This document shows, piece after piece, positions 1 through 64,000 of a stretch of DNA of 64,000 nt. Each line of letters starts with the position of its first letter. The first letter of the stretch is position 1. This stretch comes from Gammaproteobacteria bacterium (GTDB lineage: Bacteria; Pseudomonadota; Gammaproteobacteria; JAADGQ01): the NCBI GenBank assembly GCA_021648145.1, contig JAKITI010000008.1, positions 1-64,000 of the forward strand, written 5' to 3'. The translations under genes and the position numbers were made by a program. The notes under the pieces are model-generated. The model was given only the letters and a program-made list of their open reading frames with translations, had not been told where the DNA came from and searched no databases.

Positions 1-1
1 T

Positions 2-415
2 GTCGCTGTGGGAGCGAGTGAAGATACGCTTAAAGAGTTACCTATTGAGGTGCGGCCTTGGTCTGAAGAGAGCGAGGTTCAGTTAATTCAAAAGTTTGAT
101 ATAGGTATTATGCCATTAGAGGACTCTCCATGGGAGCGTGGTAAATGCGGTTATAAATTAATTCAATACATGGCTTGTGGCTTGCCAGTGGTCGCATCTC
201 CAGTGGGTGTTAATAAGAAAATAGTTGATCATGAAGTCAGTGGTTTTCTTGCACACAATCTAAATGAGTGGGAGCAGATGTTAGGCTACCTTTTAAATGA
301 CCAAAATTTGAGACAACGTATGGGAGAAAAGGGTCGCTCTAGTGTGGAGTCTTGGTACTCAACGCATATACAAGCCCCCAGGCTGGAAAAGCTGATGTCT
401 GAGGCACTGAAGTAG
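2..415 (+). CDS. Glycosyltransferase, GT4-like, C-terminal part (cut by window edge)
   Basis: The reading frame is open from base 2, so the start lies outside the window and the GTG at base 8 is internal. What is visible is the nucleotide-sugar-binding half of a GT-B fold glycosyltransferase. A DIGIMPLEDSPWERGK stretch is followed by GYKLIQYMACGLPVVASPVG, the usual glutamate-less variant of the family's donor-binding motif, and then by a C-terminal helical tail. It lies just upstream of a second glycosyltransferase, an epimerase and a WecA/WbpL-type transferase on the same strand, so a role in O-antigen or other surface polysaccharide synthesis is inferred. The sugar specificity cannot be read from the sequence. 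Confidence 0.8.
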   Translation, partial: VAVGASEDTLKELPIEVRPWSEESEVQLIQKFDIGIMPLEDSPWERGKCGYKLIQYMACGLPVVASPVGVNKKIVDHEVSGFLAHNLNEWEQMLGYLLNDQNLRQRMGEKGRSSVESWYSTHIQAPRLEKLMSEALK

Positions 416-545
416 ATCATATGTATGACAAGTGGTTTATCTGGATAAAATTGGTATTAGCGACATGAGTCGTTTTGTATTAACAGGTGAACACTTTTCT
501 ACAGAGTGTTTTGATACTTCAAGCATAGTTTGAGGCACAAAATAA

Positions 546-1685
546 TTGAGCCAACCAAGAAAAAAAATTCTCTATTTCGTCACAGAAGACTGGTATTTCT
601 GTTCCCATAGACTTCCTCTAGCATTAGCTGCAAAAAATGCAGGTTATGAAGTTGTTGTTGTGACTCGGGTACGCGAGTATGGCGATATGATTCGCTCAGC
701 AGGGTTGAAATTAGTGCCGCTAGAGCTTGATAGAACCGCTCGTGGTTTATTGTCACAGTTAAAAACAGTTCGAAACCTAATCTCCATTTATAAAAAAGAA
801 AAACCTGATATTGTTCATCATGTTGCAATGATGCCAGTTATATATGGATCTTTGGCCGCAAAGCTGGCTCGTGTTCCAGCTGTTGTTAATGCTCTCGCAG
901 GGTTAGGGTATATTTTTACTTCTTCTCATATAAAAGCACGAATGATTAAGGTGATTATCAGTATAGCTTTTCGGGGTTTATTAAGAGGTCGCCATTATCA
1001 TACGATATTTCAAAACCCTGATGATAGACGACTGCTATGTCAAACTGGAATTATTGATAAAAAAAACACAGTATTGATTCGTGGCTCTGGTGTTGATACC
1101 AATAAATTCTCCCCGGCCAGTGCCGTCGATAATCGTGAGCCTGTTGTTATGCTTGCTTCTCGTATGCTGTGGGACAAAGGGGTTGGGATATTTGTCGAGG
1201 CTGCTCGAAATCTTAAATCAGAAGGTGTAAGTGCACAATTTTGGCTTGTAGGTGAAGGTGATTCAGGAAATCGAAATGCTGTGCCGGTTGAGCAGCTAAA
1301 AGAGTGGCATGATGAGAAGGTCATTAAATGGCTGGGTCAATGTGAAGATATGGTTGCTACCTTCTCTCAAACTGACATTGTTTGTTTGCCGTCATCATAT
1401 GGTGAAGGCGTGCCTCTTGTTTTAATAGAAGCTGCGGCGTGTGGAAAACCTATAGTAACCACTGATGCACCAGGTTGTAGAGAGATTGTCAGGCATAATG
1501 AAAACGGTCTATTAGTTCCTCAAAAAAATGTGGACGATTTAACTTCTGCTTTAAGAAGTTTAATTACAGATAAATCATTAAGAATAAAAATGGGTAAGAA
1601 AGGAAGAGAGATTGCTTGTAACGAATTTTCGGCTCCGCATGTGGTTGGTGCTACCCTGGAAGTTTATAAGACACTGGAACAATGA
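546..1685 (+). CDS. Glycosyltransferase family 4 (surface polysaccharide assembly)
   Basis: A 379-residue GT-B glycosyltransferase that probably transfers a sugar to an undecaprenyl-linked intermediate on the cytoplasmic face of the inner membrane. The N-terminal half has the KILYFVTEDWYFCSHRLPLA opening typical of PglA/WbpL-neighbourhood enzymes. The C-terminal half has SYGEGVPLVLIEAAACGKPI, the EX7E-type donor site. The start is TTG at 546 with a GAGG about 10 nt upstream; no in-frame ATG gives a full N-terminus. Its stop overlaps the start of the following epimerase (ATGA at 1682-1685), which indicates translational coupling. The precise donor is unknown. Confidence 0.85.
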   Translation: MSQPRKKILYFVTEDWYFCSHRLPLALAAKNAGYEVVVVTRVREYGDMIRSAGLKLVPLELDRTARGLLSQLKTVRNLISIYKKEKPDIVHHVAMMPVIYGSLAAKLARVPAVVNALAGLGYIFTSSHIKARMIKVIISIAFRGLLRGRHYHTIFQNPDDRRLLCQTGIIDKKNTVLIRGSGVDTNKFSPASAVDNREPVVMLASRMLWDKGVGIFVEAARNLKSEGVSAQFWLVGEGDSGNRNAVPVEQLKEWHDEKVIKWLGQCEDMVATFSQTDIVCLPSSYGEGVPLVLIEAAACGKPIVTTDAPGCREIVRHNENGLLVPQKNVDDLTSALRSLITDKSLRIKMGKKGREIACNEFSAPHVVGATLEVYKTLEQ

Positions 1686-2644
1686 ATAATATACTGATTA
1701 CTGGTGCCACCGGTTTTGTTGGGCGGGTGCTGGTTGATCGTGTGCTTGAGAGTCACCGTGAAGTCAGGGTGGCTTTGCGCCAAAACAGCCCTCTTTTTTC
1801 ATCTGAAGTTGACAAAATTATTGTTGAAAGTTTAGGGGAGAAAACAGACTGGAGCGCAGCTTTGGAACAGGTTGATACAATCGTTCACCTTGCCGCCCGT
1901 GTTCACGTCATGAACGACCATTCATTAAACCCATTAGAAGAGTTCAGAAAAGTAAACACCGAAGGCACACTGAATCTTGCACGCCAAGCTGAAGCGGCGG
2001 GTGTTAAACGGTTTATTTTTATCAGCTCCATCAAGGTCAATGGTGAGTTTACAAAAAATGGAGCTCCATTCACTGCAATGGACACGCCTGCGCCTCAAGA
2101 TCCTTATGGTGCTTCCAAGCTTGAGGCGGAACAAGGGCTTTTAGCCTTGGCTAAAAAAACAGGTATGGAAGTTGTTATTATTCGCCCACCTTTAGTTTAT
2201 GGCCCAGGGGTGAAGGCTAATTTTCTTAAAATGATGACGGGCTTAAACAAAGGTTTACCACTGCCATTAGGTGCCGTACACAATAAGCGCAGTTTAGTCT
2301 CTTTGGATAATCTGGTCGATCTGATTTTGATTTGTGTCGACCACCCGGCAGCAGCCAATGAAATTTTTCTGGTGAGTGATGATGATGATCTCTCTACACC
2401 TGAATTATTGCGGCGTATGGCTAAAGCAATGGGGAAATCAGCACGATTGATACCTGTTCCTGAGGGGTTACTTAAATTTAGTGCAACATGTCTTGGAAAA
2501 CGAGACGTTGCTCAACGTTTGTTGGGTTCATTGCAGTTAGATATTACTAAAACAAAAGAGCTGTTGAGCTGGGTGCCACCCGTCAGGGTGGACAACGCAT
2601 TTAAAAAAACAGCAGAATATTTTCTAACCAACCCGTCGCATTGA
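1682..2644 (+). CDS. NAD-dependent epimerase/dehydratase (extended SDR, nucleotide-sugar modifying)
   Basis: A 320-residue extended short-chain dehydrogenase. The Rossmann glycine motif GATGFVG is at residues 7-13, a serine-rich stretch FISSIKVNG lies near 116, and the catalytic YGASK (YxxxK) is near residue 143. These features fit a UDP-hexose 4-epimerase or related UDP-sugar modifying enzyme as found in O-antigen clusters. It is coupled by a 4-base overlap to the upstream glycosyltransferase and followed 16 bases later by the WecA/WbpL-type transferase. That order resembles the end of Pseudomonas wbp-type loci, where an epimerase makes the sugar that the transferase loads onto undecaprenyl phosphate. 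Which sugar is made is inference. Confidence 0.85.
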   Translation: MNNILITGATGFVGRVLVDRVLESHREVRVALRQNSPLFSSEVDKIIVESLGEKTDWSAALEQVDTIVHLAARVHVMNDHSLNPLEEFRKVNTEGTLNLARQAEAAGVKRFIFISSIKVNGEFTKNGAPFTAMDTPAPQDPYGASKLEAEQGLLALAKKTGMEVVIIRPPLVYGPGVKANFLKMMTGLNKGLPLPLGAVHNKRSLVSLDNLVDLILICVDHPAAANEIFLVSDDDDLSTPELLRRMAKAMGKSARLIPVPEGLLKFSATCLGKRDVAQRLLGSLQLDITKTKELLSWVPPVRVDNAFKKTAEYFLTNPSH

Positions 2645-2660
2645 AATTTAAAAAAATAGA

Positions 2661-3680
2661 ATGAATGATATCGTTTGGATTGCATTGCTTATGGGTGGAG
2701 CATCTTGGGGGCTCACTGGTTTTTTACGCTCTTATGCGCTTAAAAAGCAGTTAATAGATGTCCCCAATAATCGAAGTTCCCATACCGTGCCGACTCCGAG
2801 AGGGGGGGGCGTTGCTATTGTCGTCACGTTTTTGCTTGCGCTACTGTTTCTTGGGTTTTTTAATATGCTTCCAGCTGATCTTGTTTGGGCGCTGGTTGGG
2901 GCTGGAGTTGGAGTCGCATTGGTTGGTTTTATTGATGATCATGGCCATATTTCTGCACGTTGGCGTCTGTTAGTGCATTTTTTATGTGCGGGTTGGGCAT
3001 TAGCCTGGCTGGGTGGCTTGCCACCTTTACCCATTTTTGGCATTGTGCTCGACATAGGGTGGTTTGGGTATTTGTTGGCGGCTTTTTTTCTGGTTTGGTT
3101 GCTGAACCTCTATAATTTTATGGATGGTATTGATGGTCTCGCGAGTATTGAAGCCGTAACGGTATGCTTGAGTGGTGCTGTTTTATATATGCTGGTGTCG
3201 GTAAATAATGGCGTGGAAATACCATTGCTTCTATTAACCACAACAGTGGCTGGTTTTCTTCTCTGGAACTTTCCCAAAGCAAAAATATTTATGGGCGATG
3301 CGGGTAGTGGTTTTGTCGGTATGGTGCTGGGAATTTTTACTATACAGGCGGCTTGGGTTATGCCTGAGTTATTTTGGGGCTGGATTATTTTGCTGGGTGC
3401 GTTTGTGGTGGATGCAACGGTGACCTTGGTGCGTCGGGTTCTACGTGGAGACAAATTTTACGAAGCACATCGAAGTCACGCTTACCAATATGCCTCTCGC
3501 CAATACAAAGGGCATGTTTCCGTTTCTATTGCCTTCGGTATCATTAATTTATGTTGGCTTTTGCCTATTGCTGTATTCGTTTCTATAGGCTGGTTGGATG
3601 GTGTTGCAGGTGTGGTTGTGGCTTACCTTCCCTTGGTCATGTTGGCTTATCGTTTCAAAGCAGGTGCAAATGAGTGTTAA
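2661..3680 (+). CDS. WecA/WbpL-type undecaprenyl-phosphate glycosyl-1-phosphate transferase
   Basis: A polytopic inner-membrane enzyme of the MraY/WecA family, 339 residues with about ten hydrophobic segments. It starts O-antigen synthesis by moving a sugar-1-phosphate onto undecaprenyl phosphate. Family motifs appear in order: RSSHTVPTPRGGG near residue 38, the Asp pair in FIDDHG near 91, NLYNFMDGIDG near 150, FMGDAGSGF near 212, and the basic EAHRSHAYQ loop near 270. ATG at 2661 gives a full-length protein. The codons of the PRGGG motif form a run of eight G (2802-2809), which could slip. The gene ends 6 bases before the convergent rsmJ. Confidence 0.9.
   Translation: MNDIVWIALLMGGASWGLTGFLRSYALKKQLIDVPNNRSSHTVPTPRGGGVAIVVTFLLALLFLGFFNMLPADLVWALVGAGVGVALVGFIDDHGHISARWRLLVHFLCAGWALAWLGGLPPLPIFGIVLDIGWFGYLLAAFFLVWLLNLYNFMDGIDGLASIEAVTVCLSGAVLYMLVSVNNGVEIPLLLLTTTVAGFLLWNFPKAKIFMGDAGSGFVGMVLGIFTIQAAWVMPELFWGWIILLGAFVVDATVTLVRRVLRGDKFYEAHRSHAYQYASRQYKGHVSVSIAFGIINLCWLLPIAVFVSIGWLDGVAGVVVAYLPLVMLAYRFKAGANEC
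2802..2809 (+). repeat. Poly-G tract (8 G) inside the WecA/WbpL-type gene
   Basis: Eight consecutive G residues encode the Gly codons of the conserved PRGGG motif. The glycines are functionally required, but all-G codons are not, so the run is a candidate slippage site. Gain or loss of one base would truncate the enzyme early and stop O-antigen initiation. The present register is in frame. Confidence 0.6.
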
Positions 3681-3686
3681 GAGTAC

Positions 3687-4463
3687 TCACTTCAAATAAA
3701 CATCAAACCGCGTTTTCTTACCTTCAATACTTAGATCAGGTTTAACTCCATTAAGAAATGGTGCCCAAGCAGGCCTTTTCACCACCACTCGTTTTTTTGC
3801 ATATTCAAGGGCTGCACTTAAGAGAGGCTCTGTTTCAGGTGGAAATCCAATGACTTGATGCAACATCTGCATCTCTTTTTTGACCTGTGCAGATTTGTTG
3901 CGTGGTGGATACATCGGGTCAAGGTAGACTACATCGTGTATCGTACCCAAAAATTTTCTATTTTTTATTAGCGTGATGGCATCGCCGATTGTCAGCTCGA
4001 CTCGTGCTGTGATTTCTGATAATTGCTCACAAGCTTTTGCGCGTGTGAGCGCATCATGGAGGAGTGCACCAATAATGGGGGAGCGTTCGACTAAATGTAT
4101 CTGGCAACCCAGGCAGGCAAGTACCCACCCATCCCGACCCAAACCCGCAGTTGCATCCAACACAGTTGGATAAGGTTGTTTTTTCAGGCCAATGGCACGC
4201 CCCAAAGGTTGTTTTTTACCCCCACCATATAAACGGCGGTGTTCATTTCGACCGTGTACAAAATCGATATAAATCGTACTTTCAGATTTTGAATTGACTT
4301 TTTTTAGTTCAAGTCGCTCGGGGGTGAGTGATAGACAAAAAGAAGCATATTCATTATCGCTATCGTTTGCTTGCGGAGTAAAAGGTAGGGTCAATGATTC
4401 GGCAAGTTGTTGAGCCGACTGAGTTTGCTCTACAGAGGTGCTGGTGACAATAAATTTATTCAC
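3687..4463 (-). CDS. rsmJ: 16S rRNA (guanine-1516-N2)-methyltransferase RsmJ
   Basis: A 258-residue S-adenosylmethionine-dependent methyltransferase that modifies G1516 of small-subunit rRNA. The SAM-binding motif LDATAGLGRDGWVLA is near residue 105, and the catalytic-loop motif YLDPMYPP near 185 is the NPPY equivalent used by N2-guanine methyltransferases. Length and motif order match E. coli RsmJ. The start is GTG at 4463. A DnaA-box match overlaps this start codon, so DnaA could influence its expression; that is inference. It is convergent with the O-antigen cluster. Confidence 0.92.
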   Translation of the reverse strand: MNKFIVTSTSVEQTQSAQQLAESLTLPFTPQANDSDNEYASFCLSLTPERLELKKVNSKSESTIYIDFVHGRNEHRRLYGGGKKQPLGRAIGLKKQPYPTVLDATAGLGRDGWVLACLGCQIHLVERSPIIGALLHDALTRAKACEQLSEITARVELTIGDAITLIKNRKFLGTIHDVVYLDPMYPPRNKSAQVKKEMQMLHQVIGFPPETEPLLSAALEYAKKRVVVKRPAWAPFLNGVKPDLSIEGKKTRFDVYLK

Positions 4464-4652
4464 AGGTCTTGTGGATAACTTTGTGCATAAAATATATAAG
4501 TTTTTTCAAAAATCAACTCATTTTTGTAGTTAATTAAAAATACAACAGTTTTTTATTGTTAATTATTTTCATTATCAATGTGTTACGAGCCTTAGTTTAT
4601 GTGCCAATATATTTTCAATAAAATAACTGTTGGCCTTTAAAGTTGTGCATAA
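4456..4652. promoter_or_regulatory. AT-rich gap with four DnaA-box matches and an IHF-consensus site
   Basis: Four matches to the DnaA box TTATNCACA lie in 197 bases: 4456-4464 (TTATTCACA, plus strand), 4470-4478 (TTATCCACA, minus, the canonical box), 4482-4490 (TTATGCACA, minus) and 4644-4652 (TTATGCACA, minus). The first three are only 5 and 3 bases apart, with box 1 opposed to boxes 2 and 3. A perfect WATCAANNNNTTR IHF consensus lies at 4573-4585, and the rest is strongly AT-rich. A cluster of opposed boxes plus IHF resembles DnaA-titrating or DnaA-recycling sites (datA, DARS) more than a replication origin, since no origin-type neighbours are present. Function is inferred from sequence pattern only. 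Confidence 0.6.
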
Positions 4653-4673
4653 GTAGTTTTGTGTACGTATTTT

Positions 4674-5861
4674 TTATAAACGTTGCCGATAATCCTGCAT
4701 CATGAAGCCTGTGAGTGGTCTATCAATATTGCGTGTTAGTGCGATGACTTTGAATGTTTCTCCCATGGCATCGGGCATGGTGAGTTTTTTGATTTGTTGG
4801 GAGAGCTGTAACTGAGATGTAACCTTTTCTGGATAGGTTGCTTCAGCCATTTCTGTGAGGCCATTGGCCAGCAGAAAAAATGCTTGAGAGGTATAACCTG
4901 AAACATTAAGGTCAGCATTAATCGCTGCTTCTGCGACAGCAGTAAAATCAACATGCGCTGTAATATCTTGTAGGCCAGTGAGTATTAATGGGTTACTGTG
5001 ACCATGGTGTTGATAATAGCACATGAGCGTGCCGTCACTTCTTAGTGGGTGATAATACTCTTGGCGAAAATAGCCATAATCAATAGCGAGTATCATACCG
5101 TTTAATAATGAGTCACCCGCTTGTTTGATCCACGAGTCGAGTGCTTCATTATATTCTGAGGTGTAGCCTGTAACGTGTGTAAAGGTGAGGTGTTCAGGGT
5201 GCACTTCATCACCGTTACACCAAGTGAAAGCATTATCTTTCCAGCAGACCATCTTTTCTATAATTTTATTGCCTTGCCACTGAATGCGACGCACCGGCAT
5301 CGCATCAAGCACTTCATTGGCTAAAATAACACCATTAAAAGGCTTTTCTGGCCAATGATGAATCCACTTTACTCGCCCAAGTAAATGAGGGGCATGCTTT
5401 TCAATGGTTTGACGTTGGCGTTGTTGCAACTCTGCACTGAGCTCTAAAATCATATAGCACTCAGGAAGGCAACCCTGTCGCTCAAGTTCACATAAAATAT
5501 CCGCAGCCATAATTCCGCTGCCAGCACCAAATTCTAGTATTTGTGGAGTCTCTAATGTGCTTAAAACTTGTTGGCATTGATTTGCCAAACAACGTGAAAA
5601 CAGAGGGGAAATTTCTGGCGCAGTAATAAAATCACCCCCTTCACCAAATTTTTGAAGGCCTGCACAATAATAGCCCAATCCAGGTGCATAAAGCGCTAAA
5701 TCCATATATTCAGCAAAGCTGATTTTCCCGCCCCGGAGTCTGATTTTTTGACGAATATGTGTGATGACTTTTTCGCTGTGTAAACGAGCCTCTTGATCAG
5801 GGACGGGTAAGTCGATTGAATCAGAGGTTATGGGCTTTGTTTGCTGAAATTTGTTTGGCAT
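4674..5861 (-). CDS. MidA-like class I SAM-dependent methyltransferase (COG1565 family)
   Basis: About 395 residues. The family includes human NDUFAF7, which methylates an arginine of respiratory complex I; the bacterial substrate is not established. Visible motifs are the N-terminal GGKISFAEYMDLALYAPGLG, the SAM-binding EFGAGSGIMAADIL, and LANEVLDAMPVRR with the acidic residue after motif II, all in family order. I chose ATG at 5861; an in-frame TTG at 5906 would add 15 residues with no ribosome-binding site. It is divergent from the pteridine reductase gene about 100 bases away, so the two promoters share this gap. Confidence 0.85.
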   Translation of the reverse strand: MPNKFQQTKPITSDSIDLPVPDQEARLHSEKVITHIRQKIRLRGGKISFAEYMDLALYAPGLGYYCAGLQKFGEGGDFITAPEISPLFSRCLANQCQQVLSTLETPQILEFGAGSGIMAADILCELERQGCLPECYMILELSAELQQRQRQTIEKHAPHLLGRVKWIHHWPEKPFNGVILANEVLDAMPVRRIQWQGNKIIEKMVCWKDNAFTWCNGDEVHPEHLTFTHVTGYTSEYNEALDSWIKQAGDSLLNGMILAIDYGYFRQEYYHPLRSDGTLMCYYQHHGHSNPLILTGLQDITAHVDFTAVAEAAINADLNVSGYTSQAFFLLANGLTEMAEATYPEKVTSQLQLSQQIKKLTMPDAMGETFKVIALTRNIDRPLTGFMMQDYRQRL

Positions 5862-5963
5862 TCGGTTAGAGTGGCGCTGAGTGATAAGGATTGTTATTCG
5901 AGTCAACCGTAATTCTATTCGGTTCTGACAATATTTACTATGCAGAATTTTGGGGAATATATG

Positions 5964-6698
5964 ATGTCTCAGCCAGTTGCTTTAATTACCGGTGCTGCAC
6001 GTCGTGTCGGCGCAGTGATTGCACGTCGTTTGCACGCAGAGGGGATGAGTCTGGTCTTACATTATCGTGGCTCTCGCCGTGAAGCTCAGTTGTTACAAGA
6101 AGAGCTGCTGGCACAACGCTCGGACTCAGTGGTTTTGATTCAAGCGAATCTGTTGCAGGTCTCAAAATCATCTCATTTGGTTAAGGAAGCGGAGGGCGTT
6201 TGGGGGCGGCTTGATGTTTTGATTAATAATGCTTCAACCTTTTACCCGACATCCGTCGGCAATATTACAGAAGCACACTGGGATGATTTACTGGGTGTTA
6301 ACTTAAAAGCGCCTCTTTTTTTATCTCAGGCAGCAGCGCCCTATTTAGCACGACAAAAAGGCTTAATTATTAATATTACGGATATTCATGCGGAGCGTCC
6401 TTTACGGTTTCATTCTGTTTATTGTGCAGCCAAAGCGGGACTGGTCATGCTGACCCAATCACTTGCTCAAGAGTTAGGGCCAGATGTTCGTGTAAACGCC
6501 ATTGCGCCCGGGGCGATTATGTGGCCTGAAGAGGGTATGGATGAGTTGACCAAACGGCGAATCGTCTCTAAAACAGCATTGAAACGACACGGCGACCCCT
6601 CAGATATCGCTGAGGCAGTCCATTATTTACTGCATGGCGCGCAGTTTATGACAGGTCAAGTTCTCACTGTTGATGGTGGACGTTCCCTAGGAAATTAA
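5964..6698 (+). CDS. Pteridine reductase (SDR, FolM/PTR1-like)
   Basis: A short-chain dehydrogenase of 244 residues. The TGAARRVG motif near the N-terminus is the TGxxxRxG signature that separates pteridine reductases from ordinary SDRs. NNAST and YCAAK (catalytic YxxxK) follow, and the protein ends with TVDGGRS. It is expected to reduce dihydrobiopterin or dihydromonapterin with NADPH. The start at 5964 is favoured because GGGGAA at 5952-5957 is six bases upstream; an ATG three bases earlier and another at 5940 are poorer. It converges on folK with a 4-base overlap of stop regions, placing three pterin or folate genes together. Confidence 0.88.
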   Translation: MSQPVALITGAARRVGAVIARRLHAEGMSLVLHYRGSRREAQLLQEELLAQRSDSVVLIQANLLQVSKSSHLVKEAEGVWGRLDVLINNASTFYPTSVGNITEAHWDDLLGVNLKAPLFLSQAAAPYLARQKGLIINITDIHAERPLRFHSVYCAAKAGLVMLTQSLAQELGPDVRVNAIAPGAIMWPEEGMDELTKRRIVSKTALKRHGDPSDIAEAVHYLLHGAQFMTGQVLTVDGGRSLGN

Positions 6699-7186
6699 TC
6701 AAACTCAAACGCGACCCGTTTGAGCGGCTGGCGACTTTGATCAAAATTTTCCCACAGCTTGATGTAGCTTTGCTGGGTAATCGGATGCGTTGCCTGGCCA
6801 TTAATTTCAGCTAATGGCCTCAGAACAAATGCGTACTTTAGAATTTCATCGCGTGGTAAAACGAGACCGTTTTCCTGAATGATTTGGTCGCCGTACAGTA
6901 GAAGGTCAATATCCAGAGTGCGTGGAGAGAAGCTTGGATTGCTTCGATCTCTTTTATGGGTGTCTTCAATATTTTTAAGGATAAGAGCGATTTTATGAAC
7001 AGGCCAGTCTGTTTGAAAGGCAGCGATCAAGTTGTAAAAAGGATCGCCTTTAAAGCCAACAGCATCACTTTCATAAACGGCAGACAATGTGAGCGTTCCA
7101 AACTCTTTTTTTAAATGGGAAATACCTGAGCGAATATTAAAATCACGATCAATATTACTGCCAATGCCTAAATAAACCTGAATCAT
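6695..7186 (-). CDS. folK: 2-amino-4-hydroxy-6-hydroxymethyldihydropteridine pyrophosphokinase
   Basis: HPPK, 163 residues, transfers pyrophosphate from ATP to 6-hydroxymethyl-dihydropterin in folate synthesis. The N-terminal YLGIGSNI, the DPFYNL segment and the RTLDIDLLLYG signature containing the two Mg-binding aspartates are all present. It is coupled to folB upstream by a 4-base overlap (7183-7186), so the two successive folate steps are translated together. Confidence 0.95.
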   Translation of the reverse strand: MIQVYLGIGSNIDRDFNIRSGISHLKKEFGTLTLSAVYESDAVGFKGDPFYNLIAAFQTDWPVHKIALILKNIEDTHKRDRSNPSFSPRTLDIDLLLYGDQIIQENGLVLPRDEILKYAFVLRPLAEINGQATHPITQQSYIKLWENFDQSRQPLKRVAFEFD

Positions 7187-7545
7187 TTTGACATTCGTAC
7201 TCCGCGCTCAATAGTAACACCGACATCACGTGCGCCACTTATAGCGCCTTGCTTATTAATGGTTAAACGCATCCAGGGAATGCTAAAATTTTTCATTACG
7301 AGTTCTGCAACTTTCTCAATCAATGTTTCGACGAGTTGGTATTCGCTGGTTTCAACGAAGGAAATCACTTGTTTAGCGACTGACTTATAGTCCAGAGTAT
7401 CTTCAATGCGATCCGTTACCGCTGCTTTTCGGATATCGGTGCCCATTTCCAGATCAAGTACAACCGTTTGCTTTATTTCTCGTTCCCAATCATAAATGCC
7501 AATAACGGTTTCAATTTTTAAGTTGCGTAGGTAGATGATATCCAT
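7183..7545 (-). CDS. folB: Dihydroneopterin aldolase
   Basis: A 120-residue FolB that cleaves 7,8-dihydroneopterin to 6-hydroxymethyl-dihydropterin, the substrate of the adjoining folK. Recognisable blocks are IYLRNLKIETVIGIYDWERE at the N-terminus, a conserved Glu in LVETLIEKVAELV, and a C-terminal RGVRM end. Length is standard for a T-fold monomer that assembles as an octamer. It is divergent from plsY across about 120 bases, the classical gammaproteobacterial arrangement. Confidence 0.94.
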   Translation of the reverse strand: MDIIYLRNLKIETVIGIYDWEREIKQTVVLDLEMGTDIRKAAVTDRIEDTLDYKSVAKQVISFVETSEYQLVETLIEKVAELVMKNFSIPWMRLTINKQGAISGARDVGVTIERGVRMSK

Positions 7546-7667
7546 ATGTGTCAGATTTATTGTGCCGGTTATTATTTTTTAGATAAGTTTATCAGTCTGA
7601 ACAAATAACAACCACTTTTATCCCCTCTTCGTAGAAACCTGCTCGTGATCGGTATAAACTGCGTTCC

Positions 7668-8258
7668 ATGACAATTGATACTGCTTTTATACTGCTTGCT
7701 TACTTGATGGGTTCACTTTCCACAGCGATTATTTATTGTAAAGTTGCAGGGCTGCCCGATCCACGCAGCCAAGGCTCTGGAAACCCAGGTGCAACCAATG
7801 TATTACGCTTTGGTGGTAAAAAAGTTGCCATCATTGTGTTGCTGGGTGATTTGTTAAAAGGGTTGATACCTGTATTGCTGGCGAAATGGTTAGGGTTGTC
7901 GGCTGCTGCGATTGTACTGGTGGGTATAGCCGCTTTTCTGGGGCATCTTTACCCTGTTTTTTTTCGCTTTAAAGGGGGGAAAGGGGTTGCAACAGCACTG
8001 GGAATATTGCTGGGTATTTCGGGCTGGGTTGGGTTATTAGTATTAGTGACCTGGTTTTTCGTGGCTTTTATTTCACGTTTGTCATCATTGTCTGCATTAG
8101 TTGCCGCAGTTTTTTCACCATTTTTTGTCTATTTATTGATGCCGGAGCCAGAGTATATTTTGCTGGCGATACTACTGGCTATATTGCTTATATGGCGACA
8201 TCGCAGCAATATTCAAAAAATCATGAATGGCACAGAGTCTAAAATAGGTAAAAAATAG
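7668..8258 (+). CDS. plsY: Glycerol-3-phosphate acyltransferase PlsY
   Basis: A polytopic inner-membrane enzyme of 196 residues that transfers an acyl group from acyl phosphate to glycerol-3-phosphate, the first step of phospholipid synthesis. PlsY motifs are clear: the GSGNPGATN block near residue 36, GHLYPVFFRFKGGKGVATAL near 92-112, and a cytoplasmic basic C-terminus (RHRSNIQKI). Five hydrophobic spans are visible. It is divergent from folB. Confidence 0.95.
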   Translation: MTIDTAFILLAYLMGSLSTAIIYCKVAGLPDPRSQGSGNPGATNVLRFGGKKVAIIVLLGDLLKGLIPVLLAKWLGLSAAAIVLVGIAAFLGHLYPVFFRFKGGKGVATALGILLGISGWVGLLVLVTWFFVAFISRLSSLSALVAAVFSPFFVYLLMPEPEYILLAILLAILLIWRHRSNIQKIMNGTESKIGKK

Positions 8259-8296
8259 GCTGTGTTTACTAAACAATACTTTCGATTCTGACTATT

Positions 8297-9250
8297 TTGA
8301 AAAAATTATTTTTACATTTAATAGGGGTGATTCTCTTAGTGTTAAGCACCTCTTCAGTAGCTCATGAGGAAGCACCAGTGGCTCGTGCGGGAGCATGGAA
8401 GCCTTTCTGGACGGCCAGCGTCTATTTGGGAGAGCATAAACCGGCATTGACTCAAATCTATGAGAATGTCTTCATTGCGCCATTAACGTTTAGTGATGGT
8501 GAAATTTTACTGGAGACTGGGGAGACAATCGAAGCAACCCGAGAATTTCGAAATGATTTAGAAGCATTGCCAGGGGGGGTCGAGTTTGGAGGAGAATTCG
8601 AGTGGCTTTTCTCCAAACGTTTTTCGGTATTTGCAGGGTTAAGCAGTTGGGAATCAAAAGAAGCTCGCTCCACTTCAAGAGGCAATGTTCTGGTTGAAAA
8701 GCGGGATGTTGAGGCGCTGAATGTTCGTACTGCCAAGATGTCGTATAGCCAGGCATTTCTGGGGACACGTTTTTCGTTGCTGCATAAACCCAAGGCTTAT
8801 CGGCTCTATACGCGCTTTTCAATCAATAGTATTTTTGATTTTGATTACTTCGAAAAATTTGCTTTCACTTTTGATGCGGATGATTTTCCTAAAGCGGAAG
8901 GTATAAAAGATGTAGATTCTTTCAAGCGTGTGATGATAACCCAGGCTCGGGCGACAGCAATACTGGCATTCCAGGGAGGTTTGGGATTCGATTATTACTT
9001 AAACGATCAGTGGGCACTGAGTTTTGAAGGCGGATATATTTTGGGTTCAAGTAATTTTGGGTTGTCAAAAATTGATGTGAAGCATAATGTGCTGGATAAA
9101 GATGGCATGGGTGAAATATTGTACCCGGTTGCTGAAAACCCAGAAGATCGAAAAGGGTACTACTTGACTTCAGAGTCACTCAAGTATTACCTTCTAAACC
9201 TGAATCCAAAAGGTTGGAAAGCAGCGATTACGTTACGATTTGCTTATTAA
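8297..9250 (+). CDS. Predicted outer-membrane beta-barrel protein, paralogue of the gene at 24390
   Basis: I do not recognise a named family. The 317-residue protein begins with a signal peptide (MKKLFLHLIGVILL..., cleavage likely after SSVAH or nearby). It then shows alternating hydrophobic/polar strands and ends ITLRFAY with a terminal aromatic residue, as in outer-membrane barrels. It shares landmarks with the protein at 24390-25319: GGVEF, then LSSWE versus YSSWE, a KMSYSQAFLG versus KLSYNDFFVG block, and a GWKAAITLRFAY versus SWKVMLKFTVYY ending. Start TTG is chosen because the signal peptide begins there. A G7 run encodes part of GGVEF. A link to the 18-27 kb envelope cluster is inferred from the paralogy. 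Confidence 0.65.
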   Translation: MKKLFLHLIGVILLVLSTSSVAHEEAPVARAGAWKPFWTASVYLGEHKPALTQIYENVFIAPLTFSDGEILLETGETIEATREFRNDLEALPGGVEFGGEFEWLFSKRFSVFAGLSSWESKEARSTSRGNVLVEKRDVEALNVRTAKMSYSQAFLGTRFSLLHKPKAYRLYTRFSINSIFDFDYFEKFAFTFDADDFPKAEGIKDVDSFKRVMITQARATAILAFQGGLGFDYYLNDQWALSFEGGYILGSSNFGLSKIDVKHNVLDKDGMGEILYPVAENPEDRKGYYLTSESLKYYLLNLNPKGWKAAITLRFAY

Positions 9251-9342
9251 TAAAAGCAACCAATACAATAGGCAGGCTTGTGATCGTTGCGGGACTGCGA
9301 TACATTGCTGAGCTTTCGTCGCTCATTAAAAAGGAAAATACA

Positions 9343-9792
9343 GTGAAACACCAACGACTTGGGATTTCTTTTATTTCAGCTCTATTATTGCTATTAAGTG
9401 GATGTTCAGCGATCCCTGGAATGGGTAATAATGTTTCAGGTGCGAGTGCATTGATTGGTATGTTAACCAGCCAGCTGGGTGTCAGTAATGAGCAGGCACT
9501 GGGGGGTGCAGCAGCACTTTTTGGTTTGGCAAAGCAAAGCTTGAGTGCCGGTGACTTTTCGAATGTGACAAAATCGTTGCCAGGTGTCGGCTCTTTGTTA
9601 GGTGCGGCATCAATGGGTGGTGATTCTTCAAATACGAATAGCGGCGGTGGATTAGCAAGTGTGGCTGGGCAGTTTTCAAGTTTAGGATTAAGCCCTGATA
9701 TGGCAGGAAAATTTGTTCCAGTTGTTTTGGATTATGCAAAGTCAGCGGGCGGTGATAACACGATGAGCTTGCTTCAAGGTGTTTTGAAATAA
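9343..9792 (+). CDS. DUF2780 (VcgC/VcgE-like) lipoprotein
   Basis: A 149-residue predicted lipoprotein. The signal peptide ends in the lipobox LLSGC, giving a mature protein from Cys21. The body matches what I know of DUF2780: LIGMLTSQLGVSNEQALGGA, a GLAKQSLSAGDFS segment, a glycine/serine linker, then a helix ending FVPVVLDYAKSAGG. The function of the family is unknown. Start GTG 9343 is preferred over the longer frame because AGGA lies about eight bases upstream and the lipoprotein signal begins there. A terminator follows immediately. Confidence 0.75.
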   Translation: MKHQRLGISFISALLLLLSGCSAIPGMGNNVSGASALIGMLTSQLGVSNEQALGGAAALFGLAKQSLSAGDFSNVTKSLPGVGSLLGAASMGGDSSNTNSGGGLASVAGQFSSLGLSPDMAGKFVPVVLDYAKSAGGDNTMSLLQGVLK

Positions 9793-9806
9793 ACTCAACT
9801 CAACTC

Positions 9807-9840
9807 AACAGGGAGTGTGGTGGTAAGTACTCCCTGTTTT
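9807..9840 (+). terminator. Rho-independent terminator after the DUF2780 gene
   Basis: A 10-bp perfect stem (AACAGGGAGT pairing with ACTCCCTGTT) with a 12-base loop, ending in TTTT then AAA. It lies 15 bases past the stop at 9792. It separates the envelope genes on the plus strand from the NatAB operon on the minus strand. Confidence 0.85.
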
Positions 9841-9889
9841 AAATCTCAATTCAAAAACAGTTGATAGGCTGAAAAAATTCTACGTATGA

Positions 9890-11068
9890 CTACTTACTAG
9901 TAAATATCACCCGTGGTCGGTTGTATAAAGTAGCCGCAACAGTCGCTAATATCAGCCCCAACCCTAAAGTAGTACCCACTGCCAGCAAGTACCACAACAC
10001 CGACACCTGCTCACCGCGAATGAGTTCATGGATCAGCACATTCTGTGATAATAGCGGTACTGCCATCATCCAGGTTTCAGCCTTTACTGGGTTTATCATT
10101 AAATAAAAGCTCGGCAACATCGGAATAACAAGAACCATACCTGTATATGAGCTGGCCTCCTTGAAAGTTGTAGCAAATGAGGCAATAACGGTCAAAAATG
10201 CTGATGCCAGTATCGCCATTGGTAAAAGAACCACCAACATGCCAACAACCATAGGTGTGGTGATCTCAATGGAGACCCCAAGCATATCAGCCGGTAAAAA
10301 CTGCACCGTAAAACGAAATGCCAGAATAGTTAAAAGCACTGATAGCCCAGCAAAGAAAGAAGTGGCCATTAACTTACCCGCCATGATTTGCCAGCGGGGC
10401 ACCGGATTGATTAACAGTGGCTCGAGTGATTTACGCTCTTTTTCACCCGCAGTGGCATCAATTGCCAGATGCATGCCGCCAACAAAAGCTCCTATCATCA
10501 AAAAATAGGGTAAAAATGCCAATACTTCGGCCGCCCATGATGTTTCTGTTGATAGATCTACAGTTTTAATCATAACCGGACTTAATACCTGTGAAGAAAC
10601 TCCGCGTAGCTGTAGGCGTAATATACCTAACTGTTGAGAATATGTATTCAGTAGTTGCTTTAAGCGCCTACTGGCAAGTCTATCCTGCTGTCTGGATTCA
10701 TCAACAATTACTTCCAGCACCGCTGGCTGCCCATTCTCCCATTGTTCTATGAAAGACTCAGGAATACGTAATACGAGGTCCTTGTTTCTGGCTAGAACCG
10801 CAGCTTCCGGATCAGCGGGAGCCTCCTCAACAATTACTCCTTGCTGCTGTAGATATGCCACCAGATTGGGAGCATATTGCTGACCTGCCACGGGTATTTC
10901 CAGAGGCTTATCCTGGCGTTTGGAGGTTGAGTCGGCCATCAAGATAAACATTAGAACGAATAAAACTGGGCCAAGCAGTGGGCCAAGTATTAACGAAGTA
11001 AGAATTACTTGTCGATCCCGAAAATTTTCTTTTACTTCCTTGTTAAATACAATGATCCAGCCACTCAT
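9890..11068 (-). CDS. ABC-2 type transporter permease, NatB-like
   Basis: A 392-residue inner-membrane permease. One transmembrane segment near residues 25-45 is followed by a long extracytoplasmic domain (about 50-180) and then five or six membrane spans. This is the topology of the NatB/ABC-2 subfamily exporters. The cytoplasmic motif GEKERKSLEPLLINPVPRWQ near 210 is the coupling-helix region typical of NatB. Start ATG overlaps the stop of the upstream ATPase by 4 bases. NatAB of Bacillus exports Na+, but members of this subfamily have varied substrates, so the cargo is not assigned. Confidence 0.85.
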   Translation of the reverse strand: MSGWIIVFNKEVKENFRDRQVILTSLILGPLLGPVLFVLMFILMADSTSKRQDKPLEIPVAGQQYAPNLVAYLQQQGVIVEEAPADPEAAVLARNKDLVLRIPESFIEQWENGQPAVLEVIVDESRQQDRLASRRLKQLLNTYSQQLGILRLQLRGVSSQVLSPVMIKTVDLSTETSWAAEVLAFLPYFLMIGAFVGGMHLAIDATAGEKERKSLEPLLINPVPRWQIMAGKLMATSFFAGLSVLLTILAFRFTVQFLPADMLGVSIEITTPMVVGMLVVLLPMAILASAFLTVIASFATTFKEASSYTGMVLVIPMLPSFYLMINPVKAETWMMAVPLLSQNVLIHELIRGEQVSVLWYLLAVGTTLGLGLILATVAATLYNRPRVIFTSK

Positions 11069-11799
11069 GATAATAAACCTTCAGCGCTGCCAATGAGGCT
11101 GACAAAAGCATCTTCAAGGCTGTTATAACCGCTTTGCTGTAATAGCTCTGTGGCACTACCCTCTGCGGCAATCTTACCACCGGCAATTATTACTATGTGG
11201 TCACACAAGGCGGCAACTTCCTGCATTATGTGGGTTGATAGCACCACACAATGTCCGGCTTTTTTAAGGGTCAACAAATATTTCCGCAATGCCCGGGTAG
11301 TCATGACATCCAAGCCATTGGTTGGCTCATCCAGCAAAATTGTTTGCGGTTGATGAATCATCGCCCTGGCAATTGCTACCTTCACCCGCTGCCCCTGCGA
11401 AAAACCTTCGGTACGGCGGTCAATAAAATCTTGCATATCCAGGATATCAGTCAGACTTTCAATCCGTTCTTCCATCTCCTTGGTTTTAACCCCGTGTAGC
11501 TGTCCGAAGTAGCGAATGTTTTCACGCGCGCTCAAACGGGCATATAAACCCCGGCTGTCTGGCACCACACCCAGCTTTCGTTTGACTTCAATAGGCTCCT
11601 GATGTGGATTCACCCCATCAATAAGAATCGTGCCGCTATCAGGTTTAAGCAAGGTATAGAGCATCCGTAATGTGGTGGTCTTGCCAGCACCATTGGGGCC
11701 TAGTAAGCCGGTAATCTGGCCGTCTTCGGCTTTGAAGCTAATTCCGCGAACCGCCTCGATCTTGCCGAATGATTTTTTTAGATTTTCTATAAAAATCAT
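11065..11799 (-). CDS. ABC transporter ATP-binding protein, NatA-like
   Basis: A 244-residue ATPase with Walker A GLLGPNGAGKTTT near residue 31, signature FSQGQRVKVAIARA near 135, Walker B ILLDEPTNGLD near 155, and a switch histidine in VVLSTH. It pairs with the ABC-2 permease downstream (4-base overlap) and with the periplasmic hydrolase upstream (4-base overlap), so all three are translationally coupled. NatA classification comes from the partner's topology and from the family resemblance of both subunits. Confidence 0.9.
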   Translation of the reverse strand: MIFIENLKKSFGKIEAVRGISFKAEDGQITGLLGPNGAGKTTTLRMLYTLLKPDSGTILIDGVNPHQEPIEVKRKLGVVPDSRGLYARLSARENIRYFGQLHGVKTKEMEERIESLTDILDMQDFIDRRTEGFSQGQRVKVAIARAMIHQPQTILLDEPTNGLDVMTTRALRKYLLTLKKAGHCVVLSTHIMQEVAALCDHIVIIAGGKIAAEGSATELLQQSGYNSLEDAFVSLIGSAEGLLS

Positions 11800-13244
11800 G
11801 GTGTAGGCCCCATAATATTAATAAAAAACGGTGACCTATCCTGTTGTTCAAGGCAACTGGTATCTAAGTTTTTAGGGTCGGCTTTAGTTATAAATTCAGT
11901 AACAATATCACTGGTGCATTTAGAAAAAGCCACGCTATGACCTTGTCCTTTAACCACCAGATTGCTGTGCCGACTAAACTGTTTGGCTACCTGATCTGCA
12001 TATCGTGGAGGGGTAACCGGGTCAAACTCCCCCGAGAGCAACAGAGCTGACACATCAGATTTGAACGGTTTATGGAAATCATCTGGCACTACGCCGCGTG
12101 GCCAGATTTCACATTGGGCTAGCAATACCTTATACATCACCTCACCCAGAATAGTTGTCGCGTCTTGTGGGCGCGGCTGCATAAGTGGGTAATCTTCAGC
12201 GCAAATAACTGATAGCTCCATCCAGTGATTGAGCATACCTTCCATCCCGGAGGCCGCTATCAATGCCTGTGATACTAATCGCTTGTGGCTGCCTGTATTA
12301 ACAGTATCAGCAATCAAGAAAGGCAACATTGCCTGTGTCTGGCTATTATAAGAAAGCATCCGCAAGGCCAGCGCAAGCAATTCAATATTAGCTTCCAATT
12401 CAATCGGATCGCCAGTTAAAGGATCATCAACGACCAGAATTTGTGGCTTAGCTCTGGCCTTTGTTATTAATTGCTGTAGCTGGGTTTTAACCGCAGGAAA
12501 ATATTTCGCACAGCTATTATCATTCAAACAATCTGTCAGAATATTCTCCATAGTCTGATCAAGGTTAATAGAGTGCTCACTTCCAAGCAGCAGTTCAGGG
12601 GGGACTATGGAGTCAAGAACGATGCTGCGTACCTGATCAGGATACCGGCGCAAGTATTCCATAGCGGCGCGAGTACCGTAAGAAACCCCCATAAGGTTTA
12701 TTTTTTCATAGCCCAAAGCAAGCCTTAGCTGTTCATAATCGGCCATGGCAATAGTGGTTGTATAAAAGCGCGGATCACCTTCGACTTTGGTTAGACATTC
12801 ACGCGTTTGGGCGGCTATCTTCCCATAATCAACTCGTAAATCAATGTTCTGGTCATCAAGTTCGCACTTCAGAGTAGAAGCAGCTCCAGTGCCTCGCTGA
12901 TCCATCAGTATAATATCGTGGTTTTTCTGGAGTTTATAAAGTGGCCCTTCCAACTGCACCCAAAGCTCTGATGCGGCCTGACCTGGGCCTCCAGCAAAAA
13001 AGAAAATCGGCGTGCTATCCGACTTAGGGTTTAATGCCCGTGCCAGGGCAAAATGCAAACGAATGGTTTTTCCACCAAGATCCTTCGGGTTTTCTAAAAC
13101 TGTAAGCCAGCCACATTCAGCCACTGCGGTAATAGTGGAGCCGGGCATAGATAACACACATTTTTCTATTTCCAGTTCAGTTGCCGACTCAGCCTGACAA
13201 ACCGCCGCAAACAAAATTAAGCCGGATGTTAATAATCGCTTCAA
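11796..13244 (-). CDS. Secreted alpha/beta hydrolase, S33 tripeptidyl-aminopeptidase-like
   Basis: About 482 residues with a Sec signal peptide (KRLLTSGLILFAAVCQAES). The alpha/beta-hydrolase core has an FAGGPGQ oxyanion loop, a DQRGTGAA strand, the nucleophile elbow GVSYG near residue 190, the acid in LLLSGEFDPVTP, and the His in KGQGHSVAF. The C-terminus matches the TAP-like domain. Such enzymes remove N-terminal peptides or hydrolyse esters in the periplasm. The start is TTG 13244 because GGGAGG lies six bases upstream; the GTG at 13271 would add a poor leader. It is the first gene of the operon with NatA and NatB, so it may process a substrate or product of the exporter. Confidence 0.8.
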   Translation of the reverse strand: MKRLLTSGLILFAAVCQAESATELEIEKCVLSMPGSTITAVAECGWLTVLENPKDLGGKTIRLHFALARALNPKSDSTPIFFFAGGPGQAASELWVQLEGPLYKLQKNHDIILMDQRGTGAASTLKCELDDQNIDLRVDYGKIAAQTRECLTKVEGDPRFYTTTIAMADYEQLRLALGYEKINLMGVSYGTRAAMEYLRRYPDQVRSIVLDSIVPPELLLGSEHSINLDQTMENILTDCLNDNSCAKYFPAVKTQLQQLITKARAKPQILVVDDPLTGDPIELEANIELLALALRMLSYNSQTQAMLPFLIADTVNTGSHKRLVSQALIAASGMEGMLNHWMELSVICAEDYPLMQPRPQDATTILGEVMYKVLLAQCEIWPRGVVPDDFHKPFKSDVSALLLSGEFDPVTPPRYADQVAKQFSRHSNLVVKGQGHSVAFSKCTSDIVTEFITKADPKNLDTSCLEQQDRSPFFINIMGPTP

Positions 13245-13349
13245 GGGAGTCCTCCCATAGATTGTTTTCACAAGAGGCGAAGACTATGGCTTTAACCTGA
13301 CGTTGTCCATAGGCTTTCCTCTCTCTTTTTAGGAACCGATTTGCTTTGA

Positions 13350-13637
13350 GTCGGAGCAGCACGCATTCTATTGGCAACAGGCAAACTGGTAGGAGAGGGG
13401 TTTGATCATCCACCACTCGATACATTGATACTTGCCATGCCGATCTCGTGGAAAGGCACGCTACAACAATATGCTGGGCGGCTGCATCGTGAACATGCCA
13501 GCAAGACCGATGTGAGAATTATTGACTTTGTCGATACTGGGCATCCAGTGTTCTTGCGAATGTGGGATAAACGCCAGCGTGGCTATCGGGCAATGGGGTA
13601 TCGTATTATTGAAAAGAAGAATGAAGAACAAGTTTAA
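13350..13637 (+). pseudogene. C-terminal stub of an SF2 (DEAD/DEAH-type) helicase
   Basis: The frame opens after a stop at 13347-13349 and reads ARILLATGKLVGEGFD, then MPISWKGTLQQYAGRLHR, then VRIIDFVD. These are helicase motifs V and VI (QxxGRxxR) of a superfamily 2 enzyme. Motifs I to III and the rest of an expected several-hundred-residue protein are missing, so this is a remnant left by deletion or insertion. A terminal basic/acidic tail (RIIEKKNEEQV) ends naturally. Upstream bases 13245-13349 carry no helicase sequence I can recognise. Confidence 0.75.
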
Positions 13638-13794
13638 AGTTGAGCTACCAAGCACCGACTCCCATAGCCCATTATTTATAGTCTTCCTTTAATTTTAAAT
13701 TCCCACAAAAAAAACTATTAAACATAAAAAACAATTGGTTATGTGGTTTTCTTTCATAAACAAATCTCTTAGAAGGCTTGTTTAATTAATAAAG

Positions 13795-14976
13795 TTAACC
13801 CCTTGTCAACACCCACTTAGGCTGGCTACGTGTACCAATATTGTGAATCTTCCCCTGCCGCATTGAAAGCTCACTCAGAAGATTGTTAATCTTGCTTTTG
13901 CGTTGTTTATCATCCAAAAAATCGGGAAGCATTTTCCACAACAACTCATCAATATCTGCTCGCTCCACCTCCCCATGCTGCTCAATGAGTTTAAGAATCA
14001 TGTCTAGATAATACTGCTGATCCAAGGCCTTCTGCTTGGTATAAGCCGCCTTTTGTCCTGTTGCACTCGCCACTTTGGCCGACACAAATAGATTGGGTTT
14101 ACGCCCCTCAATCAGATTTTTATCCCGCAGGGTTTTTATTTCATAATCGCTTAGCGGGTAGCCCTTCTGCACCTTGTCCAACAAAATCACATCATGTAAC
14201 AACAGCTCAGAGTCTGCTGCCAGCAGCTTTGAAAAGCGCTCATCCACAATTCGACCATAGATAGTCACCATCACGCCATCTGGCTCAATGCAGTAATCCG
14301 GCATGGGAAAAAAACGACGGCGCTGCACGACAAACATTTTTTTAATGCCACTACCCACCGCATCAATCATATTCAGGCTCACCATCGCTTGGGCCAAAAA
14401 ACGGTTGCGGTAGTAAGGTTCCGGAGCATCCAAGCTAATCACCCGTTCCAGATTACCCGGAATAAAGCCTCCTTTGTTGGAAAATACCAGCCGGTCTGGA
14501 AACTCCACCACCACCACTCTCGCACCTAATTGGTAGTCCTGATGAGCGATGCAATTGTGCAGAGCCTCACGAATAACCCAGGCATCGTATTTATTCACCT
14601 CTTCCGGAAACAGCGTGCTATCTGCCATGTAGCGGTATTTAAGATTGCGAATACGGGCAAACAGCCGATTCACCGCAAGCAATAACGGCGCAGAAAAGTG
14701 TTCATAATCTTCTTCCAGGCCATCATGATCTTTGAGAATCCAGCTTAAAGTAACCACTGCGGGTGTTAAAAAGTGATCAGACTCTGGTTTACCCAGCAGC
14801 ACCAACACGGCACGGGTGATCTTGCCTTGAATCGTCAGTTTTGCCTTGTTTAGAAAAACCTCGCCACTCCAGTCATCCATCTCAGCCGCTAACTCAACAT
14901 TTTTCTTTTTGAAATTATTCCTGGCAGCAGCAATTGCCTCTGGCGAAAGATCATCCAAAGTTGCACCTTTCACCAC
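13795..14976 (-). CDS. AlbA_2/RecG-like ATP-binding protein lacking its N-terminal domain
   Basis: A 393-residue product. It contains the HATPase_c_4 region (REALHNCIAHQDYQLGARVV, then FSNKGGFIPGN and IDAVGSGIKKMF) and a winged-helix-like C-terminus, as in Schlafen/AlbA_2-type proteins annotated as putative transcriptional regulators or RecG-like. Full-length members begin with an AlbA_2 DNA-binding domain of 120 or more residues. Here the frame runs only a few codons above the GTG at 14976 before a TGA near 15000, so that domain is absent. It is therefore either a shortened gene or a 5'-truncated pseudogene. It sits with a helicase stub and an Rpn nuclease in an accessory patch. Confidence 0.7.
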   Translation of the reverse strand: MVKGATLDDLSPEAIAAARNNFKKKNVELAAEMDDWSGEVFLNKAKLTIQGKITRAVLVLLGKPESDHFLTPAVVTLSWILKDHDGLEEDYEHFSAPLLLAVNRLFARIRNLKYRYMADSTLFPEEVNKYDAWVIREALHNCIAHQDYQLGARVVVVEFPDRLVFSNKGGFIPGNLERVISLDAPEPYYRNRFLAQAMVSLNMIDAVGSGIKKMFVVQRRRFFPMPDYCIEPDGVMVTIYGRIVDERFSKLLAADSELLLHDVILLDKVQKGYPLSDYEIKTLRDKNLIEGRKPNLFVSAKVASATGQKAAYTKQKALDQQYYLDMILKLIEQHGEVERADIDELLWKMLPDFLDDKQRKSKINNLLSELSMRQGKIHNIGTRSQPKWVLTRG

Positions 14977-15118
14977 CTGAATTGACCAATCCTCATTTAA
15001 TCACTTTCATAATACTCCCCATATTTCACAAAAACCAACTTAGACTTTCTGAAATCGAAAAGCAGGCTTTGTGTTTCAGAGAGTTGTAGCAAAAAAAAAT
15101 CGGGCGTAAAATAGAACT

Positions 15119-15988
15119 ATGAAATTTTTAAACCCCAAAACAGACTTTGCGTTCAAAAAAATATTCGGATCAGAAGAGAGTCAGGATATTTTATTGAGTT
15201 TTCTAAATGCCCTGCTGGAATTGAAATCACCTTATCGTTTGATGGAAGTCACGATACTTGATCCTTATTTGGCACCTAAAATAAAAGGCATGAAAGATAC
15301 CTATCTAGACGTAAGAGCTAAAAACGAAACAGGAAAAATCTATATTATTGAAATGCAGGTGCTGAATGTTGCAGGATTTGAGAAACGAATTCTGTACAAC
15401 GCTTGCAAAGCCTATGCATCTCAACTGGGCAGCGGTGAAGATTATCACCTGCTGACGGATGTGATCGCCATTACAATTACTGATTTTATAATGTTTCCGG
15501 AAATGGAAGCGGTTTCAAACAAGTTTAAACTCAGAGCCGATGAAGGTGAAGTTTATAATGATGATCTTGAGCTCGTATTTGCAGAGTTGCCGAAGTTTAA
15601 TAAAACAGAAGATGAATTAGATACGGTTCTGGATCGCTGGTATTACTTTCTGAAACATGCAGATGATTTTGAAACCGTTCCTAGCTCTTTAAAAGTTGAA
15701 GCGTCCATTGTACATGCACTTGAGCTGGCCAATAAAGCAGCGCTTACGTCCGAAGAGCTGGATGATCAAGAGCGTCGAGAAATTTTCATTCAGGATCAGC
15801 GAGGCGCAATCCAGCTGGCTCAACAGAAAGGCAGAGAAGAAGGCAGAGAAGAAGGCAGAGAAGAAGGCAGAGAAGAGGAGCGATGCAATATGATAAAGCA
15901 AGTCAAAAAATCAGGGTTATCGATTATTGATATTGCTCATATGTTTGGAATGGATGTGGATGAAATTAAAAATATCCTGAACTCTTGA
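15119..15988 (+). CDS. Rpn-type PD-(D/E)XK nuclease / putative transposase family protein
   Basis: A 289-residue protein of the recombination-promoting nuclease (Rpn, PDDEXK_2) family. The N-terminal KTDFAFKKIFGSEES is followed by DTYLDVRAKNETGKIYIIEM: the Asp of LDV and the IEMQ form the D...ExQ nuclease site near residues 60-78. The C-terminal third has an Arg/Glu-rich run (four GREE repeats) then a small helix-turn-helix-like end (KSGLSIIDIAHMFGMDVDEI). Family members act in RecA-independent recombination or phage defence in E. coli; their role here is unknown. The upstream region has a 9-A run. It lies next to ilvA, to which it converges. Confidence 0.85.
   Translation: MKFLNPKTDFAFKKIFGSEESQDILLSFLNALLELKSPYRLMEVTILDPYLAPKIKGMKDTYLDVRAKNETGKIYIIEMQVLNVAGFEKRILYNACKAYASQLGSGEDYHLLTDVIAITITDFIMFPEMEAVSNKFKLRADEGEVYNDDLELVFAELPKFNKTEDELDTVLDRWYYFLKHADDFETVPSSLKVEASIVHALELANKAALTSEELDDQERREIFIQDQRGAIQLAQQKGREEGREEGREEGREEERCNMIKQVKKSGLSIIDIAHMFGMDVDEIKNILNS
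15830..15877 (+). repeat. 12-bp tandem repeat, four copies, in the Rpn-type gene
   Basis: Four consecutive copies of GGCAGAGAAGAA, the last ending in G, encode (Gly-Arg-Glu-Glu)x4. The unit is a multiple of three, so copy-number change would alter the length of the charged linker without a frameshift. Such a repeat can expand or contract by replication slippage. Confidence 0.9.
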
Positions 15989-16035
15989 GATTGCTCAAAA
16001 ACCACCCTAAATTAGCAATGCTTCTTCTATTGGCT

Positions 16036-17547
16036 TCAATTCAAAAATAGCTGATACGCTGGGTTGTCAGTCTCTTCTTGATGGCGATAGTCAAAAGTTT
16101 TTAAGAACTCTTGAAATTCAACACTCTTTGCCTCCGGCACCTGAATGCCTGCCAATACTCGGCCATAGGCTGCGCCATGATTTCTATAGTGAAACATGCT
16201 GATGTTCCAGTGCTTGCCAATAGATGATAAAAATTGCAAAAGTGCGCCTGGGCGTTCAGGAAATGTAAAACGAAACAGTCGTTCATTCTCTACTTTATTG
16301 GCATGGCCACCGACCATATAGCGTACATGCAGTTTGGCAATTTCATTGTCTGACATATCAATGACGATGTATTTATTGGATTCAAGCCGCTGGATAACAT
16401 CACTCTTAGAGGTTTGGCCATCCAGCTCGATGCCAACAAAAACATGAGCTTGTTTGTCATCCGCATAACGATAGTTAAACTCAGTAATATTTGATTGTCC
16501 CAATGTTTTACAGAATTTTTTAAAGCTGCCCGATTTCTCTGGAATCGTAACGGCTAGTAATATTTCATGTTTTTCGCCCAGCTCAGCTCGCTCTGCAACA
16601 TGTCGCAGGCGATCAAAATTCATATTGGCACCACTGTTAATGGCGATAAGATTTTTCCCTTTAATAGCATGTTGTTTGACGTATTTTTTAAGTCCGGCTA
16701 CGGCCAATGCGCCAGCAGGCTCAACAATCGAACGGGTATCGTCAAAAATATCCTTGATGGCCGCACAGATTTCATCAGTGTTGGCGAGTATGACTTCATC
16801 AACGGTTTGGCGGGCTATACGGAAAGGCTCTTTGCCAATCTGGCGCACGGCAACACCATCTGCAAAAAGCCCGACTTGTTTGAGTTTGATGCGCCGATTA
16901 GATTGCAGTGCGTTGTGCAGGCAGGCTGCATCCTCTGGTTCGACACCAATAATTTTAATATTCGGATAGAGGTGCTTGATATAGGCTGATATGCCCGCAA
17001 TCAAACCGCCACCGCCCACAGGAATAAAAATAGCGTGCAGATCACCAGAATGCTGCCGTATGATTTCCATGGCAATGGTGCCTTGGCCTGCGATGACCTC
17101 AGGGTCATCATAAGGATGGATAAAGGTCATTGCCCCCGACTCTGCAAGCTCTTTCGCGTGGCTATAAGCTTCATCATAGCTATCGCCAAACAGTATGACC
17201 TGTGTGCCAAGATTGCGAACAGCGGCCACTTTAATGTCTGGCGTGGTTTTAGGCATCACAACCACGGCTTTGATGTTAAGTTTCTGAGCCGAGAGCGCGA
17301 CACCTTGTGCGTGATTCCCCGCTGATGCGGCAATCACACCCTTCTCTTTTTCGGCTGGGCTTAAACTGACAATCTTATTGTAAGCACCACGTAATTTAAA
17401 CGAAAAAACCGGTTGAAGATCTTCACGTTTTAACAGTATGTGATTATCTGACCTCATTGATAGCTTCGGCGCGTACTCCAAGGGTGTCTCTTTGGCAATA
17501 TCATACACAGGGGCTTTGAGTATTTTTTCTAGATATCGTTTGGGCAT
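16036..17547 (-). CDS. ilvA: Threonine ammonia-lyase, biosynthetic
   Basis: A 503-residue PLP enzyme that deaminates threonine to 2-oxobutanoate, the first step to isoleucine. The PLP lysine is in SFKLRGAYNK near residue 50, and the phosphate-binding GGGGLIAG loop is near 183. Two C-terminal ACT-like regulatory domains occupy about residues 325-500 (ERAELGEKHEILLAVTIPEK and FRFTFPERPGALLQFL), the full arrangement for isoleucine feedback and valine activation. It is divergent from rpiA, the standard gammaproteobacterial neighbour. Confidence 0.96.
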   Translation of the reverse strand: MPKRYLEKILKAPVYDIAKETPLEYAPKLSMRSDNHILLKREDLQPVFSFKLRGAYNKIVSLSPAEKEKGVIAASAGNHAQGVALSAQKLNIKAVVVMPKTTPDIKVAAVRNLGTQVILFGDSYDEAYSHAKELAESGAMTFIHPYDDPEVIAGQGTIAMEIIRQHSGDLHAIFIPVGGGGLIAGISAYIKHLYPNIKIIGVEPEDAACLHNALQSNRRIKLKQVGLFADGVAVRQIGKEPFRIARQTVDEVILANTDEICAAIKDIFDDTRSIVEPAGALAVAGLKKYVKQHAIKGKNLIAINSGANMNFDRLRHVAERAELGEKHEILLAVTIPEKSGSFKKFCKTLGQSNITEFNYRYADDKQAHVFVGIELDGQTSKSDVIQRLESNKYIVIDMSDNEIAKLHVRYMVGGHANKVENERLFRFTFPERPGALLQFLSSIGKHWNISMFHYRNHGAAYGRVLAGIQVPEAKSVEFQEFLKTFDYRHQEETDNPAYQLFLN

Positions 17548-17675
17548 GGTGCGATTACTTTTTAGCTAAAACAGAGGAACAATATACTGCTCTTATGGGA
17601 AAGTCACGGGTGGTTGCGGTATTATGTCTACAGTTTTTGAGATAATTATTTAGCTATTAGAAACAGGAGATAAAA

Positions 17676-18332
17676 ATGACACAAGATGAAATGAAAAAGC
17701 AGGTGGCCAGAGCGGCGCTGGAGTATGTGGATGTGGGTGGAATTATCGGTGTGGGTACAGGCTCTACCGCCAATCACTTTATTGATGCACTGGCAGAAAT
17801 TAAACATAAAATTGATGGTGCAGTGGCAAGCTCTGAAGTCACCGCGATGCGTTTAAAAAGCCATGGCATTGATGTAATAGATCTGAATTCAGCGGGTGAT
17901 CTTTCTGTTTATGTGGATGGCGCTGATGAGTCAACACGTTTTTTGCACCTTGTTAAGGGTGGTGGCGGTGCATTGACGCGTGAAAAAATAGTCGCTGCTG
18001 CCAGTAAAACTTTCGTCTGTATTGCCGACGACTCCAAATTGGTTGATATCTTGGGCACTTTCCCACTACCCATTGAGGTGATCCCAATGGCGCGGAGTTA
18101 TGTGGCGCGTCAAATTGTTAAGCTGGGCGGCGATCCAGTACTTCGTGAAGAGTTTACAACGGATAATGGCAATATTATTCTGGATGTTCATAACATGAAA
18201 ATTATGGAACCTGTAAAAATGGAAGCACAATTGAACAATATTGCGGGTGTGGTGACAAATGGTTTGTTTGCGATTCGCCCCGCTGATGTATTGTTGCTGG
18301 GCAGCAAGGACGGTGTTAAAACAATTACTTAA
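17676..18332 (+). CDS. rpiA: Ribose-5-phosphate isomerase A
   Basis: A 218-residue RpiA that interconverts ribose-5-phosphate and ribulose-5-phosphate in the pentose-phosphate pathway. The motifs [27 protein letters not shown] and [11 protein letters not shown] contain the known catalytic Asp, Glu and Lys. A good ribosome-binding site, AGGAG, lies eight bases before ATG. Divergent from ilvA across 128 bases, so the intergenic gap carries both promoters. Confidence 0.97.
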
Positions 18333-18433
18333 TTACTTTCTGCATGGCTTGATTTTTTCTATGTTCATATTTCATCTGATTTTTGCAGGCAATACTACTG
18401 CGTTATGCATGTGAAAATTTGCAGGGTTTGAAA

Positions 18434-20137
18434 TTGAATATAAAAAATATTCTCAAAATATTGATTTGCTTGTGGGGGGGGGGGAGTTTTATTGTTCCCA
18501 GTATTAGCTATTCAGCCCTTGACGGTGTTCCTGAAGAGGATAGAGAGGCACCTGAAGGGGTCTTTGCACCCGATACATCAAGCTTTGACGATGCGCAAGC
18601 GGATATAAAGCTACTCCCTGACTCTAACTTGGAAGATGATCTGTCGATGGAGGGGGCTGAGCCTTTGAGTGAAGCGGTTAAGCCTGAAACAAGCCAAGAG
18701 CCACTACCTGAAGTTAAAACTAAAGTAGAAGTGATTGAAGAGCCTGTTGCTGACACCGAAGAGAAAGGCTACCTTTCTCGGTTTTTTGTCGCTGAAAAGT
18801 GGCCAGAACTCAGTGTGAGTGGCTATCTGAAAAATGAAACCGCATATCGCTTACGCGAGCCGCGCTCTTTTACGAAAATCAGAAATATTTTTTACCTGAA
18901 TGCAGGTTATGAAATGACTCCCGATATTAAATTAAATTTTTCGGGCTGGGCTTATTACGATCTTGCCTATGATTTGTACGATTACCAGACAATCGCGGCA
19001 CGCCTGGAGCGTGAAGCGAAAGAGCCGTTGGTCTTTATAGCCAACCTGCCTGAGGAGACAGACTCTCCCGTTGCCGAAGTTAGGGAGCTTTATCTGGATC
19101 TGTTTTTTGAAAATGTTGATGTTCGCCTTGGCAAGCAATACATCATCTGGGGAGTGCTTGAAGGTAATCGAGTGACTGATGAGATAAATCCGCTGGATTT
19201 TCGCGAGCTTTTTTTACCTGATTTGCTAGATTATCGTGTACCACTCTGGTCTGCTAAAGTCGATTATTACCGAGATGAAGCGGATTATCAGTTTGTGCTT
19301 ATTCCACAGCTTAAGTTTCACCAACCTGGCCCCCAAGGATCAGAGTGGGAGCTATTACAAGAAGTCCCTAATACGACATTTCCGAAGTCCTATAAGCTTT
19401 CCAATGCTGAATTTGCTTTAAAAGCAACAACAGGTCAGTTTTTAGAGACTGAAATAACACTGAGCTATTTTTATACGTGGGATGATTACCCCGTGTTATT
19501 TCGAAAAATGAGAGTCGATTTTGATCCTGAGCAGACCTTTTTTCCGACTTATACGCGCATTTCTATTTTTGGTGCGACCTTTATCAAACCAGTGAATAAA
19601 TACATCGTAAAAGGTGAGATTGCTTATGTACCCGATAAATATTTCGGTATAGCGAATGATACCGATGGCGATGGTGACGGATTTCTTGACCAAAATGGGG
19701 TGTTCAAAAAAGCTCATATTCGCTGGGGTCTGGGTGTTGATTTTAATTACAAAGGCATGGAAGTCTCACCTGCAATCGTCCAGTGGGTCATTATGGCGTA
19801 TGACAAACCCATCATTCAGGATGAGTTTGATACCAGCTTGAGTCTTTATCTGCGCAAGGAGTTGCATGAAATTAATGCACTATTTGAGCTTCTGGCGATT
19901 TATTCAATTAACTTTAAGGATGCTTATCTACAACCCAAAATTGCTTTTCGAATTACAGATAGCTTGCAAATAACGGCTGGCTTTGATCTGTTCAGCGGTG
20001 AAAATTCGCAATTTGGTGTCGGGGTTGGCGGAAATGCACAAACAGGCAATTTAGTCATTGTTAAAGAGCGAGCCCGCTTTTTTGGAAACTTTGATGATAA
20101 TGATCGAATTTTTGTAGAGTTTAAATACGCTTTTTAA
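18434..20137 (+). CDS. DUF1302-like outer-membrane beta-barrel protein, copy 1 (possibly phase-variable)
   Basis: About 567 residues. A signal peptide (N-I-K-N-I-L-K-I-L then hydrophobic) is followed by an acidic Pro/Glu-rich linker of about 100 residues. A long beta-rich domain follows, with LGKQYIIWGVLEGNRVTDEI, PLDFRELFLPDLLDYR and YFYTWDDYPV, ending FVEFKYAF with a terminal Phe typical of outer-membrane barrels. The strand pattern and the RLGKQ..WG motif resemble DUF1302 proteins, which usually neighbour RND pumps, as here. A TDGDGDG loop near 19660 looks like a calcium site. I chose TTG 18434 because AGGG lies seven bases upstream; the longer TTG 18383 frame has none. An 11-G tract sits in the signal-peptide region. 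The next gene is a tandem paralogue. Confidence 0.65.
   Translation: MNIKNILKILICLWGGGSFIVPSISYSALDGVPEEDREAPEGVFAPDTSSFDDAQADIKLLPDSNLEDDLSMEGAEPLSEAVKPETSQEPLPEVKTKVEVIEEPVADTEEKGYLSRFFVAEKWPELSVSGYLKNETAYRLREPRSFTKIRNIFYLNAGYEMTPDIKLNFSGWAYYDLAYDLYDYQTIAARLEREAKEPLVFIANLPEETDSPVAEVRELYLDLFFENVDVRLGKQYIIWGVLEGNRVTDEINPLDFRELFLPDLLDYRVPLWSAKVDYYRDEADYQFVLIPQLKFHQPGPQGSEWELLQEVPNTTFPKSYKLSNAEFALKATTGQFLETEITLSYFYTWDDYPVLFRKMRVDFDPEQTFFPTYTRISIFGATFIKPVNKYIVKGEIAYVPDKYFGIANDTDGDGDGFLDQNGVFKKAHIRWGLGVDFNYKGMEVSPAIVQWVIMAYDKPIIQDEFDTSLSLYLRKELHEINALFELLAIYSINFKDAYLQPKIAFRITDSLQITAGFDLFSGENSQFGVGVGGNAQTGNLVIVKERARFFGNFDDNDRIFVEFKYAF
18474..18484 (+). repeat. Poly-G tract (11 G) in the signal-peptide region: candidate phase-variation switch
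   Basis: Eleven consecutive G residues encode Trp-Gly-Gly-Gly at about codons 14-17 of the first DUF1302-like gene. With 11 G the frame is open to the stop at 20137; 10 or 12 G would truncate the protein after a few residues. Long poly-G tracts near the 5' ends of surface-protein genes are the classical substrate for slipped-strand on/off switching in Neisseria, Campylobacter and Helicobacter. The paralogue at 20143 has no such tract. Confidence 0.8.
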
Positions 20138-20142
20138 ATGAG

Positions 20143-21891
20143 ATGTTTTGGATGTTTTATCGTAGTTTTTCCATGAATCGTGTATTAATCCAGGCTTTTT
20201 GGCTTGTTGCTCTACTATTAAGTGCCGTTGTTTATGCAGAGCCTCCTACTCTGGAAGATAATCGTTTTACGGATGATAGTGCATTAGGAATTACGCCGCT
20301 GGAGACCCAGGCAGAAGAGTTTGAGAAGCTGGAGCCTGTAAAGAGGCCGGAAATTGATCGTTACTCAGATGAGTCATCAAACAAAGAGATTGATATTCCT
20401 CTGGTTGTTGACCCCGAAGATAAAGAGGGCGATGTTGATGCGCCGAGTGATACTCAACCTGCTGAGAAAGAAAAGGGATCAGAAACACAAACAGAGGTGC
20501 CAAAAGCCTCTGCTATTGAAGGTAAAGGTTATTTATCACAGTTTTTTTCCGCATTAACCGTACCAGAGCTAACGGTTAGTGGGTACTTAAAGAATGAGCT
20601 CGCATATCGCTTTCGTGAGCCTCGCTCAATAACGAAGGTTAAAAACATACTTTATCTGGAAGCGCAGTATGTTGCGAGTGATACCATGCAGTTTAATATT
20701 GCAGGCTGGGCCTATTATGACCATGCTTATGATCTGTTTGATTATCAAACGATTTCAGCGCGTCTGGAACGTGAAGAGAAGGAGCCGCTGGTTTTTATAG
20801 AAGATCTACAAGAAAATAAGGACTCATCAGTGGCAGAGCTGCGTGAATTTTATGTTGATTTGTTTCTGGATGATTTTGATATTCGCTTAGGTAAACAATA
20901 TGTTATTTGGGGCATACTTGAAGGAAATAGAGTGACGGATGAAATTAATCCTATCGACTTTAGAGAGTTAACGCTACCTGACCTGCTCGACTATCGCATA
21001 CCACTCTGGACGGCCAAGGTGGATTACTATCGAGATGAAGCGACGTATCAATTTCTATGGATCCCTGAACTCAAGTTTCATAAACCCGCTCCAAGTGGCT
21101 CTGAATGGGAGTTATTACAGAATGTTGAAGGTACTTATTATCCTGAGTCATATAAACTTGTAAATTCCGAGTTTGCTTTTCGTATGACGACGGATCAATG
21201 GTTTGATTCACAAATTGCGCTGAGCTACTTTTATACATGGGATGATTACCCTGTGATGTTTCGTCGCATGAAAATCATAGCAGATGCTGATCCTGAATTT
21301 TTCCCCACTTATTCACGTATGTCACTATGGGGGGCAACGATTCTCAAACCCATCGGAAAAACCATTTTAAAAGGCGAACTTGCTTATGCACCGGATAAAT
21401 ATTTTGGTATTCAAAATACAACAGATGGTGATAATGATGGTTTTCTTGATCAAAATGGGGAGTTTAAAAAAGCACATGTCCGCTGGGGGCTGGGCGTTGA
21501 TTTTAATTACAAAGGCATGGAAATTTCTCCAGCCATTGTACAATGGATTATTTTTGCGTATGACAAGCCGATTATTCAGGATGAGTTTGAGACCACGATC
21601 AGCCTTTATTTGCGCAAGCCATTCTCAAAAGGCCGAAGGTTGTTTGAACTATTGGCTATTTATTCACCAAACTATAAAGAGAGCTATGTAAAGCCGAAAG
21701 TTACATTTTTGATGTCAGACAGCTTTCAATTTACCGCAGGTTTTGATCTGTTTCAGGGAAAAAAGTCCCAGTTTGGTGTGGGTGTGGGTTCAACACAATC
21801 GGGTATAGTCGCACTTGATCAGCGTGCCCGATTCTTTGGTAATTTTAATGACAATGACCGATTTTTTGTTGAATTTAAATATTCATTCTGA
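20143..21891 (+). CDS. DUF1302-like outer-membrane beta-barrel protein, copy 2
   Basis: A tandem paralogue of the preceding gene, 582 residues in this reading. Blocks correspond one to one: SGYLKNELAYRFREPRS, LGKQYVIWGILEGNRVTDEI, PIDFRELTLPDLLDYRIPLW, YFYTWDDYPVMF, and a terminal FVEFKYSF. A signal peptide starts at an internal Met (MNRVLIQAFWLVALLLS; ATG 20173), which may be the true start; no strong ribosome-binding site decides. The acidic linker is conserved in character but not in sequence. A TDGDNDGFLDQNG loop near 21421 again resembles a DxDxDG calcium site. It is 5 bases after copy 1 and 37 bases before the RND pump, so co-transcription is likely. Confidence 0.65.
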   Translation: MFWMFYRSFSMNRVLIQAFWLVALLLSAVVYAEPPTLEDNRFTDDSALGITPLETQAEEFEKLEPVKRPEIDRYSDESSNKEIDIPLVVDPEDKEGDVDAPSDTQPAEKEKGSETQTEVPKASAIEGKGYLSQFFSALTVPELTVSGYLKNELAYRFREPRSITKVKNILYLEAQYVASDTMQFNIAGWAYYDHAYDLFDYQTISARLEREEKEPLVFIEDLQENKDSSVAELREFYVDLFLDDFDIRLGKQYVIWGILEGNRVTDEINPIDFRELTLPDLLDYRIPLWTAKVDYYRDEATYQFLWIPELKFHKPAPSGSEWELLQNVEGTYYPESYKLVNSEFAFRMTTDQWFDSQIALSYFYTWDDYPVMFRRMKIIADADPEFFPTYSRMSLWGATILKPIGKTILKGELAYAPDKYFGIQNTTDGDNDGFLDQNGEFKKAHVRWGLGVDFNYKGMEISPAIVQWIIFAYDKPIIQDEFETTISLYLRKPFSKGRRLFELLAIYSPNYKESYVKPKVTFLMSDSFQFTAGFDLFQGKKSQFGVGVGSTQSGIVALDQRARFFGNFNDNDRFFVEFKYSF

Positions 21892-21928
21892 TTATAAAAT
21901 TTCCTAAGCTTGGAGCTGCTGTTTTTTT

Positions 21929-24382
21929 ATGTTGAAACCTCTTTACTCTCTGGGATTGAAATATCCGAAGCTTATATTGTTAGCGATTGCAATGCTGACG
22001 GTTTATTTCGCACTGCAGCTTCCTCAGCTTCGCTGGGAAACGGATGCACGCGTCTATCTTCCCAATGGGCACCCCGCCATTTTGTATGATGAAAAAGTGG
22101 ATACCATATTTGGTGTTAAAGATGCCATGGTCATTGCAATCGTCAATGAAGAGGAGGGTATATTTAACCCCGATACACTTGCCCATATCGCCTCAATTAC
22201 TGAAAAGCTTGCAGCACTGCCCGGCATAAAAGCTAATAGGACTCTTGACGTTGTTTCACTTTCGACCGCAACGCTGTTTGTCGGTGATGAGGAGTCCATT
22301 GGTGCAATGGCATTGATGAAAACACCAGCAACCGATGAAGCCTCGATCGAAGCGTTGAAAAAAATTGTCTACGGTAATGCCGATCTTTTTGTGGGCAATA
22401 TCGTATCGCAAGATGGCAAAGCGGCCATGATTCGAGCACGGCTCAAAGAAGGTTCTGACAACCGTTATATGACTTACTGGCAAGTCAAAGCCATTCTCGA
22501 TGCTGAATATGGCACCGCGACTGAATGGCAAGGCGAGTGGTCAGGAGATGGCGATTGGGGGCAAGGTGATTGGGATAATTCAGCGTGGGAAGGGGGCAGC
22601 CAGACTTCACAAAGCAGCTTTGATAAAGTTTATATTTCGGGTCGCCCCGTCATTGAAGTAACTTCCGGGCTGGATGCGATGACTGATATGAAAGTCATGA
22701 TTCCTATGTTGGTGGCTGCAATCGGATTTGCACTGTTCATGATTTTTCGCACCGCACGGGGCGTTGTATTGCCGATTGCAGTCGTTATGATTTCGATTAT
22801 CTGGACGATGGGTGTAATGGTGCTGATGGGGATTCCGTTGTATACCATTTCAACGATGTTACCGGTCATTTTGGTAGCGGTGGGAATTGGTGATGCGGTG
22901 CATTTAATGAGTCGTTATTATGATCATGTATTGCAAGATCCGCATAACGATGCTAATGACATCGTCCAAAAAATGATGCATGAGCTTGGGCCACCACTTT
23001 TGGTGACTTCGCTGACGACATCCATTGGATTTTTATCATTCTATTTTGCTGAGATGCCCCCTTTTAAAATCTTTGGCCTGTTTACCGTGCTGGGCATTAT
23101 GTTTAGCTGGCTTATTTCTATTATGCTGATTCCAGCCGCATTAAGTTTATTGACACCTAAAGTGGGTAACTATTTAGCCAGGCAGCGCTCAATACGAATT
23201 CGCTCTGAGCAAAGTGTATTAACTTCAAGACTAGTTCAGGCGAGCCGATTGTTCGTACGTTATCGAACAGGTATTGCGGTCACTATTGTCGCAATCTCTA
23301 TACTTTCTGTGATGGGTGCATCACGCCTTTTTGTTGATTCTAGCTGGATGAGTGATTTCAGAGAAGACAGTGACATTGTCGTTTCAAACAATGTTTTGAA
23401 TAATAAATTTGATGGCACACTGTTTCTCAATGTGGTGTTTGAAAGTGAAGAGAATGACACTATTAAATCCCCCGAATTACTGAAAAAAATAGAAGAAATG
23501 CAGCAACATCTGGAGCAACTTCCCTTTGTTGGTGACTCACTGTCTATTGTTGATTATCTAAAAAGTGTCAATAAAAATCTAAATGCTGGGCAAGAAGCGT
23601 ATAACGTCCTGCCCGATTCCAGAGCAATCATCGGTGAATATCTCTATTTGCTCTCGATCTCAGGGCAGCCGGAACAGCTCAGTGAAGTGATTGATTATGA
23701 TTATCGCCGCGCACTTGTGAGCTTTTCGATTCAAACGGATCACACACAAGATATTAAAGTTATTATTGATGCCGCTGAGTCATATATAGATAAGGAGTTT
23801 GAAGACTTTCCTGTTGAAGTGAATCTGGCGGGCTCAGCGAATAATTCATTTGTATGGGCGAAACTGTTGATCGAAAGCCAGGCAATTGCAATTATATTTT
23901 CAAAAATTGGCATTTTCCTTATTGCATCACTGTTATTTAGATCCATGGTCATCGGCTTGTTTGTGGTGTTACCTGTCACGATTACAACGTTAATTATGGC
24001 GGGTGTTGCGGGTGCGTTAAGAATACCGATTGATGTATCAACAACATTAGCTGCAGGTGTTGCGATTGGTGTGGGGGTGGATTATGCCGTGCACTACATT
24101 TTTAAATATAAAGCAGCGTTGAATGAATTTTCAGATTCCATGTTAGCGACGGAAGAAACGTTCCGGCGAGTCGGGCGTACGATTGTATTGAATGCCTTGA
24201 TTGTTATTTCAGGTTTTGTTGTCTTACTATTTTCACAATTTCCACCGCATATTAAGTTGGGATACTTTGTGATCATTTATATGGCATTAAGCTGCCTTGT
24301 GGCATTAATAATTTTGCCGGTACTGTTTTCATTCTACAAACCCATGGATAAAAAAATCGGACGTGTTCGTGCAATCACATAA
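21929..24382 (+). CDS. RND superfamily exporter, MMPL type
   Basis: An 817-residue inner-membrane transporter. One N-terminal membrane span (about residues 12-32) precedes a large periplasmic domain, a five-to-six-span block (about 258-410), a second periplasmic domain, and a final membrane block. Both halves have the RND TM4-type motif: VAVGIGDAVHLMSRYY near 318 and AAGVAIGVGVDYAVHYIFKY near 712, with Asp residues expected to carry protons. The first periplasmic loop contains an odd Trp/Asp/Gly-rich insert (about residues 197-230). In other proteobacteria, DUF1302 proteins sit beside this transporter class, sometimes with DUF1329, which is absent here. Lipid or hydrophobic-molecule traffic is a reasonable inference but unproven. 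Confidence 0.85.
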   Translation: MLKPLYSLGLKYPKLILLAIAMLTVYFALQLPQLRWETDARVYLPNGHPAILYDEKVDTIFGVKDAMVIAIVNEEEGIFNPDTLAHIASITEKLAALPGIKANRTLDVVSLSTATLFVGDEESIGAMALMKTPATDEASIEALKKIVYGNADLFVGNIVSQDGKAAMIRARLKEGSDNRYMTYWQVKAILDAEYGTATEWQGEWSGDGDWGQGDWDNSAWEGGSQTSQSSFDKVYISGRPVIEVTSGLDAMTDMKVMIPMLVAAIGFALFMIFRTARGVVLPIAVVMISIIWTMGVMVLMGIPLYTISTMLPVILVAVGIGDAVHLMSRYYDHVLQDPHNDANDIVQKMMHELGPPLLVTSLTTSIGFLSFYFAEMPPFKIFGLFTVLGIMFSWLISIMLIPAALSLLTPKVGNYLARQRSIRIRSEQSVLTSRLVQASRLFVRYRTGIAVTIVAISILSVMGASRLFVDSSWMSDFREDSDIVVSNNVLNNKFDGTLFLNVVFESEENDTIKSPELLKKIEEMQQHLEQLPFVGDSLSIVDYLKSVNKNLNAGQEAYNVLPDSRAIIGEYLYLLSISGQPEQLSEVIDYDYRRALVSFSIQTDHTQDIKVIIDAAESYIDKEFEDFPVEVNLAGSANNSFVWAKLLIESQAIAIIFSKIGIFLIASLLFRSMVIGLFVVLPVTITTLIMAGVAGALRIPIDVSTTLAAGVAIGVGVDYAVHYIFKYKAALNEFSDSMLATEETFRRVGRTIVLNALIVISGFVVLLFSQFPPHIKLGYFVIIYMALSCLVALIILPVLFSFYKPMDKKIGRVRAIT

Positions 24383-24389
24383 GGGACGA

Positions 24390-25319
24390 ATGAAGTCTCT
24401 GAGTGCCTCTTTTATCATGGTGTTCTCAATATCTGTTGCTTATGCTGAAAATGAGCCCGTTTGGGGCTTTTCCCCTGTTCTTAGCTATTCCAAGCCTAAA
24501 TTAAAACTGTTTAATGAAAAAGAGCTTAAGGCACCTATTATTTTAACAGCGAACAGTCTGGACGAAGTTGGCAATAGTATAAAAACACCTTTTACATTTA
24601 GTAACCCGCTGGATGATATAGAGGCGGGTTTATCGGGGGGCGTTGAATTTCAGTGGCGCGTACATAAAAATCACTCCTTAGTGCTGGGTTACAGCTCCTG
24701 GGAAGGCACCTCCAGTGGCACAATTAATGCTAATTTTCCACTGCAGGAAATATTGAGTAATACGATCCAGCACAGGAAAACAAAATTATCGTATAACGAT
24801 TTTTTTGTGGGTTGGCGCTATCGGTTATTTCAACGTAATAGATATAATTTTTATTTTCAAGCCGGTGTGAATGAGCTGTATGATATCGATTTCAGGGAAG
24901 ATTTAAATTTTGAATTTGTTGATATTCGAAGTGATACCGTGGTCGGTGCACTGGTGAGCACACCGCAGCGTAATATCATTGTACAGGCGCAAAGTACGGG
25001 TAACATGATGTTGCAGTTTGGTGGCGGGGGTGAATACTTTTTAACAGAACAATTTTCAATTGGGTTTGAGGCAGGCTATAGCTTTGGGCTTGAAGATGCA
25101 ACGCTTAAGAATCAACAGCGGCGCTGGGACTTTTTAGCAATGGATAATATCAGTACGGCGGCACTGAACTTGCCCACAAAGAAAGTGGATAATGAAACGT
25201 ATTATCTGAGTGACTATTATTATGATGAGGATGAAGAGGAGTATATCGCTGTTTATGAAAAGCTAAAACTTGATTTTGATAGCTGGAAAGTCATGTTGAA
25301 ATTTACGGTATATTATTAA
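24390..25319 (+). CDS. Predicted outer-membrane beta-barrel protein, paralogue of the gene at 8297
   Basis: A 309-residue protein with a signal peptide (MKSLSASFIMVFSISVAYA). The mature region is rich in beta strands and aromatic residues, with SGGVEFQW, GYSSWEG, NFYFQAGVNELYDIDF and a terminal FTVYY. It resembles the 8297 protein throughout and has no family I can name. Start ATG 24390 is preferred because AAGGGA lies four bases upstream, overlapping the end of the RND gene; the GTG at 24363 would add residues before the signal peptide. An acidic patch (YYYDEDEEEYIAV) near the end may be a surface loop. Its place between the RND pump and the TPR-barrel protein suggests a part in the same system. 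Confidence 0.65.
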   Translation: MKSLSASFIMVFSISVAYAENEPVWGFSPVLSYSKPKLKLFNEKELKAPIILTANSLDEVGNSIKTPFTFSNPLDDIEAGLSGGVEFQWRVHKNHSLVLGYSSWEGTSSGTINANFPLQEILSNTIQHRKTKLSYNDFFVGWRYRLFQRNRYNFYFQAGVNELYDIDFREDLNFEFVDIRSDTVVGALVSTPQRNIIVQAQSTGNMMLQFGGGGEYFLTEQFSIGFEAGYSFGLEDATLKNQQRRWDFLAMDNISTAALNLPTKKVDNETYYLSDYYYDEDEEEYIAVYEKLKLDFDSWKVMLKFTVYY

Positions 25320-25330
25320 TTATAAGTACT

Positions 25331-27748
25331 ATGCGTAAATTATTCCCGATCTCTATTATATCTGCGTTATTAGCCACACTATTTTTAGTGTGGGTGCCCC
25401 AGTTAGTTGCACAGCCACAAAAAACCATTAATAGTTCTGCTCCTGCTTTTGCTCCCATACAGTTCAATAAATCTCAAAGAACGAAAAAACAAAAGCTGCT
25501 TGCACACGGCAAAAAATATATCAGTGCAGGCGATATTAAAAATGCGATTACTATTTTTTTAAGCGCATTGAAAAAGTTTCCAAATGATATTGATGTGCTC
25601 AATCATCTTGGAATTGCATATTCGATGAATAAACAGTTGACTCAGGCACAAGAAGTATTCTTGCAAGTGATTGAGCAAGACCCAAAGGCAGCGGGGGCAC
25701 ATATGAATGTTGCGAGAATATTTGGTCAGCAGGGGAATGCTGAAAAAGAGCGGTATCATTTTTCTCAGGTTGTTACGCAAGAGCCTGATAGCAAACGAGG
25801 TAAACAAGCACAGACTCGCTTATGGCTCTTAAAAGGCAAAGATTTTTTTCAGAAAAAAGAGTATGAGAAGGGTGAGGCTGAGATTAAAAAGTTGTTGAAA
25901 GAGCGCCCTAATTCACCCGCAGCCCTCTTTGCTTTAGGTTCTGCTTATCTGGAGCAAAATAGAGGTGAAGAGGCTGTAAAAACATTTACTCAGCTTGCTG
26001 AAATTAACCCAGATAATTTTAAAGCTCAATTTGGCTTGGCTCGCGCTTATTTAAGTGGAAGAAAGTTTGATGAAGCATTCGTGCAGCTTGATAAAGCAGC
26101 GGTAACGACGCAGAGCGATATACAAAAAAAACAACTGAAAGCAGTGATGCTAAATGCATATATGAATGATGGAACACGACTTTCAAAACTGGGGAAATTA
26201 AAGTTAGGGCAGGCACAATTTAAAAAGGCCGTCGAATTAGATCCTGATAATCCGCGAGCTCATTTTGGTCTCGGAGGCACATATCTCCACATGAAGCAGC
26301 TCGATAAAGCGCGAGAATTATATAAACGCGTGACAGAGCTTGATCCAACCAATCCCATTGGTTATAAGCAGTTGGGTAATGTTCTGCTTGGTTTGGGGGA
26401 GTTTAATGAGGCCGCTGAGGCCTATTTAACCGCAGTGACACTCGAAGGTGACCCTGAAAAATCAGAAAAATTACTGTTCAAAGCACAAGTTGTATTGGCT
26501 CGTGCTGAATTAAAAGCTGAAAACTATGATGCCGCAGAAAAATTATTTCAGGCACTGATTGATCTGAATCCAGATGAATACGAACCCTATCTTTATATGG
26601 GATTTGTAAAAAACCGCAAAGGGGATCTAGACGAGGCGGTGAAAATGTATGAAAAGCTACTGGAGTTGAAACCAGGTTATATTCCGGGGTTATGGTTTTT
26701 ATCACTGCTTTATGAGCAGCAGGGAGAAAATGAGAAAGCCGCCGTGGGCTATAGGCAGATTGTGAATGGTTCCACTGGAAAATTGGCTGAAAAATCAAAA
26801 GAGCGTATACGTATTGTTGATCGTCGTCTGCGGCCTGATTCTTATGCTATGACCTATCAAATGGGCTATGACGATAATGTGAATCAGAACCCTGAACAAC
26901 CTGACTCTGATTATCGCACTGACCTGTTTTTTAATATGGCATACCAGTTCAGGCCAAAGAAGAACCTTAAATATGACTTCAGTCTATCGCCATCATATTC
27001 GGTTTTTCATCTGCAACAGTTTGATTTTTTCTCCTATGATGCAAGCGCTTCTGTCAATTCCGGGCCGGTAGATCGTTACTGGACACTGGGCTACAGCTAT
27101 CGGAAAAACAGTCGTTTGATGCTGGATGAAGCTATCAGCAAGAGCTCAGTGTATAAAGCGAGTGGCTATCGGCGCTTGAATATGAAAAGTATCTCTCCTG
27201 AGACTTGGGGCTCTGATGTGAGTTCCACGGTGACAGGAACGTTATCTTATACGGATAAAGAGTCATTAGTCGGAACGATTTCTGATGCAAAAATTTATAC
27301 TGTGGGAGCGACTCTTAGGCAGCCTTTTGCGATGCGTAGTAATTTACGTTTGGGGTATACCCTGACACGAACAGACAATAAAAATGAAGTGGACTCAGAT
27401 TTTGCAAATACCAGTCACGAATTCAGCACCTATTTGAGTAAAAGTTTTAAACATAAGCTCTCAGGAAGCTTGGGCTATCAGTTATTGTATTCAAGATTCA
27501 AGAATCCTGATTCATTTACAGGTTTTAAGAAGCGTCGATCAAATTTACAAAATAAACTGTCCGCACGGCTGAATTATAGATTAAATTCACAACTATTTTT
27601 TTATGGCCAATATAGTTGGCAAATTATACGCTCCGAATTTTCATCTAACATTGTATTAAGCGGTGAGACGATTGCAACACTCGAACAAAATGCATTGGTC
27701 AGCTATATTAGAAATAACTTTGTTTTAGGCTTTAGGTTGGAGTTTTGA
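25331..27748 (+). CDS. TPR-repeat protein with a C-terminal outer-membrane barrel
   Basis: An 805-residue secreted protein. After a signal peptide (MRKLFPISIISALLATLFLV), residues about 55-490 form roughly ten tetratricopeptide repeats, for example AITIFLSALKKFPNDIDVLN and QFKKAVELDPDNPRAHFGLG. Residues about 500-805 are beta-rich (QMGYDDNVNQNPEQ onward) and end FVLGFRLEF with terminal Phe. A periplasmic TPR superhelix fused to an outer-membrane barrel is the architecture of PgaA and BcsC (polysaccharide export) and of Slam (surface lipoprotein display). The barrel here is about 300 residues, close to those families. It ends the five-gene cluster and a terminator follows. Which cargo it passes is unknown. 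Confidence 0.75.
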   Translation: MRKLFPISIISALLATLFLVWVPQLVAQPQKTINSSAPAFAPIQFNKSQRTKKQKLLAHGKKYISAGDIKNAITIFLSALKKFPNDIDVLNHLGIAYSMNKQLTQAQEVFLQVIEQDPKAAGAHMNVARIFGQQGNAEKERYHFSQVVTQEPDSKRGKQAQTRLWLLKGKDFFQKKEYEKGEAEIKKLLKERPNSPAALFALGSAYLEQNRGEEAVKTFTQLAEINPDNFKAQFGLARAYLSGRKFDEAFVQLDKAAVTTQSDIQKKQLKAVMLNAYMNDGTRLSKLGKLKLGQAQFKKAVELDPDNPRAHFGLGGTYLHMKQLDKARELYKRVTELDPTNPIGYKQLGNVLLGLGEFNEAAEAYLTAVTLEGDPEKSEKLLFKAQVVLARAELKAENYDAAEKLFQALIDLNPDEYEPYLYMGFVKNRKGDLDEAVKMYEKLLELKPGYIPGLWFLSLLYEQQGENEKAAVGYRQIVNGSTGKLAEKSKERIRIVDRRLRPDSYAMTYQMGYDDNVNQNPEQPDSDYRTDLFFNMAYQFRPKKNLKYDFSLSPSYSVFHLQQFDFFSYDASASVNSGPVDRYWTLGYSYRKNSRLMLDEAISKSSVYKASGYRRLNMKSISPETWGSDVSSTVTGTLSYTDKESLVGTISDAKIYTVGATLRQPFAMRSNLRLGYTLTRTDNKNEVDSDFANTSHEFSTYLSKSFKHKLSGSLGYQLLYSRFKNPDSFTGFKKRRSNLQNKLSARLNYRLNSQLFFYGQYSWQIIRSEFSSNIVLSGETIATLEQNALVSYIRNNFVLGFRLEF

Positions 27749-27768
27749 GTTTGAGAAAATTAAGCTAA

Positions 27769-27798
27769 ACCCCAACAGCCGAAGGATTCCGTTGGGGT
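27769..27798. terminator. Terminator hairpin between convergent genes
   Basis: An 8-bp perfect stem (ACCCCAAC pairing with GTTGGGGT) encloses 14 bases that can themselves pair as CC-GAA-GG. It lies between the stop of the TPR-barrel gene (27748) and the stop of the OmpA-like gene (27821, minus). T-rich sequence flanks it on both strands, so it may serve both directions. Confidence 0.65.
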
Positions 27799-27820
27799 AT
27801 TCTGCTATTTATTATGGAGT

Positions 27821-28624
27821 CTAACGCGTTACTTTTGGTAGCTCGCTTGATAAAATATCAAGGTTTGGTAGCATAACGATCTCTATCCGGCGATTAAGCT
27901 TCCGGCCTTCTTCAGTTTCATTCTCAGATCTCGGGCGAAATTCACCAAAACCAGCCGCAGAGATATTCTCAGGGGCAACATCCATACTGGTCAGTAGGTG
28001 GATGACGGTGAGAGCTCGGGTTGTGGATAATTCCCAATTACTCGGAAAGCGTGCGCTTTTTATCGGATTATTGTCTGTGTGTCCTTCAATTTGAAAGCGC
28101 CTGTCTGAAAACTGGCTCAGTACTAATGCAATGTTAGCTAGAGCCTCTTTACCTTCGGGGTTTAAGTGAGCACTTCCACTCTTAAACAGAACATTGTTCG
28201 GAAGGTTAATGACAATCCGGCCCTGCTCAATGCTGACCGTTAATTGACCCCCATCAATCATGGTTTTCAATCGATTAACAAACTGTGCATATATTTCATT
28301 ACGGCGTTTAGTTTCGGCTTCAATATTACTCAGAGTGGCCATTTTTTCCTGAGACTCTGAAAGCTCCTTTTGAAGCGCCAATTTTCTTGCTTCAAGTTTG
28401 TTTAACTCGTCCTGAGTTTTTGCAATTTGCTTTTTAGAAGAATCCAGCTCCTGTTCGGTTTTTTTAATTTTTTCTTTATTACGACTAATTTCATCTTGAG
28501 CGCTCTCCAAAGATTGGTGCATGGCATCTTTTTCGGCGAGTGCGGTCTCGAATTTACCGCTGGATACACAGGCGGATAAAAGAACTGAAGATAGAAGCGT
28601 GATTGTCAGTGTGCTAAATTTCAT
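27821..28624 (-). CDS. OmpA/MotB-domain lipoprotein with a coiled coil
   Basis: A 267-residue protein. A signal peptide with lipobox LLSAC puts the lipidated Cys at residue 19. Residues about 25-110 are a charged coiled coil (KEKIKKTEQELDSSKKQIAK). The C-terminal OmpA-like domain has FKSGSAHLNPEGKEALANIA, the peptidoglycan-binding IEGHTDNNPI and NWELSTTRA, and RRIEIVMLP. It likely links the outer membrane to the cell wall; the spacing between lipid anchor and OmpA domain resembles YiaD/MotB-type proteins. It is convergent with the envelope cluster and may belong to a separate unit. Confidence 0.88.
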   Translation of the reverse strand: MKFSTLTITLLSSVLLSACVSSGKFETALAEKDAMHQSLESAQDEISRNKEKIKKTEQELDSSKKQIAKTQDELNKLEARKLALQKELSESQEKMATLSNIEAETKRRNEIYAQFVNRLKTMIDGGQLTVSIEQGRIVINLPNNVLFKSGSAHLNPEGKEALANIALVLSQFSDRRFQIEGHTDNNPIKSARFPSNWELSTTRALTVIHLLTSMDVAPENISAAGFGEFRPRSENETEEGRKLNRRIEIVMLPNLDILSSELPKVTR

Positions 28625-28907
28625 GTTAGCTCCTTATGATTTTTATTGGTCTGAGTTTTCCGTTGAATTTGGGTCAACTATGTTGAACCAAATCGGCCAT
28701 CCTGTTGTTCCGACTCACACAGAGTAGTGATTTTTTTAATCTATAGCAATGACTTGAGTCCGTTTATAGAAAAAGAAACGGTTTGATGCCAGGAAGACTG
28801 TACGAGAAGGTTGGTGTTGTGTGTGTGAATGTGTATATCTGCTTGGCTTTGTTTGAGTGATTTTGTTGTTGGCAGCGGGGTAGTCCGCATAAATTACGTC
28901 CCTTTTT
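28625..28907. other. Non-coding gap, 283 bp
   Basis: This lies upstream of the OmpA-like gene and downstream of the DUF2310-like gene, both on the minus strand. A minus-strand frame of about 62 codons exists (28736-28924) but overlaps the next gene's end and shows no recognisable domain, so I do not call it. No RNA gene or clear repeat was seen. It presumably holds the promoter of the OmpA-like gene. Confidence 0.5.
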
Positions 28908-29708
28908 TCAAGACTCATCTTCACTGTTCACATTTGTGGATAACTCTGAAACTAATCTACTTTCATCACATTTAAAGGCTATAAAATCAGATGATGTTTT
29001 ATCTGCTATAAGCCAGTCATTGCCTGTGATTGGACATTTTCTTTGTTGGTCTTGTTTTTGTGACCCATCTCGATAATTGAAGAGAAAATAATAGGTTGGT
29101 ACAGCCGTTAGTTTTTCAACTAATGCACACAGTTTACGCCCAGATTTATTAATGCTGGAGAAAGGGTTTTGCATTTGTTCTTGTGTAAATGCTTCGTATG
29201 CACCACTAGATAACCACAATCCAGACAACCTTTCAAAATCTTGATTCCAGAAATAAATATTATCGTAATCCACTCCGTTATGATCTGTACCAGGAAATCT
29301 ATATAATGGTATGGGGCGATGTGTATCACCACAAAGCAATGGTGATTCCCAGCCATTTCTTAATATATAATAGGATGAGTTTTCAGGAACTGTATAATTT
29401 GGATTACCTGCATCTCTTCCTGTGAATATACTTTCTATGGTGCTACCTGTATTTTTTTCTATTTTTTCTATCAAGTCTAAACTGTACTCACTGCAATATT
29501 TTAAAAATAGCGAATCTTTTTCAGGGCAAATAACAGGTACTCGCAGCGTTAAATCATCGACAATTATTGGGTGGTCTTTTTTGATAATTTGACCCGTCCG
29601 GTCTAAATGAAAAACATAATCATAAGCCCAGTCTATCCAGTCCTCGTATTGTTGATTATGTTTTTCCTTGAATCGTTTATTTTTGATAATGATATCGAAT
29701 GCGTACAT
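28908..29708 (-). CDS. DUF2310-like Zn-ribbon-containing protein
   Basis: A 266-residue cytoplasmic protein with no signal peptide. The C-terminal block CPITGNDWLIADKTSSDFIAFKCDESRLVS matches my memory of DUF2310, described as a Zn-ribbon-containing, possibly nucleic-acid-binding family in gammaproteobacteria. Only one Cys of each expected Cys pair is present (CPITG, KCDES), so metal binding may be lost. The N-terminal part (YAFDIIIKNKRF) fits the same family. Function unknown. It is on the same strand as glnE but separated by about 80 bases. Confidence 0.55.
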   Translation of the reverse strand: MYAFDIIIKNKRFKEKHNQQYEDWIDWAYDYVFHLDRTGQIIKKDHPIIVDDLTLRVPVICPEKDSLFLKYCSEYSLDLIEKIEKNTGSTIESIFTGRDAGNPNYTVPENSSYYILRNGWESPLLCGDTHRPIPLYRFPGTDHNGVDYDNIYFWNQDFERLSGLWLSSGAYEAFTQEQMQNPFSSINKSGRKLCALVEKLTAVPTYYFLFNYRDGSQKQDQQRKCPITGNDWLIADKTSSDFIAFKCDESRLVSELSTNVNSEDES

Positions 29709-29788
29709 GATTATTTATCCTTAGAACCAAAGCGTTGAAAGAGATTTTCGAATAAAACTCACTCTACAGATGCAACTCTAATTTACAA

Positions 29789-32662
29789 TCATGGCGACTT
29801 ATCAAGCAACTTCTGCCAAATTGTTTTAACCTGACTGCTCTCTTCTTTAAATTTTTGACTATCAACTAAAGCCTTTTTTCCCTGAAGCACTTGGTGGTGA
29901 CCCGCATGGCGATAGCTGCGATAAGCGTTGCTCAATTGTTTAAACTCCTCTTCTGTAAAAAAGAATATTTTAGTGAGCGCTTCGAGCAGGCTCAGGTGAT
30001 CCGTCCAACGAAGCAGCTCTGGGTGCTTGTGTGCGTTGGCAAGGATGCCGTATTGTACTAAAAACTCAATATCAACAATGCCTCCCACAGCATGTTTAAG
30101 GTCAAATTTTCCCTGTTGCTTCGTTGTGAGTGTTTGACGCATCTGCTCTCGCATTTTTTTTATCTCTTGTTTCAGTGTTGTTAATGGCTCTTTTTCTGAA
30201 AGTACTTTTTGCCGAATCGCTGTGAATTTGTCGCAAAGCCTACCTTGATTGTTGCCCGCGATAAATCGTGCCCGAATCAATGCCTGATGTTCCCATGTCC
30301 AGGCAGACGAGTGTTGATAAGTAGAAAAAGCATCCAGGCTGCTCACCAATAGGCCAGAAGAGCCATTGGGGCGCAGGCGCATATCAACTTCATAGAGCAT
30401 TCCTGATGAAGTCAGTGTATTGAGCATATGAATAATACTTTGACCCAGTCGAGTGAAAAACTGTGCATGACTGATGGGTTTCACGCCTGTTGTTTGTGAA
30501 TCGCTGTGAGGGTCGTCATACAAAAAAACGAGATCCAGATCGGAGCCATAACCCAGCTCAATGCCACCTAGTTTGCCGTAACCGATAATAGCAAAATCAA
30601 TATCGGTGCTTGCATTGTGCTGCTGCGGCATCCCATGTTTTTTGGTCAAACGTTTTAATGCGAGTTGCAAGGCCTGTTGTAAAATATTTTCTGCAATTGC
30701 CGTCAAATAATCACTGACATTCATGAGTGGTAGTTTACCCATAATATCTGTTGCGGCCACACGTAAAACATGTGCCTTTTTGAACTGGCGCAGTACGTCC
30801 ATCTGGCGCTCAAGGTCATCCTCTTTAATTTGCTCAAGTTGAAAGGCCAGTTCAATTTCCATGCGGGTTTTATCGAGCGGCGTATAAAGCACTCTTGGAT
30901 CAAGCAATTCATCCAGCAATAAGGGGTAGCGTGTTAACTGCTCAGTAATCCAGGGGCAAGCCAGATTTAATTGCACCAGTTGGGAAAGTGCCATCGGGTT
31001 CTCAGTGAGGAGCGAAAAATAGGCACTGCGCCGAGTCATGGCTTCGATAAACTGGATGAGCCTCTGTAATGGCTTAATTGATTGGCTTTGAGTCAGTGCT
31101 GCGCCAAGTAGCAGTGGCATCAGTCGATCAAGGCGCTCTTTGGCCATCATAGCTAGGCTTGTATAGCGTGATGAATGGTGTAACTGTGTGAGGGTTTGAG
31201 CAATTTCAATTGCGGTGTTGCTATCATAGCCAGCCTGCGTGAGCAGTGCGATGGCCTGTTCTGAATGAGCGCTGCTTTGCCATATATCAGAAAATTGCGT
31301 GAAATGGTCTGTTTGAGGAGCATCAAACACCTGCTCAAAGTGGCTATGAACTTGATTCAGATGTTGCTCAAGTGCCGTCATAAATGTTTGCCAATTGGAA
31401 AACCCCATGGAAAAGGCCAGTCGTTCACGGCTTAATTTGTTTTCAGGCAGCGTATGTGTCTGCTTGTCCTCCATCATTTGCAGACGATTTTCTGTACGGC
31501 GTAAAAAAACATAGGCTTCCGTCAGAGTGAGAACAACATGCCTAGGCAGGTAGTTTTTTTGCTCCAGCAGGCGTAAAATTTTTAAGATACTGCGTTCTCG
31601 CAGCTCAGGCTCTCTGCCACCACGAATCAGTTGAAAGGCTTGCCCAATAAACTCTACTTCACGAATTCCACCAATGCCCAGCTTGATATTATTCTCTTTT
31701 TTTCGGCGCTCAACATCATGATTGATGCTTTGTTTGAGCTTTCGCAATGCTCTGAAGGCGCTAAAATCCAGATAACGACGATAGACAAAGGGGCGCATGA
31801 TTTTCAGTAATTGTTCACCTGCAGCGGAGTCACCCGAGATGATGCGTGCTTTAACCCAGGCGTAACGTTCCCAGTCTCGGCCGTGAGCTTGATAGTAGGC
31901 TTCCATTGCATCAAAGCTCATGGCCAAAGGGCCACTGTCGCCAAATGGACGTAAGCGCACGTCGGTACGAAATACATACCCCTGAGGTGTTAAGGCCGAC
32001 AGTGCATTGATAAGGCGCTGCCCCAGTTTGGTAAAGTATTCACCATTGCTTAAACTTTTGGATCGGCCTGTTGTTTGACCTTGCGATGGATAGGCAAAAA
32101 TCAGATCAATGTCAGAGGAAAAATTCAATTCATGAGCGCCGAGCTTACCCATCGCGATGACAACCATTTTCTGTGGAACCCTATTTTCATCAACGGGTGT
32201 TCCGTAGATTTTTGATTGCCATTGGTGAAGCCGTGTTAACGATTCATCAACACACGCTTCGGCAAGTTCAGATAGGTCGGAGAGGGTTTCATCAAGCGAG
32301 GCTTGTTGTGCGAGGTCACGCCAGGCAATACGCACCATTTCTCTCCGACGAAAATGGCGCAAGACATCAAGCAGTGCAGCCTCCTCAGTCACTTTTGTGA
32401 GTTGTTTTGAGAGTACGGTGTGATATCTGTTTTTTTCGTAAATTGTGTTCAGGTCATTGCTGTGTATCAGTTTAAGCAGCATGTTTGGGTGGCGAATACA
32501 GCTTTGAGCCACAAACTCACTTCCTGCCCAAACGGTTTGTAATGTTTTCAACAGTAAAGGATCGGAACTCAGCGGTGAGTTTTCAATTGAAGTCGCATTG
32601 CAGAAGGACTCCCATTGACTGGAGATGAGGCTTTGTAACTCTTGTGATACTGGCAATGGCAT
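29789..32662 (-). CDS. glnE: Bifunctional glutamine synthetase adenylyltransferase/deadenylase
   Basis: A GlnE of about 957 residues that attaches AMP to, or removes it from, glutamine synthetase under PII control. The two nucleotidyltransferase domains are both intact: ELNFSSDIDLIFAYP near residue 175 (deadenylase half) and ELGYGSDLDLVFLYDD near 700 (adenylyltransferase half), with GGIREVEFIGQ and GGIVDIEFLVQ helical blocks. I chose ATG 32662 because AAGG is seven bases upstream; TTG 32680 is the alternative. It is divergent from pilU, with fewer than 80 bases between them. Confidence 0.96.
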   Translation of the reverse strand: MPLPVSQELQSLISSQWESFCNATSIENSPLSSDPLLLKTLQTVWAGSEFVAQSCIRHPNMLLKLIHSNDLNTIYEKNRYHTVLSKQLTKVTEEAALLDVLRHFRRREMVRIAWRDLAQQASLDETLSDLSELAEACVDESLTRLHQWQSKIYGTPVDENRVPQKMVVIAMGKLGAHELNFSSDIDLIFAYPSQGQTTGRSKSLSNGEYFTKLGQRLINALSALTPQGYVFRTDVRLRPFGDSGPLAMSFDAMEAYYQAHGRDWERYAWVKARIISGDSAAGEQLLKIMRPFVYRRYLDFSAFRALRKLKQSINHDVERRKKENNIKLGIGGIREVEFIGQAFQLIRGGREPELRERSILKILRLLEQKNYLPRHVVLTLTEAYVFLRRTENRLQMMEDKQTHTLPENKLSRERLAFSMGFSNWQTFMTALEQHLNQVHSHFEQVFDAPQTDHFTQFSDIWQSSAHSEQAIALLTQAGYDSNTAIEIAQTLTQLHHSSRYTSLAMMAKERLDRLMPLLLGAALTQSQSIKPLQRLIQFIEAMTRRSAYFSLLTENPMALSQLVQLNLACPWITEQLTRYPLLLDELLDPRVLYTPLDKTRMEIELAFQLEQIKEDDLERQMDVLRQFKKAHVLRVAATDIMGKLPLMNVSDYLTAIAENILQQALQLALKRLTKKHGMPQQHNASTDIDFAIIGYGKLGGIELGYGSDLDLVFLYDDPHSDSQTTGVKPISHAQFFTRLGQSIIHMLNTLTSSGMLYEVDMRLRPNGSSGLLVSSLDAFSTYQHSSAWTWEHQALIRARFIAGNNQGRLCDKFTAIRQKVLSEKEPLTTLKQEIKKMREQMRQTLTTKQQGKFDLKHAVGGIVDIEFLVQYGILANAHKHPELLRWTDHLSLLEALTKIFFFTEEEFKQLSNAYRSYRHAGHHQVLQGKKALVDSQKFKEESSQVKTIWQKLLDKSP

Positions 32663-32735
32663 GGTTTTACCTTGAGTCAAGATGTTTTTGCTGTTGTCGA
32701 TAGATCATAGAACAGCTAATGGAGCAAAAAGAAAG

Positions 32736-33857
32736 ATGGAATTTGATGATTACTTAAAAGCAATGGTAGAGCAAGATGCATCAGATATCTATCTGACCAC
32801 TGGAGCGCCCGCAAGCGCTAAAATTCAGGGGCAAATGGTGCCGCTGGAGAGTGATAAACTGAAACCAAACCGCGTCAAGGAAATTGCTTATGGCGTAATG
32901 AATGGGGATCAAATTGCTGAGTTTGAAGCCAAACCTGAGATGAATATGGCTCTTTCGGCCAGAGGAATCGGGCGTTTCCGTATCAATATTTTCAAACAGC
33001 GGAATCAAGTGGGGATGGTGATTCGTAATATCAAAACGACCATTCCGACCATGAGTGACCTTAAATTACCCTCAGTGCTCGCCAAGCTTGTCATGCAAAA
33101 GCGGGGGCTGATTCTATTTGTTGGAGGAACGGGGTCAGGAAAATCGACCTCATTGGCGGCATTGCTGGACTATAGAAACGAGCACCATGCAGGTCATATT
33201 ATTACGATTGAAGACCCTATTGAGTATGTTCATACACATAAAAAAAGTATCGTAAATCAGCGTGAAGTGGGTGTCGACACAGACAGCTTTGAAGATGCTC
33301 TAAAAAACACGCTGCGCCAAGCACCTGATGTTATTTTAATTGGTGAAATACGTGACCGTGAAACGATGGAGCACGCGCTCGCTTTTGCAGAGACTGGGCA
33401 CCTCGCTATTTCAACACTTCATGCTAATAACGCCAATCAGGCTTTTGACCGTATTATTAACTTTTTCCCAGAAGAGCGGCACAAGCAACTGCTGCTCGAT
33501 CTATCACTGAATGTTCGTGGTTTTGTTTCCCAGCGCTTGGTACGAACGGTGGATAATAAACGAACGGCTGCGATTGAAGTTCTTTTAGGTACACCGTTAG
33601 TGGCTGATTTAATTCTTAAAAGTGAGATAACCAAAATTAAGGATGTGATGGAAAAATCAGAAAATCTGGGAATGCAGACTTTTGATACGGCACTGTATAA
33701 GCTCTACCGTGAAGGGCGCATCAGTTTTGAAGAAGCGCTACGCAATGCAGATTCTCAAAATAATCTACGTTTGAAAATTAGTCTGGATGAGAAAAAAGAG
33801 AATCAAGGCGCACCATCTTTTGCACTGGAGTTGGAGGAGAGTGATATTGAGGTTTAG
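32736..33857 (+). CDS. pilU: Type IV pilus twitching ATPase PilU
   Basis: A 373-residue AAA-type hexameric ATPase that helps PilT retract type IV pili. Walker A GGTGSGKST is near residue 130, the Asp box IEDPIEYVH follows, then Walker B VILIGEIRD and the His box GHLAISTLHANNA. PilU is favoured over PilT by the N-terminal MEFDDYLKAMVEQDASDIYLT and the long C-terminal acidic tail after FEEAL. ATG 32736 starts the conserved N-terminus; the frame opens earlier at a TTG-free ATG (32682) that lacks homology. pilT is not in the window. Confidence 0.93.
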   Translation: MEFDDYLKAMVEQDASDIYLTTGAPASAKIQGQMVPLESDKLKPNRVKEIAYGVMNGDQIAEFEAKPEMNMALSARGIGRFRINIFKQRNQVGMVIRNIKTTIPTMSDLKLPSVLAKLVMQKRGLILFVGGTGSGKSTSLAALLDYRNEHHAGHIITIEDPIEYVHTHKKSIVNQREVGVDTDSFEDALKNTLRQAPDVILIGEIRDRETMEHALAFAETGHLAISTLHANNANQAFDRIINFFPEERHKQLLLDLSLNVRGFVSQRLVRTVDNKRTAAIEVLLGTPLVADLILKSEITKIKDVMEKSENLGMQTFDTALYKLYREGRISFEEALRNADSQNNLRLKISLDEKKENQGAPSFALELEESDIEV

Positions 33858-34114
33858 ACACAGCTCAATGTGCTAAAGTTTGGTGAAAAAAATGATGCTT
33901 CGGGCAATCCACTGGAGCATTATTAGCTGATTTAGGCCAATAAAAACTCAAGCCTCCGATTTAACCTTTGCTTTCAGTCATTGTATAAGCATGTTTTCAA
34001 AATGCTTCACATCACCTGGTAATATTTTTTTGGTCTACCCGCCGCTGAGGGCGAAAGCACAATATCCACCGATAAATTTGATAATTCACAAATATGTCTC
34101 GGCAGCGCCGCCGC

Positions 34115-35749
34115 TCAAAAAGGAGCAGCGACTCGAACCTCAATGCGTTGACCTGTCGCAGGGTGAATAAAAATTAGCCGCTCCGCATGAAGTAGCAGTC
34201 GTTCACTCTCAGCACCATAAAGTTCATCACCTTCAATGGGAGTATTGAGCCCATCCTTATGCGAAGCATGCACTCTAAGCTGATGAGTTCGCCCCGTAAC
34301 TGGGTAGAAATAGACGCGTGTTCGACCCCGCTTTCGTTCAATCACTTTCCAGTGAGTTTTTGCTAACTTTCCATGAGTAAAACAGACGCATTGGCGAGGC
34401 CGGTCATCAATATCCACACGCAGTGGCAGCTCAATCACACCCTGGCTCTGATCTTCAGGCAGCTCTTTTGATAACACCGCCACATAACGCTTTTTAATCG
34501 TACGTTTAAGAAATTGTTTTTGCAGTGCTTTATGTGTTTCTGAGTTTTTCGCAACAAGCAATAAACCCGAGGTTGAAAGGTCAAGGCGATGCACTAGCAA
34601 TGCACCTGTTGCTTTAGGGTAACGTTTTTGTAGGCGTGTTAATACAGAGTCTTGCACCTCTTTTCCCGGCACTGAGAGCAAACCATGAGGTTTATTAACC
34701 ACAAACAGGTCATCATCTTCATAAACTGCGACAGGTTCATTTTCACCAATGGCTTTAACTAATTCAGTCGGCGGTTGAACATCAAGCCCTTGCAACATAA
34801 AAGGCAGAATGGGCCAACACTTTCCTCGACAAGAGGGATAATAAAAACCATGATGCCGAACTCCTTCTTTTGGTGAAGCGCCCCACCAGAACTCGGCCAA
34901 AGCCAGCGGAAGTAAATGGTGGCGATTTGCATATTGAATCAACTTGGGTGCTGCACAATCCCCCGCACCTCCTGGTGGTTTTTGACCCTTATAAAAGGTA
35001 GAAACTTCTTGCTGTTCACCAAAAAAATTAGTCAACCGGTACGTTGAAAAAACCTGTTTATGCAGCTTACTGGATAACTCAGCTCTTGCCTTTTTAAGCC
35101 GTTCAATTTTACCGTCAATTTGATTCAGCGGAACTTGTATACTGACCAGTCGTGCGATCCACTCAGTTTTAATGTCTTTTAACTCACGTTTATCCTGCTG
35201 ACTTTCTCGTGCCAATTCCGTGAATAAAGCATCATTGTTTTGCAACGCCTTTCGCTGCTCATCACGCAGTGCTTTACGTGCTTTATGAGACTGTTTCAAC
35301 AAAAGCCATGCGGCATCACGCTCCTGTTCCTGCTGCTTTAATTGCTTTTGTAAATCACGATATTTTTGGCTGCTTTGTAATTCAAATATCTGAGAAGTGA
35401 AGTCGGCCAAAGCCGCTTCCCCTGCAGGCAAAAAACTATCCCGTTCAACTAAATCAAATAGCTCGGGGACAAACCCTGGCCACCGCCACTTTCCGGCTAA
35501 CATGCCGGAAAAGCCTGATAAAAATCCGATATTATTGTTTTGGTCTTTCACCACCAACACACCAAACATTTTGCCACCCTCAGGAGCATCGAAGTCATGA
35601 GGACAATTAAATTGGTTATTTAACAGGTCTTGCAGTTGTTCGCTCGCTTTTTTTGCGATTGCATGAGGGGTGTTGTTAAATGGACTTGGAAATATGAGTG
35701 GAAGGTCAGCCGGTTGTGGAGGAGGAGATAAATAAGTGATGCAGCACAT
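34115..35749 (-). CDS. RluA-family pseudouridine synthase with a long N-terminal extension
   Basis: A 544-residue protein. Residues about 330-544 are an RluA-type catalytic domain: VAVYEDDDLFVVNKPHGLLS, the active-site LLVHRLDLSTSGLLLVA with the catalytic Asp, KRYVA, and the VTGRTHQLRVH motif. The first 320 residues are not the usual S4 domain. They include a long charged coiled coil (about 130-260, e.g. LQKQLKQQEQERDAAWLLLK) and a block with GAGDCAAPKLIQYANRHHL and FYYPSCRGKCWPILPFMLQG. The RNA target is not assigned. It is 4 bases downstream of lnt, so it may be read through from the lnt operon. Confidence 0.85.
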   Translation of the reverse strand: MCCITYLSPPPQPADLPLIFPSPFNNTPHAIAKKASEQLQDLLNNQFNCPHDFDAPEGGKMFGVLVVKDQNNNIGFLSGFSGMLAGKWRWPGFVPELFDLVERDSFLPAGEAALADFTSQIFELQSSQKYRDLQKQLKQQEQERDAAWLLLKQSHKARKALRDEQRKALQNNDALFTELARESQQDKRELKDIKTEWIARLVSIQVPLNQIDGKIERLKKARAELSSKLHKQVFSTYRLTNFFGEQQEVSTFYKGQKPPGGAGDCAAPKLIQYANRHHLLPLALAEFWWGASPKEGVRHHGFYYPSCRGKCWPILPFMLQGLDVQPPTELVKAIGENEPVAVYEDDDLFVVNKPHGLLSVPGKEVQDSVLTRLQKRYPKATGALLVHRLDLSTSGLLLVAKNSETHKALQKQFLKRTIKKRYVAVLSKELPEDQSQGVIELPLRVDIDDRPRQCVCFTHGKLAKTHWKVIERKRGRTRVYFYPVTGRTHQLRVHASHKDGLNTPIEGDELYGAESERLLLHAERLIFIHPATGQRIEVRVAAPF

Positions 35750-35753
35750 ATCT

Positions 35754-37262
35754 CTAGCGGTGAGTTCGTCGACTCACAATCAACGCTGATAAAAGAGAAA
35801 CACTGACCAATATAATCACCATCCAGTTGCCCCATACCACATAAGGGGTCGCACCTTGCATGGGCTGCACTTCATCCGTCAACACATGCACTTCAAACTG
35901 TGGAGATGCGGATTGAATTTTTCCATCGGGGCCAATAATTGCAGAGATTCCAGTATTTGTTGATCGTAGTACAAAGCGACCCGTTTCCAATGCGCGCATA
36001 CGAATAATTTGTAAATGCTGATGAGGCCCGATTGATTCGCCAAACCAACCATCATTACTGACATTCACCAGCATGGATGCTTCAGGCAGGCTGGTAATCA
36101 GCTCTTCTCCAAACACAGCTTCATAACAGATTGAGAGCCCTATTTTATGCCCATTCACCTCCATCAAAATCTGATCATCATCACCTGAACTAAAATCAGA
36201 CATGGGTACGTCCATAAAATCAACGATATCGGATAGCAGCGATTTCATGGGCAAATATTCAGTAAAAGGCACCAAATGCTGTTTGTGATAAATACCTTCG
36301 GTTGTACCCAGGCCCACGACGCTATTGTAATAGCGAACTGGCTCCATTTGCACTGAAAGCACACCAATCAACAGCTGACTATTATTCGCTTTTGCCTCAT
36401 CGCCCAGCGGCTCAAGCACATCCAGTACTCGATAACGAAAATCAGGCAGTGCACTCTCAGGCCAGACAATCAAATCACTCTGCCAATTTTCACGGGTCAA
36501 ACGGCTGTAGCGCTCAATAGTCGGCATTCTCATTTCTGCCAACCATTTTTCATCCTGCGCTATATTGCCTTGAATCAAACTTACTTTGACAGGCTCTCCC
36601 TCAGGCGTTGTCCAGGTGATCTGTCCCATCATTGCAGCCAGCAGCCACAACGCAACAATAGCCAACCCTGAAAGCCATGACTTTTTCATCACTGCAAACA
36701 GCAGCAATCCTGCACTCAATGCCACCACCCATGAGACACCATAAACACCTAACACAGGCGCAAAACTACTCAACAGACTATCCACTTGGCTGTAGCCCAG
36801 ATTTAGCCATGGAAAACCTGTCATAAACCAGCCACGCACCCACTCTAGAAATACCCAGGCGGCAGGCAAAACAATAACAAGTTTTAATTTCAGTGAAAGA
36901 GGGTGGAAAAAACGTGTAAACAGATAGCCTAATAACGCATAAAACAACGCCATAAACATGACCATAAGCGCCAATATAAACAGAGAGAGCGGCACATTGA
37001 CATGACCGAAATGGTGGATACTAATATACATCCAGGTCGTGCCTGCACCAAACATGGCCGCACCAAATAGCAACCCACGAATAAAAGCACGGCCTGGCAA
37101 AACATCCAGCCACGTCATAAATAACAGTGCAGGCAATAAAATAGCGAATGGATACAGATTAAAAGGCGCGTAAGCCAGCGGCATCAATAGGCCCGCCAAC
37201 AGCGCTAAAAGATCACCCCGCCAACCCGCTCGACTCACCCGCGAAAAGACTAGGTCGAGCAC
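35754..37262 (-). CDS. lnt: Apolipoprotein N-acyltransferase
   Basis: A 502-residue inner-membrane enzyme that adds the third acyl chain to lipoproteins. It has about eight membrane spans and a nitrilase-like periplasmic domain with the Glu-Lys-Cys triad: WPESALPDF, the Lys in GIYHKQHLVPFTEYLP, and SICYEAVFGEEL. Start is GTG at 37262, four bases after the corC stop, so it is coupled to corC. It is the last gene of the miaB-phoH-ybeY-corC-lnt operon. Confidence 0.95.
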   Translation of the reverse strand: MLDLVFSRVSRAGWRGDLLALLAGLLMPLAYAPFNLYPFAILLPALLFMTWLDVLPGRAFIRGLLFGAAMFGAGTTWMYISIHHFGHVNVPLSLFILALMVMFMALFYALLGYLFTRFFHPLSLKLKLVIVLPAAWVFLEWVRGWFMTGFPWLNLGYSQVDSLLSSFAPVLGVYGVSWVVALSAGLLLFAVMKKSWLSGLAIVALWLLAAMMGQITWTTPEGEPVKVSLIQGNIAQDEKWLAEMRMPTIERYSRLTRENWQSDLIVWPESALPDFRYRVLDVLEPLGDEAKANNSQLLIGVLSVQMEPVRYYNSVVGLGTTEGIYHKQHLVPFTEYLPMKSLLSDIVDFMDVPMSDFSSGDDDQILMEVNGHKIGLSICYEAVFGEELITSLPEASMLVNVSNDGWFGESIGPHQHLQIIRMRALETGRFVLRSTNTGISAIIGPDGKIQSASPQFEVHVLTDEVQPMQGATPYVVWGNWMVIILVSVSLLSALIVSRRTHR

Positions 37263-37266
37263 CGTG

Positions 37267-38163
37267 TTATTCAGTTGCTGAATTGGGGTTTGCCGGAGAG
37301 TTTTTTACTGGATTGGCCCCTTTTTCCAAAGACATTTCCAATAAATGAATCCGGCGACTGTCAGCATTTAGCACTTTAAAATGAAAGGGTTTAATTTCTA
37401 CAGTTTCACCGGGCTGCGGCATATGACCAAAGCTATTCATCACCAGACCCGCAATGGTATCAAACTCATCATCGCTAAACTTGGTTGAAAAATACTCATT
37501 AAACTCCTCAATTGAGGCCAATGCCTTGATCGTATAAAGTGTCTCGCTATGCTTTTTAATGTATAGATCTTCATCATCAAAATCATGTTCATCCGCAATA
37601 TCGCCGACAATCTGCTCAAGCACATCTTCAATAGTCACTAACCCTGCTACACCACCATATTCATCCACAACGATAGCCATATGATTACGATTAGAGCGAA
37701 ACTCTTGAAGCAACTGGTTCAGCCGCTTGCTCTCAGGAACAAACACAGCAGGGCGCAATAATTCTTTCAAATTCAATGGCGCATCATGGTCATTGGCGAG
37801 CGGCACCAAAAGATCTTTAACCAGTAAAATCCCCAGCACTTCATCTCGGGTTTCACCCATCACAGGAAAGCGGGAGTGTGCCGAATCAATGATTGAAGGC
37901 AAACAGTGCTCCCAATTCCCATCACCTTCTAAAACAACCATCTGGGAGCGCGGTATCATAATATCCCTCACACGCATTTCAGAGACCAAAAGAGAACCTT
38001 CGATCATACTGAGTGTTTCATCGTTAATGAGGTTTCGTTGCCGAGAGTCGCGCAGCAACGTCAGCAACTGCTCCCTATTTTGTGGTTCATCGCCACTTAG
38101 TGCGTGGCTTAATCTTTCCAGCCACGAACGATTATTTAAGCCATTGCTTGATTGATCAGTCAT
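37267..38163 (-). CDS. corC: CorC/YbeX-type protein with paired CBS domains
   Basis: A 298-residue soluble protein. Two CBS domains occupy about residues 65-190 (VRDIMIPRSQMVVLE and AIVVDEYGGVAGLVTIEDVL), followed by a CorC_HlyC transporter-associated domain (about 205-285, FDTIAGLVMNSFGHMPQPGE). It is linked to Mg/Co efflux and ribosome homeostasis in E. coli. Position between ybeY and lnt on the same strand is the conserved order. Confidence 0.94.
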   Translation of the reverse strand: MTDQSSNGLNNRSWLERLSHALSGDEPQNREQLLTLLRDSRQRNLINDETLSMIEGSLLVSEMRVRDIMIPRSQMVVLEGDGNWEHCLPSIIDSAHSRFPVMGETRDEVLGILLVKDLLVPLANDHDAPLNLKELLRPAVFVPESKRLNQLLQEFRSNRNHMAIVVDEYGGVAGLVTIEDVLEQIVGDIADEHDFDDEDLYIKKHSETLYTIKALASIEEFNEYFSTKFSDDEFDTIAGLVMNSFGHMPQPGETVEIKPFHFKVLNADSRRIHLLEMSLEKGANPVKNSPANPNSATE

Positions 38164-38184
38164 ATAAGTATTACTAAAGCCTCT

Positions 38185-38646
38185 TCAAAAATAATACTGG
38201 TAAGGATCAGAATAACCCAACTGCCCAAGAATTTCAGTCTCTAATTTTTCCATGAGCACTGCTTGTTCAGATTCGATATGATCATACCCCAAAAGGTGCA
38301 GCACGCCATGCACAACCATGTGTGCGTAATGAGCCACGATTTCTTTATTTTGATCTGCGGCCTCACACTCAACGACCTGCGCGCAGATCGCGATATCACC
38401 CAACAAAGGAGCTCCAATCTCTTCCATGCACTCCATAGGGAAAGAGAGCACATTGGTCGAACCCTGCTTATGGCGAAAATCTTCGTTCAATTGCTTGCTT
38501 TCAGACTCACCCACCAAACGTACCGTTAGCTCTGCATGAGCCATACGATCACCGATCGCAGCCACTGCCCACTGTTTAATATCGGCTTCAGTAGGCAGAA
38601 ATTTACTGGCCACCGCATATTGAACTTCGATATTAATATCGCTCAT
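38185..38646 (-). CDS. ybeY: Endoribonuclease YbeY (rRNA maturation factor)
   Basis: A 153-residue metal-dependent endoribonuclease for 16S rRNA 3'-end maturation and ribosome quality control. The Zn motif VVHGVLHLLGYDH near residues 115-127 carries the three His ligands, and an upstream STNVLSFP block is also conserved. Its start overlaps the end of phoH by 14 bases. Confidence 0.96.
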   Translation of the reverse strand: MSDINIEVQYAVASKFLPTEADIKQWAVAAIGDRMAHAELTVRLVGESESKQLNEDFRHKQGSTNVLSFPMECMEEIGAPLLGDIAICAQVVECEAADQNKEIVAHYAHMVVHGVLHLLGYDHIESEQAVLMEKLETEILGQLGYSDPYQYYF

Positions 38647-39658
38647 CGTTACGCTGCGCTAAAGTTTCTTTTGAATCTTCAGCGATCTTTTCAGCCCTTT
38701 CGGCGACCTCATAAGCTTTCACAATGCGTTGAACCAAAGGGTGGCGCATCACATCGCGCGTTTTAAAAAATGTAAAACTAGCCCCTTCTACTTCTCGTAG
38801 CACCTCAGTCACATGACGTAATCCAGAGGGGCGGCCACGGGGCAAATCAATCTGTGTCACGTCACCTGTAATCACTGCTTTTGAGCCATAACCAATCCGT
38901 GTCAAAAACATTTTCATCTGTTCAACGGTGGTATTTTGTGCCTCATCAAGAATAATGAAAGATTCATTCAGCGTTCGCCCCCGCATGTAGGCCAATGGTG
39001 CCACCTCAATGACGTTTTTCTCCATCAACTTAGCCACGCGTTCAAACCCGAGCATTTCATATAAAGCATCGTAGAGAGGCCGAAGATAAGGGTCGATTTT
39101 TTGCTCTAAGTCACCGGGCAAAAACCCCAAACGCTCTCCTGCTTCTACCGCTGGGCGCACCAAGAGTATTCGCCGAACATTCTCTCTTTCCAGCGCCTCA
39201 ACTGCACAAGCAACAGCCAGATAGGTTTTTCCTGTGCCTGCGGGGCCGATGCCAAAACTCACATCATGCTGTTTGATATTCAGAAGATAGCGCTGCTGAT
39301 TGGCCGCACGCGCTTTAATATTGCCACGCCGTAAATGAACAACAATTTCTTTATCTAATTCGGCTTGGCCTTTCTTCGAGACTTCCGCACCTGACTCTTG
39401 CAGAAATAGATGCACCGACGCTTTATTGAGTGTTGACTCTTCGGTTTCATCATAAAGGTTTGTGACAACAGATTGAGCCGAGCGCATTGCAGCTGGGCTG
39501 CCAACCACTTTAAAAGCATTGCCTCGGTTATTGATCTCAATACCTAAATGGCGCTCAATTTGACGCAGATGTTCATCAAATGGCCCACAAAGATTAGCGA
39601 GACGCGAATTATCATCAGGCTCCAGAACAAAAGAACCTTCATTAGTAGATTGACTCAA
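38633..39658 (-). CDS. phoH: PhoH-like ATPase (YbeZ)
   Basis: A 341-residue PhoH-family NTPase with Walker [16 protein letters not shown] near residue 140 and Walker [11 protein letters not shown] near 235; an N-terminal KH-like region precedes them. It works with YbeY in RNA processing. The start overlaps miaB by 4 bases and the stop region overlaps ybeY by 14, so the operon is tightly coupled. Confidence 0.94.
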
Positions 39659-40980
39659 GAGATTTGCTCACCTCGCAAAGAGTTAGGAAGTGCTTCTGTG
39701 ATGCGAACGTCCATAAACGTTCCGATCAAAGAGACATCACCTGTAAAATTAACCACTCGATTATTTTCAGTACGCCCTGCCAACTGCGCCGTATCTTTTG
39801 TAGACAAACGCTCCACAAGAACTGACTGAACAGAACCGACCATGCTTTCACTAATCGCCATCGACTGCTCATTTAAAAGTGCTTGCAGACGCGCCAAGCG
39901 TACTTTTTTAGCCTCCATTGGTACATCATCTTCCATGCTGGCTGCAGGTGTGCCAGGTCGGGCGCTATAAATAAAACTGAATGAGCGATCAAAACCGACC
40001 TCTTCAATCAACTTCATCGTATCTTCAAACTCATCGTCCGTTTCACCTGGAAAGCCAATAATAAAGTCAGACGAAAGTGAAATGTTGGGACGAACTTCAC
40101 GCAAACGACGCAGCTTAGATTTGTATTCCATAATCATATGGCCACGCTTCATTCGCGCCAATACGCGATCTGAACCACTTTGCACGGGCAGATGCACATG
40201 GCTGACTAACTCAGGCACCTCAGAGTAGACTTCAATCAAACTATCAGAGAATTCAACGGGATGAGACGTGGTATAACGAATGCGATCAATACCATCAATC
40301 GCGGCGACATAAGAGATTAGTAGCGCAAGATCTGCATCGTCACCATCCGCCATACGGCCACGATAAGCGTTTACATTCTGCCCCAGCAAGTTCACTTCAC
40401 GCACACCTTGTCCGGCCAGATGTGCCACTTCAGACAGCACATCATCAAACGGGCGACTCACCTCTTCACCGCGCGTATAGGGCACGACACAAAAGGTACA
40501 ATACTTACTGCAACCTTCCATCACCGTCACCAACGCTGAAACACCATCGGCTTTAGCTTTTGGTAATGAATCAAATTTTTCGACTTCAGGAAAAGAGACA
40601 TCAAAAGCAGGCTTGCGCTCTTTTTCGACGCTGTTCAGCATATCTGGCAAACGATGCAATGTTTGTGGACCAAAAACAATATCCACATACGGCGCACGCT
40701 GACGAATGGCTTCGCCTTCCTGGCTCGCCACACAGCCACCGACTGCGATTACAATATTGGGGCGTTTGTTTTTTAATTTAAGCCACCGCCCAAGTTGTGA
40801 AAAAACCTTCTCTTGCGCTTTTTCACGAATTGAACATGTGTTTAAAATCAGGACATCCGCATCACTATCATCGTTTGCAGCGACCAGCCCATGAGACTGC
40901 GCCAAAACATCAGCCATCTTGGCAGAATCATAGTCGTTCATTTGGCAACCAAAGGTCTTAATATACAGCTTACGTTTCAT
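39655..40980 (-). CDS. miaB: tRNA-2-methylthio-N6-dimethylallyladenosine synthase MiaB
   Basis: A 441-residue radical-SAM methylthiotransferase acting on A37 of tRNA. The N-terminal cluster domain begins [13 protein letters not shown], the radical-SAM CxxxCxxC is in [17 protein letters not shown] near residue 155, and a TRAM domain ends the protein. I chose ATG 40980, with AGGG six bases upstream; an earlier ATG at 41013 would add 11 unconserved residues. It is the first gene of the miaB-phoH-ybeY-corC-lnt operon. Confidence 0.96.
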
Positions 40981-41104
40981 ACAACCCTGTTCATTATCAT
41001 AATAGAGTGACAATCTACTATTTTTATCGCAGGATTTCTACCGTCGAATAACAGCCATAGAAATTGAGCATCACCATGATTTTTGTTTGCCAACTTGGTT
41101 CGTG

Positions 41105-41953
41105 TCAAGAGTTATCAATCCCCAACAACCCCAAAACACCTTCTAAGCCACAAACATTCAAGCTTGTATGTGCCTTTGCTTGAACAGAAGGTTTCGCATG
41201 ATAGGCCACACTTAAACCAGCACTCGCCATCATTTTCAGATCATTGGCACCATCTCCCATAGCGACGGCTTGTGACGGATCAATATTCATCTCTCGACAT
41301 AGTTTAAGCAAAAAAGTTAATTTTGCTTCTGCGCCGACAATATCTCCTGCCACCTGACCTGTTAACAAGCCACCCTCTATGCCCAACACGTTTGCCTGTG
41401 TAAAATCTAATTTCAGGCGATCTTTTAGTCGATCAGTGAAAAATGTAAAACCACCTGAGACCAGTGCCACTTTAATTCCTTTAGCATTCAGGCCAGCAAT
41501 CATTCGCTCTGCGCCCGGATTTAATTCAAGACGTTCATTGTAAACACGTTCCAACGCACCCACATCAAGCCCCTTGAGTAGTTCAACACGGCGAGTGAGT
41601 GAAGTTTCAAAATCAATTTCACCATTCATGGCCGCTTCGGTAATGACAGAAATTTTTTCTTTGATACCAAGAAAATCAGCAATTTCATCAATACACTCAA
41701 TATTGATCAGCGTCGAATCCATATCAGTGACTAACAAGCGCACGGATTCGGGCTGGAACCCTTCCGGCAGTACATTAATATCAAACTCGGTAGAAGGTCG
41801 TATTTCTGCAAGGGCATTTGTTTCAATATTTGTGGGTGTTTGCAAGCGATAAAAGGTACTATTTTGATCAACAATGGATGCTTGCAGTTGTTGCGCAACA
41901 CTTTGAGCCATTGCATTATTCAAGTTAGAACCTTGTAAAATCAGTGTAGGCAT
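41105..41953 (-). CDS. serB: Phosphoserine phosphatase
   Basis: A 282-residue HAD phosphatase for the last step of serine synthesis. HAD motif I is VTDMDSTLINIECIDE near residue 91, motif II is ALVSGGF, and motif IV is MGDGANDLKMMASAG. The first 80 residues are a weak ACT-like region, shorter than in E. coli. It has the same strand as hemW upstream (40 bases between), possibly one transcript. Confidence 0.95.
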   Translation of the reverse strand: MPTLILQGSNLNNAMAQSVAQQLQASIVDQNSTFYRLQTPTNIETNALAEIRPSTEFDINVLPEGFQPESVRLLVTDMDSTLINIECIDEIADFLGIKEKISVITEAAMNGEIDFETSLTRRVELLKGLDVGALERVYNERLELNPGAERMIAGLNAKGIKVALVSGGFTFFTDRLKDRLKLDFTQANVLGIEGGLLTGQVAGDIVGAEAKLTFLLKLCREMNIDPSQAVAMGDGANDLKMMASAGLSVAYHAKPSVQAKAHTSLNVCGLEGVLGLLGIDNS

Positions 41954-41993
41954 TATTTTAGTGTCTCAATCACATTTATTATCAAAAAATATT

Positions 41994-43154
41994 TTATACA
42001 AACAACCCGAGCAGATCATTTAAAAAATGGCGACCCCGTTCGGTAGGCTGAATACGATGAATATCCCATTTGATCAAACCACGCTCTTCAGCTTCTTTGA
42101 GTGTTTTTTCTACTATCGTTAATGGTAAACCTGCATGTGAATTAAACAGGGATACAGGAAATCCACCATTCAATCTGAGCGCATTCATCATGAATTCCAA
42201 TCCAACCTCACGGCGCTTCAAAATGTGCTCTTCACTCACATGCGCTGCTTTTGAAATCTGTCGCATATAGTCTGCGGGATGCCTGAGCTTACTGATACGT
42301 GTAATGTTTTGCTGAAAAGCATCGGTGACTTTTCCATGCGCACCGGCTCCGATTCCTAAATAGTCACCGAAATTCCAATAGTTCAGATTATGTTGACACT
42401 GTTTATCCGGCTTGGAAAATGCTGAAACTTCATATTGCTCAAATCCAGCGCCCACTAACAGCTCATGACATTGATCCTGCATTGTCCAGATATTTTCATC
42501 ATCGGGCAGTTGCGGAGGCTTTGCATAAAATGCGGTATTCGCTTCAATCGTCAGCTGATAAAAAGAGAGGTGTGTTGCGCCGGATTTTATGGCCACTTGA
42601 ATATCCGAGCGGGCAATACTCTCTGTTTGCTCGGGCAAACCAAACATTAAGTCGAGATTAAAATTATCAAACCCTGCTGCCAGAGCGGTATCAATTGCCT
42701 TTTGTGCATCATGGCCATTATGTATACGCCCGATGCGTTGCAATAATCCATCATCAAAGCTTTGCACACCAATGGACAGACGATTGACACCTGCTGCACG
42801 TAACTCTTTAAAACGACCCGCTTCAATTGCGCCCGGATTGGCCTCCAAAGTAATTTCCATATCAGGTCGGTAAGGTAGACGCGCCCGAATCGCACAGAGC
42901 AGACGATCAATTGATTCGGCAGAAAACAGGCTCGGCGTTCCGCCGCCAATAAAAATGCTCTGAATCGACCGTCCCCACACGCGGGGCAATTCACTTTCCA
43001 GGTCAGCAATCAATGCATCAATATACTGATCTTCAGGCAACCCTTCACGCAACTCATGGGAATTAAAATCACAATAAGGGCACTTGCGAATACACCACGG
43101 AATATGAATATAGAGTGATAAAGGCGGCAATGTAGTAAAATTAAACAATGTCAC
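41994..43154 (-). CDS. hemW: Heme chaperone HemW (radical SAM)
   Basis: A 386-residue HemN-like radical-SAM protein. The cluster motif is HIPWCIRKCPYCDF (CxxxCxxC, with Phe after the last Cys) near residues 19-31. FIGGGTPSLF and a C-terminal HemW winged-helix domain follow. The Cys pattern without the extra HemN Cys points to HemW, a heme-binding chaperone, not coproporphyrinogen dehydrogenase. A 42-residue membrane ORF ends 15 bases upstream on the same strand. Confidence 0.93.
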   Translation of the reverse strand: MTLFNFTTLPPLSLYIHIPWCIRKCPYCDFNSHELREGLPEDQYIDALIADLESELPRVWGRSIQSIFIGGGTPSLFSAESIDRLLCAIRARLPYRPDMEITLEANPGAIEAGRFKELRAAGVNRLSIGVQSFDDGLLQRIGRIHNGHDAQKAIDTALAAGFDNFNLDLMFGLPEQTESIARSDIQVAIKSGATHLSFYQLTIEANTAFYAKPPQLPDDENIWTMQDQCHELLVGAGFEQYEVSAFSKPDKQCQHNLNYWNFGDYLGIGAGAHGKVTDAFQQNITRISKLRHPADYMRQISKAAHVSEEHILKRREVGLEFMMNALRLNGGFPVSLFNSHAGLPLTIVEKTLKEAEERGLIKWDIHRIQPTERGRHFLNDLLGLFV

Positions 43155-43168
43155 ACTCAGGACAACAA

Positions 43169-43297
43169 CTATTTATTATTATGATTTTCCAAAACTTCCT
43201 TCAATTTTTGCCCCTTGGCTCCACAATAAATACCCACTTTAAAACCGATATAAAAAGCTAGAATAATCACACCGACAGTTAACATGGCTGAAATCAT
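43169..43297 (-). CDS. Small single-pass membrane protein, 42 residues (manual call)
   Basis: This is below the usual ORF length cut-off. ATG at 43297 begins M-I-S-A-M-L-T-V-G, then a hydrophobic span (about residues 5-24) precedes a Lys-rich tail ending NHNNK. GAGGT lies seven bases before the ATG, an ideal ribosome-binding spacing. It is 15 bases upstream of hemW, co-directional, so co-expression is likely. I know no family. Codon periodicity and conservation have not been tested, so it remains a prediction supported by the ribosome-binding site and the helix. Confidence 0.5.
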   Translation of the reverse strand: MISAMLTVGVIILAFYIGFKVGIYCGAKGQKLKEVLENHNNK

Positions 43298-43298
43298 A

Positions 43299-43641
43299 AA
43301 ACGTACCTCAATCTATTCATTAAAAATGAGCTTCACAATACACGCTCAGGGTGTGAAATAACAACCATCGCATCCATTACAGAAACTCTATATTTACTTG
43401 ATTTTAGCCAAAATGCTCAAATTAACTTTCTAAGCTGGGTTGATGCTGGAAACTTATGCGCTGCGCTGGACTGTTCAGTCGATACTGTTATGCTGGTTTT
43501 TGATAAACGTGTCCATGAGTTTTTTGTCCGTAGTCTTTAGCTGGACTCATTTACTATGAATATGAAGCGGAAATTGATATTTTGACTATTGGTTAACAGA
43601 CTCAGAACAGACCCCAGACTTAGAGAAAAGATGGTTACACT
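43299..43641. other. Non-coding gap, 343 bp
   Basis: Between the small membrane ORF (minus) and the sugar dehydrogenase-like gene (plus). One short open stretch (stop near 43541, upstream part ending CAALDCSVDTVMLVFDKRVH) has no start or family I recognise and may be a gene remnant. No tRNA, hairpin or long repeat stands out. It should contain divergent promoters. Confidence 0.4.
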
Positions 43642-44910
43642 ATGAGAATATCTTCACCGTTTCATCTGTTGTTGATGCTGGTTTTCATTGCGGGTTGCTC
43701 CAGCAATAATGGCGAGGAAACCGTCAGTGCAACTTTCGAACAACTGCAGGGTGCGGCATTTTGTACAGTCACCGGTACTCCACCCCCAATCCCTGACATC
43801 GCAATTCAATCTGTTGCAACTGGGCTCTCATCCCCCGTTCATGTCACCAACGCCGGAGACGGCAGTGGCCGGTTGTTTATTGTTGAGCAGCAGGGAACGA
43901 TAAAGGTGTATCAGAACGGCAGTGTCCAGACAGTCCTTTTCCTTGATATCAGCGACCGGGTTGCCTTTGGCGGTGAGCAGGGACTACTCAGTATCGCCTT
44001 CCACCCCAAGTTTGCCACAAACAACAAATTCTACGTTAATTATGTCTCCGAAAATGATGTAGCCAACCCCAAGTGCTCTGGCAGCAATCGCTGCACCATC
44101 ATCTCCGAATTTACATTGGGTACTACGAACAAACTTGAAGATAGCGAGCGCATCATTCTGGAGATTGCACAGCCTGCCAATAACCACAACGGCGGACACA
44201 TACTGTTTGGTTTCGAGCCTTCTCCCTACCTCTATATCGGTATGGGTGATGGTGGGGGAGCAAACGATAATTTCAATAACGGCCAGGATCTGACCACCCT
44301 GCTGGGTGCCATGTTGCGTATCGATATTAACAACAAGGATTCCGGCCTGGAGTATGCCATTCCCGTAGACAATCCTGCCTGGGAGGGCATAACAGGGGCG
44401 CGCCGAGAGATCTGGGCCTATGGCCTGCGTAACCCGTGGCGCTTCACCTTCGACCCTGCAAATGGCGATCTCTATGCTGGTGATGTCGGCCAAAATGCCC
44501 GCGAAGAGATTGACATTGTCAAAAAAGGAGGCAATTACGGTTGGCGTGTGATGGAAGGAGACATCTGTACCCCAGATGTTATTGATCCGTGTACTCCCAA
44601 TGATTATGATCCGCCTATCATCGCTCACGCTTATGATAGCAATAGCTGGAAGTCAATTACTGGTGGTGTTGTTTATCGTGGTTCTTCGGCTAATGATCTC
44701 TGTGGTGTATATCTTTATGGAGACTACGTATCAGGCATAGTGAGGGGTATTCGCTATGATGGCAGCAACGTTACCGCGCAGAAAGAGCTGCTCAGCCCAT
44801 ACACCGCAAATATCAACATCTCCTCATTTGGCTATAATGAGAACTACGAAGTTTACATGCTGGACTACGGCGGAGTTTTGTACCGTATAATTGCCCCTGA
44901 TAACGACTAA
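43642..44910 (+). CDS. PQQ-dependent sugar dehydrogenase-like lipoprotein (GSDH family)
   Basis: A 422-residue protein with a lipoprotein signal (LVFIAGCSSN, Cys at about 19). The six-bladed beta-propeller of the glucose/sorbosone dehydrogenase family follows. EIAQPANNHNGGHILFG carries the catalytic His of soluble glucose dehydrogenase, and YIGMGDGGGAND, WAYGLRNPWRF and YAGDVGQNAREEID are family blocks. It would oxidise sugars in the periplasm if PQQ is supplied, but many family members have unknown substrates. The coding sequence looks richer in G+C than its neighbours, hinting at transfer. Its last bases form part of a 30-bp direct repeat. Confidence 0.85.
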   Translation: MRISSPFHLLLMLVFIAGCSSNNGEETVSATFEQLQGAAFCTVTGTPPPIPDIAIQSVATGLSSPVHVTNAGDGSGRLFIVEQQGTIKVYQNGSVQTVLFLDISDRVAFGGEQGLLSIAFHPKFATNNKFYVNYVSENDVANPKCSGSNRCTIISEFTLGTTNKLEDSERIILEIAQPANNHNGGHILFGFEPSPYLYIGMGDGGGANDNFNNGQDLTTLLGAMLRIDINNKDSGLEYAIPVDNPAWEGITGARREIWAYGLRNPWRFTFDPANGDLYAGDVGQNAREEIDIVKKGGNYGWRVMEGDICTPDVIDPCTPNDYDPPIIAHAYDSNSWKSITGGVVYRGSSANDLCGVYLYGDYVSGIVRGIRYDGSNVTAQKELLSPYTANINISSFGYNENYEVYMLDYGGVLYRIIAPDND

Positions 44911-44930
44911 TATTTGATTTATCCATGAAA
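44901..44930 (+). repeat. 30-bp direct repeat, left copy (flanks parDE)
   Basis: Begins TAACGACTAATATTTGATTT and continues ATCCATGAAA. It matches the copy at 45763-45792 in 29 of 30 bases, the one difference being C/T. It contains the stop codon of the sugar dehydrogenase-like gene. Together with the right copy it brackets the parDE module, as expected if that module arrived as a unit. Confidence 0.9.
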
Positions 44931-45059
44931 AAACAAACAGGGGCAGTCAGCTCTATAAACGACCCCAAGCCTGCAATATTAACAGCTATTGGGCTTTCGG
45001 CATTGTTTTGGATTTCCTGGTTTTTTTACCACCATGTTCATATAAAACCCACACTTTAA
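44925..45059 (+). CDS. Possible 44-residue membrane protein (manual call)
   Basis: ATG 44925 lies inside the left direct repeat. The frame gives a polar start (MKKQTGAVSSINDPKPA), one hydrophobic helix (about residues 18-35, ILTAIGLSALFWISWFFY), then HHVHIKPTL. No ribosome-binding site is evident, and the right repeat copy leads only to a stop after 9 codons. I recognise no family. It may be real, or a remnant of what followed the dehydrogenase gene before parDE arrived. Confidence 0.3.
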   Translation: MKKQTGAVSSINDPKPAILTAIGLSALFWISWFFYHHVHIKPTL

Positions 45060-45123
45060 AGGCTTATGAAAACACTACTCCATATAACAACATGGGGAGG
45101 CCAACATACAATTTAGATAAGCA

Positions 45124-45148
45124 ATTTATGTCAACCATTGACATAAAT
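45124..45148. promoter_or_regulatory. parDE operator: perfect 11-bp inverted repeat
   Basis: Arms ATTTATGTCAA (45124-45134) and TTGACATAAAT (45138-45148) are perfect complements around a CCA centre. The right arm contains the -35 hexamer of the parDE promoter. ParD antitoxins are ribbon-helix-helix repressors that bind such palindromes, so autoregulation is inferred. Confidence 0.75.
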
Positions 45149-45166
45149 ATATTCCACGCCTATATT
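45138..45166 (+). promoter_or_regulatory. Sigma-70 promoter of parDE
   Basis: TTGACA at 45138-45143 (exact consensus), a 17-base spacer, and TATATT at 45161-45166 (one mismatch to TATAAT). Transcription would start near 45173, about 28 bases before the parD start. It overlaps the palindromic operator. Confidence 0.8.
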
Positions 45167-45200
45167 CTTAGCACAAGCATTAATTACAAGGTTTACAAAA

Positions 45201-45458
45201 GTGGCGACAACATCACTTCACATTTCTCTCTCTGAACAGTTAAAAAAAGATGTGCATATTCAAGTTGAAGAAGGGAGGTACAGCAACCCAACTGACTACG
45301 TACGCCACCTGATTCGTCAAGATATTCTTCACACAAAAGCACAAAAAGAGTTTTCTGTATTTATTAAAGAAGGAATCACTTCCCCAAGCTGCAAACAATC
45401 TACGAGTGAAATGTTCGTTGAACTTAAACTGGAAATAGAGCAAATACATGCTCGTTGA
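45201..45458 (+). CDS. parD: ParD-family antitoxin
   Basis: An 85-residue ribbon-helix-helix antitoxin. SLHISLSEQLKKDVHIQVEE is the strand and first helix, and YSNPTDYVRHLIRQDI is the second helix of the DNA-binding fold. The C-terminal half should wrap the toxin. Start is GTG 45201 with AAGG nine bases upstream. It overlaps the toxin gene by 11 bases, the usual coupling. Expression is probably controlled by the promoter and operator just upstream. Confidence 0.88.
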   Translation: MATTSLHISLSEQLKKDVHIQVEEGRYSNPTDYVRHLIRQDILHTKAQKEFSVFIKEGITSPSCKQSTSEMFVELKLEIEQIHAR

Positions 45459-45765
45459 ACCAAGCGAGCGATCCAAACAAGATTTACGTGAAATTTCCCA
45501 ATACATCGCTAAAGAAAGTCCAGCCGCTGCCTTATTATTTTTAAATTGTGTAGAAGAGACATATTCATTGCTAGGAGAATTTCCAGAGATTGGGCACATA
45601 CCCCTATTTGATCATATAAAAGGCCTCAAAACAGTTTTGGTAAAGAACTTTAAACATCATCACATTTTCTACCGTATCGTTAATGATGTTGTCCGCATCG
45701 ACCGTGTCGCCGATGGACGGAGGCATCTGCAAACACTGCTCAATAATTTTCATGATTTTAATTAA
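45448..45765 (+). CDS. parE: ParE/RelE-family toxin
   Basis: A 105-residue toxin of the ParE/RelE fold. SERSKQDLREISQYIAKESP gives the paired N-terminal helices, and LKTVLVKNFKHHHIFYRIVN and VRIDRVADGRRH are the beta strands with the conserved Arg residues. ParE proteins poison DNA gyrase, while close relatives cleave mRNA; the fold alone does not decide. Its stop codon falls in the right copy of the direct repeat. Confidence 0.88.
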   Translation: MLVEPSERSKQDLREISQYIAKESPAAALLFLNCVEETYSLLGEFPEIGHIPLFDHIKGLKTVLVKNFKHHHIFYRIVNDVVRIDRVADGRRHLQTLLNNFHDFN

Positions 45766-45792
45766 CGACTAATATTTGATTTATTCATGAAA
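45763..45792 (+). repeat. 30-bp direct repeat, right copy (flanks parDE)
   Basis: Matches 44901-44930 in 29 of 30 bases, in the same orientation. It overlaps the stop codon of parE. The 862-base spacing gives a unit that could be lost by recombination between copies. Confidence 0.9.
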
Positions 45793-45867
45793 TATATTCC
45801 CCATATCATTCGATAAAGATGCAAGGGCAGCGTAATCAATTTATCGACAATTCAGGGCAGGCTGGAC

Positions 45868-46023
45868 TGTTGTTTGGCAATAAGCCATAATTTTATAAAA
45901 AGCGGCGTAGTTAAAGAACGCCAGCGCTACAAGCGCAAAGAATGCGCCTATCACTATAGCGTTATTCAAAAATCAGATACCTCGAAAGAATCTGAAGGTG
46001 AGCTGGAAAATATACTAATTTAA
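45868..46023 (+). pseudogene. Fragment of a transposase N-terminal Zn-ribbon
   Basis: The frame reads DCCLAISHNFIKSGVV, then KERQRYKRKECAYHYSV, and stops at 46021. The pattern C..C...NF.K.G.VK.RQRYKCK.C.Y.Y matches the Zn-ribbon start of IS1-like and related transposases (InsA-type). One cysteine of each pair is displaced or lost. No catalytic domain or inverted repeats remain, so this is an IS remnant in the parDE flank. Confidence 0.65.
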
Positions 46024-46042
46024 CAATGCCTAATATATTAAA

Positions 46043-46071
46043 GAACCTCTGATCGACTTAATCAGAGGTTC
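46043..46071 (-). terminator. Terminator of the small outer-membrane protein gene
   Basis: An 11-bp perfect stem (GAACCTCTGAT with ATCAGAGGTTC) and a 7-base loop. On the minus strand it is followed by TTTAATAT. It lies 24 bases past the stop at 46095. Confidence 0.85.
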
Positions 46072-46094
46072 CTTATGGTTTAGCCGGTTCTTAG

Positions 46095-46601
46095 TCAAAA
46101 ATTATAGTTTGCACCAATTGATAGGCCACCCCAAACGCTGAAGCTTGCCTCTGCTGAAAATTGTTCGGTGATATCGTATTGTATGCCGCCGATATAGTAT
46201 AGGCCGCCAACGGTGGGAGATGAGAGGCCGCTACAAAAACCTCCACTACAAGATGCTGACCCAAAACCGAACCCTAATCCGGCAAAAGGGTGAATTTTGT
46301 CATCTATCCCCAACACTTCATTAAAATCGTAATAGGCACCGCCATAGAATGTACTGTATGACCAAGAGTAACTGCCCCCCCAGCTATCTAGTGAGTAGCG
46401 ATCATAGCCAATGCGCACCTTTACTGGATGATCTACGTTATCAGAAATGTCATAGTCGGCACGGAGGGAAAGTACACCGTCGTTTCCAAATCCGTAGCTA
46501 GCACCCACACTGAGTTTTGACGTATCAAATTCAGCCATAGCAGTAGAACTAAAAACCAGCGCCGCAGCTATAGTGCAACTATAACCCAGTATTTTTTTCA
46601 T
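46095..46601 (-). CDS. Small outer-membrane beta-barrel protein
   Basis: A 168-residue protein with signal peptide MKKILGYSCTIAAALVFSST (cleavage near TAMA). Strands such as LSVGASYGFGNDGVLSLRAD and VKVRIGYDRYSLDS alternate, GLGFGFGSASCSGGFCSG has a likely disulfide hairpin, and the end is SIGANYNF with terminal Phe. It resembles 8-strand OmpA/OmpW-type barrels without a firm family. ATG 46601 is chosen since GGAGAAG is five bases upstream; the longer frame from 46703 lacks a signal peptide. Surrounded by accessory DNA. Confidence 0.75.
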   Translation of the reverse strand: MKKILGYSCTIAAALVFSSTAMAEFDTSKLSVGASYGFGNDGVLSLRADYDISDNVDHPVKVRIGYDRYSLDSWGGSYSWSYSTFYGGAYYDFNEVLGIDDKIHPFAGLGFGFGSASCSGGFCSGLSSPTVGGLYYIGGIQYDITEQFSAEASFSVWGGLSIGANYNF

Positions 46602-46798
46602 ATTTTCTTCTCCAATAGTAAATAAATAATTACAGTCACTGTGGTTATATGACAAATTCAATCTTGTTGCAACACTCTCCCTGAAAAAGAACAACCATCC
46701 CAAGGAGGTGCGACCATACCTTATGTCACCACAAACGCACTTTCAGGCAGTTAGGGTGCATTCCATGCATCACAAAAATACTGGCAAATATGCGGTAA

Positions 46799-47455
46799 TT
46801 AGAGTAAAAGATCATCAATTGGGGGTCGCTTTTTTAAAATGCCACCATCGGTTACTGTCCAGCCAAAGCTCTTGGTGAGGACATCTCTTGCGTCTTGCGA
46901 CGAGCTGGAGTACTGGCTGTTGCCGCCGTCGAAGATGACATTTTTTTGCAGGCTTCGTGCACTCCACCCTGCAAGCAGTGCATCGTAGTTGGCTGGGGAG
47001 AGCGTTATTTCGTTAAACATAATATACATGCTTATCACCTTAGAAACATCCCAGCTCCCCAGATTCTGATTGAAGGCGCTGGCATTGCGAAACATCTGGC
47101 TCATATCTGTTACCGCAGAGACATTCCAGCTGTTCAGGTTCTGATTGAAGGCACTGGCACCTGTAAACATCCAAGACATATCTGTTACCTTAGAGACGTC
47201 CCAGTTACTCAGGTTCTGGTTGAATGCGCTGGTATCCCAAAACATACCCTTCATATCTGTCACCGCAGAGACATTCCAGTTACTCAGATCCTGATTGAAG
47301 GCGCTGGCACCAAAAAACATCCGGGACATATTTTCCACATTAGAAACATCCCAATTTCTCAGGCTCTGGTTGAAGGCGCTGGCACCCCAAAACATAGAGC
47401 TCATATCTGTCACGCGTGACAAATCGGGCGCATCAGATGCATTTTCAAACCTTGG
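46799..47455 (-). pseudogene. 5'-truncated BspA-like surface protein with DUF285 repeats
   Basis: The frame is open from a TGA at 47456-47458 to a stop at 46799 and has no credible start. It contains five 25-residue DUF285 repeats of the form VTDMSxMFxxASAFNQxLxxW(D/N)VS, then SPANYDALLAGWSARSL and a GWTVTDGGI ending. Such repeats occur in BspA-like and Mycoplasma surface proteins. The N-terminal signal and any leading domain are gone: at about 47440 the opposite strand switches into a papain-like gene. A decayed copy of its 3' end lies at about 49225-49420. Role unknown; adhesion is a guess from relatives. Confidence 0.75.
47039..47413 (-). repeat. Five tandem 75-bp repeats (DUF285 units)
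   Basis: Each 75-base unit encodes VTDM..MF..ASAFNQ.L..W.VS. Units differ by several bases, so they are old relative to one another. They give the minus-strand BspA-like gene its repetitive look and are coding, not CRISPR. Confidence 0.85.
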
Positions 47456-47947
47456 TCATGCTGGCATTCTTTTTATAAATGGAAAGAATGGAACAACAAA
47501 ATATTATGAATACGGGCGATATGATCATCCCGCTTATCTAGGTGCAGTGCGAAAGATAAAGAATCTTCCAGATGTTAAGATTAAGGGTGGTAAGTTAGAT
47601 TACACATCCTTAAAAAAACGTTACAAAAAATATCAAAAGAATCGGGGAAATTGGGACGTATTCAAGGTGTCTTTATTGAAGTTGAGAATAAATTTGAAGC
47701 CATGTTGAAGTATGCGCAACGTCGACAAAAAGAAAATGCATCTGCAAAGAGAAAACCCTACGATTTATTCTCCAATAGCTGCCTTCATTTTGTCAAAGAC
47801 CTTACGAGAATAGCAGGCGTTGATACGCCGTGGATGATTGACCCAAGACCTAATTCTTATATAGGCGAATTCAGGGATGACTACCCAGACCTTGACTATA
47901 GCAAGAGCAAAAATCAATTAGTCATCGAAGATTATGGTACATACTAG
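47442..47947 (+). pseudogene. Permuted papain-like (NlpC/P60-type) peptidase domain, frameshifted
   Basis: Frame 1 (from about 47442) reads NLGHAGILFINGKNGTTKYY, EYGRYDHPAYLGAVRKI and KLDYTSLKK. Frame 2 continues TLQKISKESGKLGRIQGVFI, then PYDLFSNSCLHFVKDL and DPRPNSYIGEFRDDYPDLDY to the stop at 47947. The two meet at a seven-A run (47612-47618); one added A would join them. The His-first, Cys-later order (GHAG...SNSC) suits a circularly permuted papain fold, as in some secreted amidase effectors. The N-terminus is truncated, abutting the BspA remnant. Activity against peptidoglycan is inference. Confidence 0.6.
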
Positions 47948-48362
47948 GGTTCGAGTATTGAAAAAAATCGTGAAATATTTCTTATATATTACACTGTCGT
48001 TACTATTGATCATTACTCTATCAATATTTCTTTCGCGCGACTATATATCTCAAATTGAAATTAGTGCTGTTATACCTCCAAAACCAGCTAATATTCCTCA
48101 AAACGCGCTATGGGTAGGAGGCCCTGACGGCGGAATGTATGTCTTGGTACAAAAAAGTAATGAAGACAATTCAGCTATTTACAACGCGGAAATATATCAT
48201 AGTTCGGGAAGTGTCAGTTATAAAGGTAAGCTGGTAATAAACTCACCCGACAACCCTCAATTTAATTATAATGATGTTAATTCATATTCACTATGGGATG
48301 GGGATACTTTGTTCTTGCTGGATGGTAGGCAATTAACAATTGTTAATGAGTTCAACAATTAA
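47934..48362 (+). CDS. Membrane-anchored periplasmic protein, possible immunity partner
   Basis: A 142-residue protein with no family I know. A basic start and one hydrophobic segment (about residues 12-33, FLYITLSLLLIITLSIFL) precede a soluble domain with NALWVGGPDGGMYVLVQK, IYHSSGSVSYKGKLVI and YSLWDGDTLFLLDGRQL. It overlaps the papain-like gene's end by 14 bases and precedes the murein endopeptidase gene. A small anchored protein between two cell-wall-cleaving candidates could be an immunity protein, but that rests on position only. Confidence 0.6.
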   Translation: MVHTRVRVLKKIVKYFLYITLSLLLIITLSIFLSRDYISQIEISAVIPPKPANIPQNALWVGGPDGGMYVLVQKSNEDNSAIYNAEIYHSSGSVSYKGKLVINSPDNPQFNYNDVNSYSLWDGDTLFLLDGRQLTIVNEFNN

Positions 48363-48423
48363 TGAGCATTAACGCAGGTCGGTTACAGTGTGCTTATCTG
48401 TGCCGGATATTGATGCAAATACT

Positions 48424-49100
48424 GTGCGTAAGATTATACTAATAATTACAGCACTGTTTTTCAGTGCAACGACTCACTCCGAGGATAGTATATGCTATGG
48501 AACTACATCTAACGGAAAGTTGGAGGGAGGAGTAAAACTACCGAGCGAAGGCCGAAACTTTGTTAGTTACAGCAGCATAGCTGAAACTTTTGGTCGAACG
48601 TATGTCCATTCAAAAGTAAAAGAAATAGTGGTCACTTCATACAAACGGTTAGAAAATGAAATGCCGGAGAAAGTGTATAAATATGCCGAAACAGGTTTTA
48701 AAAACGGTGGCCAATTTAAGCCGCATAAAACCCATAGAAATGGTCTCTCCGTTGATTTTATGGTTCCAGTGATGAATGAAAGTGGTGAGTCTGTTCATTT
48801 GCCGACTAATTTTTCTAATAAACTTGGTTATTCCATAGAGTTTAATGAGTCTGGGGAATATAAAGGGTATAAAATTGACTATGAGGCATTGTCCGCGCAC
48901 ATAGCTGCTCTTCATAAGGTTGCGAAGGAAAAAGGAGTGGGTTTATGGCGAGTTATATTTGACCCAAAGCTACAACCCAATTTTTTGAGAACGAAATATG
49001 GAGCTTACCTTCAAAATCATATTCAATTTTCAAAAAAAAATCTTGGGTAAGGCATGACGAACATTACCATGTTGACTTTGATGTTCCGTGTAGAAAATAG
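48424..49100 (+). pseudogene. LAS-family murein endopeptidase (MepA-like), frameshifted near its end
   Basis: Signal peptide VRKIILIITALFFSATTHS is followed by CYGTTSNGKLEGGVKLP, FGRTYVHSKVKEIV, the metal motif KTHRNGLSVDFMVPV (HxxGxxxD) and GLWRVIFDP. The annotated frame stops at 49050 (KKNLG), but the next frame gives SWVRHDEHYHVDFDVPCRK, the C-terminal HxH metal site of the LAS/M74-type family. A nine-A run (49032-49040) separates the frames; a tenth A would restore an intact enzyme of about 225 residues. Start GTG 48424 is chosen for the signal peptide. As sequenced, the product lacks its last ligand. Confidence 0.75.
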
Positions 49101-49224
49101 ATGAATAATGAGTGCCTCTTTTTCATTGGGTGATCAGCCCGTTGCCGAGTGCTTTTCCGTATTAACCGAATCGGGCCAGATTGCCCGTCTGGAGTGTTGA
49201 TGGCAGTAAGCGGTAAGGGCGCAC

Positions 49225-49420
49225 ATCAATTGGGGCACGCGTGTTTACAACGCCACCATCGGTGACTGTCCAAGCCAAAGCCCTTGGTGAGGGTGTCTCT
49301 TGAGTCTTGTGATGTGCTGGAGTACTGGCTGTTGCCACCACTGAATACACATTACTTTGCAGGCTTCGCGCACTCCACCCTTTAAGCAGAGCATCGTAAT
49401 TGGCTGGGGAGCTATGGTTA
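49225..49420 (-). pseudogene. Decayed second copy of the BspA-like 3' end
   Basis: About 190 bases resemble 46825-47002 closely: both contain ACTGTCC(A)AGCCAAAG, CTGGAGTACTGGCTGTTGCC, CAGGCTTCG.GCACTCCACCC and TTGGCTGGGGAG. An extra A after ACTGTCC shifts the frame (SFGWTVTDGG is lost). The DUF285 repeats are absent. The two copies, in the same orientation, bracket the papain-like and endopeptidase cassette. The rest of 49101-49549 shows no gene. Confidence 0.75.
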
Positions 49421-49549
49421 TGTGAAACAGGCGCTAAGCAGGTCAGTTTTTACAGAAACTCCCACAATAAAACACACACATTCCCACTGCAAAACTACCT
49501 TTTTGAAGAGAGCTTTCCAGAGCCTGCGGTATAAGAAACCTCCATATTG

Positions 49550-50644
49550 TCACTCCACTTCTGCCAGTTTGTTACCTTCAAAATCACACATCAGAACCTT
49601 GAGATCAAAAGGAGCATTCGGGTAGCGTGTCATGATGGTGCTGATCACCTTTTTGCTCAAGACGTGATGAAACTCAGTTCCGAGACCCAACTCTTCAATG
49701 CGCTCTCCCGCATATCGTGCTGTTTCAGCCGCACGGATATCATCGCAAACACCTTCTGGCACACCAATTTCAGTCGCCAGCTCAGCTAATAGGTCGGTAT
49801 TCACCGCATTGCGATTCGCATGAGTGATGGTTTCGCCCTGAGCCATTTTGGTTAGTTTTCCAACCATGCCGCCGATGATCACATGTTTAATGCCTTCATT
49901 CACTGAGGTATCTAGAGCATACTTGAGGAAGTCGCCCATCTGAACAAAACAGGCCTGATCCAATTGCGGCAATTCGGTAATCACAAACTTTTCAGTGCGG
50001 CCGCCCGTGGTCAACACCACCGTATCCTGTCCCTGATTCGAGGCCACTTGAATGCCTTGAATTACACTGTCACGAAAAGCTGCGGTGGAATAGGGGTGAA
50101 CAATGCCTGTGGTGCCGAGAATAGAGATGCCCCCCAAAATTCCTAACCGAGCATTGAGGGTTCGTTTGGCCATCACGTCACCACCCGGCACAGAGATCGT
50201 CACTTCAAGCCCTTGTTTTTTCAGTAATGAGGAAGCCACCAGGCGTACATTTTCTTCAATATTTTTTCGAGGAACGGGGTTGATCGCAGGGCCATTTACT
50301 TCCAGACCGAGGCCGCGCATGGTCACGACACCCACGCCTTCGCCGCCCTTGATCACAACCTCTCCAGGCTGCTTTGGTAGCAGACGTACATCTGCGGTCA
50401 GAGGCGCTTTGTCGGTCACATCGGGGTCATCACCCGCGTCTTTAATCACTACGGCGTGAGCCTGACCATTCTCACAGCGACCATCGCTAACGACAAAACG
50501 TACTTTCTGACCATTAGGCAACAAAGATTCAATTTCATCTGGCACACGACCATTCACCAAACCCAAGGAGGCCGCACGAGCTGCTGCTGCCGAGCAAGCT
50601 CCGGTGGAAAACCCTTTTCGCGTCCCCTTTTGCTTTTTTTTCAT
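49550..50644 (-). CDS. cbiD: Cobalt-precorrin-5B C1-methyltransferase
   Basis: A 364-residue CbiD of the anaerobic (early cobalt insertion) cobalamin pathway. The N-terminal KGFSTGACSAAAARAA is the family signature, with GGEGVGVVTMRGL and GTTGIVHPYS blocks further in. CbiD, rather than CobF/CobG, marks the oxygen-independent route. It is the last cobalamin gene on this strand, separated from cbiC by hicAB. Confidence 0.95.
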   Translation of the reverse strand: MKKKQKGTRKGFSTGACSAAAARAASLGLVNGRVPDEIESLLPNGQKVRFVVSDGRCENGQAHAVVIKDAGDDPDVTDKAPLTADVRLLPKQPGEVVIKGGEGVGVVTMRGLGLEVNGPAINPVPRKNIEENVRLVASSLLKKQGLEVTISVPGGDVMAKRTLNARLGILGGISILGTTGIVHPYSTAAFRDSVIQGIQVASNQGQDTVVLTTGGRTEKFVITELPQLDQACFVQMGDFLKYALDTSVNEGIKHVIIGGMVGKLTKMAQGETITHANRNAVNTDLLAELATEIGVPEGVCDDIRAAETARYAGERIEELGLGTEFHHVLSKKVISTIMTRYPNAPFDLKVLMCDFEGNKLAEVE

Positions 50645-50696
50645 TGTTTCATAATGAATGCGAACACTTGTAGGGCTTAGCTCCTAAGTGTGTATT

Positions 50697-51032
50697 TTAA
50701 TCGCTTATCAGCGCCTGCTTAATTGACTGCTTAACAAACTCATTTAAACTGATATTTTGTTCTTTTGCCCAAATCACAGCCTGCCTGTGTAAATCTGACC
50801 CTGTACGCACATTGAATGATCCTTTAAATGATTGGGCAGGCTCTCTTCCTATCGCTTTACAATCTAACAAATAGTCATCAACAGCACTTCTAAATGACTG
50901 TTCAAGCTCCTTTACACTGCGCCCTTCATAATTAACCAATGCTTTAATAAATTCTAACTTGCCATAAAGGCAATCATCATCAACACTGGCTTCGATAGAG
51001 CCATAATAATGTTTGTATTGTAAATATTTCAT
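50697..51032 (-). CDS. hicB: HicB-family antitoxin
   Basis: A 111-residue antitoxin. The N-terminal YKHYYGSIEASVDDDCLYGK is the degraded RNase-H-like fold, and the C-terminal FNVRTGSDLHRQAVIWAKEQ and LNEFVKQSIKQAL form a ribbon-helix-helix DNA-binding domain. It neutralises HicA and probably represses the operon. It starts 4 bases inside the hicA end. Confidence 0.9.
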   Translation of the reverse strand: MKYLQYKHYYGSIEASVDDDCLYGKLEFIKALVNYEGRSVKELEQSFRSAVDDYLLDCKAIGREPAQSFKGSFNVRTGSDLHRQAVIWAKEQNISLNEFVKQSIKQALISD

Positions 51033-51277
51033 AGCAACCTCGCTTCTCGCAATTTTTCAATCACCTGCTTAACTGCATATTGCTTCATCTTTTTATTGGG
51101 ATGAGGTTTATGTAAGTTGATCATATGGTCGGGGTTTCCGTTATCAAACTTAACACGAGACCCATTACCCTGCATTTCTTCATAACCCATTGAAACAAGA
51201 AGAGAGACTAAATCTCTCCATAGAAATCCTTTGCAACTATTGAGCAATTTAGCTTTCAGTTTTTCTTGCTTTCCCAT
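51029..51277 (-). CDS. hicA: HicA-family toxin
   Basis: An 82-residue HicA mRNA interferase with a double-stranded-RNA-binding fold. WRDLVSLLVSMGYEE, GNGSRVKF and NLHKPHPNKKMKQYAV are family blocks; in this subfamily GSRV replaces GSH and a His lies in the HKPHP loop. ATG 51277 lacks a clear ribosome-binding site; a longer frame from 51313 starts with TTG. The pair interrupts the cobalamin operon. Confidence 0.88.
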   Translation of the reverse strand: MGKQEKLKAKLLNSCKGFLWRDLVSLLVSMGYEEMQGNGSRVKFDNGNPDHMINLHKPHPNKKMKQYAVKQVIEKLREARLL

Positions 51278-51311
51278 AATGCATATAATATTGAAAGAAT
51301 AAAACCCATGC

Positions 51312-51325
51312 AACTAATAGTAGTT
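51312..51325. promoter_or_regulatory. Possible hicAB operator (short palindrome)
   Basis: AACTAATAGTAGTT is a 5-bp inverted repeat (AACTA/TAGTT) around ATAG, about 35 bases upstream of hicA. It overlaps a weak -35-like TTGCAT, with TATTAT 17 bases further on the minus strand. HicB could bind it. Short enough to be chance. Confidence 0.3.
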
Positions 51326-51373
51326 ACATGAATGTTAGTGTAAAAATCAGAAAAACTTACACAATCGTTAAAA

Positions 51374-52045
51374 CTAACATGCGCTTTTTTGTCTCGCCTC
51401 AACCAACGCTAATAAAGCATGCATCGCCGCCACCACCAAGGTTGAGCCACCCTTTCGGCCTTGGGTGATCATCCACGGAACCTCTTTCAGTTCGCTCAAG
51501 GCACTCTTGGATTCAGCCGCCGAAACAAATCCCACCGGCATACCCACGATCAAGGCTGGGCGTGCTTTGCCCTGTTTAATTAATTCGAGCACTTCCAGCA
51601 AAGCTGTCGGTGCATTCCCTGCAGCAACGATGCCACCATCAAGCAAGCCCTGTTTCTGGGCTTTACGCATGGCTTGAACCGCTCGAGTAGTGTTGTCACT
51701 CTTCGCTTGGGCAATAACATCTTCATCTGAGATAAAGTGGTGTGTCGTCACGCCAAAGTGTTTTAGGCGAGGTTTGGACAGCCCAACACAGATCATCTCA
51801 ACATCGGCAACAATGGGCGCACCCTGACTGATAGCTTGAATGCCCGCTTCAACCGCATCCGCATGAAATTGGCTCAGACCATTAAATTCAAAATCGGCCG
51901 TGGCATGAATCATGCGGCGTACAATCTGCCACTGAGATTCACTGTAACCTTCGTGCGAACCTGCTTCGTGGTCAACAATGGCAAAAGATTCATGCTCAAT
52001 TTTCTGCCCTGCCTTCGTGAGCTGTTCGGTAATCACATTACTCAT
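51374..52045 (-). CDS. cbiC: Precorrin-8X methylmutase
   Basis: A 223-residue CbiC/CobH that moves a methyl group from C11 to C12 to give cobyrinate. The catalytic His is in RRMIHATADFEF near residue 47, and GGIVAAGNAPTALLEVLELI and GMPVGFVSAAESK are family blocks. It overlaps cbiX by 4 bases. Confidence 0.95.
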   Translation of the reverse strand: MSNVITEQLTKAGQKIEHESFAIVDHEAGSHEGYSESQWQIVRRMIHATADFEFNGLSQFHADAVEAGIQAISQGAPIVADVEMICVGLSKPRLKHFGVTTHHFISDEDVIAQAKSDNTTRAVQAMRKAQKQGLLDGGIVAAGNAPTALLEVLELIKQGKARPALIVGMPVGFVSAAESKSALSELKEVPWMITQGRKGGSTLVVAAMHALLALVEARQKSAC

Positions 52046-52893
52046 TTTTCTGCCTCGTGTGAGTGATCATGGTGATCATCATGGTCGTGGTGATGGTAGT
52101 GATGACTCTCTTCCTCTGTCATTTCATATTCGGAAACAGCAATACCACTATCAGCATCTTTCACACGTTCACTCAACATGTCATAAACTTCTTCTGCAAA
52201 ACCCAAATAATCACCTTGTGAAATGGCAATCTGAGGATACTGAGATTTCAAACGTTCGACTTGGCACTTAATGCGTTCAATCAATGTACCCGTAAAAAGG
52301 TAATAAGGTTGAATAACCACCTGAGTCATGCCAAGTTTCACCTGACGCTGAATCGCAGTCTCCAAACGGGGATAGGTAATACCCGTAAAAGCGATATCCA
52401 CCAGCTCGTGATCCGTCTCTTCAAACAACCAGCGAGCCATTTTAGCCACTTCACCATTCGCGTCTCGATCAGAAGAGCCACGCCCCAAAAGAATCACACC
52501 CGTATTCTTAGGATCAGGCATATCTATTTTTTCCATTGCCTTACGTATATTGCGTTTCAATATTTTTAGGATAGAGTCTGTTGCACCTAAATGAAGCGCA
52601 TAAATAAATTCAACATTTTTATGCTGTTGGCGAGCATTCGCAATAAAATAAGGAATGTCCATTTTGACATGTCCAGCCGCATTCAAAATCAACGGCACAA
52701 CAATGACGCGATCAGCACCCTTGGCTGCATTATTCAACCCCTCTGGAATCAGAACGTCGGCAAATTCGATAAAGCAGGTTTCAATCGACCACTCTGGGTG
52801 TTTAGCCTTCCATATTGTGGCAAACTCTTCGATTTCACGGTTACCATTTTTATTACGTGAGCCATGCCCCACCAGTAAAATATTTGTTTTCAT
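52042..52893 (-). CDS. cbiX: Sirohydrochlorin cobaltochelatase CbiX with a His-rich tail
   Basis: A 283-residue CbiX that inserts cobalt into sirohydrochlorin, the committing step of anaerobic cobalamin synthesis. Two ferrochelatase-like halves are visible: ILLVGHGSRNKNGNREIEEF, and GVILLGRGSSDRDANGEVAK, each with a metal-site block. The C-terminal 25 residues are almost all His, Asp and Glu (HHYHHHDHDD then HHDHSHEAEK), a likely cobalt store or delivery tail. I chose ATG 52893 over an upstream TTG. It overlaps cbiC by 4 bases. Confidence 0.93.
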   Translation of the reverse strand: MKTNILLVGHGSRNKNGNREIEEFATIWKAKHPEWSIETCFIEFADVLIPEGLNNAAKGADRVIVVPLILNAAGHVKMDIPYFIANARQQHKNVEFIYALHLGATDSILKILKRNIRKAMEKIDMPDPKNTGVILLGRGSSDRDANGEVAKMARWLFEETDHELVDIAFTGITYPRLETAIQRQVKLGMTQVVIQPYYLFTGTLIERIKCQVERLKSQYPQIAISQGDYLGFAEEVYDMLSERVKDADSGIAVSEYEMTEEESHHYHHHDHDDHHDHSHEAEK

Positions 52894-52908
52894 TTTTATC
52901 AATAATTA

Positions 52909-53691
52909 TTAGGTTTTTTGTTCAGCTTTTCGGAAGCGGTGGGTGAAATTTTTGTCATAGAGTTTTGATTTTTTTAGCTCCGGCCAGTGACGCGCCCCGA
53001 TGGTCGGACTGACAATAATCATCGCTTGGCTATTTATCTTTTCAGCACGGCACTTTTCGCGAATATCAGCCAGTGTGCCGCGAATAATTTTTTCTTCACT
53101 CGGCCAACTGGCTTTATGCACCACTAATACCGGCGCATCTTGAGACCAACCCGCTTGGAGCAAATCAGCCAACACCTTTTTCAATAAAGTAATCGAAAGA
53201 AACAGGCACATGGTGCAGTGATGCTGCGCCAACTCCGCCAGCGACTCGCCATCAGGCATCGGGGTGCGCCCCTCAACCCGAGTCAGAATCACGGTCTGAG
53301 TCACTTCGGGCAAGGTCAGACTTTCAACCCCCGCAGCCGCTGAGGCCATTGCTGAAGAAACACCGGGCACGACACCGACATCAATGCCCTGTTCATCCAA
53401 AGGCTGCACCATCTCGATCAAAGCACCGTAAAGGCCAGGATCACCAGTCTGCAACCGTATGATGGTTTGACCTGTTTGCGCCTTTTCTATCAACCAGGCA
53501 ACAATCTGCTCCAGATCCATGCCTTTTGAGTCCTGAATATCACATCCAGACTTAGCCCAGCGCATAGCCGTTTCTGACACCAGCGAACCGGCAAACAGAA
53601 TCGCATCGGCCTGCTCAATCAAATTACGACCCTTAACTGTGATCAGATCAGGATCACCCGGACCCGCGCCGACAAACCAGACTTTGCTCAT
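52909..53691 (-). CDS. cobM: Precorrin-4/cobalt-precorrin-4 C11-methyltransferase
   Basis: A 260-residue SAM-dependent corrin methylase (CobM/CbiF). KVWFVGAGPGDPDLITVKG begins the fold, IIRLQTGDPGLYGA follows, and GVVPGVSSAMASAAAGVES is the substrate-side loop. The family usually spans about 250 residues. It overlaps the cbiM gene by 4 bases and sits 15 bases before cbiX. Confidence 0.94.
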   Translation of the reverse strand: MSKVWFVGAGPGDPDLITVKGRNLIEQADAILFAGSLVSETAMRWAKSGCDIQDSKGMDLEQIVAWLIEKAQTGQTIIRLQTGDPGLYGALIEMVQPLDEQGIDVGVVPGVSSAMASAAAGVESLTLPEVTQTVILTRVEGRTPMPDGESLAELAQHHCTMCLFLSITLLKKVLADLLQAGWSQDAPVLVVHKASWPSEEKIIRGTLADIREKCRAEKINSQAMIIVSPTIGARHWPELKKSKLYDKNFTHRFRKAEQKT

Positions 53692-54368
53692 GCTTTAGCA
53701 GTATATAGTCGCTGATCAACCACTAGGCTGCCTTTGAGTTTATGCATTGCTTTTGCACCCGCCAATACTGCTAAATCCAGCACCGGCTCCAAAAGAACCA
53801 CACCCATGTAAGCCACGCCAAAGGTAAAGACTTGCATCATATTTTCACTGCCAAAACCTTGCCCAAAAAATGCCCAAAAAGCCACCCAAGAGACAATCCC
53901 AGCTTGATAAGTCACCGACAATTTCAGTGCTTGAGAATATTTGATATCTTTATAAGCCACATGATCAGGAATAACTTTTTTCGCAATAATACTCATCACA
54001 AACAATGGCGCGAGAAGCGTCGTAACATTAACGCCGTATTGCGGTAAATCAAAAGGGGCGAGAAAGAGACCTTGAATCAACAAGCCTACCGCCAAACCAA
54101 TCGCGGCGGGGGCTGCACCGAAAATCAAAAAGAGTGTCGAACCCAAAATAAAGTGGACTTCCGAAACACCAATGGGGTAATGAGGCAACACTTCAAAGAA
54201 CGAAAAAACTAATAGTGCGGCCAAAAAGCTTCTGACAGCCATTGAAATAAAGCCATCTTTTTTAATCGTATCTAAAGCGAACTTCGCCGTTACGCCCATA
54301 ACAACGGCTGCTGTGCCGTACCCTAGCATGATTTTTGCACCCTCTACAATGCCTGGTTCAATGTGCAT
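53688..54368 (-). CDS. cbiM: Cobalt transport S-component CbiM
   Basis: A 226-residue membrane protein of the CbiM/NikM group. It begins Met-His (MHIEPGIVEGAKIML), whose N-terminal amine and His bind Co or Ni in this family, and has about six membrane spans. HFILGSTLFLIFGAAPAAIG and QGLFLAPFDLPQYGVNV are recognisable blocks. No cbiN, cbiQ or cbiO is nearby, so it must use energy subunits encoded elsewhere or act alone. AGGAG-like sequence precedes its ATG. Confidence 0.88.
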   Translation of the reverse strand: MHIEPGIVEGAKIMLGYGTAAVVMGVTAKFALDTIKKDGFISMAVRSFLAALLVFSFFEVLPHYPIGVSEVHFILGSTLFLIFGAAPAAIGLAVGLLIQGLFLAPFDLPQYGVNVTTLLAPLFVMSIIAKKVIPDHVAYKDIKYSQALKLSVTYQAGIVSWVAFWAFFGQGFGSENMMQVFTFGVAYMGVVLLEPVLDLAVLAGAKAMHKLKGSLVVDQRLYTAKA

Positions 54369-54392
54369 GTTATCTCTCCTTTTATTTTTTAT

Positions 54393-55715
54393 TTAATTTA
54401 ATGTTGATAATGGCATGAACAACGCCGCCACTGCCTTCGGGTTTGATGGAAAATAAAGGTGAATATAGCTGGCCGTCAAGCGTTTTTGACAATAAACTGC
54501 TTCACCCTCCTGTTTATTGCGTTGTTTAACTCCGTGAACCACCGCTTCAAGTGCCGTCTCCAGACGTGAGTAGTGGAAGGTGTGACCACGCAGCTCACCC
54601 TCTGGAAATAATACACTCTGCATCCCCAACCCACCTAAACGTGATTGCATAATTGCCTTGCCAGGCAGCAAACCGACCATAGTATGGTGCAATTCATCCA
54701 GCGTTTGTAATGATTCGTTTAGATAAAGCATACCACCACACTCAGAAAAAATGGGTTTGTTTGCTTTATAGTGAGCTGTAATGGCTGTTTTCATGCTCTG
54801 ATTGTTGGCCAGCTTTTCAGCGTGCAACTCTGGGTAACCGCCCGGCAACCACAGGCTATCGGCATCAGGCAGTTCTGAATCATGCAAGGGGGAAAAATAG
54901 TGCAACTCCGCGCCCATTTCGACCAGACACTCTAAATTGGCCGCATAGATAAAGCTGAAAGCCTCATCTTTGGCGATACCAATACGAACATCTTTTAATA
55001 GCGGTGGCAGCTCTGTTTTATCTGGCGCTTCAAAATTGACTCTGGGTGCCAGCTGCTCCAGATCTGGAATGTGCAGTGCGGCAACCGCCCTATCAAGACG
55101 CGCATCCAGGTCAGCAATCTCATTCGCCTGTAACAGACCCAAGTGGCGGCTGGGCAAATTCAGTTTTTCATCCTTGGCCATGTAGGCGAACTGACCCAAG
55201 CCTTTCGGTAAACTCATCGCCAACATATCCGCATGACTCTCACTGGCCACGCTATTAGCTAATACCCCTGAAAATTTTAAACCAGGGCGATAACTGCTCA
55301 AGCCATGCGCCACTGCACCAAAAGTTTGCGCCATGCCTTTGCTGTTAATCACCGCCAGCACAGGAATACCGAACTGTTCTGCCAGATCAGCACTGGAGGG
55401 GTTTCCATCGAACAACCCCATCACGCCCTCAATCAAAATCAGATCCGCCGTATTAGCCGCGAAGGCAAGGCGTTGACGACACTCCTCTTGCCCAACCATC
55501 CACAGATCAAGCGAGTATACTGGCTGACCTGAGGCTTGCTCTAAAATCATGGGATCAATAAAGTCCGGCCCAGTTTTAAAAACGTGCACAATGTTGCCTT
55601 GCTGACGAAAGTGGCGTGCCAATGCAGCCGTGACGGTGGTTTTTCCTTGTCCTGAAGCAGGCGCACTAATGAGCAAAGCTCGGCAACATGATCTGGCTGA
55701 TCTTTCTAAACTCAC
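54393..55715 (-). CDS. cbiA: Cobyrinate a,c-diamide synthase
   Basis: A 440-residue CbiA/CobB amidotransferase. The P-loop-like LISAPASGQGKTTVTAALAR is at the N-terminus, GVMGLFDG follows, and the GATase domain has SLWLPGGYPELHAEKL and the nucleophile in FSECGGMLYL. It amidates cobyrinate at a and c using glutamine and ATP. Its start overlaps the cobO stop by 4 bases. Confidence 0.95.
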   Translation of the reverse strand: MSLERSARSCCRALLISAPASGQGKTTVTAALARHFRQQGNIVHVFKTGPDFIDPMILEQASGQPVYSLDLWMVGQEECRQRLAFAANTADLILIEGVMGLFDGNPSSADLAEQFGIPVLAVINSKGMAQTFGAVAHGLSSYRPGLKFSGVLANSVASESHADMLAMSLPKGLGQFAYMAKDEKLNLPSRHLGLLQANEIADLDARLDRAVAALHIPDLEQLAPRVNFEAPDKTELPPLLKDVRIGIAKDEAFSFIYAANLECLVEMGAELHYFSPLHDSELPDADSLWLPGGYPELHAEKLANNQSMKTAITAHYKANKPIFSECGGMLYLNESLQTLDELHHTMVGLLPGKAIMQSRLGGLGMQSVLFPEGELRGHTFHYSRLETALEAVVHGVKQRNKQEGEAVYCQKRLTASYIHLYFPSNPKAVAALFMPLSTLN

Positions 55716-56326
55716 AGTTCAATGCCCTTTTGCGCACGGATACCCGCTTTGTACGCGTGCTTGATTTCACGCATTTCAGTCACTGTATCCGCGACTTCAA
55801 TTAACTCATCACGAGCACCACGGCCCGTAATAATAACGTGCTGCATTACAGGCCTGTTTTGCAGGGCAGCAAGAACGCGCTCCATGGGAATATAGTCCAT
55901 TTTCAGCGCAATATTCAGCTCATCCAGCAGCACCACATTAAAATCAGAATGACTCAAAAACTGCTCTGCTTTCTCCCATGCCGCCATTGCGGTCGCAATA
56001 TCACGTTCGCGATTTTGGGTATCCCAGGTAAAACCCTCGCCCATAACGTGATATTCCACTTCATTGGGAAAACGACGAAAAAAGGTCTCTTCACCGGTAC
56101 TTAAACTGCCCTTAATAAACTGAATAATGGCCACTTTCATACCATGACCCAAAGCACGCGCTACAACACCAAAACCAGCACTGGATTTACCTTTGCCGTT
56201 GCCAGTGTTAACAAGGATCAAGCCTTTATCTTTATCCGCACGCGCAACAGCCGAATCGACCACTGCTTTTTTGCGCTGCATGCGTTGTTTATGACGTTGA
56301 TTGCGTGCTTGCTCTTGCTCGTCCAT
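55712..56326 (-). CDS. cobO: Cob(I)alamin adenosyltransferase (CobA/CobO type)
   Basis: A 204-residue corrinoid adenosyltransferase. The P-loop LVNTGNGKGKSSAGFGVVAR is near residue 36, and GEGFTWDTQNRERD and VVLLDELNIALKMDYI are family blocks. It is the first gene of the cobalamin operon on this strand. The 126 bases upstream show no cobalamin-riboswitch element that I can identify. Confidence 0.94.
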   Translation of the reverse strand: MDEQEQARNQRHKQRMQRKKAVVDSAVARADKDKGLILVNTGNGKGKSSAGFGVVARALGHGMKVAIIQFIKGSLSTGEETFFRRFPNEVEYHVMGEGFTWDTQNRERDIATAMAAWEKAEQFLSHSDFNVVLLDELNIALKMDYIPMERVLAALQNRPVMQHVIITGRGARDELIEVADTVTEMREIKHAYKAGIRAQKGIEL

Positions 56327-56452
56327 CTAAAACCCTATTAAAATGACTGCTATAGATATGGGTAATTATACTCAGCAATTGACAATAAAACATGCCTGGG
56401 AATGCATAAATTGACATGAACATGACACATCAATAACAATAGATTCATTATC

Positions 56453-56968
56453 ATGCGCCTAAACCTCCCATCTGCCCCATCAATACTCTTTCTGTTCGGC
56501 CTCTCTGGTTCGGGAAAATCCTTCGTGGGTGATTTGATTAGTAAGCAGACAGGTTGGTTGGTTTATCATGCAGATGACGATATCACCGATAAAATGCGCT
56601 TAGCCTTAAAAGAAAAAAAGCCGTTCACCCATGAAATGAGGGATCAATATTTCCCTGTCATTACGGAGAAAATTTTATCTTTACAACAGCGCCATGAGCA
56701 CCTGATTGTTACCCAAGGGGTTTATAAGCAGCGGCATCGGGATTTTCTTATCAACAAAATTCCAAATATGGAAATGATATGCATTGATGCGCCAAATCAA
56801 TCAATTTTTCGCCGTTTAGCAAAGCGAAGTGATGGCATTACAGCCGCGAGTGCCGCAGCCCTTCAACTTGACTTTGAGCCTCCAGTGGAAGGCTCAAAAA
56901 TCATCTACAATGATGCAAATTCAGAGCGCATCATCAGTCAATTGAATCAATATTTTAGAGAAAGCTAA
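56453..56968 (+). CDS. P-loop sugar-kinase-like protein (gluconokinase/shikimate kinase family)
   Basis: A 171-residue kinase. Walker A FLFGLSGSGKSFVGDLI is near residue 15, ADDDITDKMRL follows, and a LID-like DAPNQSIFRRLAKRSD precedes SAAALQLDFEPP. This layout fits GntK-type gluconate kinases, but the sugar-binding details differ and other carbohydrate kinases are possible. It stands alone on the plus strand; a ROK-kinase scrap overlaps its end on the other strand. Confidence 0.7.
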   Translation: MRLNLPSAPSILFLFGLSGSGKSFVGDLISKQTGWLVYHADDDITDKMRLALKEKKPFTHEMRDQYFPVITEKILSLQQRHEHLIVTQGVYKQRHRDFLINKIPNMEMICIDAPNQSIFRRLAKRSDGITAASAAALQLDFEPPVEGSKIIYNDANSERIISQLNQYFRES

Positions 56969-57062
56969 ATTCTTGTGGCGTGGCTACACGCTGCCGATGC
57001 TCTACTTCACCATGCCAATCAAGAGCTACCCGTCCAATTTTTGTACCCCCAAGATTAATGCC
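56958..57062 (-). pseudogene. N-terminal fragment of a ROK-family sugar kinase
   Basis: On the minus strand the frame between stops reads LGINLGGTKIGRVALDWHGE, then VEHRQRVATPQ. That is the phosphate-binding start of ROK kinases (GxDLGGTK) and the following strand. It ends at a TAA near 56955 after about 35 residues, and a frame change upstream separates it from the nearest ATG (57072). It is a degraded remnant. Confidence 0.7.
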
Positions 57063-57086
57063 TAACTGTCATTTCTCCAAATTAAG

Positions 57087-57114
57087 TAAAACAAAAATGC
57101 TTAACAGCCGATAG
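57087..57114 (+). promoter_or_regulatory. Sigma-28 (FliA)-like promoter for motAB
   Basis: TAAA at 57087-57090, a 16-base spacer, and GCCGATAG at 57107-57114. This matches the flagellar class 3 consensus TAAA-N15-GCCGATAA except for one base in the -10 and one extra spacer base. Transcription would start about 39 bases before motA, which is a class 3 gene in enteric bacteria. Confidence 0.6.
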
Positions 57115-57158
57115 CTGCTTAAAGAAATAATATTAAAGCTATTCAAGGATGAAAACTA

Positions 57159-58013
57159 ATGCGGCTTATTATAGGAATCATCATTGTCATCGCCTGTGTG
57201 CTCGGTGGATATGTATTGGCTCATGGCAAGGTTATGGCGCTATGGCAACCTTTTGAGGTACTCATTATCTGTGGCGCTGCATTTGGAGCCTTTGTGATCG
57301 CAAACCCAGGAAATGTGATCAAAGGTACCTTTGGTGCAATACCTAACCTTCTTAAAGGTTCTAAGTTCAACAAAGCACTCTATTTGGACTTTCTGGGAAT
57401 GATGTTTGACCTGCTCAGTAAAGCCCGCAAAGATGGTTTGATGGCCATTGAAGAAGATGTCGAAGAGCCTAAAAAAAGTACCATTTTCAAAAAGTACCCA
57501 AAGGTTCTCGCTGATCATCATGTCATGGATTTTATTACAGACTATATGCGCCTGATGGTGGGTGGCAACACCAACCCCTTTCAGCTAGAAAATTTGATGG
57601 ATGTCGAGCTGGAAGCGCATCATCAGGAAGCCGCATTGGTTCCTGATGCGATTACTCGTGTTTCTGATGCCTTGCCTGGCTTCGGCATCGTAGCTGCAGT
57701 ACTCGGTATTGTCATCACCATGGCCTCACTCGGGGAACCACCTGAAGTGATCGGCGCTCATGTTGCCGCCGCACTGGTGGGTACTTTTCTCGGTATTTTA
57801 TTTGCTTACGGCTTCGTCGGCCCATTTGCGACATCAATAGAGCACATGGGGCGTGAAGAAGCGCAATTTTACCAATGTATCAAAGTATGCCTGCTGGCCT
57901 CTGCTAACGGTTACAGCCCACAAATTGCTGTGGAGTTTGCACGTAAAGCAATGTATTCAGAGGACAGACCCAGCTTTGTCGAACTGGAAAAACACGTTAA
58001 GAAGAAAAAATAG
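57159..58013 (+). CDS. motA: Flagellar motor stator protein MotA
   Basis: A 284-residue stator subunit with four membrane spans (about residues 3-22, 33-50, 170-190, 200-222). The cytoplasmic loop carries LLSKARKDGLMAIEEDVEEP, with the Arg and Glu that contact FliG, and the conserved prolines are in LPGFGIVAA and the last span. AAGGA precedes the ATG by nine bases. It is followed two bases later by motB, so the stator is one transcript. Confidence 0.94.
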   Translation: MRLIIGIIIVIACVLGGYVLAHGKVMALWQPFEVLIICGAAFGAFVIANPGNVIKGTFGAIPNLLKGSKFNKALYLDFLGMMFDLLSKARKDGLMAIEEDVEEPKKSTIFKKYPKVLADHHVMDFITDYMRLMVGGNTNPFQLENLMDVELEAHHQEAALVPDAITRVSDALPGFGIVAAVLGIVITMASLGEPPEVIGAHVAAALVGTFLGILFAYGFVGPFATSIEHMGREEAQFYQCIKVCLLASANGYSPQIAVEFARKAMYSEDRPSFVELEKHVKKKK

Positions 58014-58015
58014 TC

Positions 58016-58891
58016 ATGGAAGACACTAGCGTTCAACCCATTGTTATTAAAAAAATCAACAAACACGCAGGCCATCATGGAGGCGCATGGAAAGTAGCCT
58101 TTGCTGACTTTGCTGTCGCCATGATGGCCTTTTTCTTGCTGATGTGGTTACTGGGAAGCACCACGGCTGAGCAGCAAAAATCTATATCAAACTATTTTAT
58201 AAACCCCATTGCAACACCTTCAGCGGGTGGCGCGGGTATTGGTGATGGCGCAGGAAGCAGCTCCAGCATGATTCAAATGGGAGGCGATGCTGTTTCCAGC
58301 TTGGGTAAGGGCGATAATTTAAACGAAAAGTTTGATGATGGTGAGTCTGATGAAGACTTAATGAGAGACCTTGAAAATATGCACCTTTCTGAATTGATGG
58401 ATGAAATGCTCTCTGCGATTGAAAATAATGAAACTTTAAACCCATATAAAGAACAGCTATTGATTGACCTTGTCTCTGAAGGGTTACGCATTCAGGTAAT
58501 CGACAAAAAAAATCGCCCCATGTTTGCCTCTGGTGATGCCACACTCAAAAGCTATTCTATGGAAATCATGAAAAATCTTGCCGTAATGATAAATAAAGGC
58601 CCCAACAAAATCAGTATTACAGGCCACACCGATGCAATTCCTTTTTCATCAAGGCGACGAGACTACAGCAACTGGGAACTCTCGGCAGAACGCGCCACTT
58701 CCGCCCGACGTGCACTTATTGAAGGCGGACTTAACCCTGATAAAGTTGCACAAGTCGTTGGTTTTGCTTCCTCTGTTTTATTTGACGCAGAAAACCCCTA
58801 CAGCCCTAAAAATCGCCGCATTAGCATTATTGTATTGACTCACGATGCAGAGGAAGCGATTAAAAATCGTGCGGCGGGTGTGACTCAATAG
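58016..58891 (+). CDS. motB: Flagellar motor stator protein MotB
   Basis: A 291-residue MotB. A basic start is followed by one membrane span, GAWKVAFADFAVAMMAFFLL, containing the proton-binding Asp. The C-terminal OmpA-like domain has ITGHTDAIPFSSRRRDYSNW and RRISIIVL, anchoring the stator to peptidoglycan. The Asp-only span suggests proton drive, as in E. coli, rather than sodium. Confidence 0.94.
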   Translation: MEDTSVQPIVIKKINKHAGHHGGAWKVAFADFAVAMMAFFLLMWLLGSTTAEQQKSISNYFINPIATPSAGGAGIGDGAGSSSSMIQMGGDAVSSLGKGDNLNEKFDDGESDEDLMRDLENMHLSELMDEMLSAIENNETLNPYKEQLLIDLVSEGLRIQVIDKKNRPMFASGDATLKSYSMEIMKNLAVMINKGPNKISITGHTDAIPFSSRRRDYSNWELSAERATSARRALIEGGLNPDKVAQVVGFASSVLFDAENPYSPKNRRISIIVLTHDAEEAIKNRAAGVTQ

Positions 58892-58909
58892 TGACACAAT
58901 TGATTTCTT

Positions 58910-59207
58910 CTACTCATAAAAAATAACGCCCACTTTTTTAATATGCTCTAAATAAGTCTGGATTTTCTATTTTATGGTGTATAGATAAATCTATTTTGTA
59001 GGGCAACAGCAGGTCGTCCAGTTCGGTTTCGACTTTAAACAGGGTAGTTAAATCCAGTTCTTTACCAACCAAGGCAAGATCAATATCAGAGCCATTGCGG
59101 TAATTGCCTCTGGCACGAGAACCGTAAAGTATCACTTTTTCAATTTTAGGGCGTTTTAAAAAAACGGAGTTAATCGCTTCAATATGCTTTTCTTTTAGTC
59201 CATACAT
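58910..59207 (-). pseudogene. MntA-like minimal nucleotidyltransferase, C-terminally frameshifted
   Basis: The frame to the stop at 58938 gives 89 residues with the nucleotidyltransferase motif ILYGSRARGNYRNGSDIDLA. Family members end with HI.RVG..FYE; here that sequence (LEHIKKVGVIFYE, stop at 58910) is in another frame. One base too many in a short A/T run near 58950-58952 explains the shift. The catalytic core is unaffected. It is the antitoxin-type partner of the preceding HEPN/HI0074-like gene, which abuts it with no gap. Confidence 0.7.
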
Positions 59208-59643
59208 TTATTGGTTTTCTTCTTTTTCTTTAATGGCACTCATCATTTTTTGAAATGCTACAAAAACGGGGTGAAAATCTTCAATAATATTTTTATATAT
59301 TTCGTCTGCGGTTTCGCTATTAATAAGTATAGCTTGTAAGATTTCTTTTTTTTATCATTTCCATCCAGCTATCGCCATCAATAATTAGTTCGGCTTTAAA
59401 TGCTTCACGGGTTGCATCTCTTGAACCTCTTATTTCTGTGTTGCCTTGATATATAAAAAAATCTTGCATAACTTTCCAAGCCAACTCGTGAGTGTATTCA
59501 AAAGCTTGTATTAAGCCTTGTTTTTCCAGCTCACTTAATGGTCTTGTTTTATTTAGTGCGACCGCCTCACTTAATTTTGCTAATGCTTTATTGTAATTGC
59601 TAAATCGTTGTATCCAGCGAATATCACCGTTCCTCTTTGTCAT
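59208..59643 (-). pseudogene. HepT/HI0074-like HEPN protein (nucleotidyltransferase partner), frameshifted
   Basis: From ATG 59643 the frame reads KLSEAVALNKTRPLSELEKQ, YTHELAWKVMQDFFIYQG, and WMEMIKKRNLTSYTY, then stops at 59320. The HI0074 family normally continues N..TA.EI; NSETADEIYKNIIEDFHPVF is found in the next frame, ending at TAA 59208-59210. One extra base near 59320 causes the break. In intact systems the HEPN protein is a toxin or RNase tamed by MntA. Confidence 0.7.
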
Positions 59644-59769
59644 TTTATCTCCGTTTACTCATCTCAGATTTGTTTTATGGGACTAACAACCCTATATACT
59701 ACCCTGAGACTATTTTATGCCGAAATAAAAATTGCACAAAATAATACAAAACAACACGGATAACGCGTA

Positions 59770-62697
59770 ATGATAAAAAACCAGACACACCCTGCTTTTG
59801 AATGGAAGCGCAGTAAAACCATCGATTCTCTCAACATTACAGTTGAAGAGTATCAGCACAAAAAAACCGGTGCGCTGCATTACCATTTAGCCGCAGATAA
59901 CTCTGAAAATGTTTTTCTCGTTGCGCTACGTACGATTCCAACCGACTCTAAAGGCGTTGCTCATATCCTAGAACACACCGCACTGTGCGGCAGTGAACGC
60001 TATCCGGTACGTGATCCATTTTTTATGATGATCCGCCGTTCATTGAATACTTTTATGAATGCCTTCACCAGCAGCGACTGGACGGCCTATCCCTTTGCCA
60101 GCCAGAATAAAAAAGATTTTAACAATCTGCTTGATGTCTATTTAGATGCGGTATTTTTCTCCAGCCTCAATGAGCTGGATTTTGCTCAAGAAGGGCATCG
60201 CGTTGAATTTGAAACCGCTGATGATCCTAACAGCGACCTCACCTTCAAAGGGGTCGTCTACAACGAAATGAAAGGGGCGATGAGCTCCCCAGTCAGCACG
60301 CTCTGGCAAACACTTACTGAGCATTTGTTTACCGACAATACTTACCATTACAACAGTGGCGGTGAGCCCGAAAATATCCCTGATTTGTCTTACGATGAGT
60401 TGAAGGAATTTTATAAAAAACACTACCACCCATCGAATGCCATATTTATGACCTATGGCAACATTCCTGCACATGAGCACCAAGCCACATTTGAAAAACG
60501 CGCACTTGCACGATTTGAAAAGCAAGAGGGTCAAATTGATGTTGCGGATGCGGGACGTTTTACCACACCACAAGTCATCGAAAAAAGCTATGCACTCGAT
60601 AAAAATGATGCGGATGGTGACAAAACTCATATCGTCGTAGGCTGGTTACTCGGACACAGCATTGACCTCGAAGCGCAGTTACAAGCCCACTTGTTGTCGG
60701 GCGTATTATTGGATGATGGCGCATCTCCACTCAGGTTTGCACTTGAGAATACCGATTTGGGTACGGCTCCATCACCCTTATGTGGACTGGAAGATTCCAA
60801 TAAAGAGATGAGTTTCGTTTGTGGTATTGAAGGCAGTCGTCCTGAAAGTAGTGAAGCCTTGGAAGAACTCGTTTTAGGTGTATTACAAAAAGTAGCTGAT
60901 GAAGGCGTTCCTATCGAGCGTGTTGAGTCGGTATTACATCAGCTCGAATTAAGCCAGCGTGAAATCTCAGGGGATGGGTATCCTTTTGGATTGCAGCTTA
61001 TTTTGGGAGGGCTTTCCACCGCCATCCACCGCGGAGACCCCGTTGGCACGCTGGACTTAGATCCCATTCTCAAAAAACTTCGTGAGCAAATCAAAGACCC
61101 TGAATTCATCAAGAGCCTTGTTCAGAAGCTTCTGATCGATAACTCACACCGTATACGCCTTACACTCAAGCCTGACACCGAACTCAGTGAGCGTAAAAAC
61201 CAAGCAGAAACTGAACGCCTTGCTGCAATCAAAGCCGCAATGAGTGAAGAGGAAAAAGCACAAATCGTTCAATTAGCCGCAGAGTTGGCAGCTCGCCAAG
61301 CTGAGCAAGATGATCCTGGGCTTCTGCCTAAAGTGGGACTGGAAGATATTCCACCCACACTGAATATTGCTCGCGGCACTTCGGAAAAAGTTGGTTCCTT
61401 TCCTGCGACATTTTTTGAACAAGGTACCAACGGCATTATTTACCAACAGATCATTATTGATCTACCCAAGCTGAGTAATGAGCTGCTCGAACTCCTGCCC
61501 TATTATAGCCAGTGCCTCACTGAATTAGGTTGCGGAGATCTTGATTATCTGCAAACCCAAGCATGGCAATCCAGCGTCAGCGGAGGTATCGGTGCTTACT
61601 CATCAGTACAAACTCACACCAGTGATATTCAGAAAATTGGTGGAAAGTTAATTTTTTCAGGTAAATCACTGGTACGTAATCACCAACAACTGAGCCAATT
61701 ACTACAAAAAACACTGAAAGAAGTGCGCTTTGATGAACACACTCGTATTCGAGAAATTATTGCACAGCAACGTGCCGCCAGCGAACAGAGCGTCACGGGA
61801 AGCGGTCATACACTCGCAATGCTCGCCGCGAGCAGTGGCTTAGGCCCAGCATCAGCACTCTCTCATCGCTTGCGCGGACTTGTTGGCATTCAAAGCATCA
61901 AACAACTGGATGACTCATTACAAGATCTCAATAACGTTAAAGCGGTTGCTGATAAATTCAGACAGATTCATCAGGCTGTTTTAAAGGCACCCCGTCAATT
62001 TTTAATGATTGCAGAGAAAGAGCACAAAGCGAGCCTCAGGAAAGATTTAGATCTTTGCTGGTCACAATCAACAGAGAGCTCTAATCACTTCACAGCATTC
62101 ACAGCCCCTGAAATTCAAATACAGAAAAAAGAACTTTGGGTCACCAGCACTCAGGTGAACTTCTGCGCCAAAGCCTACCCAACCATTCCGGTGGATCACC
62201 CCGATGCCGCACCATTAACCGTGCTCGGTGGTTTTTTACGCAACGGTTATCTGCATCGAGCCATTCGTGAGCAAGGTGGTGCTTATGGTGGCGGCGCGAG
62301 TCATGATGCCGACAGCGGTGCATTCCGCTTTTACTCTTACCGTGATCCAAGGCTCAGCGAAACACTCGATGATTTCGATCAATCCATTCAATGGTTACTG
62401 GATGAAGAACACGAGTGGCGACTGGTAGAAGAAGCGATACTCGGTGTGGTCAGCAGTATCGACAAACCGGCATCACCAGCAGGGGAGGCCAAAAAAGCCT
62501 TTCACAATGAACTGCACGGACGAACACCGGAGCAACGAAGGCGCTTTCGTCAACGTGTGCTCGAAACAACTCTGGATGATCTAAAGCGCGTAACACGCAC
62601 TTATTTGAAGCCAGAAAAAGCTAGTGTTGCGGTGATTAGCAATGCCACCACGGCTGAGCAGAACGCCCATTTAGGTCTGAAGGTTATCAAGCTCTAA
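59770..62697 (+). CDS. M16C insulinase-type metallopeptidase (PreP-like)
   Basis: A 975-residue two-halved peptidase. The inverted Zn motif HILEHTALCGSERYPVRDPF (HxxEH) is near residue 60, with the second Glu expected in VYNEMKGAMSSP. The C-terminal inactive half, beginning about residue 560, ends with RVTRTYLKPEKASVAVISN. This is the PreP/presequence-protease subfamily, which degrades peptides. There is no signal peptide, so it is probably cytoplasmic. A terminator follows, and hemL converges on it. Confidence 0.92.
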   Translation: MIKNQTHPAFEWKRSKTIDSLNITVEEYQHKKTGALHYHLAADNSENVFLVALRTIPTDSKGVAHILEHTALCGSERYPVRDPFFMMIRRSLNTFMNAFTSSDWTAYPFASQNKKDFNNLLDVYLDAVFFSSLNELDFAQEGHRVEFETADDPNSDLTFKGVVYNEMKGAMSSPVSTLWQTLTEHLFTDNTYHYNSGGEPENIPDLSYDELKEFYKKHYHPSNAIFMTYGNIPAHEHQATFEKRALARFEKQEGQIDVADAGRFTTPQVIEKSYALDKNDADGDKTHIVVGWLLGHSIDLEAQLQAHLLSGVLLDDGASPLRFALENTDLGTAPSPLCGLEDSNKEMSFVCGIEGSRPESSEALEELVLGVLQKVADEGVPIERVESVLHQLELSQREISGDGYPFGLQLILGGLSTAIHRGDPVGTLDLDPILKKLREQIKDPEFIKSLVQKLLIDNSHRIRLTLKPDTELSERKNQAETERLAAIKAAMSEEEKAQIVQLAAELAARQAEQDDPGLLPKVGLEDIPPTLNIARGTSEKVGSFPATFFEQGTNGIIYQQIIIDLPKLSNELLELLPYYSQCLTELGCGDLDYLQTQAWQSSVSGGIGAYSSVQTHTSDIQKIGGKLIFSGKSLVRNHQQLSQLLQKTLKEVRFDEHTRIREIIAQQRAASEQSVTGSGHTLAMLAASSGLGPASALSHRLRGLVGIQSIKQLDDSLQDLNNVKAVADKFRQIHQAVLKAPRQFLMIAEKEHKASLRKDLDLCWSQSTESSNHFTAFTAPEIQIQKKELWVTSTQVNFCAKAYPTIPVDHPDAAPLTVLGGFLRNGYLHRAIREQGGAYGGGASHDADSGAFRFYSYRDPRLSETLDDFDQSIQWLLDEEHEWRLVEEAILGVVSSIDKPASPAGEAKKAFHNELHGRTPEQRRRFRQRVLETTLDDLKRVTRTYLKPEKASVAVISNATTAEQNAHLGLKVIKL

Positions 62698-62718
62698 TTT
62701 AATTGTTCACTATCTTAA

Positions 62719-62740
62719 GGGCGAACCTCTGTGTTCGCCC
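62719..62740. terminator. Terminator between convergent M16C peptidase and hemL genes
   Basis: An 8-bp perfect stem (GGGCGAAC with GTTCGCCC) around CTCTGT, flanked by AA and CTTCTCT. It lies 22 bases past the peptidase stop and 60 bases from the hemL stop, and may serve both strands. Confidence 0.75.
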
Positions 62741-62799
62741 CTTCTCTAAATCAGCATGGGTAAATTAGAACATCAACGATGTGTGACCCCCTTGGTTTG

Positions 62800-64000
62800 T
62801 TAAAGCGTAGCAAAAACATTTTCAGCGGCTTTCAATGTGGCTTCAATTTCAGTATCACCATGTGAGGCTGAAATAAATCCAGTTTCATAGGCTGAGGGTG
62901 CGAGGTAGACACCTTCTTGTAACATGCCATGGAAGAACAGTTGAAAACGATCAATGTTGCACTGTGTCGCTTGATAGAAGTTTGTGACGGTTTCTTCTTC
63001 AGTAAAAAACAGGCCAAACATGCCACCGACCTGATTATAGGTCATTGGTATGCCTGCCGCTTTGCCGCGCTCTATAATGCCGCTTGCAAGGCGCTGTGCT
63101 TTAGCTGAAAGTTCATCAAAAAATCCAGTTTTCTCGATTTGAGAAAGTGTTGCCAAGCCTGCGGCCATGGCAAGTGGGTTGCCTGACAGTGTTCCGGCTT
63201 GATAAATCGGCCCTAAGGGCGCGATCTGTTGCATGATCTCTTTTTTGCCACCAAATGCGCCAACAGGCAATCCACCACCAATCACTTTGCCTAATGTCGT
63301 TAGGTCTGGTTTTACGTTGTAATGCTGCTGAGCACCACCCAACGCCACACGAAAACCGGTCATTACTTCATCAAATATTAATACAGATTCGTATTTATCA
63401 CAGATTTCACGTAAGCCTTCGAGAAAGCCTGGAACGGGTGGAATACAGTTCATATTGCCTGCAACGGGTTCAACAATAATAGCTGCGACTTGATTGCCTA
63501 AGTGAGCGAAGGTCTCTTTAACTTGCTCAATATTATTATAGTCGAGGGTGATCGTATGCTCAGCCAGTGCGACGGGTACGCCGGGTGAGGTGGGTACGCC
63601 CAGTGTGAGTGCTCCTGAACCTGCTTTGACCAGTAATGAATCAGAGTGACCGTGGTAGCAGCCTTCGAATTTGATGATTTTGTCACGACCTGTAAAGCCA
63701 CGAGCTAAGCGGATAGCGCTCATGGTGGCTTCGGTGCCTGAGTTGACCATGCGAACTAACTCAATCGAGGGCACTAGCTCACATACTTTATCCGCCATTG
63801 TGGTTTCAATTGCGGTGGGCGCACCAAATCCGAGGCCATTTTTGAGGCTGTTTTGCACGGCTTTTATGACTTTGGGGTTTGAATGCCCAGCGATCATGGG
63901 GCCCCATGAAGCCACATAGTCAATATAGCGTTTGTCATCTTCATCAAAAAGATAAGCGCCTTCACCGCGTTTGAAAAAAATTGGATCACCGCCGACCCCT
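62800..64000 (-). CDS. hemL: Glutamate-1-semialdehyde 2,1-aminomutase (5' end outside window)
   Basis: A PLP enzyme that makes 5-aminolevulinate for tetrapyrroles. The frame stays open to the window's edge, reading [20 protein letters not shown] above the internal GTG at 63915, so the start is not in view. [20 protein letters not shown], the PLP lysine region [18 protein letters not shown] and [20 protein letters not shown] are conserved. It supplies the tetrapyrrole precursor used by the cobalamin genes in this window. Confidence 0.96.

Follow-up and report, generated by a model that had tools for sequence, protein, structure and literature searches.

The window analysed here, a 64,000-nucleotide stretch of gammaproteobacterial DNA, carries five adjacent genes for envelope proteins on one strand, as an earlier note on this sequence had claimed; we call them O1 to O5 (Table 1). 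Their open reading frames are separated by gaps of 5, 37, 7 and 11 bases. The O4 start was placed at the first ATG; the longest open reading frame, from a GTG at 24363, would overlap O3. Hydrophobic, signal-like N-termini are visible on inspection of the O1, O2, O4 and O5 sequences, in agreement with the signal peptides claimed for every product but the pump, and the aromatic C-termini claimed for four products were also found and are kept across their families. Upstream of the cluster lie rpiA and an opposite-strand gene that reads as ilvA, and downstream, on the opposite strand, a gene for an OmpA-type protein. Promoter and terminator scans of the locus gave results near chance.

Table 1. 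Genes of the envelope cluster and a related gene in the window.
Feature	Description	Position	Strand	Remarks
O1	DUF1302-like outer-membrane barrel, tandem copy 1	18434..20137	+	TTG start; PF06980; last residue F
O2	DUF1302-like outer-membrane barrel, tandem copy 2	20143..21891	+	PF06980; last residue F
O3	MMPL/RND inner-membrane pump, HAE3 nearest	21929..24382	+	PF03176
O4	unnamed outer-membrane protein, ~310 aa	24390..25319	+	PF13568; last residue Y
O5	N-terminal TPR superhelix and 14-strand outer-membrane barrel	25331..27748	+	predicted model m1cf503d3e86c; last residue F
O4 paralogue	putative system member only	8297..9250	+	264 bits with the O4 profile

The families assigned to the barrels, the pump and the TPR-barrel protein held up, with O1 to O3 passing Pfam cut-offs and O5 matching many TPR families. 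O1 and O2 score 52.1 and 51.2 bits with the DUF1302 model (cut-off 23.2), which they cover in part, and are 67% identical over 482 aa. All 66 members of the barrel family examined end in F, W or Y. Among the loci compared, a tandem barrel occurs only in the window and in a sister genome of the same genus; the tandem arrangement is local rather than a general trait. NCBIfam gave no name for O1, O2 or O4. Acidic low-complexity stretches lie between signal peptide and barrel in O1 (18530-18780) and O2 (20240-20535), and are missing from shorter relatives of ~490-510 aa. A run of 11 G (18474-18484) falls within the signal-peptide codons of O1, where slippage is possible; phase variation through this tract was considered and rejected, as the sister genome has no tract at that place. 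In previous work, the DUF1302/DUF1329 proteins PP_0765 and PP_0766 were found to be required for growth on Tween 20, and a role in substrate transport was hypothesised (PMC10866462).

O3 matches the MMPL model at 111.6 bits (cut-off 20.5), with a sterol-sensing-like match besides. Its best NCBIfam match is the HAE3 model TIGR00921, at 210.9 bits and under the cut-off of 351.9. NPC1, Patched, Dispatched, MmpL3 and HpnN are among the PDB structures related to it. The motifs GxGD and GVGVDY are kept in most relatives where they were matched. A Gly/Trp/Asp-rich stretch, GEWSGDGDWGQGDWDNSAWEGG, lies at 22520-22630 in a presumed periplasmic loop. O4 is only barely above the cut-off of OMP_b-brl_2, a general outer-membrane barrel model (27.8 bits against 27), and F or Y is the last residue in 58 of 58 family members. 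Its paralogue, ~9 kb before the cassette, has a counterpart in the sister genome.

The earlier note had described O5 as a PgaA/BcsC-like TPR-barrel protein. Structure prediction from 37 sequences gave a model with ~25 helices followed by 14 strands, two short strand pieces being taken as one (mean pLDDT 88.4, pTM 0.59); the low pTM leaves the angle between the TPR and barrel halves uncertain. A TPR superhelix and an outer-membrane barrel are thus both predicted, and the protein ends in F in 41 of 48 family members. In structural comparison, two 14-strand barrels, CymA (Z 22.5, rmsd 3.5, 275 residues) and OmpG (Z 21.4, rmsd 3.5, 263 residues), aligned to the barrel, and SPINDLY and OGT to the TPR part. 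The matches listed by Foldseek and VIA thus feature CymA and OmpG on the barrel side and eukaryotic TPR proteins on the superhelix side; neither Slam nor PgaA is among those listed, which excludes neither. PgaA and BcsC share with O5 the order of TPRs then outer-membrane barrel, but O5 has 14 predicted strands, the number in type XI translocons, rather than the 16 of PgaA (PMC8406197). Its scores with the PgaA model TIGR03939 (50.2 bits, cut-off 366.65) and the BcsC model NF008520 (62.2 bits, cut-off 858) also fall far short. The TPRs and barrel of the earlier description stand. The SlipAM (DUF560, PF04575) model has no match in the window O5 (E up to 5) or anywhere in the window genome, and matches 5 of 38 O5-family barrels (E up to 0.05, best 3.7e-7). 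In its predicted architecture, O5 resembles Slam/type XI proteins more than PgaA/BcsC. Because of the 14-strand topology and the SlipAM matches in some relatives, the modelled O5 looks as if it worked like a Slam-type translocon, while the window protein itself lacks the match that would place it in the Slam family.

Conservation of gene order supports a single system. Among 76 whole genomes, five distant ones gave strong O2 matches from beyond the genus, and the pump, O4 and O5 lay beside the barrel in all five. Scanning 84,980 species genomes with a barrel alignment yielded 64 loci, chiefly from Gammaproteobacteria MAGs, several of them labelled Chromatiaceae, Ectothiorhodospiraceae, Thiotrichaceae or Chromatiales; others were from Nitrospirota, including Candidatus Manganitrophus, and a few from distant Omnitrophota. 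Where at least 5.5 kb of downstream sequence was available (45 loci), O4 followed the barrel in 44, O5 was present up- or downstream in 42, and a pump lay between barrel and O4 in 35. Median spacings, with mechanically assigned ORF starts, were 37 bases from barrel to pump, -9.5 from pump to O4 and 9 from O4 to O5. The synteny search by which the earlier note would have let one system be refuted thus spoke for it, and an arrangement that recurs across dozens of genomes is far from chance.

Two further families accompany the cassette: c4, a LolA_like/DUF1329 protein whose relatives belong to the LolA superfamily, and c5, a beta-rich secreted protein of ~330 aa without a known family. Each was found upstream of the barrel in 29 of 45 loci that had enough upstream sequence. 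Four loci (L066, L077, L083, L095) have a second gene order, O5-c5-c4-barrel and then the pump, with O4 after the pump in two of them and c4 uncalled in L066. Nitrospirota loci hold a reduced set with neither pump nor c4 adjacent, and the distant Omnitrophota loci have a pump, a LolA-like protein and a barrel, without O4. Very large O5 relatives of up to at least 2421 aa (L066:1-7266, L083:2-5518, L084:16177-21320, L095:3-4265) belong to the second cassette type, their ends lost at contig or locus edges. A ~150-aa protein with no Pfam family over cut-off directly precedes the barrel in 29 loci (for example L054:9459-9941); by eye it could be a DNA-binding, zinc-ribbon-like regulator. A recurrent ABC pair and tsaD downstream of relatives' cassettes were taken as neighbours.

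In the window genome, c5 and c4 adjoin each other on contig C13 (~28139-28993, 149 bits, and ~29137-30003, 425 bits), unlinked to O1-O5. This c4 scores 154.2 bits with LolA_like and 51.1 bits with DUF1329. DUF1329 is therefore missing from the locus, as the earlier note had it, and not from the organism; its list of five genes was also incomplete as a whole set, lacking the secreted family c5 that accompanies the cassette elsewhere. In the sister genome, too, c5 and c4 form a pair, and the cassette lies on a different contig. This genome also has a c5 paralogue in divergent orientation next to another O5-like TPR-barrel gene (615 bits; L139:7725-11988), away from the cassette.

The predicted model of c5 is beta-rich and of moderate confidence (pLDDT 75.3), and structure comparison gave no clear match to its fold. 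No Pfam match to a TbpB-type domain was found in 32 members. A lipobox-like motif is present in only 1 of 33 c5 sequences, which argues that c5 is no ordinary lipoprotein client of the LolA-like carrier. Relatives of c5 exist without the cassette, as in one genome (G002) with c5-like copies where no close barrel was found. Possible Nitrospirota counterparts were compared by hhalign. For one upstream protein, c40, the value dropped from 95.5% to 9.5% after signal-peptide trimming; with signal peptides trimmed, c38 from Nitrospirota gave 61.6% and the gammaproteobacterial c32 74.6%, against less than 1% for controls. These sequence comparisons are only suggestive of kinship between the Nitrospirota upstream proteins and c5. 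At one Nitrospirota locus, three tandem secreted proteins (L099:7105-9713) that show a c5-like motif with weak profile support precede barrel-O4-O5, and two large secreted-looking proteins (L099:15531-21362) follow the set. Judged by linkage and co-occurrence, c5 is the best candidate cargo.

Co-occurrence was examined in 143 gammaproteobacterial genomes, with thresholds set to part cassette versions from wider families. The barrel, O4 and close c4 were found in the identical ten genomes, which span nine families, and c5 in nine of these ten; none of the four was found in the remaining genomes at the thresholds used. The barrel scored above 700 bits in all but one of the ten, which has a fragment of 127 bits, and the best c4 match in each exceeded 380 bits. 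Lower-scoring barrels in G012 and G092 are the exceptions outside the ten. Distance correlations among the parts did not exceed those with housekeeping genes close by, and we rejected co-evolution measured in this way as support because it is not specific.

Seven genomes were picked because a cassette in them had no pump next to it. Three of the gammaproteobacterial genomes encode one close pump copy each elsewhere (>900 bits), and in a fourth the close pump was matched in two pieces that lie in a single open frame. The three Nitrospirota genomes hold only distant pumps, at ~265 bits or less. This fits a single pump that works for one outer-membrane set or for several, as appears to be the case at least among the Gammaproteobacteria examined.

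Synteny and shared distribution, both read from sequence, give good support to a real system, and comparative genomics supports O3, c4, O1/O2, O4, O5 and c5 belonging together as six families. The single uncharacterised envelope export or surface system of the earlier note is borne out in this respect, although the absence of DUF1329, the PgaA/BcsC likeness and the tandem as a general trait needed correction. Our leading proposal, to which we give somewhat less than an even chance, combines a lipid-type RND-LolA-DUF1302 export arm with a Slam-like route by which c5 leaves through the outer membrane. O3, powered by the proton gradient, would extract a molecule of hydrophobic or lipid type from the inner membrane, c4 would ferry it through the periplasm, and O1/O2 would insert it into, or pass it through, the outer membrane. 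We infer these roles of pump, c4 and barrels from their families, in line with what has been proposed for AmeABCD and PP_0765/PP_0766. For its part, c5 would be exported by Sec, be held by O5 through its TPR arm and be released to the surface through O5, perhaps with O4, where it may work together with the lipid. As c5 is no usual lipoprotein client of the carrier, we treat the two paths as separate arms; their meeting is the least supported step.

In a second reading, the system is an elaborate AmeABCD-type exporter of a hydrophobe or lipid. O4 and O5 would then be accessory outer-membrane or assembly parts serving the same small molecule, and c5, rather than being cargo, would bind a ligand in the periplasm or at the surface. 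AmeABCD of Castellaniella defragrans is a cassette of an HAE3 RND pump, DUF1329 and DUF1302 (PMC6394551), and an HAE3-like pump, a LolA-superfamily carrier and a DUF1302 outer-membrane protein are found here too, the carrier being unlinked in the window genome and adjacent in most relatives. The window genome has further pump-carrier-barrel groups without O4 and O5, among them a separate, canonical-looking DUF1302-DUF1329-pump group (L120), and the distant Omnitrophota loci also point this way. However, O4, O5 and c5 are extra here and the carrier is a shorter, LolA_like one. Even without an adjacent pump, O4 and O5 nearly always accompany the barrel, c5 is common to nine of the ten cassette genomes, and a small-molecule path has no obvious need of a TPR translocon; we consider this reading doubtful. 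No AmeC-like protein (COG4447) was recognised among the recurrent neighbours, in a scan that did not include a COG4447 model.

It is rather unlikely that the whole is a protein secretion and display system of its own kind, in which a Slam-like O5 exports beta-rich surface proteins of a new family and the RND-LolA-DUF1302 part is dedicated to supplying the lipid on which their anchoring or assembly depends. Uptake of hydrophobic nutrients, with import through the DUF1302 barrel and the pump working at the inner membrane, would fit the Tween 20 requirement for PP_0765 and PP_0766, but RND/MMPL pumps are known as exporters and recurrent degradation genes are absent beside the cassette, which makes it improbable. 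Very improbable, too, is a PgaA/BcsC-kind polysaccharide export machine with O5 as its porin: the TPR-then-barrel order and the weak PgaA and BcsC matches are set against the strand number and the low scores, and no polysaccharide synthesis gene, glycosyltransferase, deacetylase or glycan hydrolase was recognised in the recurrent neighbour families scanned. That separate genes are neighbours merely by vertical inheritance, as the housekeeping-like distance correlations would allow, is scarcely credible in view of joint presence and absence over 143 genomes, including genomes with unlinked c5-c4, and of two gene orders built from the same parts.

The proposed joining of a lipid arm to a c5 exit can be set beside two further known systems. 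Type XI/Slam systems also have periplasmic TPRs and a 14-strand barrel, as predicted for O5, and a beta-rich secreted protein encoded nearby, as c5 is here; they differ in that the window O5 misses the SlipAM model and has about a dozen TPRs, the candidate cargo lacks a TbpB-type domain, and a pump and LolA-like carrier are attached (PMC8406197). The Borrelia BBJ23-29 cluster likewise combines a proposed inner-membrane pump, a LolA-like carrier, TPR proteins and an outer-membrane barrel, but its pump is an ABC transporter rather than an RND protein, its barrel belongs to the Omp85 family and its TPR proteins are separate (PMC13078400). A description of the O1-O5/c4/c5 set was not found in the open-access library searched. 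We regard the set as a real, conserved and apparently undescribed envelope system. It is best classed as a variant of the RND-LolA-DUF1302 export cassettes, extended by a Slam-like part in the outer membrane and a secreted protein as candidate cargo. Its hosts are mostly uncultured bacteria represented by MAGs, and it would otherwise go unnoticed. No function has been settled for DUF1302 or DUF1329, although both are widespread; their conserved tie to a TPR translocon and c5 yields a definite substrate candidate that can be tested. Should the lipid arm and the protein exit prove to be coupled, lipid transport by RND pumps and protein secretion across the outer membrane would be connected in one system.
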